Source: Oegoconia quadripuncta (Eukaryota > Arthropoda > Insecta > Lepidoptera > Autostichidae). Taken from it: DNA of 64,000 nt. The stretch spans positions 5,752,424-5,816,423 of the forward strand of contig OX438747.1 of NCBI GenBank assembly GCA_949316235.1, in the 5' to 3' direction. Of this stretch, positions 1-64,000 are shown one piece after another. Below the pieces are notes generated by a model that did no database searches, was not told the DNA's origin, and worked only from the letters and a program-made list of their open reading frames with translations. Both the position numbers and the translations under genes were made by a program. Within the stretch, counting starts at the first letter, position 1. Each line of letters starts with the position of its first letter.

Positions 1-1155
1 TAACCAATACTGGTACTTAGCTACAGCAGAGGTACCTACATTGTTATGGTTAAACGATAAGACGTAGACATTAATATGCAATTTACAACGGCTATAATAC
101 TGCATTTACTTATTTATTACAAGAATGAAACAAATAAATGGTTGTGTAAAAAATAAAAGTAAGACTGTGTTACAAATAAAACTAATATAATAATGATTAT
201 TAAGACTCACATTTGAAGTTAATTTACATTCCATTTACTTAGTTAAAAAGTATTAGTAGAGCAATTAGTTCAAGCAGTTCGCGTTAAACACATTAGTGTT
301 TTAGCATTTAGTAAACTGCAAAGATAACGTCTACACTAAACGATTATCTAAGTTTATATACTTTATTGGCCTTTACCACAAACCTTAATCACATTTAAAC
401 TCATTTAAATAAATTTACATTAAAAATAACTGTGTTATACACGTATAGCTGTCCATAAATTCCAAAGCAATCATGCATTGTACCGATTCAAGTTTCATTC
501 GCTACTGTAACGAGTACTTGCCTATTCGGAACCGTCGACACGACATCACACACACATGCATACCACACCGCGCACTTCACTTCATTTTCGTCTCATTTTT
601 CACGGTTTCCCGCGGATTTTGATTTTGATCATAATAAATGCCAGCGGACAAACGCGTTCGCCCGCATTCATATCGCGCGTTCGACTCGTACGCAACTAGT
701 TACCTATTTGTAGTGGTACAACTAAAGTGACGTGAATCACTTGATCTATTAATATGCGTGCCGAGTGACCGCGTGTCAAGAGCGAGGTTCAATGTTTGTG
801 TACGATACCAACATGCTTGACATTCGTAAGATGAATATTGTTGCTACTGACAAGTGAGTATGTAAGCGATATCGCGATACAGTTTGCACAGTTGAAATCT
901 GATCTACTTGATCATCAAAGTGAACTGCTTATAGAATATAGCTGGTGGTCACCTTCTTGGATTTAAAGTACGACTTACGACATTATGTAGAGTTCTTTGT
1001 GAACAAGAATCTCTTCTTCTCATCACTTCTTTAATTTGTTTGGGTGGGCTAATTCATAGTTGAGGAGTAAAAAAAAACGGAGAGAATAAAAAAACGGAGT
1101 TCATAATTGAGTGATTAAGAGAGCTGTAAAGAATGTGCCATTTGTATTATAAGCA
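1..1155. other. Anonymous AT-rich DNA with a CpG-richer stretch
   Basis: I see no gene or repeat copy here. Bases about 520-700 are noticeably richer in CpG than the surroundings (CGCGCG-type words, CCGCGG). They hold a 30-codon ORF beginning at the ATG near 640. That could be a remnant of a promoter or 5' exon, but no splice site or conserved protein supports it. Confidence 0.3.
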
Positions 1156-1172
1156 GGGGGGGGGGGGGGGGG
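1156..1172. repeat. Poly-G tract
   Basis: Uninterrupted run of about 17 G. Its length is likely unreliable in the assembly. Confidence 0.9.
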
Positions 1173-1320
1173 TTTAATTCCTTAGAATCTGCTTTAGGCG
1201 CCTCAATGTGCACAACACTACTGCCCTGGCATTCCGTTTACTATGACACTGACTGGCTTATACAACTACTACTGCTTTGTCGGCAGATTTGATCTCTACT
1301 GTACCTAGTAGGTGCATTAA

Positions 1321-1730
1321 TATTGGGTCTTTACCTATGAAATTGGAGTTTTTTTTCTTCATTAATCATATGTACCAATTCCTGCGATTTTCAAAGCTAT
1401 ATCCAAATTTGTTTTTTATTTGGAAAATGGAATATTATTTCAAGGTTTCACATGAAATATTTTTTAATTTCTGGGCTAAATCACATAATAAAAAAAATTT
1501 GAACAGAGCTCTTTTCATGTGCTTCCCATGATCATTTCTTACATTCCCTGAAAATTTTATAAAGCGGTTACTTTTAAAAATTAACTTAATGTTATCCGAT
1601 AATACACACAAAGTTTAGCTAAATTTGGATTTGCCGTTCCCAAAAAAAAATCAAAAATGTTTGTATGGAGAAAATAGTCTTAATGAAATTCTTCATACAA
1701 AACGCCAATTTCATAGGTAAGGACCTAATA
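1321..1730. mobile_element. MITE-1 copy 1 (TA-flanked TIR element, 410 bp)
   Basis: The two ends are inverted repeats: the first 30 bases match the reverse complement of the last 30 at 27 positions, sharing the core TTACCTATGAAATTGG. Both ends begin with TA, so a TA target duplication is likely. A second copy lies at 40995-41418 and matches through the whole interior. The interior has only a short chance ORF, so this is a non-autonomous element. TA duplication with short TIRs suggests the Tc1/mariner group, but that assignment is inference. Confidence 0.75.
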
Positions 1731-1985
1731 CTTGCTTAGTTGATGGTAAAGCATTTTAACCCTATTGCCGCCGTAGTCTGATATGTAAAAGGATTCGTAC
1801 CAGCTATTACTGACGTGTGGCGTAGTAATGTTTTTTGTTTGTATCTTGAAGGCGAAAGTATTAGGTAAATATTCGCCTGGCAAGCCAATTAGGAGGGTTA
1901 ATACTTTTCGTATTTAGCTAGATCTCCCATTAAGTTGAGGAATCTGTGCGAAACTTCCTCTCTGCCACCTTCGGTACCATAGCTT

Positions 1986-2138
1986 TGTTTTTTTTATTTT
2001 CTTTATGCACGACGGGTTCATAATTGACCTCAATCACACCTGATGTTAAGTGAAGATGAGGTGGAAGGTGGAAGCGTACTTACCCGGAAACCCCAACACA
2101 TTTGGGGGACTGGCTATCTTATCTCTGACAACCGGACC
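1986..2138 (-). mobile_element. SINE-A, 5'-truncated copy
   Basis: This copy reads backwards from a T-rich tail through TTATGCACGACGGGTT and ACACCTGATGTTAAGTG to CTGACAACCGGA. It matches the 3' half of the full SINE-A copy at 11320-11651. The tRNA-like head is absent, as expected from incomplete reverse transcription. Confidence 0.75.
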
Positions 2139-3133
2139 GGACAACTGTTTAATATCAAACAAACAAAATAAATTTATTTTCATAGCCATACAAAGTACAG
2201 TTACATTGAGTTGAGTGTACATGGAATTTTGTGCCCACTGTACAATGGAGCACCCACAGCTGAAATTTCAGATACGGGGGCAACCATGGGCGCAGAAGAG
2301 GTCTATAATAAGAATAATTTTATTGGATACAAAAATAAATATATACAGTACAAAATAGCGACAATAGCTACTGTAGTTGGAAACTGTAGTGTAACTATAA
2401 ACGCCCATCTCCAAAGCGACAGGGTACCAACGAATGTAATGAAACGAAAGAAATATTGTAACACAACAGAACTAATAAGTATAACAACACAACCAAAATA
2501 AGAAATATTGTAACACAACAGAACTAATAAGTATAGATAACAACACCACCAAAATAAGTTAACTATCCGCTGTGAAGCCATAACCAGTACACATTGTAAG
2601 CAAGAGAGATTTTGTATAAATCTTATATTATACCTAATTCCCAAACTATATTAGAGGTAACGGAAGTCAAGCGTGTTTAAAAATGGGTGTGTCTGTATCG
2701 GAAGGAGATAAGGTTGATAGCTGCTACGAATGGTTTTCGTGAACACTTCGCTGCGCATAAGCAACTATGCACATACGCGGAATGATTGTATCAATGCCAC
2801 TTTACGTACACTCATTTGCAAATAAGATAACTAATATTTAGAAAATCCCCAAAATGGTATGATTTTATCCAAATACATCAAACAAGTGTGTTAGAAACTA
2901 AATGATTTCCATCAAATATGGTAAAGTAAAGCAATAAAATCTTTATTTTGTAGGTACACAGGGTACATTTAAAATAGTCAGTTTTACAAATTTCCCCTGA
3001 GAAGAACAAGCAAGAAAGTCAAAGGGTTGATCTTTTACAACTGATTTACATTACAATTTGTTTCATTATTATATTAAACAGTGAAAAGGCCTCGCACCGT
3101 ATGGTAGGTAAGACCCATCTCGCTAACAACAGC
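2139..3133. other. Anonymous DNA with a 52-bp tandem duplication
   Basis: A segment of about 52 bp at 2450-2501 is repeated directly at 2502-2557, the second unit carrying an extra GATA. Both units contain AACACAACAGAACTAATAAG. ORFs on both strands run through this segment (96 and 113 codons) but resemble no protein I know. The AATAAATTTATTTTCATAG region near 2168 could be the 3' end of a LINE. Confidence 0.4.
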
Positions 3134-3464
3134 TTTTTTTATGCACAACAGGTTGGTACTTGACCTCAATCACATCTGATATTATGTGAAGATGAAGTCG
3201 AAGGTGGAAGTGTACTGACCCGGAAACTCCAACACATTGGGGGGACTGGCTATCTTATCTCTGACAACCGGAACACAACAATGCTATTGGCTTTGCTGCT
3301 TGGCGGCAGATTTATATACGATGGTGGTAACTAGCCATGTGGACATTTAAAATGCCCTACCACCAACAAAACCGAGTACTTAAAACATGTACTCCGCTGG
3401 AGATCGAACCCGCGATCTCCGAATCGTAAACTCAATGTTGTTTACATTGTGCCACGGAGGCGGT
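3134..3464 (-). mobile_element. SINE-A, near full length
   Basis: The T-tail is at the left. The tRNA-derived head is at the right: the B-box complement GATCGAACCCGCGATC sits near 3400 and the head end is GCCACGGAGGCGGTT. It has several substitutions relative to other copies, including an altered ATCTGATATTATGTG motif, so it is an older insertion. Confidence 0.8.
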
Positions 3465-4576
3465 TATCGAAAAAACAGTTTTCAAATTGGGTCAGCGGTT
3501 TTGACGCTACATACCACCCAAATAGACATAGTTTTCAAACAAATGGAATCAGACCAAAAAGGTCAGACTGGGAGAGTAACGCGTGACGCGCTGTCGACTG
3601 TACATCCTAACTGTACAGGCGGCAGTCTGTAGGTACTCGGTGCGGAAACCGCAGTTCATTCATCCGCATTTGCATAACCATCCACCCACTTATCCACTCA
3701 GAGTGAAGAAACCATACAAACAACATCATCATACAATCTTGTTCCTCGTTTAGACGCATGCAACAGTGGACCCCTGTAGCCGAGAGAAGGTAGGTACCTG
3801 GATTGCTTAGACAATCACAGAGAGAAGCTCCGAACAACTCAACTTCCTTTTAAGTCTAGTATTGCAGTAGAGGCCTGCGAAACGAACGGTTGAGGATATG
3901 AATCGCGCTAAAGCTAAATGTATGTGTGATGAATACGACCACTAACTACTGATCGTCATGGATGTTTGCCAAATTTCGAATGCATTTTGTTCAACGAAAT
4001 GCATTCCAAATTTGAAATTTAGAAATTAAAATTCTTCTCATATTTGAATTTAGAATACGAGGCCGGATATGACTGTCACATATTGTTACAGCAATTAATT
4101 CCAAATTTAAATAGTACAGCATAATGCATAGGAATTTTCTTTTTGGTCTGTGGTTGCGTGTTAATCAAACATATCACTTAGGAAAGCTTCTAACTCTGGC
4201 GGAATTTTCTGAATCCAATCAGTCGTTCGAAAAATTATCTCATACAATGAAACAACTTTACCTGTAAAATAGAGCAGTGCGTGTCACATTGTGGAGAAAC
4301 TAAATCGATTTCAATTATTTAGCTGTAATATTCAAACATTTAAATAAATTATCACAGTTGTCTTCTCACGTCTGTTGCTACGAAATCCAAACAAAACACG
4401 ACTCGTAAAGGTCAAAGAACTCAATCTTTAGGGACATGCGTAATATAAAACGGATGACCTCGCCGAGATCCTTTATGGCTGCGGTTTGTGATCGTGTTTT
4501 CGAATTCAAAGACGAACTTTTATTCGCTATAAAGTAATTCATTAATTAACTGCATTTGTGGTTTCAGCACTTAAAA
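3465..4576. other. Anonymous DNA with one imperfect hairpin
   Basis: There is no recognisable gene. A hairpin at about 3971-4010 pairs AAATTTCGAATGCATTT with AAATGCATTCCAAATTT (one mismatch) around a loop of about 7 bases. No other structure was seen. Confidence 0.4.
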
Positions 4577-4650
4577 AGAATAGAACCAATTCGTCTCTTC
4601 CCGTGGGTGTCGTAAAATGCGACTAAGGGATTTTCCACCAAAAACATCTT
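4577..4650 (+). repeat. DR-C dispersed repeat fragment
   Basis: This copy carries the family signature CCCGTGGGTGTCGTAAAA, then GCGACTAAGGGA and TTCCACCAAAAACATCTT. The same block recurs eight more times in this window on both strands. No coding capacity is visible. Confidence 0.65.
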
Positions 4651-6383
4651 GCTCGTTTTAGTGACGATGGATTCACCCGTCACGTGTGCATTTCTGTATA
4701 GGTAGGTACTTCGAAAGGTGAACCGTGAACGTTGTTTTAAGCATTCAACTTTAATGTTTGGAGCACCAAACGCTTACGTTTACGTTTGGGATAAAAGTCG
4801 TGTCGTGACTTAATGGGAAGTCAAAACAATATATTCATGCACACCGTAACCGAGTGACGTAAATTGGAGATATGGTTATTCTTGTTTCACAGCTGGATAC
4901 GTCGGTAACATAAATATTTGCAAAGCAATGATTTGTCTCCATTCACCATACACAATCTCAGCCGGAGTTTAGTAGACACTGCAACCGGCCTTCCACCCGC
5001 CAGGGTCAAAGAATTCTGGCAGAATGAATAGCGCTGCGGGTTTCTACCCACAGCACATGCTGAGTCTGGACCATATGTTTGTGTGTTTATGTATGTGGAA
5101 GAGTTAGTTACCTTTACTATTATTTTCCACCAGGCGTTTGTTGGTGAACAATGTTTCGGCAGAAATGATGGTCTTGTTTTAACAAAAAGTTTTGTAAATT
5201 ATTTTATGCAATATTATAATATAGTATTTATATAGTATTATCTCGAGGATATCTATGAGTATATGAATATAAAACGTGCAAGTCTAAAGATGTGTTTTGA
5301 TGTAAAGTCCCATAGTCGCCTTTTACCACACCCACGGGAAGAAATGAGTTGGTTATTATTTTTCCGCGCTGAAGCCATACGGTAACTCATCAAAACTGCT
5401 TTAAAAACAAAACTTATTTATTTACAGTTCAAATACTTCCAAAGGCTGTAAACTTTTTACTTCCTTCTTGTTCTAAAGGTTTCCTTACAATGTTTTTAAT
5501 ATTTCCGTCCGCGTGCAGATCACATAACAGCCAACTTTACACCACTGATTTCAACATTGTCGTGATATCTTTTCGTGCGATTTTGAATTGCTCTGCGAGG
5601 AGCTGCTAATTTAAATGCTGTCATCGTAACAATATCACTATATTAATAAAATTTGTTAAAAAAAAAATGAAAATATAAATTTCTCCGTTTTAGTTCTTTT
5701 TCCCCTTTTTTAACACGCTTGTATTAGCTTCACTATATAACTAACAAATCTCGGAAGTAAATTTTAATGTACTCGTATTTCTAATTGTCGTATCGAAATG
5801 AAACGTGGTATGTATAAGTTCGGATGACAATACTATATCGTGGTATCTTGGAGCTGATCTGATGATAGAGGTAGGTCGATGGTGGAACTCTTCAGTGGCT
5901 ACTAGTAGCTTTGTTATCAATGTTGTGTACGCCTGTCATAGGTAGATATGCATATCAGAACAAAACTTCTGTGTAAGGTACCGTAAGAGTGATATGTTAT
6001 ACCTACTTCTAATAAAAAAAAATACACTCCTTTCGTCTTATTCTTAATAAATTACAATCGCTTTATAATCCTGTTTTAGTTATAGTGTGTTTTGTCTCTG
6101 TCGTTCATAAGGAGATGTTGTAATGAAAGAAAGTGACAAAACATACTTTAACAAAAACAGGCTTATAGAGCGTTTGTATTTGTTTATGAATAAGAGGGCT
6201 TGAGTTTGGGTTCATATGATTCGTTTCCACGAGTCCAACATATTGGTGTCGAGGGTTTGATGATGGAGTCAGGAGGTGGGTGGAACTCTAGCGTATTCTT
6301 TAGTTTTTTAAACTACACATTTTTAGTATGTTACTTGTATATGTATATATAAATAAAATATAATATTATCTGTAAAACGGCTG
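4651..6383. other. Anonymous DNA with a minus-strand DR-C fragment
   Basis: A DR-C fragment reads in reverse at about 5287-5385 (CACACCCACGGGAAGAAATG), followed by GAAGCCATACGG, the same neighbour word seen in other copies. The rest is AT-rich DNA without gene or repeat signals that I can identify. Confidence 0.45.
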
Positions 6384-6648
6384 AACGTTGAGTTTACGAT
6401 TTTAAATACTCGGTTTGGTTGGTGGTAGGGCATTTTAAATGTCCGCCTGGCTAGCTACCATCATCTTATCTAAATCTGCCGCCAAGCAGCAATGTTAATA
6501 GCATTGTTGTGTTCCGGTTGTCAGAGATAAGATAGCCAGTCCCCCAAATGTGTTAGGGTTTCCGGGTCAGTACGCTTTGACCTCATCTTCACTTAACATC
6601 AGGTGTGATTGAGGTCAAGAACCAACCCGTTGTGCATAAAAAAAAATA
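6384..6648 (+). mobile_element. SINE-A with internal deletion of the B box
   Basis: This copy is in plus orientation and ends in TTGTGCATAAAAAAAAA. The head jumps from GAGTTTACGATT directly to TTAAATACTCGG, skipping the stretch that contains GGTTCGATCC in the copy at 11320-11651. The downstream body is well conserved. Confidence 0.75.
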
Positions 6649-7154
6649 AACGATTTCCATCAAACGTTTCCGAGAACACTAGCTTTCGAACATGGAAAAC
6701 CATTTTCAAATCTGTTACACAAACTCATCAATCATCAATCAATTTCTCTTATAACATACACAATACCTAATTAAATACAGACACAACAGATCCACTGAAA
6801 TAACATACCATATGACCAATTTAGTGCCTAGGTACTACAAACACACGTATCGAGTGATTTGATATGAATCAGACTCTTACTCAACGTTAGTCTGTTAACA
6901 TGCCTTAGTATGGTCCGTGACGTCAGCATCAGGTTTTGGGTACACTTTCTCTTTGTAAGACCGGGAAGCTTAAATATTAAAATATGGCTTGCTCGTAACG
7001 CTCTACTGTACGCATCAATGACTACCCATTTACAAAGTACCAAAGGTCGAACAAAATATGTGTGAAAAGTGGACCAACAACTTCTTTCTTTATAGGTACC
7101 TACTTCATTGCGTTATCTAATTACAATAGACATACAATTGTTTTTTGTGGCATA
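6649..7154. other. Anonymous DNA
   Basis: AT-rich sequence with a 71-codon minus-strand ORF that resembles nothing known. No repeat partner was found. Confidence 0.3.
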
Positions 7155-7441
7155 ATAACTATTTAAGTATTTAAAAGCCAAAAAACCCGACGGCATATTT
7201 TGTATTTTGCGGACGTCATGTTGGATTTTTTATTATAAAATTAGTTCTCCAAAAAGGAAATAAATAAAATTATATCCGTTCCTTTGGCGCATTAACCGAT
7301 TTCGAAATGCTTGGTGTCGTTAGATACGTCTTGGTACCCGGAGTGTCATAGATACATTTTATGGTAAAAAATCCAACATGGCCGTCGCAAAATACAAAAT
7401 ATATTGTCCGGTTTTTTGTTTTTAAATACTTTAATAGTTAA
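7155..7441. mobile_element. MITE-2 copy 1, long terminal inverted repeats
   Basis: The outer 75 or so bases at each end are imperfect inverted repeats. They share TAACTATT at the tip, then CATATTTTGTATTTTGCG and CATGTTGGATTTTTTA. The TA at each tip fits a TA target site. A second, half-preserved copy in opposite orientation is at 44816-45010, and the interior motif CACCAAGCA(C/T)TTCGAAAT occurs in both. There is no ORF, so it is non-autonomous. Confidence 0.75.
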
Positions 7442-7740
7442 GGTGTATCATCCGGAGTTCTACAATGTTAATCTAGACAAGAGGGTCATTTTAGAGAACT
7501 GCTGTAATAGCCTATTTTATACGATTAATCATATAAAATAGCCCTGTTTGATGCCATTATACCCATTACGAAGTGCATACGGAGTCGACTGGTAATACAA
7601 AACAATATTTTAAAATTATGTAACAATGGTATAACTTATCTCACGACCTCTAAAAACCTAATCACGATTACTAAGTATAAAATTTAATGCCAGTATTCTA
7701 ATGTGTTAATTACATTACATACGTACACATAAAAACAATT

Positions 7741-8254
7741 TTCATTACTCATACTCGGAAAGTAGGTCTGAAGTTGCCTAAGGAGCGGGTTGAAAGTACT
7801 AATACTTTTCAGCCCTCAGGCCAGCGCTTTCAACTGACAGCTGTCAGTTTATTTTTTTTGTTTTTTTTTTCGTTTAGTTTTTTTTTTCTCCTCTAGGAGA
7901 AGGCAAAGGGTCTAGCCCATAACAGCCATGTCTTATTTATCTTATTTCTTCAGTTTGTAAGTCAGTCTCAGTCAAAACAAGTAATTCGTCGTATACTTGG
8001 CGTATACAGAGTCTAGTCACGGTCAAGTCATTCTTCAGTAAAGTGGCAGAATGCTTTACAAAAGATTTTGGCGGCTTCTTGTGACCCGAAAGCTCCGTTA
8101 TGCACTTTATTTTACATTTCCCTTCACTTGTACACCATCACTAACTTTTGCTGCACAATATCCTGCCATTAAAGCTTCAAAAGTCAGAATGCACAAATTA
8201 TAAGAATTATAAAGAAAATTGCAACTTCACTCGCCGAAATCCCGCCAAAAAGCC
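7741..8254 (-). mobile_element. Rep-D copy 1
   Basis: This copy matches the reverse complement of 35969-36428 across most of its length, from TTACTCATACTCGG to CCCGCCAAAAAGCC. It carries an extra segment around 7795-7880 that includes a perfect 18-bp palindrome, AACTGACAGCTGTCAGTT (7832-7849). The class is unknown. It has no obvious TIR and no tRNA head. Confidence 0.7.
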
Positions 8255-8476
8255 TTTTTTTTGTTTCAATTCACTCCTCTCGGATAAGGCAAAGGGATCT
8301 AAGCCCATACAGCCATGTGTTATTTCTCTTATTTCTTCAGTTATGTGAAGTCATTCTCAATAAAAAAAAAACAAGTCATTCGTCGTATAACTCGGTGTAT
8401 ACAGAAACTAGTCACGGCCAAGTCATTCTTCAGTAAAGAGGCAGAATTCTTTACAAAACACTTTGGCGGCTTTTTC
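8255..8476 (-). mobile_element. Rep-D copy 2, truncated and abutting copy 1
   Basis: It begins again with T-rich DNA and TCACTCCTCTCGGATAAGG and runs to CTTTGGCGGCTTTTT, repeating the first part of the preceding copy in the same orientation. The two copies are adjacent head to tail and differ by many substitutions, so this is not a recent duplication of one sequence. Confidence 0.65.
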
Positions 8477-8766
8477 TGATTTGTCTATTTCATGGAACAA
8501 TTTTTTGACCTTAATTATTACGCTTCTATACAATTTATTCATAGGCATAATAGGTATAATTTATTTGATGATAATTATTAAATTATCGATCATCCATCAC
8601 GCACGTAATCCAGTGCAGGCCTTGTAATTATAACATTGTAAACATTATTTACAATGTTTTAACCCCCGGCGAAAAACGACGGGTGTTATGTGTTTGACGG
8701 TGTTGTATGTTTGTGTGTATACAATACAAATACTCTATAATGCACAGGATAATTTACAATAATTAT
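8477..8766. other. Repeat-derived scraps
   Basis: CCCCCGGCGAAAAACGACGG, followed by GTGTTTGACGGTGTTGTATG, resembles a common moth repeat. A related word recurs near 37155. CAATACAAATACTCTATAAT near 8725 matches the LINE 3' end at 17440-17580. Confidence 0.35.
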
Positions 8767-8878
8767 AGAACCAACCCGTCTCTTCCCGTGGATGTCGTAA
8801 AAGTTACTTGTCTCTTACGACAAGCAACTTTTTCTACACGTTGGTAGAATTCTTTTTAGTTGCCAGAAACCACACGGC
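8767..8878 (+). repeat. DR-C dispersed repeat fragment
   Basis: Contains AACCCGTCTCTTCCCGTGGA and then GAAACCACACGGCA. It contains a local duplication (GTTACTTGTC / GACAAGCAAC). It directly abuts the MITE-3 insertion. Confidence 0.6.
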
Positions 8879-8883
8879 ACTTA

Positions 8884-9199
8884 GGCCCGTAATCTCAATA
8901 CAAGTCTTGAGGCTGTATCAACCGAGATGCGTCTTAAGCAGTTGACGCTATCTCAAGCTCTGTGCTAATTTATAAACCAATCTTGAGGTCTACTTAGCTG
9001 AGATCACTTCCCAAGTATTCGCCTCAGCGGCGAATGAATGACAGTCTTGAGTTTCGTTTATTAATACGCGCACCTCTCAAGTGAGTACTGCTTGAGTATA
9101 CACGTGCTTTTCAGGTCTCAAGTTTATTAATCCACACGTTTATTTGAGACCGGTCACAAGACTGTTCTCAATCTTGAGAATGGTTTATTAATACAGGCC
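8884..9199. mobile_element. MITE-3 copy 1 with CTCAAG/CTTGAG sub-repeats
   Basis: It is flanked by TTA on both sides (8881-8883 and 9200-9202), a 3-bp target duplication. The ends are GGCC at both tips, and the right end carries TGGTTTATTAATACAGGCC. The left end has lost about 12 bases of the TIR that copy 2 (44300-44632) retains. The body contains many CTCAAG/CTTGAG/TCTCAA words in both orientations. The 3-bp TWA target suggests PIF/Harbinger, which is inference. Confidence 0.8.
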
Positions 9200-10146
9200 T
9201 TAGTTACATTGGTAATTGTAACTATGTATAATACTCTATACCTATCTGTAATTAATAATAGAGTAGATAAGTTGCTATGGGGCGTTATGGGTCGTTTGGT
9301 TCCCATGTCATGGTCCAATGAGCGATTCATGCACCGTGGAATAGAAAAGCGGGGGTTTGAACAGGAAATAATAGATTTTGTTCAATTTATTAAAGAAATT
9401 AAAAAAAAAACGAAATGATGTTTTTATTTTGTATGAAATTTTATTCTACTAACTGTTATTATATCACTCAAACCAATCCCACTAATAATACTTTTCCCAC
9501 AGGAACCAGTCGCTTTTTTGGGGTAAAAAGATATATCCCAGAGACGTATTTTAGAGGCGTACCTATCCTTAGCAATAGTTTCTTTAAATCGTCTATTTTT
9601 TTTATTTTAATGTTCTATGTATATAAGTAACATATTTTATAAATGTTTACATGTAGGTACGGCTATCACATATGTAAGCTACGTAGTGTAGGTATGTGTA
9701 GCATTCGATCCCGCTGAGCGCTTTATTTCTATATTTGAGAACTATATGCGTGAGAACCTGTTATTAGCCGTCAGGTATAATTTTCCATTGTTATTTGTGA
9801 TTTAACATGGCTGTTGGTTTTCCTTAACATAAATAAATAAATAAATAAACATATGTAAATCCAGGTCCTAAGGCGTGAAGAGGGAACAAACATACATACA
9901 TGCATACAAACACACACAAGCTTTGGCATTTATAGTTGGGATAGAATACAATTTATGTTAAGTTTCATCTGTAATAATTAGAAAAGTTATATGCAGATAT
10001 CTTGTAACGACATTTTTATGTTTTGAAACTATGCTTCTCTCAACCGCAAAAACCATAAACTTTCATACCGTCAACAGCCAGACATTAAGCGGTAACCGAA
10101 TGGTTGTCTGCGCTTCCTGCGCTTTTTAACATAGAAAATGCTTCGT
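9200..10146. other. Anonymous DNA with a Helitron-like scrap
   Basis: At about 9860-9945 the words TCCAGGTCCTAA and GCGTGAAGAGG, then CAAACATACATACATGCATA, match the internal part of the Helitron-like copy at 10618-10806. The ORFs at 9209-9630 are short and unrecognised. Confidence 0.35.
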
Positions 10147-10465
10147 AAAAAGGGTTCGTACTTGACTTCAATCACACCTAATGTTAAGTGAAGATGAAGT
10201 CGAAGGTGGAAGCGTACTGACCCGGAAACCCCAACACATTTGGGGGACTGGCTATCTTATCTTTGACACCCGGAACACAACAATGCTATGAACATTGCTG
10301 CTTGGCGGCAGTTTAGATAAGATGGTGGTAGCTAGCCAGGCGGACATTTAAAATGCCCTACCACCAACCAAACCGAGTACTTAAACATGTACCCCGCTGG
10401 GTATCGAACCCGCGACCCCCGAATCGTAAACCGAATGTTGTTTACATTGAGCCACGGAGGCGGTT
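10147..10465 (-). mobile_element. SINE-A, full length
   Basis: The reversed copy runs from GTTCGTACTTGACTTCAATC to GAGCCACGGAGGCGGTTT. The B-box complement is intact as GTATCGAACCCGCGACC. The A-rich tail is eroded. Confidence 0.8.
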
Positions 10466-10617
10466 TAATTATTATTGTGAGCTTACGGTAATATAACTTA
10501 CGGCAAATATATTCATATCAATGAATAAAGTAATCTATTCTACATTCTAAGCAACAAGAGAGAGAGTTGGTAGTGGTGCACAACATATTATTATCCCTGA
10601 GTACGATAATTTGACAG

Positions 10618-10806
10618 ACTAGCTGTTGCCCCCGACTTCGTTCGCGTGGACCATTTCATCAAAATCGGTTCAGTAAGAAATTAGACTATATTAATCCAGG
10701 TCCTAATCTATCTACCAACCAAATTTCATCTAAATCTATCCAGCCGTTTAGGCGAGAAGAGGTAACAAACATACATACACACACAAACTTTCGCATTTAT
10801 AATACG
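10618..10806 (-). mobile_element. Helitron-like non-autonomous element end
   Basis: Read on the minus strand, it ends in a GC-rich stretch (CCACGCGAACGAAGTCGGGG) followed by CAACAGCTAGT. The opposite end is TTATAAATGCGAAAGTTTG. This is the terminus seen in moth Helitron-like (Lep1-type) repeats, with a CTAGT end preceded by a short GC hairpin. The assignment is from general family knowledge. Confidence 0.6.
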
Positions 10807-11319
10807 AGCATTAGTTGGGGTGAATGAATGATCAAGCCAACAACTATCTCCTATTATGTGGCATTACACACTTATCTAGTTTGAATTCGAAAGTATTATT
10901 TACTGGATTCCCAAAGTCTAAACTAGATCTCTATATTAACATGACGTAGGTATGTACACCTTCTTTCATCGAATTCTCGCTTCAGCATTGTTTTCTGCGC
11001 ACCTTTCTCATGGATGACAGAATGTCGTTTGTCTGGCGAGCCGTAAAAGTTAATTATGATATGAAATTTCTCCCAAGTTATGTAAGAAAGCGATTATGTA
11101 GTTCGTTACTTCTAAAGCCTGTTTTATATTGTATTTAAAGCTTGATAGAGTGAACGAGAAAGGGGAGCTAATAATGTTATAATGACCGGGAAGTCTTTAA
11201 CTTTAATGAACAGGTACGAGGCGATTCTCAACTCACACTTGTGTTCATAATTCATTATGTAAATTTTATTTTTCACCATCGGTTTTACTTATTGAAAATG
11301 CCTAAATAAATGTAAATTA

Positions 11320-11651
11320 CCACGTCCGTGGCTCAATGTAAACAACATTGGGTTTACGATTCGGAGGTCGCGGGTTCGATCCCCAGCGGGGTACATGTTT
11401 AAGTACTCGGTTTGGTTGGTGGTAGGGCATTTTAAATGTCCGCCTGGCTAGCTACCACCATCTTATCTAAATCTGCCGGCCAATCAGCAATGTTAATAGC
11501 ATTGCTGTGTTCCGGTTGTCACAGATAAGATAGCCAGCCCCCCAAATGTGTTGGGGTTTCCGGGTCAGTACGCTTGCACCTTCGACCTGATCTTCACTTA
11601 ACATCAGGTGTGATTGAGGTCAAGTACCAATCCGTTGTGCATAAAAAAAAT
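11320..11651 (+). mobile_element. SINE-A, best full-length copy
   Basis: This is a tRNA-derived SINE in plus orientation. The head has an A-box-like TGGCTCAATGTA and a B box, GGGTTCGATCCCC, the internal promoter of RNA polymerase III. The body (GTACTCGGTTTGGTTGGTGG ... TTCCGGTTGTC ... ACATCAGGTGTGATTGAGG) ends in an A run after CCGTTGTGCAT. I used it as the reference for the other twelve copies in the window. Confidence 0.85.
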
Positions 11652-12065
11652 ACTTGCAAAACTAAATATTTAAGAATCAATGTTCTTTATTGTAAGGGTT
11701 CCAAACTGGCTAAGTGCGTGTCGGACCACGCGCAGCAGGATTCCGTGATCAAAACAAGACTAATTAGGAGTTCTCACACCTATCAATTACTAATGTAAAA
11801 ACCAAGCAAGAGGAAATGGCTAACCAGAAACCACATTTTTTACGACTCCTGACCATAAAGATCTAAGAGTGAGTGGGTGGATTGTAATGCTTTTATGGGG
11901 GCGTGACATCATAAAATATTGAAATGTCTGCTGCTATTTATATTTTAAATGGAATCGTTTTAAGATACAGGTATCTTACAATATTCCACTTATCATTGAG
12001 CTGAACGTATATCGCATTAAGATTTTTCTAGTCTTATCGTCAAAGCTCGTACAAATAGAATCAAC
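11652..12065. other. Common moth repeat scrap
   Basis: Near 11700-11745, GGCTAAGTGCGTGTCGGACC followed by ACGCGCAGCAGGATTCCGTG resembles a widespread moth repeat reading AAGTGCGAGTCGGAC...GGGTTCCGTAC. The boundaries could not be placed. Confidence 0.4.
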
Positions 12066-12342
12066 AGATAATAAAAAAAATATATAAAATATCCTTAGAC
12101 ATACACACAGCGCCATCTAGTTCCACACTAAGTACCTATAGGCTTGTATTGTGGATACCAGATGGTTGATATACTACATAAATACATTTTTTTTTTTGTA
12201 AATTAATTCTTAGTATAAATGAAAACATCCTTAACTCGGGTACACATGTCCGTATTCATCAGACAAACATATGCCCCCAGCGGGATTCGAACCCGCAACC
12301 TTTTGGCCAGACTTGCTAATCACTACACCAAACAGGTCGTCA
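12066..12342 (-). mobile_element. SINE-B, near full length
   Basis: This is a second tRNA-headed SINE. On the minus strand the head reads GACGACCTGTTTGGTGTAGT (A box TGGTGTAGTG) and GGTTGCGGGTTCGAATCCCG (B box). The body follows, with GGAACTAGATGGCGCTGTG near the 3' end and an A/T-rich tail. This copy lacks about eight bases (TATAGTGG) between the boxes that other copies carry. Confidence 0.8.
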
Positions 12343-12369
12343 ATAGATAGTTGCGATGTGGTTCCATCA

Positions 12370-12705
12370 TATATTTTTTTTCACGCACGACGGGTTCGCA
12401 CTTGACTACAATCACACCTGATGTTAAGTGAAGATGAAGTCGAAGGTGGAAGCGTACTGACCCGGAAACCCCAACACATTTGGGGGACTGGCTATCTTAT
12501 CTCTGACAACCGGAACACAACAATGCTATTAACATTGCTGCTTGGCGGCAGATTTAGATAAGATGGTGGTAGCTAGCCAGACGGACATTTAAGATGCCCT
12601 ACCACCAACCAAACCGAGTACTTAAACATGTACCCCGCTTGGGATCGAACCCGCGACCTACGAATCGTAAACTCAATGTTGTTTACATTGAGCCACGGAG
12701 GCGGT
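12370..12705 (-). mobile_element. SINE-A, full length
   Basis: It lies only about 30 bp from the SINE-B copy, in the same orientation. The tail variant is TTTTCACGCACGACGGGTTC and the head end is GAGCCACGGAGGCGGTT. Confidence 0.8.
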
Positions 12706-13697
12706 TATTTATATCATAAATAGAAGGTGAAATTACATTCTTGTAATTCCTGTTTACTGGTGACTCTACTCCCGTTTACGAACAATTTTCCACTGGGAAC
12801 TTTAGCCGAATTCAGCCGAAATATTATTAGACTTCCATAAAGGTGGTTTCAGGATGGTTTACTTGGTATGGGTAATCGACAATTTTTTGATCGAATTCAA
12901 CATACGGTTCCTTGGGCAAAGTTGTTCGTAATCAAGAGCGACGTCGTCAGTTAATGGGAATTACACGAATTTAAATTCACCCTGTATGTCTTTACAATAA
13001 TAAATATTTGTATTAGAACAACGAAAATTCATTTGGTATACACATTATCAGTGGACGAGAGAAAGATGGGGTGACCATTTCCACTTTGATGGAAAACTAG
13101 AGGATCTAGACATTAATGTAAATACAAGACAACATAAAAAAAGAATAGAACCGAACTGACTCTTCCAAGGGTGTAGTGAAAGGCGACTGGAGTTTCCACC
13201 AAAAAACATCTATAAATTATGTCAAATCTCTTCTGTAGGCGTTGTAAATATTATTAACAATACGAAATATCAACTAAGTAGTCTCTGAGGAAAACAGCTG
13301 TGACATACAGACGGACACGCAGACAGTTATAAAACTATAAAACTGTCAATGTCGTGGGAAATTGAATGTTGTAACAGTAATAAGCGCTGGTTTAATACAC
13401 AGATTCATTGTCAACAGTGTGTATAAAGTTCACAGTTAATCATTGGGTAATTAATATAAACATTTATTTTTGTGTAAAAGGTCATGTTGGCACGAATAAG
13501 CACACTGTTTGGGGTAATGGCAATAAAAACTAATTAGGTACCCTCTAAAATGGTAAAATTAGCGCGCGTTTTACATTTACTTGTTTTTGGCTTCGCCAGA
13601 ACCCACGCACGCTCCATATAGATAAAAATGGATCTTTCATATTTTCAAACGGTGCAACGTCGATGATTGGGGTTTACGCAAAAGGGTCACTCAAATG
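12706..13697. other. Anonymous DNA with two repeat scraps
   Basis: A 40-bp word at 12948-12987 ending in CACCCTGTAT matches 35435-35474 with one mismatch. A weak DR-C fragment lies at 13140-13212 (AATAGAACCGAACTGACTCT, then GCGACTGGAGTTTCCACC). No gene was seen. Confidence 0.45.
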
Positions 13698-13815
13698 TAT
13701 CATCATCATATCAGCCGAAAGACGTCCACTGCTAGACATAGGCCTCCCCCAAAGATTTCTACAACAACCGTTGCTACGCTGACCGCATCCAGCGGCTTCC
13801 CGCTGCGTCTTCCGC
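13698..13815 (-). mobile_element. RTE-type LINE, 3' end
   Basis: On the minus strand the sequence translates to ...GEAYV-stop-QWTSFG-stop, followed by a (GAT)n tail. The C-terminus GEAYVQQWTSFG is typical of moth RTE retrotransposons, where reverse transcriptase ORFs end in (E/D)AYVQQW. The in-frame stop shows that the copy is dead. Everything 5' of about 13815 is missing. Confidence 0.65.
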
Positions 13816-14163
13816 AAATGTATACTCAAATGTCGTATACATTAAAATTTTAAAACAACAACAAAACGGGAATTATGTGCAAAAGGTAATATAACATTTC
13901 TGACTAATTAGATGATACGTAAGAATGGAAATGAACAGCTCGGCGATATTCAGTAAATTTTTTTTTTTTGTTTTGTTTCTGGAGAGACGGCCAAGGCCAA
14001 GGAGATACTTCCATCTTACAAGTAAGATGGAAGACCAGTAAATAAAAATAATTTTTGACATCTCCAGTAATAGAAAAGACAGAAATATTGTTTCTGTCAT
14101 CATTTTATGACGCAATTTTTTACGTCTACTTTTGTGAATATAGCTTTTATACTGTTCGATCAT
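13816..14163. other. Anonymous DNA
   Basis: Contains poly-T and a local inverted pair around 14005-14040 (TACTTCCATCTTACAAGTAAGATGGAAGA, arms CTTCCATCTTAC / GTAAGATGGAAG, short loop). No gene was seen. Confidence 0.35.
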
Positions 14164-14300
14164 CTAACTAATATTATAAATGCGAAAGTGTGGATGTTTG
14201 TTAGTTTGTTTGTCTGCTGCTCAATCACGGCTAAACGAATGAACGGATATGTGAAAAAACCTAATAAAATTAAGCAGATTTTAACAAAAACTAAAATTTA
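14164..14300 (+). mobile_element. Helitron-like element, 5' fragment
   Basis: Begins CTAATATTATAAATGCGAAA and continues with GTTTGTTTGTCTGCTGCTCA, the common start of the moth Helitron-like family. No GC-rich CTAGT terminus follows, so it is truncated. Confidence 0.5.
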
Positions 14301-14436
14301 CTAGTTGTTTTGTATAAATTAGTAATTGTTTATAAATTTGTTCACATTATGTGTTTTATCGCCTGCTCGTTGCTTGATTATTGTTAGATTTGACAGATGT
14401 CAGTGTGGTAATAAACGTCAATGAAGTCATACATAC

Positions 14437-14765
14437 ACATTTATTTTATTTTATTTTATTCAGGACAACTAACAGCTACATAATACAATTATGTTTTATA
14501 ATCATATATGTAAACAATATGTAAAAACCAACTCCGTTATCCACGACAATTTTATATGTAACTGCAAAGCCAGAAAAGCAATCCGAACCAGTTAATTTAA
14601 ATCTTAAGTATCACCAATATCCGACAGGATTTCCAAACACTGTTTCTTATATTGGTTTTTAGACAAAAAGAATATATCCACATCCGTTAGATATTTATTA
14701 TAGATGTTAGTCAGCCGACACAGGGGGGGCACGCTCCCCTGCATGCGTTCTGCTTGTGTTAAACG
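14437..14765 (-). mobile_element. LINE 3' end with (TAAAA)n tail
   Basis: On the minus strand an ORF ends at the stop complement at 14604-14606. It includes SVPPLCRLTNIYNKY, in the style of the C-terminus of jockey/CR1-like reverse transcriptase ORFs. A 3' UTR and a (TAAAA)n tail (14437-14460) follow. Sequence 5' of about 14765 is gone, so this is an ordinary 5'-truncated insertion. Confidence 0.65.
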
Positions 14766-15660
14766 CAAACAAGCAAACAATTAAATCAAGCATACAGAGA
14801 GACATGAGAAGGATCATATACTTATGAAAAATACTATTGATATTTGAGCTTGTAACTCAAAAATACGGTAGGTATTTCGTAGCCAGTCGAAAATATTGGT
14901 GAAAAATCGCGTTATATTATTTTCTATCGCTTGCTTCTCAATTGGGAGTGGTACAGACTCATAACTCGGAGATTTAAGTATTTACTAAGACTACTGTGAA
15001 AGAGTTGTCTTCAGAAGTAACTATAATGACACCGACGATGCATGGTAACAGGAAAGTACCGAAAAGCCTTAATTTTGTAATTATATGGTGTACCAATCGT
15101 TTAGCTCTCCGGCGTGGCTACACCCACATGTGTAATTGTTCGAAAGTAGACCGGTACGGGTTTCTTTGCTATGCTATTAGTGCGGCACCTAAAGCAATTT
15201 TATGGTTTACGGTCCGTTTGTTAGACAACTCATAAAACAAAATGAAGAGTTAGAACGTCCTGTACTTATTTGAATAAATCATTTGCAATAACAATACTAT
15301 ATACAGGCTGTAATCAAATTCACAACCACATAGTCTACTGCTGATTAGATTAGCCGTGCATTGGATTTGACGTGATTAAAGAAAATTAATGTGATTGCAC
15401 ATTAACGCATACATGCACGAACCTCTATTCATGTATTTGGAGTGCTGAAATGTGTTTGAACGTTATTTTTTAAAATTTTAATCACAGTAAAATACACATA
15501 CAGTCCTAATCTGTATCCATAGACCATCAGGGAAGTAGACGAATTTAATTACATGCTGTATATTTCGTTCATTGTAACAAGAAAGTGAAGCAGGGCGTAG
15601 AATGAAGTGTTGTCCGTGACTTTTTTAATATAGCAAGGCAAGACAAATAGCATTTTTTAA
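14766..15660. other. Anonymous DNA
   Basis: The ORF at 14996-15235 (79 codons) is unrecognised and has no splice sites that make a better model. No repeat partner was seen. Confidence 0.3.
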
Positions 15661-15822
15661 ATTTTGTGCACAACAGGTTGTTACTTGACCTCAATCACAC
15701 CTGATGTTAAGTGAAGATGAGGTCGAAGGTGGAAGCGTACTGACCCGGAAACCCCAACACATTTGGGGGACTGGCTATCTTATCACTCTAGTTATTATCC
15801 ACTACACCAACCGGTCGTCGAT
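15661..15822 (-). mobile_element. Chimeric SINE: SINE-A tail joined to SINE-B head
   Basis: 15661-15783 is the SINE-A 3' half (GCACAACAGGTTGTTACTTG to GACTGGCTATCTTATC). About four bases later, 15787-15822 is the SINE-B tRNA head (TTATCCACTACACCAACCGG, then TCGTCG). Both are in minus orientation, so the joint reads as a SINE-B head followed by a SINE-A tail. Confidence 0.7.
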
Positions 15823-17169
15823 TGATAGAATGATTATGACTTACTGATAAAAAAAGGATCTTCTGTCACAGAAACACAAATATGCCATGCGCAAACAAAC
15901 ATGCTTCTACTAATTAATGTTTTAAAGCACCACATGCATGTTAGTCTCGGTAACCGTGAGAAAAAATCTACCTTCATGTAGAGGTAACTCGATCTGCATT
16001 GCATTAAAATCACTAGTGATTTTTTTTAGCCTAAACTAATTATCTGAGTCTTTGTTTGGCTTCGGTCGTCGGGTCTAAGAAGTACTGTCACGGTTTTTGC
16101 TGTTATTATAATTATGAAGAATATTACCTATTTATTTAACCATCAAGATAATTCAATTAATTACACAATCATACTAGTCCGTATCTTATACTGCGACAAG
16201 TTCCGGATCCCATAACCGAGGTCCATTGCAGTATATTATTATATATATATAGAGGTTATTAGCGAACTAAACGAACGAACGAAATGAAAACGAACATAAT
16301 TTTAAATATTTGTTTCGTATGTTTAAATAAATTTATGTCAACTTGAATTCGATTGCGAGAGAGTATTCGCGGTCACCCACTGGACCTGGATATATAGATT
16401 TCATTGTTACAGGAAGTACAGAAAAGTGCCGTTAGCTCTATTAGGTCTTATATAATTTCATTGGCAACCTCGTTTGGAACTATTAATCTCTAGAGGACGC
16501 CATACACAATAAAAGTTTTATGATTATAACGTCGAGAGGCGGGTTGTGTGTCTGAATAATGTGAACTATAGACAGGACCCATTTCGTTGCTGTGTTTCTT
16601 AAAAATCGAGAGGGAATCGTCTAGAAATAAACATTTACTTTATCGTCAGATGAAAACAGTTATGACGTGATGAAACGCGCAGGCAATAAATGGAATAATT
16701 TTTACTTCCCTTCCTATACATAATGGAGTTTTTATAAACCAGTGTTGCAAGGCCATAAAACATTTTACGGGCGGCCGCTAAAACAGACACTCCTTTAATA
16801 ACTTGTCCTTTATTATTATGGCCGCAGTAAATGATCATCGCTCCATATTTCTAACGATGCTTTCTAATGTAATACATATGTTGCAATATCTATCATTTAA
16901 TTACAGGTAATCATAGACCGGAATGGGTAGATCAATTTACCTTAGGTACTAGTTAAATTCAACCGTATTTCTCGTGTGATAACTATTTAATCAAAATTTG
17001 TATGCGACTTAGGTCCTTTTCAAACTGAGAGCACTAAATGTGCAAGTCTATGTGTTTTGGTTGAAAGTCCCTTAGCCGACATAAGTCGTTAAATGGGTGT
17101 CGCCATGGAAAGACGGGTTCCATTTTCGTGCCGAAACCACACAGCATGCTGCAGTATAATGATTTATAC
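15823..17169. other. Anonymous DNA with a minus-strand DR-C fragment
   Basis: A DR-C copy reads in reverse at 17049-17155 (GTCCCTTAGCCGACATAAG, then GAAACCACACAGCATGC). The rest has no gene or repeat I can support. A short (AT)n run lies near 16240. Confidence 0.4.
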
Positions 17170-17815
17170 CGGATGAGTTTTTTTACCGTAAGGAAAAAAA
17201 TATTAGCTATGTGAAATAGAAGTTATTGGCTTATGTAGTAAAATTTTTTTTTTTTTTCAAAAACGCACGCGCCCGCCTTCGAAGGATTTTTATCATGCGA
17301 AATTCATTTGGAACTCATATTTTCTCAAAGTTTTCTTTATTTATTTACTGATGTAATTATGTGGAAGAGGCCACAAAAGCGACCGTCAAATGACAAAATT
17401 AACACTTTATTCGATTATGGTTTAAAAAAAAAAGTTTAAACTACAATACAATACAAATACACTTTATTGCGCAAAATAATTTACAATAATTTTTGATGAT
17501 AACAATAGAACACAATTAGGCGGTCTTATCACTAAAAGCGATCTCTTCCAGACAACCCACAGCTATGGGACATTTGTAGGTAGAAAAACAGGTAGGGTGC
17601 ATGCATAAATATAATAATAATATCATATTAATTGACTTAATTATATAAATAAATAAATAAATATATATAAATACTTAATATATAGTATAAAACACAATCA
17701 CTAGAAACACTTATATATACTTATATAAACTACCTATACCAATAACTTCTATTTCACTTACCTAAATAATATGTCCTATTTTTTTCCTTACGGTAAAAAA
17801 CTCATCCAGTAGAAA
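17170..17815. mobile_element. TIR element (about 645 bp) with an embedded LINE end
   Basis: The left end (GGATGAGTTTTTTTACCGTA, then GTGAAATAGAAGTTATTGG) is repeated as its reverse complement at the right end (17740-17815) with small gaps, giving arms of about 60 bp. The interior holds the LINE fragment listed separately and runs of AAAT. The arms define an insertion that was itself invaded. Confidence 0.65.
17440..17585 (-). mobile_element. LINE 3' end with (GTATT)n tail
   Basis: On the minus strand: GGTTGTCTGGAAGAGATCGC, then TTTTAGTGATAAGACCGCC, an AATAAA signal and a GTATTGTATTGTA tail. This is a familiar moth jockey-like LINE 3' UTR. Only the UTR remains. Confidence 0.6.
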
Positions 17816-18252
17816 TATGAGAAAATAGTTTTTGTCTTTAGACGTTATCGTATTTTTCTGGTAAATTGCTATAGTATACCTACTTAGTTTAATAACTACA
17901 ACAAACATTCCACGCATTGTACAGCACCAACAAAATAATACCTACTTCAAACATGTGGTTTTAAGTATGACTCATTAACGTTGAATGGCTTAAGAATTAT
18001 GTATGTACCTATGAGGTCACTTGTCTGTTCCTCCTCTGGGTCACAGTCATTAGGCGACAGCAGCCGGGGCCGAGCATTGTGCCCGTTGATTGGTTTACTT
18101 GCCTGAATGGAACTCGTGGCAAGTTCAGCCATGGCCTGGCAATCTACGACTGCCTGTTGAATTCCTACTATTGGACCTAAGGCGCGATTTTTATCACCTT
18201 ATTGCCTTAATAAAAATTTCACCAATGACGTTGCTGCCCATTACTGGCATAT
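17816..18252. other. Anonymous DNA
   Basis: Contains overlapping ORFs of 61 and 64 codons on opposite strands around 17947-18284, with no recognisable protein. The word CTAAGGCGCGATTTTTATCA resembles one near 58325. Confidence 0.3.
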
Positions 18253-18545
18253 TCTTTTTTTATGCACAACGGGTTAGCACTTGATCTCAATTACACCTGG
18301 TGTTAAGTGAAGATGAGGCCGAAGGCGTACTGGCCCGGAAACTCTATCTTATTTAGGGAACTGATTATCTTATCTCTGACAACCGGAACACAACAATGCT
18401 ATTAACATTGCAGTTTGGCGGCAGACTTAGATAAGGTTTAAAATGCCCTACCACCAACGAAACCGAGTACTAAACATGTAACCTTCAGGGGATCAAACCC
18501 GCGACCTCCGATTCGTGAACCCTATTAATGAGCCACGGAGGCGGT
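18253..18545 (-). mobile_element. SINE-A, diverged, internally shortened
   Basis: The tail TTATGCACAACGGGTTAGCA and head GAGCCACGGAGGCGGTT are present. It lacks parts of the body (for example the GATGGTGGTAGCTAGCC segment). The B-box complement is GGATCAAACCCGCGACC, with an A replacing a conserved G. Confidence 0.75.
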
Positions 18546-18571
18546 TCTGTTATGCTCACGACCTTTTAGTC

Positions 18572-18625
18572 TCTTATAGTCATACCCACGGGAAGAGACG
18601 GGTTGGTCTTCATCTATTCTGGCCA
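18572..18625 (-). repeat. DR-C dispersed repeat fragment
   Basis: Reversed signature CATACCCACGGGAAGAGACG, then GGTTGG. It lies about 27 bp from the SINE-A head. Confidence 0.55.
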
Positions 18626-18737
18626 ATTTGATTGATTATGTCCGGTTGCGATGTTTATTTATTTATTTATAATTTAATGCACACGAGTACACATAAAAGT
18701 CAAATACATACTAATTACAGGATGTTGATGGTACTGT

Positions 18738-18800
18738 TATATCATCATCACCATCATCATATCAGTCATAGGACGTCCACTACTGAAGGTCCTGTGGCTG
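18738..18800 (-). mobile_element. RTE-like LINE 3' scrap
   Basis: A (CAT)n run is followed by ATATCAGTCATAGGACGTCC, then ACTACTGAAGG. This is the same arrangement as the RTE end at 13698-13815 but much shorter. Confidence 0.45.
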
Positions 18801-18834
18801 ATAGATACCCCGTCCGTCCGACGTCCCCATAGAA

Positions 18835-19420
18835 TCAGGAAATTTTATATAGGTAAGTACTAAAATCATACCCAATTCTAAACAGACAGGCAAGTGCGAG
18901 GGTCCCGTTATGTACGTAACATTACAATCGATTAAACGTTTTAAACTGAGTAACTCAAATACGTAATTAGTAACCTAGTCGATGTACGAGTATTCATACA
19001 AACCGCAAAATTAAGTTTGTTATAGCTACGTAATAATTCCGCATACAATGTGTACTAGCCTTTAGTTGTGCTATGAAATCGACCATACCTAATGTCAAAT
19101 TTAAAGACTATAGAATCTTAAAGGTTTTGTTCTGATATCTGTGGTGATGCAGTCACTAAGGCAGTTCGTACGGATCCAATGGGAGTTCAAACGAAACGGC
19201 ATGCATTGAGAAACTTGAATTTTTTACAGGAATACACAGACAGTGGTTATTCATTTATGTAACGGGACAGCAATGGTATTCGTATTTTTCCCATAATGTT
19301 TAACGTCATTTGCTATCGATAATACCACGTTCCTGGTGCATCGGTATAATTCAATACCGCGTGAGTCGCACGCAGAATAGCAAGGTAATAGCTAGGTCTG
19401 CGAGGAATTGTTGATTTTAG
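18835..19420. other. Anonymous DNA
   Basis: No gene or repeat was recognised. It lies immediately upstream of the candidate exon at 19421. Confidence 0.3.
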
Positions 19421-19646
19421 GGTGGAGACACACAAAACGGATACTTGTTCACAACATCAGTTAGAGCTACAGGTGTTTCTTACGCCCGCGAAAAGGATAG
19501 ATAGTTTCATAGTCTTGCTGCAAGAAAGGGATGATAACAATATAAATTCAGATCCAGACAGTTCGTTTTGTAAAGCGAACTTTATGTCTTGGCTTCGGGA
19601 AAATTCGGATTTCAATGAAATATCATTTCAAATTCAGTTTCATTGA
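19421..19646 (+). CDS. Candidate terminal exon, unrecognised product
   Basis: This open frame of 74 codons opens right after an acceptor-like TTGATTTTAG and ends in TGA. The codon use looks more protein-like than the surroundings (SWLRENSDFNEISFQIQ near the C-terminus). An ATTAAA poly(A) variant lies at about 19664. The frame needs one base from an upstream exon, since the only initiator would be GTG. No upstream exon or homologous family was found. It could equally be a chance frame or a fragment of an old transposon. Confidence 0.2.
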
Positions 19647-19803
19647 TGATTTATCTTCAATCTATTAAAGTACTCGTTAGCTGATAGTGGTGTTTTAATA
19701 TAAATCTATGATTATGAGATATAAACATATTATGGATTTTGAAGTATCACGTCAAATTATATTTATCTCCTGAAAATGCTAGGATGTTTCTTACACAAAA
19801 TAA

Positions 19804-20134
19804 CATTCCATGCAAACTTTGAAGTCCAAATTTTTCGAAAAGAATTAATCGATTCTAATGAAACTTTATATGTACAAGCAGGATAAATAGATCTAAAAAG
19901 TTGGTAGAAAACGTTTTCAAAATATCGAATTTAAAAGAATATATTTCATTTTTTCTGTTACTATGGAAATCTTAAAATCGTTCTAATTTAGTTCTACTCT
20001 GTTTCGAAAATATTCTCTAATAACTTTTTAGATCATGTACGTACTTTAGGCTTTTATATTTTCATTATTATTCATTTCGAAAAATTTGGACTTCAAAGTC
20101 TGTATCGAATACCGTGCGGGATAAACCGTCTTAA
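19804..20134. mobile_element. MITE-4 copy 1
   Basis: The ends are inverted repeats. ACTTTGAAGTCCAAATTTTT at 19815-19836 returns as its complement at 20077-20100, extending on both sides with mismatches. The interior (CAAAATATCGAATTTAAAAG and TCTGTTACTATGGAAA) matches the reverse complement of 41768-42034. There is no coding capacity. Confidence 0.7.
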
Positions 20135-20221
20135 ATAACAATAATAGATTTTTCACTATAAACTGATGTAATAGACCTTTCTTGTAAAAAATGTTGTCAT
20201 TTTTACTATATGGAACTATTA

Positions 20222-20425
20222 TGACATGTGTACCCGAGTTATGGATGTTTTTCATTTATATACATATATATATATATATATTGTATATGTATTTATTTAC
20301 AAAAAAAATGTATTTGTGTAGTGTATCAACCATCTTGTATCCACAACACAAGCCCAGTTAGCGTGGAACTAGATGGCGCTGTCTGTATTTGTCCAAGGAT
20401 ATTTATTTATTTATTATTATTATTT
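20222..20425 (+). mobile_element. SINE-B, headless copy with (AT)n expansion
   Basis: Plus orientation, beginning at GTGTACCCGAGTTATGGATG, so the tRNA head is missing. It runs through GGAACTAGATGGCGCTGTC to a (TTTA)n tail. An (AT)n microsatellite has grown inside the copy at 20258-20282. Confidence 0.7.
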
Positions 20426-21586
20426 ATTATTATTATATAAGGTACTAAATCAATGCTGGATGAGGTGGTAGTTATGAAAAAATAAGTAATCTCCTGAGTA
20501 ACTGAGCCAAATGTCAAACTTAGATATAGGAGAATAGGTAACACAATATTTGAAACGACAATTACTTCTCCATCTTTAATATACAGTCTCATCGCATTGA
20601 TTCGCTCAGCTTTGAGTGCTATAGCACCTTAATTGACGTTGATAAAGTTACCGTGGGACCTTCGACACTTTGTAAAGCTAAATGCTTTAGGCTAAGTGAA
20701 CTCAAACATAAGTTACTGTGATTCACCTGGCAGACATTAACATGTGAGTTTTTATATCCTTGTCCTGACCTGGTGACATGAATCATACAGTCTCTCTACT
20801 TATAGACGCTCTGTCAGTTAGGATCCGATGAAAAAAGCGGTACAAGCTAGGCGCTGAAGAACAATGTATCCATGTCACTTCCAACCACTCGCTCTAGAAA
20901 TCTATAAAGGAGGCCCCTGTTGATGTCCTGTGGCTGATATGATGCTGCATAATCAGTGCCTTCCATTGAGATTTTGATCAAAGGTTTATGCTGTTATACC
21001 CACGGGAAAACACAATAATTTTCTCTTACCGAATACAAAAAGAAATATACACAATTCCGACATGACAAGATAAAATCAATACTTCAGTTGCCTACTTTAA
21101 ATATATAGGACCTTTCAAGCAACATTGAGCAAGGCCTTTCAGATAATAACTTTACGTTATGGTTCAATTATCACGTTGATAGGTATTTACTGAGGAAGGT
21201 AACGATATTAGTATACGAGTGATTATTTAGCTTAATGGTAGCCGATTTAATCTACTACCTGCAGATATCTTCGAATTACGTATTCACTTGGTTAAAATGT
21301 CGCACAAGTTTGCTCTAACATATTTCCCAGGCTAATTATAAAATTATTATTTATTTGGTCATTGTCTATTCAATTCCTCCTCATCATGAAGTAGGAAAAC
21401 ATGTGAAATGAAGTGAGCTTGCATAGAGGTAGTCAAACTGTGATTAAGATAAAATTAACAGTGGTAAGAGAACGTCTGATTTCTGTATGAGGTGCTTATG
21501 ATGGCCTAGTGAAAATTGCTTATAATAATTTATTATATCATTATATATTAATCCTCTATAGGTTTAAAATCCTCCATCATCTCTTC
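20426..21586. other. Anonymous DNA
   Basis: No gene was recognised. Small words near 20910-20945 (GTCCTGTGGCTGATATGATG) and 20995-21015 (TATACCCACGGGAAAACAC) are scraps of RTE and DR-C repeats. Confidence 0.35.
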
Positions 21587-21720
21587 AAAGTCAAAGCACA
21601 TTTATTGTGAATCACAGGTAGAATTTGGTCTTACAAAATCCTTAGAGCGCTATGTTCCGCCGTAAAGGCATATCTCTTGCCAGCCCAGTATAAATATTTT
21701 TAAAGCCTTCTTTGTTGCAG
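21587..21720 (-). mobile_element. LINE 3' end with (CTTTGA)n tail
   Basis: On the minus strand: CTGGGCTGGCAAGAGATATG, CCTTTACGGCGGAACATAGC, an AATAAA signal and CTTTGACTTTGA. This is typical of a 5'-truncated moth LINE. No protein-coding part is left. Confidence 0.55.
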
Positions 21721-24700
21721 GTATTTTTATTAATTTATTTATTTAGGATCACCGACAATTCTTACATCAATACATAGTCTATCTAACAATTAAGGCGGGT
21801 AGTATTGACATTAAAGTACCATCATTTTTAGGGGAATACAACATGCGAAAATGTAAAAAACAAAACTTGAGGAAATTGCAACACTTTCCTGGCACCGATC
21901 GTATTTATCTCATCCGGGTGCAGTAAATGGCCACCCAGTTCTACCTTAGAACCTATATGATAGAGAGTTGAGTGAGAACATATTCCAATTGCGTGTTTTT
22001 GTATATTCCGTTTATTTTCCTTTAATTTCTTTATGTCCGCCTATTTGTCTGTATACCATGTACTCACAAGCTATAGGGCTTTATAACCGAATTTCGTTTG
22101 GTTAAACATATTTAGAACGTCTACAAAGTAATGAAATAGAATCATGAAATAAAAAAATTCTAATAAGGTGAAACTCGTTTTAACATTGCAATAAATCTTT
22201 ACGTGATTGATAGGATTTGCATCAGCAAAAACTGTTTTTCTACAGTGCTATTGGATTTATTTAGTCGAACGTACAAATAGGTAGGTATTAAACTTTCCCT
22301 AGTTTCTAGGCAGTTAGTATTGCAAAATGTCAAGGTCAGATAAGTTGGCGCCAGAGTTATCGGCACTAACGCTAATGTACGCGGATTTTCTGCTAATGTC
22401 TAGCTTAACTAACTTATTAATAACTAAGTACGTATACATGAAACATCCACGGTTCACCCGGTTCACGTGAGCCCATCGCCGTTGAACCGTAGAAGACTAT
22501 AGATGTTTTTTTGGTGTGAAATCCGTTAGTCGTCTTCACACTCACGGGAAGAAACAGGTTGGTTCTATTCTTTTTGAAAATAGAGAGCTGGCATAATATT
22601 TTTTTTCTAACTTCATGCTGTAGAGACTCTACATGTTTACTTTTTTGTAGAAATTAGGCTTATTGTCATTCAGTTGTACATGTGGTAACACAGTTTGGGA
22701 CTTCAAATGAGGGTACTCAGTTTACAATGGAGATAATTTAAGATTATTAATATTAGTTTATTAGTGAGTATTCTCCCGTCTCACGGTATCGCTTCCAAAG
22801 TCTGTAGATAACAGAAGGGGCTACTCCTAGATCATTTCCACCATAACGCATAGTTCGAGCAAAGCGATAGCTCGAGAGACTTGCAATTCAGGCAGATCTG
22901 GCATTATGACGTAAAATCACTCGCTTCAATGAATAACAATACTCAAAAGTCTCACTTCAATCTCTGTTAAGATTCAAAAAACTTTAAAATCCACTTTAAA
23001 TGTGTTTTCTGTGATTAGCAACTAAAGAAAATTCAATGGCGTCACTTTGTTTTTAGGTGTTCATAGACTCGTGGTCACTTTATTGAGAACTACTAACAAA
23101 AATGCCGATGCTCTTTTGTTTTTTAATTTCTTCGACAATGCCTCTACATTATTTAGTGGCCAGTTATAATTAAAACCTTAAGCAAAAAGTTTAGTTCTAC
23201 TTTGAAATCTTGTTCCACTAAATCTTTTGAGCAGTATATATTATGTAACAGTTATTTCGCATTGGTCCGTCTGTCTGTATTAACAAAAGGCAATTTAAAA
23301 ACATCAAAGTCGGATTATATTACCTGCCAACTAACACGATTGTGTTTAAGAGTGCCAACATGCATTACCCCACTTGATATACTAAGCAGTAAGTGATGCA
23401 ATTCGGCGGGAAGTAGGCCACACGGTGAAAGGTCATCTTGACATCACGTACCTATATTGGTATAGACAGGCATCACATTGTTTTTATTATGTTAAAGTTA
23501 TGCTTTCTATTTTTTGTGAAATCGTTTGTAAAATAAAATTATTTAACAAGGGACTAAAACAACCTGACGCAGAATGATGTTAAAACACTATACGTATTTT
23601 TCACTTAGACTGCGAGAAAAGAAAATAAAAAAGAAATAAAAAGACTACAAACACTACAAATACAATTTTCGCTGTATACTATTTCGAAAATATCTCGTTT
23701 ACAAACACACTCACACATAAAGCCAAAGAACGTTTCACAAAACGTTTTACGGGTAGAGTCAATGGACAAGGGTTTTTTATCGTACGAATAATCGTTGTTT
23801 CATAAAAACGGCGAAAGAGAAATTAAATTTTTTATCATACAACGATGTTAGTGAGTCAATAGACAAGGTTTTTTATCGTACAATTCTTTTTACAATCGAA
23901 CTGTTTTTATTTATAGGTAACGTAACTATATGTAGCTGTAGTTTGTGGGTTCTAAAGAAAACATCTTTAGTTCCTAGGGATAGAAAGATACATTGTCCGT
24001 TTAGCTAAGCTATAATGACACACTTTTAAAGCGTGAGAAGTGAAAAATATTATTCAGAAATCTTACAGCAAAGTGAAAAAAAAAACAATAAACGTAAGTA
24101 GTCAGGTTTTAAAGATAAACATTTACATTATTTGTTTAAATTAACTAGGGGCGGGTCTATAGTACGTTGGAACCCGAGATTTTTAGTATTGCAAGTATAC
24201 AGAGCCGCAAAAACACTTTCGTATCTCAATGAGCGACAAAAATACTTTTGGGATATAACCGTATCGAAATATTGTTTCGGTTTTTCCCCAGACGGTATTG
24301 CTCGCATGAACTATAGGACTACAAACCCGTCCCGGCGCGGGAGTCCCGACATCGCTCTCCACAATTCAATTTAACGTTTTCGAAGGTGAGACAATTGAAA
24401 AAGTCATATTTTAAACAATAAAATAATTAGACAGCACCTGATTGACACAGGACTTCGCTCCGTGTACATGTATGTCTCCAAAATCTCGATTTCAGTCTTC
24501 CTAATGCTTAATAGGGCCAATTAACCAACTAATTCCTGCCAAACAAAACGAAAGTAGTCCAGGATTTTCTTATAATCTTTTCGATTAGTTGATAGACAAT
24601 AATTTGGTAACTAGATATCCAGCTATGTTTTTTACAATAGAATGAGAAAATAACGTTATGTTTTTGGTAAGCGGGAAAAAGCTTTTGTCAATAGCAGTCT

Positions 24701-25080
24701 CGGGGGTAGAGCAAGTTCATACCCTCTAAGAAAGAACCCTTGTTATTGAGTACTAGGTCCTTTGTAAAGATTTGTATACATAATAGAAGGTTATGTCGCC
24801 TAAGGTCGCGGGACCGGTATCGTTGGGAAGGTCTTAATAAGCATATTGCAACTGTGGATTCCATTATAGTTTGTAGTTAAATGTGTTGTTTACTTATATT
24901 GTGCAAAAATTTACTTTTTTTATTATTGGACACAGCAATCCATTACAAAATTTGATTATTATTACAAATTCTTACTACCATTTCTATTTTGGTTAACGAT
25001 TCCGAGTTATTATTAAAAGTATTACTAACTCAATAGCACATTCATTATTATTATTATTATGAATAAGTGCATTGGCATTG
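21721..25080. other. Anonymous DNA with one DR-C fragment
   Basis: A minus-strand DR-C copy lies at 22503-22580 (AATCCGTTAGTCGTCTTCAC, then CACGGGAAGAAACAGG). Weak ORFs at 23202-23396 and 24132-24374 are unrecognised. No other structure was seen in this 3.3 kb. Confidence 0.4.
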
Positions 25081-25360
25081 AATAAATAAATAAATATAAA
25101 TATCCTTAGACATACACACAGCGCCATCTAGTTCCACAATAAGCAACTATATGCTTGTGTTGTGGATACCAGATGGTTGATATAATACATAAATACATTT
25201 TTTTTTTGTAAATAAATACTTATTATAAATGAAAACATCCATAACTCGGGTAAACATGTCCGTATTCATCACACAAACATATGCCCCTAGCGGGATTCGA
25301 ACCCGCAACCTTTTGGTATAGTGGCCAGAGTTGCTAACCATTACACCAAACAGGTCGTCA
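25081..25360 (-). mobile_element. SINE-B, full length
   Basis: Best SINE-B copy. On the minus strand the A box is TGGTGTAATGG and the B box GGTTCGAATCCCG, the body carries CCGAGTTATGGATGTTTTCA and GGAACTAGATGGCGCTGTG, and the tail is (TTTA)n. Confidence 0.8.
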
Positions 25361-25596
25361 ATTTGAAATTCTTAAATTCTTTCAAAAATTGAAATTCTTA
25401 AATAAATTGAAAGTAGACTGTGTTTTGCTATTATTAATATTCGTATATTAGGAATAATATAATATCATTCCCATCTTAAAGATCTACCATTCAATAGCTT
25501 TAAAAGATACTTACATATGTGGCTTGTGCAATACTCGTTCTATTCCATTAAAATGTTCTTGAATCATACCCAAGAACAATTAATTGAATGCTCGCT
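25361..25596. other. Anonymous DNA between two SINEs
   Basis: Contains a short direct repeat near 25363-25405 (AATTGAAATTCTTAAATTC / AAATTGAAATTCTTAAAT). Nothing else was seen. Confidence 0.35.
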
Positions 25597-26080
25597 GGAT
25601 TTTTTTTTTTTATGCACGACGGGTTTGTACTTGACCTCAATCACACCTGATGTTAAGTGAAGATGAGGTCGAAGGTGGAAGCGTACTACCCGGAAACACC
25701 AACACATTTGGGGGACTGGCTATCTTATCTCTGACAACCGGAACACAACAATGCTATTAACATTGCTGCTTGGCGGCAGATTTAAAAAAGATGGTGGTAG
25801 CTAGCCAGGCGGGCATCTAAAATGCCCTACCACCAACCAAACCGAGTACATAAAACTTGTAATTGTTTATTTATGTTTTATTTTTTATTTTTTTGTATGC
25901 CATTTGGTAGATCACAGTGATCCAGCTATCTTTATATTCTTACCATCATTATTGTACCTGTGTATCACAAAGAATTAAATGAATATGAATATGAATAAAA
26001 ACATGTACCCCGCTGGGGATCGAACCCGCGACCTCCGAATCGTAAACCCAACGTTGTTTACATTGAGCCACGGAGGCGGT
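25597..26080 (-). mobile_element. SINE-A split by a LINE insertion
   Basis: The tail half (25597-25862) and head half (25995-26080) together make a complete reversed SINE-A. The head keeps GGGATCGAACCCGCGACC. Between them lies the foreign segment listed separately. Confidence 0.8.
25863..25994 (+). mobile_element. 5'-truncated LINE end with (ATGAAT)n tail inside SINE-A
   Basis: The inserted DNA ends in AATGAATATGAATATGAATA. It is flanked by near-identical ATAAAACTTGTA (left) and ATAAAAACATGTA (right), consistent with a target-site duplication of about 12 bp. It is too short to carry any protein. Confidence 0.65.
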
Positions 26081-26091
26081 TAAAAATTTTT

Positions 26092-26290
26092 TAGAATAGA
26101 ATAGAACTTTATTGTTAAACTGTGTACACTAGATGTTATTCTTATTTTTGACACAACAGCTTGTCCATTTTGGACGTACAATAATAATTATAATTAAAAG
26201 AAAAGCATTGTATTAAAATTAGGTATGTCAAATATTAATATATTTAAACATTTTTTTTAGTGCCAAAATTTTACCAACTTACTCTACACA
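26092..26290 (-). mobile_element. Probable LINE 3' UTR with (TTCTA)n tail
   Basis: On the minus strand, AACAATAAAGTTCTATTCTA shows an AATAAA signal followed by a pentanucleotide tail. No coding part is visible and the left boundary is uncertain. Confidence 0.45.
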
Positions 26291-27070
26291 ACTCAGAATT
26301 AGGAGGATCTTATTGTAATAACACCTAATTAATGTACCCTATTCAACACCAAACAAATCATATTCTATGCTACAAAATATCCTCGTGATTAATTTGAAGA
26401 TTATTGAAGGCATATTGTTTCTGATTTGGACTGACCGATTTAAAAACGATATTCTTTATGAAACCATAAAAACGCCGATAAAGTCTAGTTTACTTTCCTT
26501 TGAACTCACAATCTTTGGCAATAAAAATTACTTTTAATGGCTTTGGTTTATTGTCGCGGTATTGGGTGATCTACATTCAGGAAATAATGTCAAGGCGGCT
26601 TTTGAACTACAAAATATTTCTTCGGTCCGGGTATAATTGCTTTGATATGTACCTATATAGTGATATATATATCGCAGGAGTTATTTTCAATATGTAGGTA
26701 CATTAAATCGTTCTGGAGTCGCATAATTTATCAGTCACATCTGCTTATGTAGTTATTTGTGGTACGACGTGATAAAGTTTTTTTTGTATGATAAATTTCG
26801 GAAGTCTATGTAAAATTCCCACGACATTATTATTTTACCAATCATAAATAAAAATAAAGATCATAAAAACTGCAAATGCTAAGTGCATTACATAGCAAAT
26901 AAAAAAAATTACATAGCAATATTAAATTTTGATTTAATTAACCACAACGTTAACTTATGAATACCGTAGCGTTATATATGGTGTATAAACCATATATTAA
27001 GCTATATTATAACAGTTTCTTATAACTTGTTAGTGATTTAAATTTCTTCAATGTAGTACTTTATATTATA
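26291..27070. other. Anonymous DNA
   Basis: An ORF at 26500-26697 is unrecognised. A small hairpin near 26968 pairs TATATGGT with ACCATATA. No repeat partner was seen. Confidence 0.3.
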
Positions 27071-27300
27071 CTAGATAACCGCGCGCGGCTTCGCCTGCGT
27101 GGAATAACTTTATCGCGGATATGTTTTTGCTTATCCCGCGGGAACTACTCAATTTATTGGGATTAAAAATATCCTATATTTTAATCCAGCGAATATTCTA
27201 TATACCAAATTTCATCCTAATCCGTTCATCTGTTACACCGTGATTGAGCAACAAACAAATAAACAAACAATCATCCAAACTTTCACATTCATAACATCAG
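27071..27300 (-). mobile_element. Helitron-like non-autonomous element
   Basis: On the minus strand it ends GCGAAGCCGCGCGCGGTTAT, then CTAGT, with a GC-rich inverted core. Its 5' part carries CACGGTGTAACAGATGAACG and TTTGTTTGTTGCTCAATC. The CCGCGGATATG...CCCGCGGGAAC segment matches the fragment at 46871-46996. Confidence 0.6.
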
Positions 27301-28429
27301 TTAGATTAGATATAGTACAGTCGCGGAATGAAAAGGTTCGACAGTTTCCCAATACTTTAATTTGACACTTAGCAAGCACATGTTACCTTTCTAAACTAAG
27401 TAACACACCCAAATATTGAATGGAAAATTAAAGCTTAACTCTTGACCACAGGGTTCACATTTAGCCGAACTAGAATATTTGAGCTAAAACCTTTTTATTT
27501 AAAACCTGCCAGTGTTATCGAATGTCACAACAATAACTTGTCTACAAGCAAAAGTCGACTTTAAGGTGACGAACCTATCCATTCCGCTACTGTACATAAT
27601 ATTACTCCTTGAGTGCTCCCAAATTGGATGCACAAGGGGGTATGATACCACATTTGTAAGGCTTACAAGCCTCTTTATAACTTTTAATTAATATTCTCCC
27701 TCCTTTTTGTTATTATTAGTTCGTTAAAATCTTGTCTAAAGTTCTTAGTACTTATCAATAGTTTGTTTAATTAAACACATCTAAAGTGGATACTGGACGG
27801 TTTTTGGATCACCTATTTCTTAGACTAAAGAAATAGTATATTATTGTAGCTTTCTAACCAGTAACGTTAAAAATTATAAAAGGAGAGTGCAAAAATCATT
27901 TATTTATATATCAGTAGTTATCATTGTCAATCAAGAATTAAATCAGTTATCTCAATTTAGTATGAATGCCGACTCGTTTATTCAATATTAGGACAAATAT
28001 AGCTCGAGCAAATAAAACACAAACCAAATATTAAACATAATGTTGTTGAAAGCGTAATTCCCAACTTTGTTGGGTATACATGAGTAATCTCACAAATGGT
28101 TTATCTCAAATGTCAAGACAGGCACCTCAAGGACTGTGTTGATTTTGGCATAAGCTTGTAAGAGCGAGAGTTCTTGATAAAAATTTGCCGATTTCTTTAT
28201 GGCTTTTATTGTAAACAATAAAGTATGCTTTTCTGTCACTCTTCAAGAGTATATGTGGTTCTGTTTTAAGTAATAATTTATATTCGTCATTATTAGGTAT
28301 TATTAAAATCCACAATCGAAACCACTATCTACTGAGATGACGTAAACTTGTGATGGAGTAAAAATTTATAGAAAAATATGTAAAAAAATTTGACATACTT
28401 ATGTAATATTTATATTTAGGTATTGATTA
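27301..28429. other. Anonymous DNA
   Basis: AT-rich with no gene, no splice-compatible exon and no repeat partner recognised. Confidence 0.3.
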
Positions 28430-28770
28430 TTAGGGAAAAACTGTCGAAATTGTCCTAACCGACTGCCATACCGTAAAAAAATTTATGACGCGGCCAAAAA
28501 TTCGACTTCCTACTACATATTTTTGTTTTATATACGACTGTAATAGTCGTATCCTAGCATAAATCAATCTTGTCGTAACAGTCATAGGTACACCCCGAAT
28601 CCAAGGTGTAGTGCAGTGCATAGCAATGCGATTCGCCGGCGGATAAGCTGTGACCTTTAGGGCCGTAAGACTGGTTGGACCGCATGCTTCCACTTCCAGC
28701 CGCAGCCGTATACCGATGGAATTTATAACGCCACTCTACTACGGGCCCAGATCATAAAAGAGGGTTCAGT
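28430..28770. other. Unclassified GC-richer segment with an 87-codon minus ORF
   Basis: The minus ORF at 28430-28693 has no recognised domain. The segment contains CGACTGTAATAGTCGTATCC and TACACCCCGAATCCAAGG, words with the feel of a dispersed moth repeat. There is no second copy in the window. Confidence 0.3.
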
Positions 28771-30967
28771 TCAACGTGTTTGTTGTTTTATTAACTTCAA
28801 TTCATATATAGTCTTAATGAGTTGTTCCAGTTGTGTTTGACTGATTTAGGTTGTTATTCTGTATCTTAGTTGTAATTGCCGTTGTACTTCAATATGAAAC
28901 TTTCAGTCTGTTCATGATGGTAGTTTGTTTGTGCTATTTCTACTATTTAGCTATTAACACCGTGTAAGAGGTTATCTTTGTGTTGACTACCCCACTACTC
29001 CTATCAGTACTAGCGTACAGTATGCTCAAAGTGTTAATTAGAGAAGAAAATTTTATGCTGTTTTGTAGATACAATGCACGAGCAACAAATCCCTATTTAG
29101 GAATAATCCAATTCAGACATGTGCTAAATGCAGCAAATTACTTGCAGTGCAATTAGTGCAGTCATTACTTTGTGCAACCCATTCAGTCAACGACAACTTT
29201 TGGAATATAAAGAGTGAGAAAAGGTGTGTTTTGAAATCGCGGGTTTTATTTTCGTCTCTCAAGTTGTACAACTATTTGTCGGACTTCATTTGTACACACG
29301 GTCGCACGACGACCGTAACCTTACAGTTTAAGCGGGTCTCGCGGGGTTCACATTTCCGATAACGTCCCGCAGCCAGCTTACACTGGTAGTGTTACGGTGG
29401 TCATGCTGTCGACCTTCACAGTGTGTGCTTTGAAATTCAATTCAAAAATTCATAAATATTTATTTTCATTATCAAACATAACAATCTTGTACTCAATAGT
29501 CACAGCATCCTGTTAAGCTTTAAAATTTGACGTGTTAGGATACTCTGTTAAATAACTCTCAACAATCCTTCACACCAGGTGAGGTTGTGGTTGAACACGT
29601 AAAAATGAAAATCAAAATTAATGAATGTCGAAATTAAACTATGGTTATACGTCTTGTATGAACTATTCCATTCATATTCAATTCCCACAAAGCCTTCTTA
29701 AGGTCAGCGAGACTAAAGCCATAAACAAAGTAATTAAATTAAAAATAGACAGTTTATTGATTAATGTTATAAATGTCTCGTGTTAAGAAATCGAAGGAAT
29801 AATTTGCGTGGAAAGTGGCACGATAAACGACGTAATGACATCAGCTAATCTCATTGCTTATGGATCATCTGAATACGTAATTAATGAGGTCATTGAGCCT
29901 AGAAGTAGATGCGTATTTGCCAACTAAGGTTGATACAGTCATGCTTGTAGCAGAAACCATGCATGGTAAAGCCGGTAGAGCTACTTTTTATGGCTAGATG
30001 GTTTAGGTGACTACTGCATTGTTTTTAAAAGTTTCTATACTATTATGAGCATTCTCTTCTACGTTAGACAGGCGTAACATGGAAGACGAATTGAAAATTT
30101 CCAACGCATATTATTACTAATTACACACTTTCACTGGATTGAGATATTCATCCAAAAGTGACTGCATTGGAGATGTGTTATTAAAGTGAATGATGATGGT
30201 TATTTCCCGAAATCTCCAAAACAGCTCTCGTTTTCTTTGTAGCTTTGTCGAAACCGCAATTGTAAAGGTATTCTTGATTTTGATTGATGAAAATTATTTC
30301 AATTATAGGTAAGTAGGTAATAGTTAGCTCATTTCGCATACCAACGTGTAGATAAGGGAATCGCTAATTGTGGAATTTCTGTAACGGCAGGTCGCTAACC
30401 TCTTGTGTTTTATATAGGTACCTACCTACTGTGTACCTAATGGGTTAGGACTTTGATCTTTTGACTCAATAATGTAACCCTTTCAGTTATCCTTACCGAA
30501 TGTATAATAGAAACGTTATCAATCGCAGAATCCATTGTTATAACTTCGAAAGGCAATACGCTAAAGTGATTAGTTTCGTGGTGAAGAAACAATGCAGATC
30601 CGTTTGTAGGTCTATTAGGATTTAAATTAGATATAAGTGCTACGTGCTAAATTACAACTTTATTGCAATATATACCTACCATGCAATATTGAAGGATAGC
30701 AAACAAGAAATCAACAAAGAGTTGATTTAGAAAAGAACTTTAGAGGAGATATAGGGGTCTTCAAGGTCAGTAACATAATATACAATATCTCACAAACAAA
30801 GCAAAGCCACTTTACATTCCAAACTAGTCAGCCTTTTCATCACACGGTCACGACTTGACCAAACTTTAATGACAATGCATTCTTTAAATTTCAACTCTAA
30901 TGGCTAACGTTCAGTATTTGGTAGAGACAGACCAAATACTTCCACTCTATAAGTACGAGTGGCACTC
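28771..30967. other. Anonymous DNA, likely intron of the minus-strand gene
   Basis: It lies downstream of the donor of the minus-strand exon. I found no convincing second exon: no acceptor followed by a long phase-compatible frame. The short ORF at 29147-29362 (plus) is unrecognised. Confidence 0.35.
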
Positions 30968-30969
30968 AC

Positions 30970-31084
30970 CATTGGAGCCGAAATAGTCGTCTTTTTCCAT
31001 AATGTCATGCTGGAAGCCGTAAGCAGGCAGCCATGCATGGGAGCCCGGTGGTTCGGGCCAATCCGATATTCGAACCTCCTCCAT
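30970..31084 (-). CDS. First coding exon of a minus-strand gene, product unrecognised
   Basis: Reading leftward from the ATG at 31084, 38 codons plus one base end at a strong donor, G|GTGAGT (intron begins at 30969). The peptide starts MEEVRISDWPEPPGSHAW and ends DIMEKDDYFGSN. It is acidic and proline-containing, with no signal peptide or membrane segment. The start context (purine at -3, G at +4) is better than that of the upstream ATG at 31095, which opens a different frame. A CpG-rich block lies directly upstream. I do not recognise the protein. It has the look of the short 5' exon of a regulatory gene with long introns, whose remaining exons would lie at lower coordinates. A chance frame is still possible. 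Confidence 0.5.
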
Positions 31085-31460
31085 TTCGACATGAACACAA
31101 CACTGCACTCCACTAGCGTGTTCACACTAAGTTAGCACAAGCATGCGTGGACTACCTCTTCGTTCGTCCATTAGGTTGTCATTTAGGACGATAACGGTCG
31201 CTGATTCGGTGCGGTCGGCGCCGGCAGGTGTACTGTTCTGCCTTTCACTCACTTACTCACTACGAGACAAGCGCGCGCGGCGGGGAGCGGCGACGAACTA
31301 GCGAATGCGCCGATGGCAGGCGCGCGCGCTGCGATCTCTCCGACCAAGTCTTTCCATATCTATTGCAGCAAAAAACCCAGACGCCATCACGGCGCGCCTC
31401 AGCTGTGCTTTTGCCTGCTGCCCCTCGAACGGAAATCGAATCAACAAACGCGAAACTAGA
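31085..31460 (-). promoter_or_regulatory. CpG-rich promoter / 5' UTR block of the minus-strand gene
   Basis: This stretch is sharply more GC- and CpG-rich than the rest of the window (runs such as GCGCGCGCGGCGGGG and GGCAGGCGCGCGCGCTGCG near 31269-31335). It sits immediately upstream of the exon at 30970-31084. Several overlapping short ORFs on both strands here are a by-product of high GC. No TATA box was seen, and the transcription start was not placed. Confidence 0.45.
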
Positions 31461-33195
31461 TTTACGGGTTTGGAACCAGTTAGACCGTCTATAGATGTGG
31501 CTGACTCGGACACATTTGGAAACAATTAGAAATGTTTGTTAACTGGAGAAGAAACGACGTGACTGATGGTGACATAACGCCTCTCTTACTCCAGGTATCA
31601 AGGTGCAGGATATTTGCCATTAGGTTAGTGGCATAGTTCAACCTATTTATCAGCATCAGCAGCACCTACTTCTGCAGTTGCTTTGAAATGCGTTAGGTAA
31701 TGTTCTTCTGTTTTTAATAACACATATAAATCATGTGGGAAGTCAATATTTTAAGGAAATTTCAACGCGTTATAAACTTTCTCGTATTTGTTAGATCGGT
31801 TCCTTCACCTCCTCTGTGACATTCCGAGAACAGTACGAGTATGATCATAATTCACTTTAAAGACGTTAATGCTGTCAATATTTCAAATGTTCACCGTATT
31901 AGGTTTAACGGTTGAATTAATCGTCATTCAGGTCACGATTACCTTACTTACGCGCTGTTACAAAACTTTCGAAGCAAAATTTAGGAGAAAGTCGCCATTT
32001 TGCGGGTGTGAGCCACCGGTACAAAAAGTGGGCTGCTTGCGTGATGAAATGCCAGGATTGGACCATTGTGATAAACGTAAAATAGAAATAACTACAAGAG
32101 TATTATTTATGTTAAGCTTTTATGAACATTACAGAATTGCGGGTTTCGTTGATTTGGCTCTTAAAGAACTCGTGATCAAGACTTGTGATCGATGACGTCG
32201 AACTGTATTGCTAAAGGTGTTAAGTCGTCACGTCAACTAACCTTTCTTTACCAATGACTCTCCCTCCGTCTTTTGTGAAGACACTCGTCTATACATAATG
32301 ATATAATTTATTTATATTAATAATCTATGTCAAAACTAAACATTGCATCAAAATAAAGTTCCGCTATTCTAAAAAGACTTTTATCTACCATTCTCCGCTT
32401 AAAAAATAGAAAGAAGAACAACGCAACTAATTTTTTAATAACAAGTACCTATACTAACATTAGAACGCCTATCGTTTATTTACTCTCTCTCTCTTTTCTC
32501 TCTCTATCTCTATCTCTTCTACATATTCTTTAACAAACGTTACCTCGTACCTACAAGCATTTATTTACGGCTAGACGATGGACTAGACGGAAATTAGAGG
32601 AAACCATTTAAGCCAAGTAAGATTTTGTTTTGCATTTGTAAATCTTAATGTCAAAATAATGGTCGTGAGCTTGCGTGCAGATCTTGTGTGAACTTTCTGA
32701 TGTTTTTTTGTATCAAGATGGTAAATAATTGGTGCAAGTAAACTCTGACCTCTGTCTGTGGGAACTCGAAAGTGAAATTACACATGTATGTAACATGTTA
32801 TTCAAGTAGATTAAGTGATGTTTATTTGTGTCTTGCCGCGTATTTAGCGTCAGCGGTGTTTACTTTGACTGTGTACTTACATATTTCCTAGTTTGTCTTC
32901 CTGGTTCCCACATTTTATTTCATGTTTGCAGCAGTTAAATAAGTAGTTTGTAAATTAATTTTAATCATGTAATATTAAAAGTTGCTGGTGTCATTTTGAA
33001 CAGGTTATCAACGTCATATTGCTTTCAATCGTCATGGCTAGTGCAGTGGGCAGTACATATTACAGATATTACTTAATAAATGAGGGCGCCATGTGTGCGT
33101 TAGCAAAGCGAAAAATACAAGATGGAGTAGATCAAATTTAAATAAAAAAATAAGCAGTATAATTCCAAGAGAGCCTAACTTGGAGGTCTGGCTGG
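31461..33195. other. Anonymous DNA with a CT-rich microsatellite
   Basis: A (CT)n/(TCTA)-like tract lies at 32482-32521. The ORF at 31869-32195 (108 codons, plus) has no recognised domain, poor codon flavour and no splice support. Confidence 0.35.
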
Positions 33196-33329
33196 TCTTA
33201 TTACTACTTTGTCAAAAGTAATGACTTTTGAGAAAGAAATGAAAATAAAATTTAAAATGGGGCCAACTTAGGCAGACCCAGAACCAGAAATATAGTGGAA
33301 CTCCTAAATTGCTCAAAGTAGTAATAAGA
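33196..33329. repeat. Inverted repeat, perfect 16-bp arms
   Basis: TCTTATTACTACTTTG at 33196-33211 is exactly complementary to CAAAGTAGTAATAAGA at 33314-33329, around a spacer of about 100 bp. It could be a small foldback element. Pairing does not extend outward. Confidence 0.6.
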
Positions 33330-35634
33330 ATATCTACAAATAAAAATGAGAACACCATAATCAGAAGCTTCAGAATATGTTAAACATTCAAAAAATATTT
33401 TTTCTCCCTGATATTCTTTACTATCACCATGATATTATTTATTATACATTATGCCAAAAATATTAAGAGCATGATAGTAAACATCTCGCCAACGGTTGCT
33501 TATTGGCTCCGAGCCAACGCTACACCTTTGTCTATGCTATACTTTGATATAACTACCACTAAATCTATTTCAATTTAATTCAGAAGTATAAGGACTTTTC
33601 ACTTCTTATGCATTTATTATCTCTTCAGAACTTGACCATATTTATATCCTATTACTCAAACATTTCAAATTTTCGAAAAACTTCGTCTAATTAGGTAGTG
33701 GACGAAGTTTTCGGTAAACAGTATTGAAACTAAATTAAGGCCATTTTGAGCTATGTACTAGAGAATAGAACCGCGATACGTAATTTCGGTGGATTAGCAT
33801 CTTCCATTATTACTTAATTTTTTAACCCTACCAAGTCTGGGGCTTGTAATACATGGCAGCATCCTCTATTATTCGCGGATTTACTTATAAACTACTCATA
33901 AACATTTGTTTACTATGTGGCAATGTGGTAATTAGTGTAAAATATGTTAATTTAAAGAATCTTTGACCATGGAAATGAGTTGTAAGATGAAGTTAAGTTT
34001 AAGTTTGCTATGCCCTGACAGGGTGCATGTATCTTGTTCTATTTAGAAGTGTTTTGCAAATAACATTCGCCGAGTTGTAAGTTTTGACTGATAACATCTA
34101 CAAAAGATTCTGTCTATTTTAATTGACTCGTTTCACTCACTCTCGATTTATATAACTGGCAAAGATATTATTATTGTTTCATATTCAAGGTTACAACTGA
34201 CAAAATGTACCGAATGTAAATATTACGCATTTACACGTCTACGTACGATTGTAAACATCTACTTATCAATGCTCACATTTTTTCAGGAATTTATTTTTAT
34301 AGATATGAAAAGAATGCCGTGACGACGTCTAGCTAATCCAACAAGAAGATACATGCTCGTATGATATGTTTGGAAGGTGCTGAATAATGCCTAAAGGAGA
34401 AAAATAGGGCCACTATATAGTTTTAACTCTAAAAAATTTTAAACGAGCATCTAGCGTCAAGTGTTGCTGGAATCCTCATTCTCATACGCAGAGACTTTTT
34501 TCTTTAGAAGAGAATTCTATTTGTATCCCAAAAAAACTGTGCATAAATATACCATATATTGTTCTTCAAAAATAACGAATTTATTAAGATATATTTGTGA
34601 GAAGGGGCAGAGCAGATGACAGAAATTCTTAGGCAGCACTTTTTTTGTTTAGAATATGTACTATAATATCTGGCGATTGTCTGTAGGCGCGGCGTGACTG
34701 TCAGGTGGTTACTGGAGTGTGCACTGACAAATTTATGACTTGAGATGTATAGGTATGAGGGTAAATTTACGTATGCATTGACTTCGACCTAAATCAATTG
34801 AGTTAATGTCTTCTTTTATTTTTTATATATTTCGCAGTAGGTACACGTAATATATTTCGTGTAAGTTTATTATTTGGTTATCCTTTCTTTTTTACTTATT
34901 TTATTATTCGTTGTAGGATTTTTTCTTTGGCACACAATTTGCAGTCCAATAAAGAATATGAACTCTGAAAAGAATGTGGACATATCATAATCATCGAGTA
35001 ACATATGGAATAACGGATTTGGACGACAGACCCCATTAGATAAACTGACGCCAAAGGGCTCAGAAACGTTTGAAGAACTTATAAACCTGTGGACTATGAT
35101 AGTGATGATGATGAAACTTTAAACATTTTATTACGAGATATTTTACGTTCTCACAACTTATCTTAAAGCTGTGTAGGAATTGGCTGTACGCCAGCGCTCC
35201 TACTGATGCATTGATCAAGCGACTAGTACGTAGGTTTGCGAACTGCGATCCATCAAATTGTGAAATCTAATTGTCGTTAATCTGGGATTTATGTATATAT
35301 TTTATTTATTATATCGGCGTAGTTATATAATATGTAAGCTTGTTTGTGCTCTGGCCTGAACTCCCAGTGAGATTTCTAAACGCTATGGACTTTAAGGCGT
35401 GATAATAAATTCAGTTATGAATAATATAAAATGACAGTTAATGGGAATTACACGAATTCAAATTCACCCTGTATAGAACGATGTTCCATTTTTTTTTATA
35501 ATAACTTATTTTTGGGTGTGATAATCATATTAGATTTCTATTGAAACCATGTTTTATATATCAGAATAGAAATGAAAATGTGTGTAATAGTACATTGTTA
35601 CCTTATAGGATACTATTACAAAAGAAAAAGAAAA
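33330..35634. other. Anonymous DNA
   Basis: No gene was recognised. The 40-bp word at 35435-35474 ending in CACCCTGTAT matches 12948-12987. Confidence 0.4.
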
Positions 35635-35668
35635 GTTAAAGACTTATTTATACAAATAAGTCTTTAAC
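35635..35668. repeat. Perfect 15-bp hairpin
   Basis: GTTAAAGACTTATTT, a 4-base loop (ATAC), then AAATAAGTCTTTAAC. The stem stops abruptly at both sides, so it is too short for a typical microRNA precursor. Confidence 0.75.
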
Positions 35669-35968
35669 TCGAAAAAACAAATGAAGATCGGATTGCAGCT
35701 TTCCCGCCTATTTTGTTTTTTTTTCTGTGGCCGGCCATTATTTTTCATTTTCATCATTGAAAAAATGATAGATATTTTGCCCAAATCTGTTATTTTAAAG
35801 AAACTGTTAAACCTAAATTATAATAAAGTCGTTTAAATATTCTTCCAATTAATACTTAACTTTATGTAATTTAAATTTTACATCGCGCTGTAATTGAGTG
35901 GCTGTAGAGAAAGTTGAAACATGGTTCAATAGAAATTTGAAAAAAGAATCAGTTTGTTTAATCGACAG

Positions 35969-36428
35969 GGCTTTTTGGTGGGAACTCAGCGAGTGATGTT
36001 GCATTTTTGTTTTTATTTCTTATAATTGTACATTATGAGTTTTGAAGCTTAATAATGGCAGAATATTGAGCAGCAAAAGTCAGTGATGGTGTACAAGTGA
36101 AGGGAAGTGTAAATTAAAGTGCGTAACGGAGCTTTCGGGTTCCCACAAGAAGCCGCCAAAATCTTTTGTAAAGCATTCTGCCACTTTACTGAAGAATGAC
36201 TTGACCGTGACTAGACTCTGTATACGCCAAGTATACGACGAATTACTTGTTTTGACTGAGACTGACTTACAAACTAAAGAAATAAGAGAAATAAGACATG
36301 GCTGTTATGGGCTAGATCCCTTTGCCTTCTCCTAGAGGAGAGAATGAAACGAAAAAAAAATGAAATGTATTAATTTCAACCAGCTCCTCAGGCAACTTCA
36401 GACCTACTCTCCGAGTATGAGTAATGAA
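35969..36428 (+). mobile_element. Rep-D, most complete copy
   Basis: Runs from GCTTTTTGGTGGGAACTCAG, through GGTGTACAAGTGAAGGGAAG and CCGCCAAAATCTTTTGTAAA, to GAGTATGAGTAATGAAAA. Related copies lie at 7741-8254, 8255-8476 and 46018-46335. It has no TIR, no tRNA head and no ORF, so its class is unknown. Confidence 0.65.
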
Positions 36429-36676
36429 AAATAGCTTATAATTTCTCTAAGATTTATATAAAATGGCTCGAGAAAAGGAATTCTTTATGACATTACTTAT
36501 ATAATTAGTTAAGTAGGTAATTAAAACTTTGTAGGCAACTGATTAGGCTAATATGGTAAGCCTAGAAATGCAGCAAGAATCTTGTTGGAAACTCTTCTCC
36601 TTATTCTGGTCTGTTCACTCTTAATATACGAAGTCATTTAAATAATCTGGTATATAGTGAAATCCATCCGTGCTAT
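36429..36676. other. Anonymous DNA
   Basis: Nothing was recognised between Rep-D and the Helitron-like fragment. Confidence 0.3.
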
Positions 36677-36842
36677 AAATATAAATGCGAAAATCTGTCT
36701 GTCCGTCACGCCTAAATTACTGAACCGATTATATTGAAATTGGGCAAAGAGGCAACATGGGACCCGACTATTTTTCGACATGAAAAAGTCCGAGATAAAA
36801 TACTTCCACCTGGGCAAAGCCGTTGGCAGGAGCTAGTTTTAT
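36677..36842 (+). mobile_element. Helitron-like / related short element
   Basis: Begins AAATATAAATGCGAAAATCT with GTCTGTCCGTCACGCCTAAA, and ends GGCAAAGCCGTTGGCAGGAG, then CTAGTT. The CTAGT terminus is as in the other copies, but the GC core is diverged (no CGCGG). Confidence 0.45.
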
Positions 36843-38386
36843 ATTTTCAGATCTTAAACAACTCCCTAGTTACCATTGAGTTGAAAACTTATAATCTGTG
36901 GAAAAAATGTGGAGAAATTAGTTAATCTAGGGTATGTCGTGCGCACTCGAGAAGAATTAACACTTTTTCTTTACAAAAATCTTTTGAGTGAAAAAATACG
37001 TAGTAATCTACAATATGAGAGGAGTGTTGTAGTTTTTCCCAAGTTTTATTATAATGTATTTTTAAAGTATCGTTGTAATTATCTTTTTATGTATGGAATA
37101 AAGAAAGTAAGTTTTAGAGGTAACTTTTTTAAATGACCCCACGAAACAACTGTGTTTGACGGCGTTGTGTATGTGTGTGTTCAATATTTGTCCGGACGCA
37201 TCTCTGTAATAATAAAAAGAATAAATAAGTTCATTTATTGTCAGATAACAAGATCCATTAAATCAAATCAAATGAAATAAGTGCAAATTAAAATTATATT
37301 GCTGTTACGTTGCTATTACTTACGTTACTTGATAAAATACTATACATGATTATCGTAATATCATTATCATAAATTATTTATTATTGAAATAACATTGGAA
37401 AATTTAAATAAAATTGTAAAATTGTATTGCATTAAATTGAATTCAAATTCTTAAATTACGTAACAGTTAAAAATTATTAATCAAAAATTTAAAATAACAT
37501 TAATAATGATATTAATGATAAAATTGTCAAAAGAGATTGTAAAGCCTGGGCCAATTTGATAATGTAATTTTTATATTAAAGACTAAACCGATTTTATACA
37601 TATAAAAAGATTAAACTGTTACGAAGACATTTTATGCTAAACACAGTTTTTGATGGATTTTGAGGACTTTCGAAATTTTTTTTAGACTAAATCCCGGGTT
37701 TCTTAGCCATTTTTAGGCGGAAATTTTAATTTAGCCGACTTCATTAACAGTTGATTTGATCTATGTATATGATACAATATTTTAATTTCCTCGAGGATTT
37801 TGTTACAATTTATTCCAGTTGTAACCATATCACTACCACAATTTTTACCAAAACAGTATGACCACTTCATAAACTTCACAACAAAACAAGAACGAATTAT
37901 ATGGTTTTCTTATTTTTTTTTCATTGCATTTTTTCGCAGGGGTTTCTGCCGTGTTTCGCTCCTCACAATTCAACGTAACACAAGGTGGAGCCTTAATAAG
38001 ATACTGTTTTGTAATCAGCATAAATAAAATGTTGGAAAATCTAAGAGACATGCATAAGTAATGCATAATTGACGTATTCAGAATAAGGCTTTCTCTATCT
38101 TGCTATTTGCGATATGCCGTAAGGTTTCATAAAGAGAAAAACTTGCGCGAACAACGACTCTAAGAAAATCTACTTTCGTTTTAAATTATGAGTTTTACTT
38201 AATCTTTTAGTGCGTTTACTCTAGAAAGGAAAAGTAATATTGAAATACTTAGAAATTTTAAGTATGGGCAAGTATGAAATTAATTAGTATACCGTGTTAA
38301 TAACAATGTATTGGAAGGCATGTGAAAAATTGGTGACAATTAAATCCTTTATTGCACGTAAAATGATGACTGACTCAGTTTAAACA
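36843..38386. other. Anonymous DNA
   Basis: TGTGTTTGACGGCGTTGTGT near 37152 matches a scrap near 8690. The ORFs at 36909-37136, 37800-38027 and 37845-38066 are unrecognised. Confidence 0.35.
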
Positions 38387-38456
38387 GTCGCTGGTTTAAT
38401 CCCCAGCGGGGTACATGTTTAGTACTCGGTTTGGTTGGTGGTAGGGCATTTTAAAT
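38387..38456 (+). mobile_element. SINE-A head fragment
   Basis: Contains TTAATCCCCAGCGGGGTACA, then the TGTTTAGTACTCGGTTTGG body. Truncated on both sides. Confidence 0.65.
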
Positions 38457-38659
38457 ATAAATCCTTATAGATCAGTCCGCCTTTGTATTATATATAAGTG
38501 ATTTTAATGGCATAGTACAATATTTTTCATACAATAAAGCTTTTACAACATATCCAAATAAAAATAATAGTTTCGTTTATTTAAAAGTGTAATTGTTGTA
38601 GAGTTGCAAGTCTATAACATGTTTTTTGTTTGTCTTTTACGACACGAAAGAGATTTCAT

Positions 38660-38981
38660 TTTATGCACAACGGTATAGCACTTGACCTCAATCACACCTG
38701 ATGTTAAGTGAAGATGAGGCCGATGGTGGAAGCATACTGACAGGGAAACCCAAATATTTGGGGAACTGGCTTTGTTTTCTCTGACAACCGGAACACAACG
38801 CTTTTAATATTGCAGTTTGGCGGAAGATTTAGATAAGATGGTGGTAGCTAGCCAGGCGGACCTTTAAAATGCCCTACCACCAACCAAACCGAGTACTAAA
38901 CATGTACCCCACTGGGTATCGAACCCGCGACCTCTGATTCGTAAACCCTATATGTCGTTTACATTGAACCACGGAGGCGGT
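38660..38981 (-). mobile_element. SINE-A, full length
   Basis: The tail TTTATGCACAACGGTATAGC is at the left and the head GAACCACGGAGGCGGT at the right. The B-box complement GTATCGAACCCGCGACC is intact. Confidence 0.8.
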
Positions 38982-39340
38982 ATGGTTTGGTTCTATTCAT
39001 TTTACGTGCTGAAACTACACAGGTGGTTATTTAAATGTTACTTATTCTTAGGTATGGGGGTTTATTGTTTTTTAGACCTTCTGTCTCCACCCAGTTTATC
39101 TGGAAGCGACAGTCTTTGTACTTTTACTTATTTGCACGACTCTCTAATCAATATCATCCATCATTAAATAATCGAGAGTGCTTTCACAGGCAGCCAACTC
39201 GACATCGCGCCGATCACGAACGCTGATTTAGCAGCTTTGTAAGAGCTGACAGTGCAAATGTTAATTAGCAAGCCACAGAGATACGTGGCAGGGATAACCC
39301 TGCCAGGGATTTTGGATATTAACTATACAAACACAAATCT
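38982..39340. other. Anonymous DNA
   Basis: Overlapping ORFs at 38952-39226 are shadows of SINE sequence and chance. No gene was recognised. Confidence 0.3.
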
Positions 39341-39613
39341 AATAATAATAATAAATATCATTGACATACACAGAGCGCCATCTAGTTCCACAGTAAGCAA
39401 CTATAGGCTTGTGTTGTGGATACCAGATGGTTGATATACTACATAAATACATTTTTTTTTGTAAATAAATACTTATTATAAATGAAAACATCCATAACTC
39501 GGGTACACATGTCCGTATTCATCACACAAAGATATGCCCCTAGCGGTATTCGAACCCGCAACCTTTTTGTATAGTGGTCAGAGTTGCTAACCACTACACC
39601 AAACAGGTCGTCT
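39341..39613 (-). mobile_element. SINE-B, full length
   Basis: On the minus strand the head reads GACGACCTGTTTGGTGTAGT and the B box GGTTCGAATACCG (one base changed from the usual CCCG). The tail begins with AATATTTATTATTATTATTA. Confidence 0.8.
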
Positions 39614-39820
39614 AATAGTTTTATCCAATCGTTGCTCTCGAAACTGATGATACACTCTTTGCTCTGAAGCAATAAAACGTAGGTAGTGCTAATCTGTGGT
39701 CAGGTGATAGTCTTCGTAGGCGTAATGTATACTTGAAGTCCCTAATGTACGTAATGTAACTAATGTATACTAGTATTGAAGACCCTTTAAAAAAGTTTTG
39801 CCGTTTTCAAATGTCTGTTT

Positions 39821-39885
39821 TTTTTTATGCACAACGGATACTTACCCTCAATCACACCTAATGTTAAGTGTAGATGAGGTCGAAT
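39821..39885 (-). mobile_element. SINE-A tail fragment
   Basis: TTTTTTTATGCACAACGGAT to GTGTAGATGAGGTCGAA. The rest of the element is absent. Confidence 0.65.
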
Positions 39886-40411
39886 ATCTACTTTTGATGC
39901 AGATTGCATATAGTTTTAAATTTATCTAAGTAACTACATACATACAATTTCGTAAATTAATGAAATCTAAAATAAAAGTGGTTTTCAAACATAAAATAAT
40001 AAATAACACTATACATGTCACTATTTATAGAATTTATACAAATAAGAATTGTAACCATTGTTACGTCTATGTCAAATATAAGTAGGTACAACATAAAACA
40101 ATAAGATTATAGGTATGCTATAATAATTTATAGAAATACAAAGTTATTCAATAAAATACTATTACTGTTTACGTCAATGTGAAAATATTTTTAAAAACTA
40201 TCAAAGAAAAGATAAAACAGTTCCTTATCCGCACCTAAAAGCATATTTTATTTCGTTTATATTTTTGTTAACTTCCGGTATATTGACAAGGATTAAATGT
40301 TATTATATAATAGGAAATAGATTTTCAGCTCTATAAAGTTTACCCGGAAATCAAAACAATACAACAACAAAGTACCTAATTCTGAATTCATATAAAAAAA
40401 ACCTGAAAAAT
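39886..40411. other. Anonymous very AT-rich DNA
   Basis: No ORF, hairpin or repeat partner was recognised. Confidence 0.3.
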
Positions 40412-40605
40412 ATCCCTACTAATATTATAAATGCGAGAGTTTGTGTATGTATGTTTGTTACCTCTTCACGCCTATACGGCTGGACGGATTTAGATGAAAT
40501 TTGGTGGATAGACAGATCAAGACTTGCTAATCAGGTCTTAATCTCTCGATTTTGATAAAATCATCCACGCGGACGAAGTCGCGGGCGGAAAGCAAGTACA
40601 TGATA
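40412..40605 (+). mobile_element. Helitron-like non-autonomous element, complete-looking
   Basis: Begins TCCCTACTAATATTATAAAT, then GCGAGAGTTTGTGTATGTAT. The 3' part has CCACGCGGACGAAGTCGCGG, then GCGGAAAGCAAGT. The normal end CTAGT is changed to CAAGT. A GC hairpin close to a TC...CT(A)GT boundary fits a Helitron, which is inference. Confidence 0.65.
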
Positions 40606-40994
40606 AATCTAATAATTAATGGATATGGAAATTAATATTCGATTGCATTCGGAAATGCGATGATTTTGTACTGGGCAATAGTTTTTGAGGAGGAAAACTA
40701 CTTTAGGTCGACATAACCGCGCGTTGTATGTGTTTGCATATTTATTTATATAATTTCTTGGACTTGGACCCCACACAAATCACCGCTAGTCTAGCACCGT
40801 AATCTAATCACCACACGGTGAAGAGAAAGGACTTGTCACTTGTCGAAATAAATGTAAAGGTAAATTCATTTTATTTCGCGTTATCTGGCTATGGCAGCTG
40901 TCGTACGATAACAGCTAGAGACAATGCACCATAAAGCGTCATCTTGATAAGAGTGATCGAAACAATTGTGGTTACGAAACAGGGTAAAATATAA
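40606..40994. other. Anonymous DNA
   Basis: No feature was recognised. Confidence 0.3.
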
Positions 40995-41418
40995 TATTGG
41001 GTCTTTACCTATGAAATTGGAGTTTTTTTTTCTTCGTTAATCATATGTACCAATTCCTGCGATTTTCAAAGTTATATCCAAAGTTTTTTATTTGGAAAAT
41101 GGAATATTATTTCAAGGTTTCACATGAAATATTTTTTAATTACTGGGCTAAATCACATAATAAAAAAAAAATTAAACAGAGCTCTTTTCATGTGCTTCCC
41201 ATAATCATTTCTTAGATTCGCTGAAACTTTTATAAAGCGGTTACTTTTAAAATTAACGCGCCCTATACTTAACTTAATGTTATCCGATAATACACATAAA
41301 GTTTAGCAAAATTTGGATTTGCCGTTCCCAAAAAAAAATCAAAGATGTTTGTATGGAGAAAACAGTCTTAATGAAATTCTTCATACAAAACGCTAGTTTC
41401 ATAGGTAAGGGCCTAATA
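40995..41418. mobile_element. MITE-1 copy 2 (424 bp)
   Basis: Same orientation as copy 1 at 1321-1730, with the same TIR tips (TATTGGGTCTTTACCTATG at left, the complement of TATTAGGCCCTTACCTATG at right). An additional short segment near 41263 (GCGCCCTATACTTAACTT) accounts for most of the length difference. The copies differ by scattered substitutions. Confidence 0.75.
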
Positions 41419-41767
41419 TTTCTCCGCCAGAAACCGACAAAGGATACTTAAAAATTTATCGGTAAAAAAATAGGTAATTATTAATTCACGTCTTACGTAA
41501 TTTTTCGTTGTCAGTTAGTGCATGGTTTCCGGCAGAATAGAATAGGACCAACCAGTGTGACATAGGTGTCGTAAAAGACGATTAAGGGATCATGTCTCGT
41601 GAGTAGAACAACAGTGATGGGCAGCGGCGTTATGGATTCAGACCCAAAAACACGCCTGCCTAGCGCGCAGCGTACTGATTAGGACAAATTCTCTCATGGA
41701 AAACAGTGAAAATCGCTCCATGGGAGAGTCATATGATGCATTAGCTGATGGGGGTGAAAGATGATGA
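41419..41767. repeat. DR-C fragment and its downstream part
   Basis: 41538-41605 carries AATAGGACCAACCAGTGTGA, then GTGTCGTAAAAGACGATTAAG, a diverged DR-C copy. The sequence after it (CAGTGATGGGCAGCGGCG ... TTCTCTCATGGAAAACAG) may be the longer body of this family. Confidence 0.45.
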
Positions 41768-42034
41768 AGAATGGGAATAGACCGATTCTAGTGAAATTTT
41801 ATAAGCGTAAAGATGTAAAAAGTTAATTTTCGAAAAAGAGTAGAACTACTAAATTAGAACTATTCTAAGTTTTCCATAGTAACAGAAAAATTGCAATATA
41901 TTCTTTTAAATTCGATATTTTGTAAATGTTTTCTACTAACTTTTTAGATCTTATCATGCTTATATGTACTATAAAGTTTCATTAGCATCGGTCTATTCAT
42001 TACGAAAAATTTGGCCTTGAAAATTTGTATGGAA
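41768..42034. mobile_element. MITE-4 copy 2, left end replaced
   Basis: The interior and right end match the reverse complement of MITE-4 copy 1. Examples are AATATATTCTTTTAAATTCG and ATGGAATGCCGTGTGGGATA. The left TIR is missing where it meets the DR-C-derived sequence. Confidence 0.6.
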
Positions 42035-42345
42035 TGCCGTGTGGGATAAATCCTCTTAAATGCCTAGGCAGATCTTATGTATGGCGGACATTTCCGCTTT
42101 TACAGAAATCTGTGCTGATCAGAGCGGGTTGGTTAGGTTATTCAGGAACGTCGTCTGTCTGTCGTACCTTAGTGGCCACGCCGCTATGGCGCGACAGGAG
42201 GAACACAGTTGGGTTTTTAGTGGGTATGGTCTTCGGGCAGACTCCCACATACCCACCCCCCTCCCCCGAGGGGTTTACCCAACGTAAAAAAAGGTTCGTG
42301 TGGATGGTGCGACGTCAGATAACCTCCTCGTGTGCTTGAGGGCAT
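42035..42345 (+). other. GC-richer unclassified segment, possible transposon remnant
   Basis: A 104-codon frame covers 42025-42339 and a second frame overlaps it. The sequence has CCCACATACCCACCCCCCTC, then CCCCGAGGGGTTTACCC, with higher GC than its neighbours. The frame has no recognised domain. It may be the 5' part of a dead LINE. Confidence 0.3.
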
Positions 42346-42465
42346 CGGTCAATAACTGTACACTTAAGAGATCTTGTTGGCCGATTGCGAATAACCTGAC
42401 AATGAGAGCTCCTCCCGTGTCCCTCTGACTAGCCAATGGCACAGTAGACGAGACGCTCTCCTTCT

Positions 42466-42547
42466 AAAAGTATATACGCCGCTAGGCATCAAACCCGCGA
42501 CTTCCGTTTTGTAAATCTCATATTGTTTACATTGAGCCACGGAGTCA
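42466..42547 (-). mobile_element. SINE-A head fragment
   Basis: Only the tRNA-like head remains (CATCAAACCCGCGACTTCCG to TTGAGCCACGGAGTCAC), diverged from other copies. Confidence 0.6.
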
Positions 42548-43509
42548 CTGATAGCTATACATAGAAACTCTCCAATCTCGTTTTGGTATATAAATTATTA
42601 TTAGAATTTCTTCATAGTACCAGTTCTAAATTCGATTTATCAAGATCGATTCTATCTTATCTAATATAGGTAATCAAATCAGTACACTACTCGGAAGCCA
42701 GCGTTTGAACATTGCTGAAAGATCGTGACGTCACGCTTATATGACGTCATACGGAAGGTCATCACAGTATCACGACCGTCGCTGTGCATATTTGAAAACA
42801 ATAAATTACCTAGGTAGGATCGACTTGTCGTTTTCATGGGTAATTTCCACTATTCAATGGCAAGAAATTTGCATCAAAATTTAAGTATTCTCTTATTTTG
42901 TCATTTCAAAATGGTAATAATGTAGCCGGCAGAGTAAAATAGAAGCAACCCGTCTCTTTACGTAGGTACCTTTTTAAACTTTAGAAAGTGCCAGTTCCAA
43001 CCTGAATCCCTCTTCCCGTGGCGACTAAAGGACTTTACACCAAAGACACATCTATATAACGTTACAGGTGAAGTGATATAGCATTCTAACCCTTAATGAA
43101 TTATATCTATAGCTTCTATGATTTTGTAAATAACAATTGTTTCAGTAAGTTATCGATTACTGATTTCACTTCCGTTCAATATATTCCTGTATAAATCACC
43201 GATAAAGTATCTTCGGAAAGATACAGTTCATATTTATGATAATAATGATTGAAGAGATTTTTTTTTAATTCACGTTCACATTTATATCGCTATTAATTTA
43301 CCGATATCTTACAATAAGTTATTCAATAGTATACATTGATAAATGTTTATGTCATCAAAATCTTTAAATAGCTGTGTCTTTTATATAAATAACAAAATAA
43401 ATAAGTATTTCGGACACTTACACGGTTCATGTAGTCCCAAACTAAGCAAAGCTTGTACTATAGTTACTAGACTGATAAACATACTTTAATATTTATATAA
43501 ACAGCCATT
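42548..43509. other. Anonymous DNA with a DR-C fragment
   Basis: 42925-43053 holds AGAAGCAACCCGTCTCTTTA and later CCCTCTTCCCGTGGCGACTA, two DR-C pieces around a short foreign or duplicated insert. No gene was recognised. Confidence 0.4.
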
Positions 43510-43624
43510 ATTCGGGAATAAATGTTCGTATTCATCACACAAATATTTACCCTTCGCGGGATTTGAACCCGCAACCGTTGGTTTCGCTGACCGGGTCACT
43601 ATCCACTACACCAATCGGTCGTCG
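43510..43624 (-). mobile_element. SINE-B head, diverged
   Basis: On the minus strand: GACGACCGATTGGTGTAGTG (A box) and GGTTGCGGGTTCAAATCCCG (B box, one base changed). The body beyond GAATACGAACATTTATTC is lost. Confidence 0.65.
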
Positions 43625-43982
43625 GTAATATGATCGCCCATTTTGTTTGCTGCTGTTCTACCATGAGGATTAAAAGCAATGTACGATCTATTTAGGTTCC
43701 GTTCCTGTCGAACTGTCCGCTTGACATTTTTGTTCAACTAAAAGTTAGGTTAGGTTAGTTACCTACGAACGGCCTTGAAAAGGCGCTCTCATTTTCCAAG
43801 GCGATTACATTGAACTTATAATACATAGGCAATACGTTTACATAGCCTCTAAATATTCTACTATCTTATCTACCTGTCGTGATGCCGTGACATTACAATA
43901 TATTTCTCCAATCATCAATGTACTGTTAGTTTTATCGTTATTCTTACACATGGTGGTGGGGAAAGATGATAGGAAAATGAAA
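43625..43982. other. Anonymous DNA
   Basis: Contains GTTAGGTTAGGTTAG near 43744, only two and a half telomere-like units. No gene was recognised. Confidence 0.3.
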
Positions 43983-44237
43983 AGCCTGTGACTGACCTGC
44001 CTACCTTCGTGGGCGCTGGTGCTTAACGGCGGCGTTAGTCGAAGTCTTCAGGTTGGTGTAGAGATGATATGCACGAAACTCGCGCGTAGATGTCGCGGTC
44101 GCGGATGAAGATGAGATAGAAGGTAGTCTCTAGGAGACGCTGAGATGCCGAATTACGCCTGGGGACGGAAGCTGTAGCGCGAGCTTGACCGCCGGGTACG
44201 AAGGTTGTCGACGTAACACTAAATACTGTCACAGGCT
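43983..44237. other. GC-rich block bounded by 10-bp inverted repeats
   Basis: AGCCTGTGAC at 43983-43992 is exactly complementary to GTCACAGGCT at 44228-44237. Between them the DNA is much more GC- and CpG-rich than its neighbours. It contains a 65-codon minus frame (44035-44232) with acceptor-like CCCCACCTTAG just upstream and RDRDIYARVSCISSLHQPED near the end. No domain was recognised. It may be a small foldback element or an exon remnant. Confidence 0.45.
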
Positions 44238-44299
44238 AAGGTGGGGGAAGTGGGTAGGAAAAATACTTGTGTTGACAGATGTGCGTTCATGTCAGTTTC

Positions 44300-44632
44300 T
44301 AAGGCCCGTATTAATAAACCAATCTCAATACAAGTCTTGAGACTGTATCAACCGAGATGCGTCTTAAGCAGTTGACGCTATCTCAAGCTCCGTGCTAATT
44401 TATAAACCAATCTTGAGGTCTACTCAACTGAGATCACTTCTCAAGTATTCGCCTCAGTCATTGATAGTCTTGAGTTTCGTTTATTAATACGCACACCTCT
44501 CAAGTGATTACTGCTTGAGTATGCACATGCTTTTGAAGTCTCAGGTTAGGTTTATTAATCAACACATTTACTTGAGCCCGGTCACAAGACTGTTCTCAAT
44601 CTTGAGATATGGCTATAGGTATACTGGCCTTA
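44300..44632. mobile_element. MITE-3 copy 2
   Basis: Starts AAGGCCCGTATTAATAAACC and has GGCCTTA at the right tip. The left TIR is intact here, while the right one has lost TTATTAATA-type sequence (ATGGCTATAGGTATACTGGCC). The body matches 8884-9199, including the CTCAAG/CTTGAG words. It lacks the GCGGCGAATGAATGA insertion seen in copy 1. Confidence 0.8.
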
Positions 44633-44815
44633 GTATGGTTGCGTTCACAAATATCCATCACATGGGTTCCGATTTATGAGTCCTTGTAACTACAGACATG
44701 GAATTAATATTCTACTGTACAGTTAATCAGTTTCCACTGATTTTTAAAATGATGAATGCGACCTGTAGATTTTTTGTAGTCGTGAGTATGTGTGTACCTA
44801 AAATATTTTGAATAT
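44633..44815. other. Anonymous DNA
   Basis: Nothing was recognised. Confidence 0.3.
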
Positions 44816-45010
44816 AAATAACTATTCAAGTGTTTAAAACCCCGACAGCATATTTTGTATTTTGCGGACGCCATGTTGGATTTTTTACCGTAAATTTTAC
44901 CTATCCTATAACACTCCAGGTATCAAGACGTATCTTACGACACCAAGCACTTCGAAATTGGTCAAGACGTTTAGGCTACAAGATGCACCATATAGGAAGG
45001 GACGTACTTA
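44816..45010. mobile_element. MITE-2 copy 2, one end missing
   Basis: Left arm ATAACTATTCAAGTGTTTAA, CATATTTTGTATTTTGCGGA, CGCCATGTTGGATTTTTTAC, and interior TACGACACCAAGCACTTCGA match copy 1 (7155-7441) in opposite orientation. The second TIR is absent. Confidence 0.65.
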
Positions 45011-46017
45011 AGTAAGTATGTAAATACCCTTTCTTGGGGAGTCGGGTAAAAAATGAATATGAAACAAAATGAATTTAAGTGAACTAATCATCATCATTAG
45101 AGGAAGCGTCAGTTGAAGTATTATTGTTTTATGTATAAAAAATTCTTTGTGTTTTTTTCAACGATGAACGCCAAATTGCGTCCATTATTTCAATCATCAT
45201 TTAGACTAATAGATAAACAAAACTTACTTAAAATACCCACTTGACCCGTGTTGCCTAGTCTTGGGAAATTTTGTCCATGCATTGCTCGAATTTCAGAAAT
45301 GATTTGAAATAGACAGCAAATCGCTTTACAGATGCAATTAAGATAAGTTGCACAAGTGTAACGCAAAATTTCTATTCGAGATTATAGAAAAAATCTAAAT
45401 GGTAGATACTCATATTTGCTAGATCAGTATGATCGGTCTCTCATCAATCAAAATGTAGCTCTAGTGTAGATAAGAGAAGGGCGCTCAAGAGAGCTCTCTC
45501 TCGCGTTCGTATCAGATTCCATCAATTATACAATTCAGGTAAATATATTTGTGTTTATATTACGGACGTGTGAATAGTAGCAAACTGAATCCATTTACAT
45601 ACTTACGAAAATAGGTGCTTCAACTTTTTATTTTATGGCAATCGGAGTTTAATAAATGGATTATAATAACTTTGGAAACAAACAATATTTATATACCATT
45701 TGAACCATTTATTTCCACACACCGAAAAAAAAAACAAAAACCACAACATACAAGGATTCAAAACAGAGGTGACTAAAGCTCGTGGGCTCTATTACATAAT
45801 TTCCTCGTTATCGTCTTCGGTTACGTTCTGACTTTTGATTGGTTGGCTCATCGCTCGCTCGGCAATTTGACGGTTTCTCATTGGTCAACGTAATCCATGA
45901 CGATACCGATGGAAGTTACATAATCTAAGGGCAGATCCCACAAACCGCTCTCGAGACTGAGATGGCCAGAAGCTGACGCTTGAGAATCTGTTGCATATTA
46001 AAACAGTATCAAAAAAG
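45011..46017. other. Anonymous DNA with two CCAAT-type words
   Basis: ATTGGTTGGCTC near 45838 and CTCATTGGTC near 45876 sit in a slightly GC-richer stretch (45770-45990). No exon follows. No other structure was seen. Confidence 0.3.
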
Positions 46018-46335
46018 GGCTTTTTGGCGGGAACTCGGCGAGTGAAGTAGTATTTTTCTTTATAAGTCTTAAAATTTGTGCATTCTAACTTTTGAAGCTT
46101 AATAATGACAGAATATTGTGCAGCAAACGTTAGTGTTGGTGTACAGGTGAAGGGAAGTGTAAATTGAAGTGCGTAACGGAGCTTTCGGGTTCCCACAAGA
46201 AGCCGCCAAAATCTTTTGTAAAGCATTCTGCCACTTTACTGAAGAATGACTTGACCGTGACTAGACTCTGTATACGACGAATTACTTGTTTTGATTGAGA
46301 CTGACCTATAAACTGAAGAAATAAGATAAATAAAA
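46018..46335 (+). mobile_element. Rep-D, 3'-truncated copy
   Basis: Begins GGCTTTTTGGCGGGAACTCG and stops after ACTGAAGAAATAAGATAAAT, losing the last 95 or so bases present at 35969-36428. Confidence 0.65.
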
Positions 46336-46539
46336 ATTTTCACTCGAAACTGGCAGTAATGTCCCTCGACAATGAGGTTGACGGTTGCCATCCTCAAAAA
46401 TAAGAAGAAGTATCAAAAAAAAAAAGAAAAAAGAAAACTATAATATCGAGATATAAAACGTAAAAGATATATCAAGTCGAAACGTACGATACCTACCTAT
46501 TAATGTTTTTATCTACACCCATGTTATATGTATATCTAA
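46336..46539. other. Anonymous DNA
   Basis: A-rich; nothing was recognised. Confidence 0.3.
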
Positions 46540-46866
46540 CTAAATAAATGCGAAAGTTTGGATGCTTGTTTGTTTGTTGCTCAATCACGACAAAGCGGCT
46601 GAATTGCATGGAAGCGGATTTGCATGGAATCTAAATATATATAACTCAAAGGTGACTGACATAGTGATCTATCAACACCCAGCCCAAACCACTGGACGGA
46701 TCGGGCTGAAATTTGGCATGCAGGTAGATGTTATGACGTAGGCATCCGCTAAGAAAGGATTTTGATAAATTCTACCCCCAAGGGGATAAAATAGGGGATG
46801 AAAGTTTGTTGTTTGTATTTTGATAAAATCTTCCACGCGGACGAAGTCGCGGGAGGAAAGCTAGTT
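46540..46866 (+). mobile_element. Helitron-like element, longer variant
   Basis: Starts TAACTAAATAAATGCGAAAG and ends CCACGCGGACGAAGTCGCGG, then GAGGAAAGCTAGT. Between them it contains AACCACTGGACGGATCGGGC and ATCCGCTAAGAAAGGATTTT. It is immediately followed by the end part of a second family member. Confidence 0.65.
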
Positions 46867-46996
46867 TGGTATATAGGTAGAATATAAGATATTTTTTATC
46901 CCGATTGAGTGAGTAGTTCCCGCGGGATATACAAATTTCCGCGACAAAGTTATTCCGCGATGAAATTATTCCAAAAAGCCACGAGCGGAAAGCTGT
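46867..46996 (+). mobile_element. Second Helitron-like 3' fragment, tandem to the first
   Basis: GTTCCCGCGGGATATACAAA and CCGCGACAAAGTTATTCCGC match the reverse complement of 27071-27180. The terminus (CACGAGCGGAAAGCTGTCCT) is diverged. Confidence 0.55.
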
Positions 46997-47347
46997 CCTC
47001 TATAAAAGTTTCTGAAACAGTTAGCTTATTGCCAACAACCATGCAGTGTCATACATTCCAAACGCTTATACCTAGACATGATGCTAAATTTAATTAAATG
47101 CAACTATTTTGATTGATTTAATTTGATTCGGTTTTTAAACAGTTCATATCCCTTCCGCGTAAAGGGGACTATTCATGAAATAGCCACATTCTCACAAAAC
47201 AATTAGTGAAATCTTTATGATTTTCAAAAAAAGAACATTTACAACCACAGCGCTATAATTTGGAAAAAAGAACAATATAAATCACACCGTTTTTTTTATT
47301 CTATATTGGTATTGTAAAAATTTATTAATTTGTTGTTTACAAAAATG
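46997..47347. other. Anonymous DNA
   Basis: AT-rich; nothing was recognised. Confidence 0.3.
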
Positions 47348-47449
47348 AGTGATGCAAGGTTTGATGACACTACCAAATCCTTAATGCAGCAACCTCGTAC
47401 AGGGCCCAGTTTTCAATACGATGTACATAATAAAGTTATTGCAATATAA
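47345..47449 (+). CDS. Very small ORF of doubtful reality (34 aa)
   Basis: ATG at 47345 with a good A-rich context opens MSDARFDDTTKSLMQQPR and stops at TAA after 34 codons. An AATAAA lies inside its end. There is no homologue or splice evidence. It is listed only because its composition looks more protein-like than the surrounding AT-rich DNA. Confidence 0.1.
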   Translation: MSDARFDDTTKSLMQQPRTGPSFQYDVHNKVIAI

Positions 47450-49489
47450 ACCGTTTGGAATAGAAATAAAGTAAGATTTATTTTGTTTCTTTGAATTTTA
47501 GAACAAAAGCTCTTAAACTAAAGAGCATTTTTTTCCATTGAAGAAAAAAACTTTTTTTTTTGGTATGCTGGGTATCTTTTTTATTACGAGGTTGTTTGTT
47601 TGAGTTAGATATTCAGCAATTATACAACAGTTGCATAAATAACTATTAAATTACCTGAACCACACTATACTACTTTGTAATAAAAAAAATTCGCTACAAA
47701 ATTAACACTAACGTCAGTAAGTCGCGCAATGGTCGCAATCATCCACATTTCAAGTTCAAGGACCGCGTAGTGATGGGACACGTTTGTTTTGATATAAGAT
47801 GAATAAATAATCGATACAAAATAATCACTTTTATTATTTAAAGTAGGTAGGTACTTGCGTTTGATCTGAAATCGTGCACTGAGGCTCGATCCTTTCGGCT
47901 TGATATACCTAACTCTTTCCGCTATGTTGAATAGAGTCTCGTGAATGACTCAAGCAGTATGGGGTAGGCCGACTTTTAAGCATATTAATTTGGCTGCTAC
48001 CTAAAAAGTTTTTCAAACTATTCTAATTTGTTAAGTATCCACTAAACAAATTAGAATATTTGATTTGAGATTTAATACGCCTGGATGCGAAAAAAAAATG
48101 CAAATTTTTGTGTGCTAAACATTCATGTAAACATGTAACTATAGCTTGCCGCCCGTGGCGTGCCGCCTGCATTAAACTTTGTCATGGACTCGACCCCTCC
48201 TTTTTGGAAGTCAGTTAAAAAGTAGCCCATGTCCTACTCCCAGGCCTCTCTAGCAATTTACAATCCGTCGGACAGACACAGACTTACTTGTAATTTTGGT
48301 AAGAGTGGATCCATCGAGCATCTTGCGCATTCTGCCTCACCGTAGGTACGAGTACAAGAAATGCGTCTCGGTATATCTGAGTCAGTACCCGATATGACAA
48401 TGTCGTGATATGTGAAATAAATGAAGCAATGGCAAACCACATGTTCAAAATAGCAGATTGCCCTTTCGAGAAGTAGCAATATACTATAATTAAAATAATA
48501 GGACACGCGGAATAATGGAAAAAGGGCAATTTAGTTTTGTAACGGTTCGCCGATGCGCACGATTCATTTATCGAACGTAACTGACTGACACGACCCAAAC
48601 AATGGTGTACAAGCTTGTCGAAATAAGTATACAGGTCAACGTATCATTGTTGACGTCATGATTATGTACGATTTAAATCTACATCAATAGTTGTACAGTA
48701 AGAGACAAGTGAAAGCATCTTCCAGAACTATTGCAGGTGCAAAAACCTTTTCATTGCTCTTTTATTTTTAATGCTTAAGTAAATTTTTGTTGTACCAATA
48801 ATGGACTCTATTTTCTATAAAGTTAATAGCAATTCTGTACTAGGAATATTAAAAGATCCTGCCAGATATATTATATTTGGATCCAATAGAGATCAAGTAT
48901 AGAAAGAAATAACCTTGAGAAATAACTGTCCTTAGCTAAAGTGGCAGCTTAAAGAGGTCAATTTAGGTTAATTATCATATGATTACAAAATTAAATATAT
49001 CATGTGCTGTAAAATCTTATGTGAAATGAATTGAGTGCGATTCACATACAAATGTTCCAATATTCAAAAGAATGGGAATAGAAGAAATGGGGTATTTTTA
49101 GTCCCCCATGACCGAGTCTTGGTTGTTGTTGGACTTTGATTATGATACGAGACTTTGCTTGTCATGATGAAAAAACCTGAAAAGTTGAAACCTATAAGTC
49201 TTGGTAAGGAGCCTCGTAGGTATTGATGGCACAAAATGTGGTCCATACACTATAATTATGTCGACTTGAATTTGGCGTTCTCTCATTTCAATGTTGTTAG
49301 TGATAGAGTGATAAAAGTGCGGTCACTAGGTGGTCGGCTTATGGCCAGAGCAACCACACGTTATGGTCTTAAAATTGCCCATGTAGAATTCAACATCTAT
49401 CCTAACGTATTTGGTCGGATTAGCTCATGCAGGCAGGCCATGTACCAATGAGTTTTAAAATATGATGTAATTACTTATGTGCATTTATC
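47450..49489. other. Anonymous DNA
   Basis: Minus ORFs at 48258-48598 (82 and 104 codons) and a plus ORF at 49236-49451 are unrecognised. No repeat partner was found in this 2 kb. Confidence 0.3.
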
Positions 49490-49690
49490 CGACTGCTCTT
49501 AAACGGTGAAGGAAAACATCATGAGGAAATCTACATGCCTGAGAAAAAAATGAGAAGGCATGTGAAGTCTTCAGCCCGCACTGACCACACTGACGGACTA
49601 TGACCCATACTCCCTCGACATGAGCGAGTATGGGTCATAGTAGTGTATCCCTGTAGTGGGATGTTTACGGACTGATGATGATAGGCTCAA
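49490..49690 (+). mobile_element. LINE-derived moth repeat, 3' end
   Basis: GGTGAAGGAAAACATCATGA, then CTACATGCCTGAGA, CAGCCCGCACTGACC, GGACTATGACCCATACTCC and a final CTGATGATGATAGG make up a very common moth LINE 3' region. A related piece lies at 63840-63955. Perfect 15-bp arms at 49598-49612 and 49626-49640 form a hairpin in it. Confidence 0.6.
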
Positions 49691-50599
49691 CAAACATTTC
49701 GACCTACACATTTTATTTTCTTCGCTTTTACCGCTACTGAGACCAATTTGCACTGGTTTTAAACCTATTGTTGTTTCCTCATGATCCGTAACCCGGTAGT
49801 TTACACGACTACTGACCAAGTTGCGAGCGTTTCCCGGTTCGGTTCCGACGGCGCGCTGCGCTGACGCAATTGGAACGGTCCTACGGACTAATCCGTTGCC
49901 AACTATGTTTATTGGAACTAATTGTGAAGCAGTATTTGTTTGGCATGATGTTATCAAAATGTTGAGTAATTATTGATAGATACGTAAAACTTTTTATCTC
50001 ATTAAAGCCACCATTAATGCGCCAATTTTAGCGAGTCAAATGCCTAACTGCAAACTTTTATTTTTTATTAATTTGTATAAGAAACAAACAGTCTTACAAA
50101 TGTTTTGGGTACAATAATTAGTTACTTATGGACTTATAGTTTCAATAATTAATTACTTACATAACTAAGCATTTCCAAACAAAATGCCTTACGTATGTTA
50201 GGTAATTATACCTGCAATTGCAGGGGAAAAGAAAATGTGATATTGACTATCGGCTTTTGAGACCCGAACGCCATAAACATTCGAATCCCATAAAGTGTGA
50301 GCTTATTTGGAAAAAGTACTATTATTGTTGATCATTATATACAGCACACTCTCAAAAAAGAAAGAAAAAGAATATATATAACCCGAAAATGCAGCATCAA
50401 TTAATATCCTCACCCTCTCTTTATTTCATAAACTAGGTAAGATATATACAGGGTGTCGTTTCAGTAAGCGTCCGAATTCGCGGTGAGATGTCCACAGAAG
50501 GAATAGGTTTCAAATGAAACTCGTCAGACCCTTGGGATTGAATACACCCAACTGTTTAATTCCAACGTCACAGGTATTGCTTAACCTATATAATCCCAA
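49691..50599. other. Anonymous DNA, partly repeat-like
   Basis: 49690-49960 is GC-richer (GGTTCCGACGGCGCGCTGCG) and covered by a 119-codon minus ORF without a recognised domain. Near 50452, TACAGGGTGTCG resembles the ends of small TIR elements. Confidence 0.35.
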
Positions 50600-50815
50600 C
50601 TAATTCCCAACTAACTTTATAAATGCAAAAATTTGTGTGTGTGTGTATGTATGGATGTTTGTTACCTCATCACGCCTAAACGGCTGGACGGATTTGTATG
50701 AAATTTGGTTGCAGACAGATTACGATCTGGATTAACGTATAGGCAAATTTTTTTGCTGAACCGATTTTGATTAAATGGCCCACGCGAACAAAGTCACGTG
50801 CTACAGCTAATAGGT
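50600..50815 (+). mobile_element. Helitron-like non-autonomous element
   Basis: Begins CCCAACTAACTTTATAAATG and ends CCACGCGAACAAAGTCACGT, then GCTACAGCTAAT. The middle has CCTAAACGGCTGGACGGATT. The end has mutated from CTAGT to CTAAT. Confidence 0.6.
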
Positions 50816-51300
50816 ATTACATATACTTAGTTCTAAAGTAGTGTATTATTTATATTTAACGACAGTGGCAGTGGACTTAAGCTATGACCTTAAAGGTCAT
50901 AGTCATTTTCGGATTCAGACCTACTCCCAGTGAGAGCAGGCTGTTGGTGACGAGCTTTCAAGAATATCCAACAAATAATTTTACCAGTTCTAGGAGATTT
51001 TTTGGATGGAGATGCCACTGATACATGCCATTCTATGGAGCTTTTGGACATATTCCTACAAATTATACAATTGGCTCTACAAAATCTGCTGTTCTACAAA
51101 ATTTAAAGTGGCAACTTAAACCCCGGATTTTTATTAATTTAGTATCAACGACAGATGTACGTTTATCTTTTTTTGCCATAATAAATGAACGAGACAGTTT
51201 CCATTTGAATAAAGCCGCAGTAAACCGCGCGTATAAAACAGCATCCAACATTCGTATCACAGTGAAACATAGTTGTACAGGAGAGTGCAGTAGCACATGT
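50816..51300. other. Anonymous DNA left of the gap
   Basis: It does not resemble the tandem unit beyond the gap, so the left boundary of the array is hidden. The frame at 51025 runs into the N block and is unrecognised. Confidence 0.35.
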
Positions 51301-51500
51301 NNNNNNNNNNNNNNNNNNNNNNNNNNNNNNNNNNNNNNNNNNNNNNNNNNNNNNNNNNNNNNNNNNNNNNNNNNNNNNNNNNNNNNNNNNNNNNNNNNNN
51401 NNNNNNNNNNNNNNNNNNNNNNNNNNNNNNNNNNNNNNNNNNNNNNNNNNNNNNNNNNNNNNNNNNNNNNNNNNNNNNNNNNNNNNNNNNNNNNNNNNNN
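51301..51500. other. Assembly gap (200 N)
   Basis: A round number of N marks a scaffold gap. It directly abuts the tandem array, so the array has probably been collapsed or truncated here. Confidence 0.95.
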
Positions 51501-52010
51501 CAAGTGTATAAAAAAATCGATTTCGTGATTTTGTGACCAATGCTCGGGTAGGCCGCATGTGTAGACAGGGATAGTGAAAATCGAAGTTGGTTAAATTACA
51601 ATAACTTTTTAGTTTTTCAACCGATCGGGTACCCATTTTCAGGAACAGTAGATGGGGTCTGGACGTACCGAAATTTAAAATTTCATCGAAATCAAATGAG
51701 ATTTGACTGAGGTATTTAATTTTTTTTTTAAGTCAATATCGACGGTAAATCGGTTACAACTATGTTGAACGTCGCCGGATCGCGTTACAATTGACGACAT
51801 CCATATTTTTGATCATTCGTCACGAGTTTTTAAAATTTCCACAAGATCGGACAACTTTTGAGAAAGTTGCCTTTTTAGGGAAGAGTCGGAGGGGGGGCAT
51901 CTTCGGAGTTGACGATTTGGATAGAGCTTTCCGAGACGAAGTCAGAACTGAAAGAATTTTCTTTCAGCGATGCACCAAAGCCCAGGCATATTTATTTAAA
52001 ATTTTTCAAA

Positions 52011-52220
52011 ATGGCGGCCGTGAACGATTTCGAACGCCGATTGGGCCCCAACCGCAAGTCGGAACGACACCGTGTTTCGGCTCGTCGTTCATGGAATTTG
52101 GCCAGCTGTCCACTCCGCTGTATGATTCCCTTCTCTCGGTACTTCTGGATTTCAATCGAAAAATTAAAACGCCCGTATCTCGGACATTTTAAGGGCTACA
52201 GCAAAATTTCTTTTCGCTGA
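52011..52220 (+). other. 69-codon frame inside each tandem unit
   Basis: The ATG in CAAAATGGCGG has an excellent start context. The frame is rich in Arg/Ser/Phe (MAAVNDFERRLGPNRKSE...) and ends at TGA. It recurs at +1049, +2098, +3147 and +4196. In the last unit the frame reads on past the usual stop, because TGA is changed to TTA. Two overlapping frames are just as long, so this alone does not show that it is a gene. Confidence 0.15.
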
Positions 52221-52466
52221 TCGTTGTGTGCAATCACACCTTTCACCCAGCATATTGAGTGTGATCGTGCCGTAGGCACAGTCTGCGCACCGAAGGTCGA
52301 AGCCGAGTTTTTAGGTTCGAGTTCAAGTTTTGTTAGTCTATTCTTTATACCTTTATGAGCTCTTTACAAGCGTGTATTTGAAAATAATATGCCATCGGTG
52401 ATTTGTCATCTCAATCTTTAGAGGGGGCGGGGAGGGGAAAAAAAAAATACATTGGTGTGGCATGAT

Positions 52467-52493
52467 TTGTCGACTTCCATAGGAAGTCGACAA
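52467..52493. repeat. Perfect 12-bp palindrome in tandem unit 1
   Basis: TTGTCGACTTCC / GGAAGTCGACAA with a 3-base centre. In units 2-4 the right arm reads GGAAGTCGAAAA, which shortens the stem, and unit 3 has CAC in place of ATA's neighbourhood. Unit 5 ends before it. Confidence 0.8.
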
Positions 52494-55400
52494 TCCAAAA
52501 ATGGTGTTAATTTTCTTCTATCTCTAACCGTTTTCGAGATAATGACAAACAAGTGTATAAAAAAATCGATTTCGTGATTTTGTGACCAATGCTCGGGTAG
52601 GCCGCATGTGTAGACAGGGATAGTGAAAATCGAAGTTGGTTAAATTACAATAACTTTTTTGTTTTTCAACCGATCGGGTACCCATTTTCAGGAACAGTAG
52701 ATGGGGTCTGGACGTACCGAAATTTAAAATTTCATCGAAATCAAATGAGATTTGACTGAGGTATTTCATTTTTTTTGTAAGTCAATATCGACGGTAAATC
52801 TGTCATAACTATGTTGTACGTCGCCGGATCGCGTTACAATTGACGACATCCATATTTTTGATCATTCGTCACGAGTTTTTAAAATTTCCACAAGATCGGA
52901 CAACTTTTGAGAAAGTTGCCTTTTTAGGGAAGAGTCGGAGGGGGGGCATCTTCGGAGTTGACGATTTGGATAGAGCTTTCCGAGACGAAGTCAGAACTGA
53001 AAGAATTTTCTTTCAGCGATGCACCAAAGCCCAGGCATATTTATTTAAAATTTTTCAAAATGGCGGCCGTGAACGATTTCGAACGCCGATTGGGCCCCAA
53101 CCGCAAGTCGGAACGACACCGTGTTTCGGCTCGTCGTTCATGGAATTTGGCCAGCTGTCCACTCCGCTGTATGATTCCCTTCTCTCGGTACTTCTGGATT
53201 TCAATCGAAAAATTAAAACGCCCGTATCTCGGACATTTTAAGGGCTACAGCAAAATTTCTTTTCGCTGATCGTTGTGTGCAATCACACCTTTCACCCAGC
53301 ATATTGAGTGTGATCGTGCCGTAGGCACAGTCTGCGCACCGAAGGTCGAAGCCGAGTTTTTAGGTTCGAGTTCAAGTTTTGTTAGTCTATTCTTTATACC
53401 TTTATGAGCTCTTTACAAGCGTGTATTTGAAAATAATATGCCATCGGTGATTTGTCATCTCAATCTTTAGAGGGGGCGGGGAGGGGAAAAAAAAAATACA
53501 TTGGTGTGGCATGATTTGTCGACTTCCATAGGAAGTCGAAAATCCAAAAATGGTGTTAATTTTCTTCTATCTCTAACCGTTTTCGAGATAATGACAAACA
53601 AGTGTATAAAAAAATCGATTTCGTGATTTTGTGACCAATGCTCGGGTAGGCCGCATGTGTAGACAGGGATAGTGAAAATCGAAGTTGGTTAAATTACAAT
53701 AACTTTTTTGTTTTTCAACCGATCGGGTACCCATTTTCAGGAACAGTAGATGGGGTCTGGACGTACCGAAATTTAAAATTTCATCGAAATCAAATGAGAT
53801 TTGACTGAGGTATTTCATTTTTTTTGTAAGTCAATATCGACGGTAAATCTGTCATAACTATGTTGTACGTCGCCGGATCGCGTTACAATTGACGACATCC
53901 ATATTTTTGATCATTCGTCACGAGTTTTTAAAATTTCCACAAGATCGGACAACTTTTGAGAAAGTTGCCTTTTTAGGGAAGAGTCGGAGGGGGGGCATCT
54001 TCGGAGTTGACGATTTGGATAGAGCTTTCCGAGACGAAGTCAGAACTGAAAGAATTTTCTTTCAGCGATGCACCAAAGCCCAGGCATATTTATTTAAAAT
54101 TTTTCAAAATGGCGGCCGTGAACGATTTCGAACGCCGATTGGGCCCCAACCGCAAGTCGGAACGACACCGTGTTTCGGCTCGTCGTTCATGGAATTTGGC
54201 CAGCTGTCCACTCCGCTGTATGATTCCCTTCTCTCGGTACTTCTGGATTTCAATCGAAAAATTAAAACGCCCGTATCTCGGACATTTTAAGGGCTACAGC
54301 AAAATTTCTTTTCGCTGATCGTTGTGTGCAATCACACCTTTCACCCAGCATATTGAGTGTGATCGTGCCGTAGGCACAGTCTGCGCACCGAAGGTCGAAG
54401 CCGAGTTTTTAGGTTCGAGTTCAAGTTTTGTTAGTCTATTCTTTATACCTTTATGAGCTCTTTACAAGCGTGTATTTGAAAATAATATGCCATCGGTGAT
54501 TTGTCATCTCAATCTTTAGAGGGGGCGGGGAGGGGAAAAAAAAAATACATTGGTGTGGCATGATTTGTCGACTTCCACAGGAAGTCGAAAATCCAAAAAT
54601 GGTGTTAATTTTCTTCTATCTCTAACCGTTTTCGAGATAATGACAAACAAGTGTATAAAAAAATCGATTTCGTGATTTTGTGACCAATGCTCGGGTAGGC
54701 CGCATGTGTAGACAGGGATAGTGAAAATCGAAGTTGGTTAAATTACAATAACTTTTTTGTTTTTCAACCGATCGGGTACCCATTTTCAGGAACAGTAGAT
54801 GGGGTCTGGACGTACCGAAATTTAAAATTTCATCGAAATCAAATGAGATTTGACTGAGGTATTTCATTTTTTTTGTAAGTCAATATCGACGGTAAATCTG
54901 TCATAACTATGTTGTACGTCGCCGGATCGCGTTACAATTGACGACATCCATATTTTTGATCATTCGTCACGAGTTTTTAAAATTTCCACAAGATCGGACA
55001 ACTTTTGAGAAAGTTGCCTTTTTAGGGAAGAGTCGGAGGGGGGGCATCTTCGGAGTTGACGATTTGGATAGAGCTTTCCGAGACGAAGTCAGAACTGAAA
55101 GAATTTTCTTTCAGCGATGCACCAAAGCCCAGGCATATTTATTTAAAATTTTTCAAAATGGCGGCCGTGAACGATTTCGAACGCCGATTGGGCCCCAACC
55201 GCAAGTCGGAACGACACCGTGTTTCGGCTCGTCGTTCATGGAATTTGGCCAGCTGTCCACTCCGCTGTATGATTCCCTTCTCTCGGTACTTCTGGATTTC
55301 AATCGAAAAATTAAAACGCCCGTATCTCGGACATTTTAAGGGCTACAGCAAAATTTCTTTTCGCTGATCGTTGTGTGCAATCACACCTTTCACCCAGCAT

Positions 55401-56522
55401 ATTGAGTGTGATCGTGCCGTAGGCACAGTCTGCGCACCGAAGGTCGAAGCCGAGTTTTTAGGTTCGAGTTCAAGTTTTGTTAGTCTATTCTTTATACCTT
55501 TATGAGCTCTTTACAAGCGTGTATTTGAAAATAATATGCCATCGGTGATTTGTCATCTCAATCTTTAGAGGGGGCGGGGAGGGGAAAAAAAAAATACATT
55601 GGTGTGGCATGATTTGTCGACTTCCATAGGAAGTCGAAAATCCAAAAATGGTGTTAATTTTCTTCTATCTCTAACCGTTTTCGAGATAATGACAAACAAG
55701 TGTATAAAAAAATCGATTTCGTGATTTTGTGACCAATGCTCGGGTAGGCCGCATGTGTAGACAGGGATAGTGAAAATCGAAGTTGGTTAAATTACAATAA
55801 CTTTTTTGTTTTTCAACCGATCGGGTACCCATTTTCAGGAACAGTAGATGGGGTCTGGACGTACCGAAATTTAAAATTTCATCGAAATCAAATGAGATTT
55901 GACTGAGGTATTTCATTTTTTTTGTAAGTCAATATCGACGGTAAATCTGTCATAACTATGTTGTACGTCGCCGGATCGCGTTACAATTGACGACATCCAT
56001 ATTTTTGATCATTCGTCACGAGTTTTTAAAATTTCCACAAGATCGGACAACTTTTGAGAAAGTTGCCTTTTTAGGGAAGAGTCGGAGGGGGGGCATCTTC
56101 GGAGTTGACGATTTGGATAGAGCTTTCCGAGACGAAGTCAGAACTGAAAGAATTTTCTTTCAGCGATGCACCAAAGCCCAGGCATATTTATTTAAAATTT
56201 TTCAAAATGGCGGCCGTGAACGATTTCGAACGCCGATTGGGCCCCAACCGCAAGTCGGAACGACACCGTGTTTCGGCTCGTCGTTCATGGAATTTGGCCA
56301 GCTGTCCACTCCGCTGTATGATTCCCTTCTCTCGGTACTTCTGGATTTCACTCGAAAAATTAAAACGCCCGTATCTCGGACATTTTAAGGGCTACAGCAA
56401 AATTTCTTTTCGCTTATCGTTGTGTGCAATCACACCTTTCACCCAGCATATTGAGTGTGATCGTGCCGTAGGCACAGTCTGCGCACCGAAGGTCGAAGCC
56501 GAGTTTTTAGGTTTGAGTTCAA

Positions 56523-56884
56523 AAAGAGGAGAAGTTAGATATGAAAATAACAAAATCCAGTCATTGAGTCAGTTAGGTACTATTACAGTAAACTAGCTCG
56601 ATCCATGAGCCATATGATATCAATATCAAGTCTCTGCATAAATTTGGGGTTTGTGTATATGCGTCGAGACGCGTCGAATTTATTAGAACTTGGCCTGACT
56701 CACTGCCGTGTCTGTCCACATTTCGTCGGTCTAGGTATCATGCGTATTCAGGTTATTGAAAAGATCTAGGTACTGTTATCAAACATACCCGTCTAAAATT
56801 AAGTACTTAATCTGGGTATAACTTTGTGTTAAAATTATACCTACCTATTCATTTTATGACAAGCTTTTCATTTCAAATTTCAAG
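56523..56884. other. Anonymous DNA right of the array
   Basis: Unique-looking sequence; nothing was recognised. Confidence 0.3.
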
Positions 56885-57002
56885 ACAATCGGTAAAAGCT
56901 TTAATAAAAGAAATTGCGGCGCAATTGCCTAGTCTAACGGACTACAGACAGGTGGGTTCGGCTAACGATTTTGGTGATAATACACGTTGTCGATGCATTC
57001 AG
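56885..57002 (+). CDS. Candidate coding exon upstream of the SAM gene
   Basis: After an acceptor-like TTTCAAATTTCAAG an open frame reads ...QSVKALIKEIAAQLPSLTDY, followed by RQVGSANDFGDNTRCRCIQ. Two phase-0 donors are possible: CAG|GTGGGT (56952) and CAG|GTAAAT (57003). The frame otherwise closes at 57041. It has amphipathic, protein-like composition. I do not recognise the family, and no partner exon was found. It could be the last exon of another gene, an alternative 5' exon, or chance. Confidence 0.3.
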
Positions 57003-57595
57003 GTAAATATTCGGCTACATGATCCGTATGCGGTTAAATGAAAGAAAGAGGCCGACGATCGCTATTGGTACGAAAAGTATGCTACCTACATACCGTACGT
57101 ATGCGGTTACAGTATACGTAGCCGGTTGAAAACGATGAGATGCGATTGGTCGGACGGAACAAGTGACGCCGTGTAGTGTTGCCACCTTAGCATACTGGCG
57201 AAATCTTGAGGGAATTCATTAGAGTAACATAGGTAATGATTTTTATCGTTCATAATGTGAGCAGTGGCTGTCAATTTCTACATATTAAGTACGTATCAAC
57301 CCTTCTTTTCATATTTATTTATTAGACAGGCCTTTCTAGAATCGAGGCCATTGAAAAATTTATAACTAGGCGTTTTTAGGGGAATTTTGAAAATATATTG
57401 GGGGAAAACTTGTCGTGGGTTGGCAACACCATCGGGCATCCTTTTACGTCGTAGACAGAGAATTTAACATGGAGTGAATTTTTTTAGTGAGCGGTTATTG
57501 CGCTAATTAGTAATAAAAATAATACTATAATACCGCACGCACCCAATGCTAACACTTTGATTGTTTGTTTCGTTTCACTGTATTGTATTTGTTTG
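57003..57595. promoter_or_regulatory. Upstream region of the SAM gene
   Basis: Between the candidate exon and the predicted start. It contains CpG-bearing stretches (TACGTAGCCGG, GACGCCGTG) and two AAATATATTGGGGG-like runs, but no clear TATA box. Confidence 0.3.
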
Positions 57596-57642
57596 TCAGT
57601 CAAAGGTGTTTTGCTGTCCCAGTGATCTTTTTTTCTTGAATG
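57596..57642 (+). promoter_or_regulatory. Initiator TCAGT and noncoding first exon of the SAM gene
   Basis: TCAGT at 57596-57600 matches the arthropod initiator. About 45 bp downstream, GAATG|GTAAGT (intron from 57643) is a strong donor. The first exon would be 57598-57642, spliced either to the acceptor CTGCAG (57736) or read without splicing. If the ATG at 57640-57642 is used with that acceptor, translation starts MPVFMMDE in frame with the main CDS. Confidence 0.45.
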
Positions 57643-57745
57643 GTAAGTACCTACTTATGTGTGAATTTTTTACGCCCCCATAGCGTCACTCTGACCGAAT
57701 ATTGTTCTATAACCAGGTAAGGCTCCAGGGCTGCAGCCAGTATTT

Positions 57746-57812
57746 ATGATGGACGAAATTTATAATTTCCTCAAAGAAATTGGCTGTTCAGATATCATTC
57801 AGATTTTCAAAG
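57746..57812 (+). CDS. SAM gene coding exon 1
   Basis: Two adjacent ATGs (57746 and 57749) start MMDEIYNFLKEIG. The second has the better context (A at -3, G at +4). The exon ends AAAG|GTACGT in phase 1, inside the SAM domain. Confidence 0.7.
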
Positions 57813-60800
57813 GTACGTAAATAGGTATTAGGGACTTTGGAAATTAGTTAGCGAAACTATAACTTCCTTTTCATGTTATTTACCAGGCAGTAGGCCTCTT
57901 GCCTGGAGGACGGCTGGATGAGTATCACACTATTTCTGACGCCATGCATTAATGCAAAAATTTTTGTGTTCCGTTGTGAAGGTAAGTGAGCCAGCGAAAT
58001 ATCAGGCAATGAGGCATAAGTTTGAGATCTCGGGGTGACAATGCATCTGTAACCACTAACCACTGTATTTGAAGTTGATTGCATTGACATTATCTCTGGC
58101 ACATTGCAGGTGTCATGGGCAGCCGTCATTACTTACCATAAGGTGAGCGGCTTGCTCATTCGTCATACCTTATAATAAAAAATTATCAAACTTGTTTTCA
58201 AAGTCCCTATTTACATCCCTTACCTTTTTATATAATTTCGCAATGTATTAGGTAGAACTACTAATTATTCATACATCTGTAGCATACAGCCCAATAAATT
58301 CACTGTTAGACATAGCCTCTCCCAAGGCGCGATTTGCATCACTTATCATGGGAGGATTTGCCCTAATTGCTACAGCGGCAGGCCGGTCGGTGAGAGAGAT
58401 CTAATTAATAGTTCTAAATTGTTCACTTGGTGGGTAGTAAGCTCGATCAATTAATTTATATTTTACAGATAATTTAAACTTTGTGTCAGACAGTACCTAA
58501 ATTATTTTTATATTTTCAGAGCAGGAAATTGATTTTGAAACTGTTTTTCTTCTGCAAGAAAACGAGCTCGTACAGCTGTTTCCAAAAATAGGCCCACGGA
58601 TAAAGTTCAAAAAGTTTATAGATGAGCAAAAGATAATAAGAAATATTCCTGGTCTTTCTGTAACAGTAAGTACCTACCTTATGAAATTCCACTGACAATA
58701 ATATAATTTATTAATCTATACATAATACTATAGTACCTACTTGTGAAACCCTGGTTACATGCCTATTATGTGATATTGATCTCAAAATGTGATAAAACAA
58801 GTGATCGATCATGTTAAAAAATAAAAAATGTTTATCATAATATTGCAAGTAGATTAGAAATTGATGTTGGTCCATATTTTACTCTGATAATTTTTACTTT
58901 TTTCAGTATGTTGATTATACTCTATCTGGGTCAAAATCGGTATCGGAAGAATCTGGATCGACTACAAATGCTGAAAATGCAGTTGTTTCAAGAAAGCAAA
59001 CATTAGAAATAGTAGATATACCTGACTCACAACAGAAAAACAATGCCGTAAGTTAATTTAATAACTATTTCTTTTTCCTCAATTAGAGTACCTAAATATT
59101 ACAATCTAGCCTATACATATTATACTGACTAATAAGTAATTTAAATTAGCTTAAAGTTCTAAATGGAAAATATATCTAAGAAATGAGTCCACTGACATTC
59201 ATTTATTACTTAACACAAGTTGTGTCCATTGGCGTAGCTAGAGATTTTTCCTAGGATGGGCCATGGCCCCAGCCATAAATCGGCCTCTGTCATCTGTCAG
59301 CGCATGCGCAACTTTGTAGGTATCAAGTATGGATTTCAGTTATCTTATCCTATGGGATATCTAGCTAGGTCTAGCTATATTATCGACTTAATTTACATAG
59401 TTTTGGTCAGGACACAGATAAGATAAAAAAGAATAGTATAATAGAATATAATAAATAAATAATCCATACTTGAGTACCTAAAGTCTATTTCTTTCATTTC
59501 TGCCCAAAATGTAAATGAAATGAAATGAAATGAAACTTTATTTGCAGGATCATGGGTACAATAACGGTCTTAAATTAAAATGTTTCCATCACAATCTGCC
59601 AGTTGTGGCGTGCAAATGTCAATAAAAATTTTAAATGTAGTGCAATACAATAAACAATTTTCAATTAATTATGTTACAAATAAAATTTACAATGTCAATA
59701 AGTATACAATTTCCAATTAATTAAGGTCAAAATATAGCGTTAAAATGTCAAAATACAATCACAACTAGCACACGTTTTCTAATTGTAAATAATTTTAAAA
59801 TGTCAAAAACAAGAGAGAACATTATCAATACCTTGCTATTTAAATACACTAATAAAATAAAAATACAATTTATTACCTTACTATATCTCTGTTTTGTCAT
59901 TCAGAAATTCTTGTATTGAATAATAGCATTTATCCAAAAAGTATCCAAAAATTAATTTCTTAAACGTCCTAGTATTTCTATTCTTGAAGTCATCAGGTAG
60001 ATTATTGTAAATTCTGATAAACAAACCATAGGTACCATTACCTTACATTCAGCAAAATATTGTTAACCTTTCACTGTCTGCTGACCAAATATGATGTTTA
60101 ATGAACAATATTAACACTGCTTCACTATACAGGGTGTAAAAAAAGCACGAATGAAATTTTGGAAAATGATTAAGTATCATTCATAGATTACAGGAAAAAT
60201 ATAAAAAGGTTTTTGAAAATTTTACTAAAATAAAAAATTACAAGCAACAAATGAACATGTGTTAGATATGTTATACTATGAAACTTAGTACAGAAGTAAA
60301 GTTAAAAATACTTATAGTAATGTTTTTATTTCATTTCTCTAGAGAAATAAATGTAATAATTTTAAATGAAAATAAAAACATGATTAAGTATTTTTTATCC
60401 AATTTTCTTTATTTACTTTCATAATAAACACGTGTTCCACTTTGTTTGTAATTATTTTTCATTTTTTATTTACTAAAATTTTCCAAAAAACACCCCTACC
60501 CCTACCACTACCCGATCCTAAAAAGCACACAAGTATTATCCGCTTTTCTAATGATTGCGTTTCTTATTGTTACAGGTTTTCAAAATTTTAAATGTAATTT
60601 TTTTATTTTTTTAGTATCTTTTAGACTTTCGTTATCGCGGGTGCAAGAACAATTGAAAGTAATCTTTCAAGGAAGAGCATAATTACATGGTTCACTTCTT
60701 GCCTTTTTTAAATTTTGATGAAGCTAACTAAAAATACAATACATGTACTCGTAAATAACAAATCATTCAATGATTGACGCTTTTATGTTTACCTACACTA

Positions 60801-63548
60801 GTTTTTCCAGCGCTTCCGCTTGCACTGTGTTGGGATAAAGGTATAGGTTATTCAGTTATCCCTTGTAATCATTTCCACCACAAATTATTATTTGCATATG
60901 TAACACCATTTATTGACCACCTCCATGGTGTTGGCTTAGGACTGCGGTTGCCACAAAAAGGTTCAATTTCTGGTCGGGTCAATCTAGAAAACTTACTTTT
61001 CAAAATTTTCTCGGATCTGGGTGTTCTGAGTAATCCCCCCAGAAGTCGTTACCTGGATCTCATAGCACACTAGGTATGAGGCCAGGTTGGTGTTCCGGAT
61101 TATTTATATTCTTTGGCCCAACGTTTTTGCACCCGCAATGACTGGTATAGAGTTAGAAGCTTTGTAGGTTGGGGACGTAGATTATAGAGTAGGACGCGCT
61201 AGCCCTCCTACGTACGGTAGCTTAAAACTGAGTCCAGGTGACCCGTTTTACGCGCGATTAGAAGGGTTACCTATCACGAATGCGAATTTTATTTTTTCGA
61301 ATTTTAATTGTTCGAAAACGTTTCCCATAATATTGTTTTCGAGCAAGCAAGTTTCGAAAGTATGATAGGTTACCGATTATAGTCCGTTCAACATAGGATG
61401 GTGATTTTGACAGTTCACTTTAGTGATTGACACATCAATTTATCACACATTACTAGTATGTAGCTAGTATGTTATTAGTTCCTGTATTATTAGTAAGATA
61501 CTATTAAATACGAATCTAATAATCATGAAATGAGTAAGTAATAAGTAAATGTGTACTTTTTCATTACACAAAGCATGTACAACTTAATAAACACGTAGAC
61601 TAAATGAGGAAATAGGTCTTCTTCCAGAAGAATCCCATAAAACTCAACTCAAAGGTTGCTCTTTTACGTCAATAATAGATGTATACATTTGAAATAAATC
61701 AGAAGACTCTTGAGAGATCAATAACTTTCGAAATTAAATTATATTGATTTTCATGCGATTGTTATTCGGCGGTAGCGAATAAATCGATAATCGAATACGC
61801 AGTTGTAGTACAAAGTTGTAGAATTGTCGATTCATTAATGATTTTTAAGTAACAAGTGCTTTATTTGCTGTTTTCAAAAGAATTTATACTTTACGCCATT
61901 CTTCTTATTACTTTACTTGAGAAACATGTTACTGGCGTTACAACACTAGTTTAAAAAAAAACCCTAGAACGTAACCGCAAGAATGACGTTTCGTCAACAC
62001 AAAATTTCGCGTTTAAATCAAAATTATAATCCAGATCATGTTGTATTTTAAGTATTAAATCAAAATAATTACATTGTTCATCTTCAATGACTAAGGGCGG
62101 CTTGCACCAAATTACGTTTAAATATAACCTAAATAAATTTAACTAAATACGTTTAACTTGTTAAAAGTGTTTAACATAATTGCGTTTAGTGACTTCTTGC
62201 ACCAAGCTGTTTTGAAGATCGTTTAACTTAACGCGTTCATTGTGTCGATAACAGTTGCCTTACGTTTCGTTACACGTAAGTACCGCTATTGACGCCATTT
62301 TTGAACAAAATATTTCTTTTACACGACCTAAGTATGCGTAAATAGGAATCAGTTCTGTAAATTTTTGACACAATGTGACATACTTACAATTTAGAATAGC
62401 TTGTGATCTTTAACACTCTTATATCAAAATTAATATGGATCAAAATGCTTCCCGTCTAGTTACCTCTAAAGTAAACGTCAAACTTACGTTGCAAGATGGC
62501 GCTAAACGTATTTAGCTCTGCTAAATAGCGTTTAATGGGTATTTAAATTTGACAGTTCCACAGGTTTAGCAACCTATTTAGCGTGGTGCAAGGCGTTGCA
62601 TTGACTTAAACGTAAATTTAAATTTAAATTGTATTTAAGTATTATTTAGTGACATGGTGCAAGCCACCCTAAATAAATGTAAGGACTATTGTTTTGAAAT
62701 TTTGGCATTTAAGCATTTACATTCTATTGCCAGTCCCATCTGTCAAAATCGCCAAGCTATAACGAACGGACTATAGAAGGCAACGGAGTTATACGTTATT
62801 GCAAGATGAGAATAAAATATTTTCCACTTTAACGTGTGACTGTATTGTCCTCAAATTACGTGTTCAGCGGGACATTTGGACTTGAGATCACCTCAATGAG
62901 CGAGTTCATAGCTGTGACCTCTATTACTACCACTATGTGAAGTTTACCTCGCACATTTTAAATCGAAGGGCGAGACAACGAGAAACTCGCTTGCAGGGGT
63001 GATTTCCAAGCATAAAAATGTAGGTACAAAGCTTCTGTAGTATAGTATTTAGACATAGATGGTATGAATTTATTATTACTAACTAGTTTTGTTATTTTTA
63101 GGCAAGTTTAGATGGACGCGCTATTTTGCGTGAAGGTCGAATCGGTGGAGGTTTATTAAAAGAGGGCTCAAGGAGGAAATTAAGTCAGTTAATAATACAT
63201 AACGAACTTGAACAAGATCCTGCTAAAAGCATAAGTACTCAAGAATTCTACCGCTTGGCTACAGATGTATGCGAGGTGTTTACAAAAGAAAATGTATTAG
63301 TTTACTTCTCGGCATACGTAGCCGCTACATCAACGGGTACCGCTAAAAAAAACGCGAGTGGGAAACTGTATGAATCGTATATTAACAGACGTAGAAAGCT
63401 GCGAGAAAGCGGTTGTTTACCGAGACGAAGCCGCTCCTCATCAATTTCGACAGTTTCTTCAACTGCAACTTTGTCTTCTTTGGTGTCGGAAGACGCTGCG
63501 GAAGACGTTGCTCAAAACGAAGGTAGATGTTCTTTTTATCCTTCTTAG
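57746..63548 (+). CDS. SAM-domain protein gene (four exons in window)
   Basis: Coding exons are 57746-57812, 58520-58665, 58907-59047 and 63102-63522 (or to the stop at 63548). All introns are GT-AG and the phases agree (1, 0, 0). Residues 4-60 or so form a sterile alpha motif: FLKEIGCSDIIQIF, then EQEIDFETVFLLQENELVQL, then GPRIKFKKFI. SAM domains mediate protein-protein or RNA contacts. A Ser/Thr-rich linker follows (exon 3). A second region comes next (exon 4: GRIGGGLLKEGSRRKLSQLI, STQEFYRLATDVCEVF, ASGKLYESYINRRRKLRESG), with the pattern of a domain seen in uncharacterised insect proteins, often after SAM. A Ser-rich stretch ends the window part. If exon 4 runs to the stop the protein has 266 residues. 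Such proteins are usually longer, so I favour splicing at 63523 to exons outside the window. The function is unknown. Confidence 0.75.
57857..58185 (+). mobile_element. LINE-type 3' repeat in SAM intron 1
   Basis: GCAGGTGTCATGGGCAGCCG, then CTTACCATAAGGTGAGCGG, CTTGCTCATTCGTC and an A-rich end form a very common moth retroelement 3' end (usual form CAGGTG...TTACCATCAGGTGA). The 90-codon minus ORF over it is a shadow. Confidence 0.6.
58186..58519. other. Rest of SAM intron 1
   Basis: Near 58310, ACATAGCCTCTCCCAAGGCG resembles RTE-type moth repeats. Nothing else was seen. Confidence 0.35.
58520..58665 (+). CDS. SAM gene coding exon 2
   Basis: The acceptor is TATATTTTCAG and the donor ACA|GTAAGT. 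It encodes the second half of the SAM domain (helices 3-5), ending IIRNIPGLSVT. Length 146, restoring phase 0. Confidence 0.8.
58907..59047 (+). CDS. SAM gene coding exon 3
   Basis: The acceptor is TTTTTTCAG and the donor GCC|GTAAGT. 47 whole codons encode a polar linker, YVDYTLSGSKSVSEESGS to DSQQKNNA. No domain; likely disordered. Confidence 0.75.
59215..59400. repeat. Repeat-like scrap in SAM intron 3
   Basis: TTGGCGTAGCTAGAGATTTT followed by CATGGCCCCAGCC resembles the GGCGTAGCTAGG words found at transposon ends in many animals. The boundaries were not found. Confidence 0.3.
59513..60055 (-). mobile_element. LINE 3' end with RT-ORF C-terminus and (TTTCA)n tail
   Basis: On the minus strand a frame from about 60027 to the stop at 59881-59883 reads YGLFIRIYNNLPDDF and later YFLDKCYYSIQEFLND. 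This is the typical C-terminal end of jockey/CR1-type reverse transcriptase ORFs (YN-LP...FK..L....YS..EF). A 3' UTR, AATAAA and TTTCATTTCATTTCATTTCA follow. It is inserted in SAM intron 3, antisense to the gene. Confidence 0.7.
60211..60489. mobile_element. MITE-5, palindromic AT-rich element in SAM intron 3
   Basis: The left arm TTTTGAAAATTTTACTAAAA...AACATGTG is repeated inverted at the right (CACGTGTTCCACTTTGTTTG...TTTACTAAAATTTTCCAAAA), with arms of about 55 bp and gaps. The centre holds TTTCTCTAGAGAAATAAA, itself palindromic. There is no ORF. Confidence 0.6.
60490..62091. other. Remainder of SAM intron 3, left part
   Basis: A 99-codon plus ORF at 60774-61073 has no recognised domain. 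The CGACTTCTGGGGGGATTACT word on its minus strand looks repeat-derived. No exon with matching phase was found. Confidence 0.35.
62095..62669. mobile_element. MITE-6 with TAA target duplication in SAM intron 3
   Basis: TAA at 62092-62094 and 62670-62672 flank the element. The tips GGGCGGCTTGCACCA (left) and the complement of GGGTGGCTTGCACCA (right) are inverted. Sub-terminal words (GTTTAA / TTAAAC, TTGCACCAA) recur in both orientations. The 3-bp TWA target fits PIF/Harbinger-type MITEs (inference). The 575-bp body has no ORF. Confidence 0.75.
62673..63101. other. Remainder of SAM intron 3, right part
   Basis: Nothing was recognised before the exon 4 acceptor. Confidence 0.35.
63102..63548 (+). 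CDS. SAM gene coding exon 4
   Basis: The acceptor is TTATTTTTAG. The frame is open for 148 codons to TAG at 63546-63548. A donor, GAAG|GTAGAT, at 63522/63523 would end it in phase 1, eight codons before the stop. The last codons (GRCSFYPS) look like read-through into intron rather than protein. Confidence 0.75.
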   Translation, partial: ASLDGRAILREGRIGGGLLKEGSRRKLSQLIIHNELEQDPAKSISTQEFYRLATDVCEVFTKENVLVYFSAYVAATSTGTAKKNASGKLYESYINRRRKLRESGCLPRRSRSSSISTVSSTATLSSLVSEDAAEDVAQNEGRCSFYPS

Positions 63549-63720
63549 AAGATAGGAAATAATAATTAGTATTGCTATACTTAAGTCGTTATTTCCTATT
63601 TTCTACAATTACATAACATTATATTTTTCTAATGTATATGTTTCGGCTAAGCTAGACCTAGATGTATCCTACTTACCTTCGGTTAGAACTAGGCTTAGCC
63701 TTCGTCACACCGGCTAGAAC
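63549..63720. other. Sequence after exon 4
   Basis: 3' UTR or intron. No AATAAA was seen close to the stop, which mildly favours the spliced model. Confidence 0.35.
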
Positions 63721-63842
63721 TACCACACCACACCACACCACACCACACTGCACTACACTACACTACACCACACTACACTATACTATATTATACTATACTT
63801 TACATACTACACTATACTATAATGTACTATGCTATACTATCC
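63721..63842. repeat. Pentanucleotide microsatellite (CACAC/CTACA/CTATA)
   Basis: It starts as perfect ACCAC repeats and decays stepwise into CTACA, then CTATA units, all on a 5-bp period. Confidence 0.85.
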
Positions 63843-63955
63843 TAATAGGTACTCGCACTGGGCCAGCGTGGCGGACTATGGCCTATACTCCCTTATTATG
63901 TATGAGGGAAGATTTATATCCTTGCAGTGGGATATTTATGGACTGATGATGATGA
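63840..63955 (+). mobile_element. LINE-derived moth repeat, 3' end
   Basis: GCACTGGGCCAGCGTGGCGG, ACTATGGCCTATACTCCC and the final TATGGACTGATGATGATGAT match the family at 49490-49690. It includes a hairpin at the same position (TCCCTTAT / ATGAGGGA). Confidence 0.6.
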
Positions 63956-64000
63956 TATCTAATTTGAACCACCGGTGAGCGGCTACACCTAGTTCTAACC

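Follow-up and report, generated by a model that had tools for sequence, protein, structure and literature searches.

The 1049-bp tandem array at positions 51501–56522 of the window, the 64,000-nucleotide stretch of Oegoconia quadripuncta DNA analysed here, belongs almost certainly, as judged from sequence, to the interior of a giant (about 28–31 kb) CACTA/EnSpm (CMC) DNA transposon which moved very recently. The array consists of four full units followed by 826 bases, i.e. 4.79 head-to-tail units on the + strand. Self-comparison gave 99.7 % identity at an offset of exactly 1049, versus 25–33 % at offsets of 1040–1048 and 1050–1059; the exact period described in an earlier note on this DNA was thus borne out, but not its count of five units. 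Because the longest period considered by Tandem Repeats Finder was 500, the array was missed by this program. Units 2 (52550–53598) and 4 (54648–55696) are identical and unit 3 (53599–54647) departs from unit 2 by one base, in agreement with the single-base differences already reported for the middle units, each of 1049 bp. Unit 1 (51501–52549) is of a left-edge type: it differs from unit 2 at 8 bases, 7 of which fall at unit positions 111–268, while the partial last unit (55697–56522) has 3 differences. The only further match to the unit in the window was one of 21 bases (E 0.11).

A search of the unit against the same genome, as had been proposed, listed it at no fewer than 27 places, i.e. 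at least 27, on 12 contigs (27 of the 38 candidates scored). In 22 of the 27 listed arrays, including the one studied here, the right boundary lies at the same base (query position 876, at the end of the partial unit), and all 17 left-edge matches listed start at position 889. Beyond the array, different copies have near-identical arms, with more than 6 kb common to them on each side; the right arm in the window is 100 % identical to that of the C5 copy up to position 63865, where the comparison ends. Such common right ends are explained by the array sitting within a mobile element. These data bear directly on the reading put forward in the earlier note, in which the array is a macrosatellite, or an element in itself: a free long-monomer satellite would have spread to many loci, with unequal exchange keeping its units alike. 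Long monomers of 1.4–2.2 kb are known from Crambidae moths (PMC8042265) and the middle units are indeed homogeneous (0–1 differences), as expected of satellite neighbours. However, locus-specific ends unbounded by a mobile element were not found; the ends and arms are shared, inverted ends and target duplications flank the copies, and the other five arrays are also element-borne: the one on C20 lies in a copy of the same element which is truncated, and the remaining four belong to a second CACTA-like element. As the main reading, a free macrosatellite is already refuted by the shared ends and is, overall, very unlikely.

It could also be argued that a single unit was multiplied by misassembly at a gap, as the window array immediately adjoins a stretch of 200 N (51301–51500, a presumed assembly gap), which places the left end of the array outside the window and hides the left arm of the element at this copy. 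Moreover, near 8.2 Mb of contig C6, right-arm sequence occurs twice around a 200-N run. Against this explanation, which was also envisaged in the earlier note, the arrays are spread over 12 contigs and vary in unit number, those on C5, C12 and C13 contain 2, 3 or 4 full units with boundaries listed on both sides, and the edge variants are common to different copies. An assembly duplication is hence exceedingly improbable.

The ends of the element support its assignment to the CACTA superfamily. The terminal inverted repeats, which belong to the CACT(A/G) type, are identical over 23 bp and begin with CACTG (CACTGAGAG...). Both element ends begin with CACTGAGAGAAAAAAGCTACGTA, as seen in 21 of the 22 right ends read, the 22nd running into N. 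Among 23 right-end matches, 21 extend over all 240 bases, one over 234 and one over 46, and the 21 left-end matches cover 299–300 bases at 100 % identity (rounded). Eighteen elements have the array and both ends complete; two more have a shortened right end and three more are without a left end. The target-site duplication of CACTA/EnSpm elements is expected to be short, 2–3 bp. Equal flanking dinucleotides were found in six of the seven copies with both flanks read (TA in four, CA in two), the C5 copy having unlike ones (TA/TG), and the host flanks differ between copies; a 2-bp duplication is described for another CACTA element (PMC4298943).

The seven element lengths measured range from 27.8 to 30.6 kb, part of the element reading N in several copies. 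In the window, its right arm occupies positions 56523–64000 (+ strand) and continues to the right inverted repeat at G000:C6:5827515, 11,092 bases past the window end. The surroundings of the array had been described as non-tandem, which holds for the window but not for the element: outside the window, it has two more arrays, one of 74-bp units, repeated 37.8 times in the C12:16.6 Mb copy, and one of 85-bp units, repeated 23.2 times in the C5 copy. Both consensus units contain TACGTA, a motif whose density per kb is 6.35 over the final 4.4 kb of the element and 4.92 across the left arm, versus 0.45 in window positions 1–51300 and 0.8 in 56523–64000. These TACGTA-rich ends correspond to the subterminal repeated motifs of CACTA elements.

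An intact transposase frame of 821 aa, without stop, was identified in 10 copies including the window copy, where it is complete at C6:5819557–5822019, and three more copies have partial frames (55 of 223 candidates scored). No transposase of this kind was present in 10 of 23 elements, among the candidates scored (40 of 59 and 55 of 223). The nearest named relative of the transposase is from Scirpophaga incertulas (62 %), as would suit a lepidopteran host. In Pfam, the protein itself matched nothing but, weakly, a zinc finger (E 0.19). Of the 33 family members aligned, 10 matched Transposase_21 (tnp2, PF02992) with E values of 0.1 or less, the best being 1.1e-6; these members had been hand-picked and one was already annotated as PF02992. 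The relationship to tnp2 is supported via relatives. The predicted model (pLDDT 86.5) has RAG1 as its 43 closest solved folds (best E 2.2e-10, TM-score 0.36 by query length), followed by BbRAGL and HzTransib, although all these matches are remote, with TM-scores by query length of 0.24–0.42 and sequence identities of 9–13 %. Invariant columns over the 33 sequences include D302, D396, D478 and E644, which are candidate catalytic residues, and the predicted fold is consistent with an RNase-H-like DDE core. The CACTA family assignment of the transposase rests on its relatives, on the element ends and on this fold. A Helitron or Helentron with central tandem repeats was also considered, as such elements bear satellite-like central arrays in oyster (PMC7492417). 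Helitrons are described as inserting without target duplication (PMC9659126), and would be expected to have no inverted ends and to encode a Rep/helicase. The CACTG inverted ends, the 2-bp duplications, the DDE-type predicted fold and the Transposase_21 matches of the protein's relatives make this alternative scarcely credible.

Other identities were examined for the unit and rejected. Across the doubled unit, the longest open frame has 147 codons, a length also reached or surpassed in 32 of 500 dinucleotide shuffles and in 1 of 116 other window stretches. This frame had no Pfam match up to E 1 and no match in any of 31 candidate proteins at E <= 10. Within the element, a 148-codon open frame (63102–63548, + strand) had no family match near the curated cut-off. 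No Rfam match was obtained in the array at gathering score, which upholds the earlier view that the unit is unlike rDNA and extends it to other known RNA genes. When 991 of the 1049 bases were folded, the z-scores were −1.47 and −1.78 (20 shuffles each). ARAGORN found no tRNA genes in the window. Similarly, no match was found among phages or plasmids, nor in viral contigs for two exact patterns.

Comparison of element copies provides insight into how the array changes. Five copies (C12:16.6, C5, C4:35.9, C13:10.1 and C12:12.1 Mb) show 0–3 differences from the first in 2600 left-arm bases and 0–1 differences from the window copy in 3000 right-arm bases; in ascending order, their arrays have 2, 2, 3, 4 and 4 full units. 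Edge-unit variants are common to several element copies. In the C12:12.1 Mb array, the left-edge unit is of the middle type, the edge-type unit having been lost, and one of the seven edge variants (position 111) is present in the third unit. These signs of inter-unit exchange agree with the homogenisation by exchange suggested from the sequence at the outset. A mechanism can be proposed in which the transposase would bind the element ends and the TACGTA-rich subterminal arrays, cut the element out and paste it elsewhere. The whole array would travel as cargo, giving the same ends everywhere. Within each copy, changes in unit number would arise through unequal crossing-over, gene conversion or, once an element has excised, slipped repair of the gap. 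Such events would keep the middle units alike, while an edge unit could retain older variants. With near-identical copies which differ in unit number and an intact transposase, the rate and mode of array growth would become measurable per transposition.

Four of the arrays, which have a period of 1047 bases and show about 96 % identity, lie in elements starting with CACTGAGAAAAAATTGC. With regard to the origin of the array, and compatibly with its being internal to a CACTA transposon, it seems somewhat probable that it arose, or was captured, a single time in one CACTA family and reached a second by inter-element recombination, as a shared module. The CACTGAGAAAAAATTGC end is present in all four second-element copies, whose host flanks differ, and the C7 flanks matched nothing but array sequence in the loci compared (best 25 matches). 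However, both families may instead derive from a single ancestor which already bore the array, and the second family is known here by one end and the array, long flanks having been compared for one of its four copies. A more speculative and rather doubtful extension is that the array, instead of being passive cargo, might be an exchangeable functional module passed between two CACTA families, its copy number changing at or near each transposition; it could be a spacer, a boundary or a small-RNA decoy by which such giant elements evade silencing, and might give rise to new macrosatellites in the chromosomes of the host.

In the literature examined (titles and abstract openings on CACTA/EnSpm with tandem repeats, satellites, insects or Lepidoptera), this transposon was not found described and no 1049-bp satellite tandem repeat was found. 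The earlier note had held that its reading would fall if the unit were the internal repeat of a known transposon; the unit is such an internal repeat, but of a transposon for which no description was found. The closest known case in this literature is Jozin, a CACTA-like element of Chenopodium quinoa of 16,523 bp with a captured 5,550-bp satellite array (PMC8978399). Both belong to the CACTA superfamily with Transposase_21, and in both an internal satellite array adds much length. As far as its available description goes, Jozin is a plant element with 171-bp monomers (32.5 copies) near its 3' end, whereas the insect element has 1049-bp units, reaches 28–31 kb, carries two further tandem arrays and shares its unit with another CACTA-like element. 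Cg_HINE of the Pacific oyster (PMC7492417) likewise shows dispersed satellite-like arrays to be central repeats of mobile elements, but these are described as non-autonomous Helentrons, in contrast to the present CACTA element, which has inverted repeats at its ends and encodes an intact transposase. Enlarged En/Spm elements of 16–20 kb have been reported from Chondrus crispus (cited in PMC6431247), which are also of unusual size but are credited with 4–5 open frames, whereas the element reported here has, in its readable parts, long noncoding stretches and tandem arrays. Within Lepidoptera, tandem units above 1 kb include Cper-Sat01 (2,244 bp), Dpos-Sat01 (1,391 bp) and Dpos-Sat02 (1,380 bp) of Crambidae (PMC8042265); those are described as satellites, while the present array is transposon-borne. 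This suggests that some long-monomer 'satellites' of moths deserve checking as the insides of giant CACTA elements. The origin of satellites is an old question, and this genome holds an apparent intermediate stage in datable form, an example of how a transposon can both generate satellite-like DNA and spread it.

The insertion site in the window is itself informative. The last 13 bases of the left contig (51288–51300, + strand) recur as the 13 bases with which the host DNA resumes on the right side of the window element copy; this 13-mer, which occurs once in the window and in none of 100 shuffles, represents the unoccupied target site, and the duplicated dinucleotide is probably CA. The left end of the window copy is absent from the assembly, with none at this site among the 21 listed left ends. 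Since the left contig ends on the unoccupied site, the insertion is probably heterozygous, i.e. present on one chromosome only, and the assembly may have switched from the empty to the filled site at the gap, which suggests that giant CACTA elements with arrays can break assemblies.

The tandem array at positions 51501–56522 of the window consists of four full 1049-bp head-to-tail units followed by 826 bases of a fifth. It had been described in the earlier note as a macrosatellite with an exact 1049-bp period and near-identical middle units; the period was confirmed by a 99.7 % self-match at an offset of exactly 1049, and the middle units are indeed separated by 0 or 1 base. Unit 1 differs from unit 2 at 8 bases, seven of which lie at unit positions 111–268, the partial last unit carries 3 differences, and a run of 200 N directly adjoins the array start. 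The unit shows no sign of a gene and has no match to a known RNA family or in phages or plasmids, nor in viral contigs searched with two exact patterns.

The genome search with one unit, proposed in the same note, returned 161 matches in the window's own genome (622.6 Mb, 45 contigs; 27 of 38 candidates scored), and a manual count of those listed placed the array at 27 places on 12 contigs. Among the matches listed, the right array boundary falls on the same base (query position 876) at 22 of the 27 places, and all 17 left-edge rows begin at query position 889. The five places with another right end are a truncated array on contig C20 and four arrays with a 1047-base period, ~96 % identity and other ends. 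An identical right end at 22 loci is contrary to what is expected of a free satellite, which is therefore very unlikely. With these common array ends and shared arms, the free macrosatellite gives way to a different reading: the array is almost certainly the internal long-unit tandem array of a giant CACTA transposon family that is very young and, it seems, so far undescribed.

Sequence beyond the array is also common to the copies (named here by contig and position). Near-identical copies share a left arm of ~6.4 kb and a right arm of ~18.5 kb, each running to the same end in all of them, and window 56353–63865 is 100 % identical to the C5 copy. Each end starts with CACTGAGAGAAAAAAGCTACGTA, in inverted orientation. 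Genome-wide, 23 right-end matches were found (21 of the full 240 bases and two shorter, at 234 and only 46), along with 21 left ends (299–300 bases, 100 % after rounding, two scoring slightly lower). When paired by position, 20 elements combine a left end, the array and a right-end match, and in 18 of these the right end is complete. In three more, the window copy, C4:26.7 Mb and C11:7.53 Mb, the array and the right end are present without a listed left end. For the left end at G000:C3:13424218, on contig C3 of the same genome, the matches listed include no array and no right end; it is perhaps a truncated copy or broken assembly. End-to-end lengths, calculated by hand from end coordinates for seven copies, are 30,228 bases (C12:16.6), 28,123 (C5), 29,185 (C12:12.1), 30,247 (C13:10.1), 27,837 (C4:35.9), 30,266 (C13:22.2) and 30,610 (C1:33.2). 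Host flanks vary between copies, and the flanking dinucleotides are equal in six of the seven copies with both flanks read: TA/TA at C12:16.6, C13:10.1, C1:33.2 and C12:12.1 Mb, CA/CA at C4:35.9 and C13:22.2 Mb, and unlike (TA/TG) at C5.

The right arm encodes a transposase in an open frame of 821 codons (4451–6913 of L030, an extracted stretch of the genome). At E ≤ 0.001, 427 relatives were found among 7,989 candidates scored; all species-named ones among the best 120 are insects, the nearest among the matches listed being from the moth Scirpophaga incertulas (62 %). The protein itself reached no Pfam cut-off. In a family alignment of 33 members (the query and 32 hand-picked from the best 120, one already annotated PF02992), 10 matched the CACTA tnp2 family, Transposase_21, with E ≤ 0.1 (best 1.1e-6). 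The structure predicted for the query protein (mean pLDDT 86.5) most resembles RAG1 (ranks 1–43, best E 2.2e-10), then BbRAGL and HzTransib, a remote similarity with TM-scores by query length of 0.24–0.42. CMC transposases are akin to Transib/RAG, and such a predicted fold would fit a CMC-like DDE transposase.

A genome search with the transposase (55 of 223 candidates scored) retrieved ten copies with a full stop-free frame, eight scoring the same as the query (itself included), and three further copies with a partial frame. In the window copy the frame is intact, starting 3.1 kb past the window's end. Judged by position, the frame is present in 13 of 23 elements; the other ten, without a transposase match among the matches listed and all with 98 %-type units, are probably non-autonomous derivatives. 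C20, which also has 98 % units, has a partial frame. Other CACTA-like families in the genome have stop-free multi-copy transposase frames, of 844 codons in 7 copies and of 860, 868, 884 and 817 codons in ~4–5 copies each. Since several families keep such frames, the CACTA superfamily seems, judging from sequence, to be broadly active in this genome.

Subterminal repeats occupy both arms: a 74-bp array of 37.8 copies in the left arm (C12:16.6 Mb copy) and an 85-bp array of 23.2 copies at the right end (C5 copy), both consensus units containing TACGTA. In the C5 copy the density of this motif is 6.35 per kb over the final 4.4 kb and 4.92 per kb across the left arm, compared with 0.45 per kb in window 1–51300 and 0.8 in window 56523–64000. 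In plant CACTA elements, subterminal repeats are transposase binding sites; by analogy, the TACGTA-bearing arrays would be putative binding sites. The right end is also a large imperfect palindrome, the last 240 bases (4170–4409 of the extracted stretch L033) being 74 % identical to their reverse complement over ~200 bases.

At the window copy, the 13 host bases right of the right end are identical to the last 13 bases of the left contig (51288–51300). This 13-mer has a single occurrence in the window and appeared in none of 100 shuffles. The left contig thus crosses an empty target site, and the beginning of the right contig lies within the element; in the simplest reading, the insertion would be heterozygous, with the assembly switching haplotype at the gap. 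On C6 near 8.2 Mb (L021), a right-arm stretch is present twice around a 200-N run, perhaps an element-caused haplotype duplication in the assembly.

The array varies in length between copies whose arms are near-identical. Five copies (C5, C4:35.9, C12:12.1, C12:16.6 and C13:10.1) show 0–3 differences over 2,600 bases of left arm from C12:16.6, one of the five, and 0–1 over 3,000 bases of right arm from the window copy. Counted by hand from the one-unit search, they hold 2, 2, 3, 4 and 4 full units, respectively. The four further copies compared, C1:33.2, C6:8.2, C2:29.8 and C20, are more diverged (left arm 97.3–99.6 %; right arm 97.8–99.5 %, over 2,985, 2,522, 1,060 and 2,646 of 3,000 bases, respectively). 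Five full units are present in C1:33.2 and C6:22.4, seven in C6:24.9 and C2:29.8, and one plus partial ones in C17 and left-truncated C11:7.53. Among the arrays of six elements, some read in part, those of the window, C12:16.6, C13:22.2 and C13:10.1 Mb have the seven-variant unit at their left edge; judged by score, it is also in C5 and C4:35.9. It has disappeared from the C12:12.1 Mb copy, where a middle-type unit stands at the left edge and, of the seven variants, the one at position 111 alone remains, in the third unit. Since near-identical arms enclose 2–4 full units with the edge unit kept or lost, the whole array appears to travel and then quickly alter its length, with an edge unit preserving history until removed by exchange. 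Unequal crossing-over, conversion or slipped repair after excision would all be compatible with this change.

The four 1047-base arrays (C7, C6:17.3 Mb, C4:14.8 Mb and C2:9.6 Mb) have a different CACTA-like end, CACTGAGAAAAAATTGC, ~2.7 kb away in 4 of 4 cases, with host flanks all different. In the C7 copy, whose flanks were compared at length, array sequence alone matches the first element (best 25 rows of one comparison). Two CACTA-like elements thus carry this array; the second is assigned to the class by the sequence of its end and by flanking repeats rich in CTACGTA, and neither its right end nor its transposase was found. The unit phrase TTTCTTCTATCTCTAACCGTTTTCGAGATA (window 52511–52541) recurs just beyond the right array edge in the C7 copy (L025), perhaps left over from the cutting or joining of the array.

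In the literature covered, which is partial, the closest described case comes from Chenopodium quinoa, where a 16.5-kb CACTA element contains 171-bp satellite monomers in a 5.55-kb array (PMC8978399). Also described are satellite monomers derived from a tnp2 fragment (PMC7320549), oyster Helentrons bearing satellite-like arrays (PMC7492417) and long-monomer satellites in moths (PMC8042265). Within the same coverage, no report of an animal CACTA element with ~1 kb units was found. Elsewhere in the window, at 1995–46284, several dispersed repeat families (direct and inverted, ~80–300 bp, 60–100 % alike) are possibly SINE-like elements, one containing a tRNA-like segment at 25282–25325.
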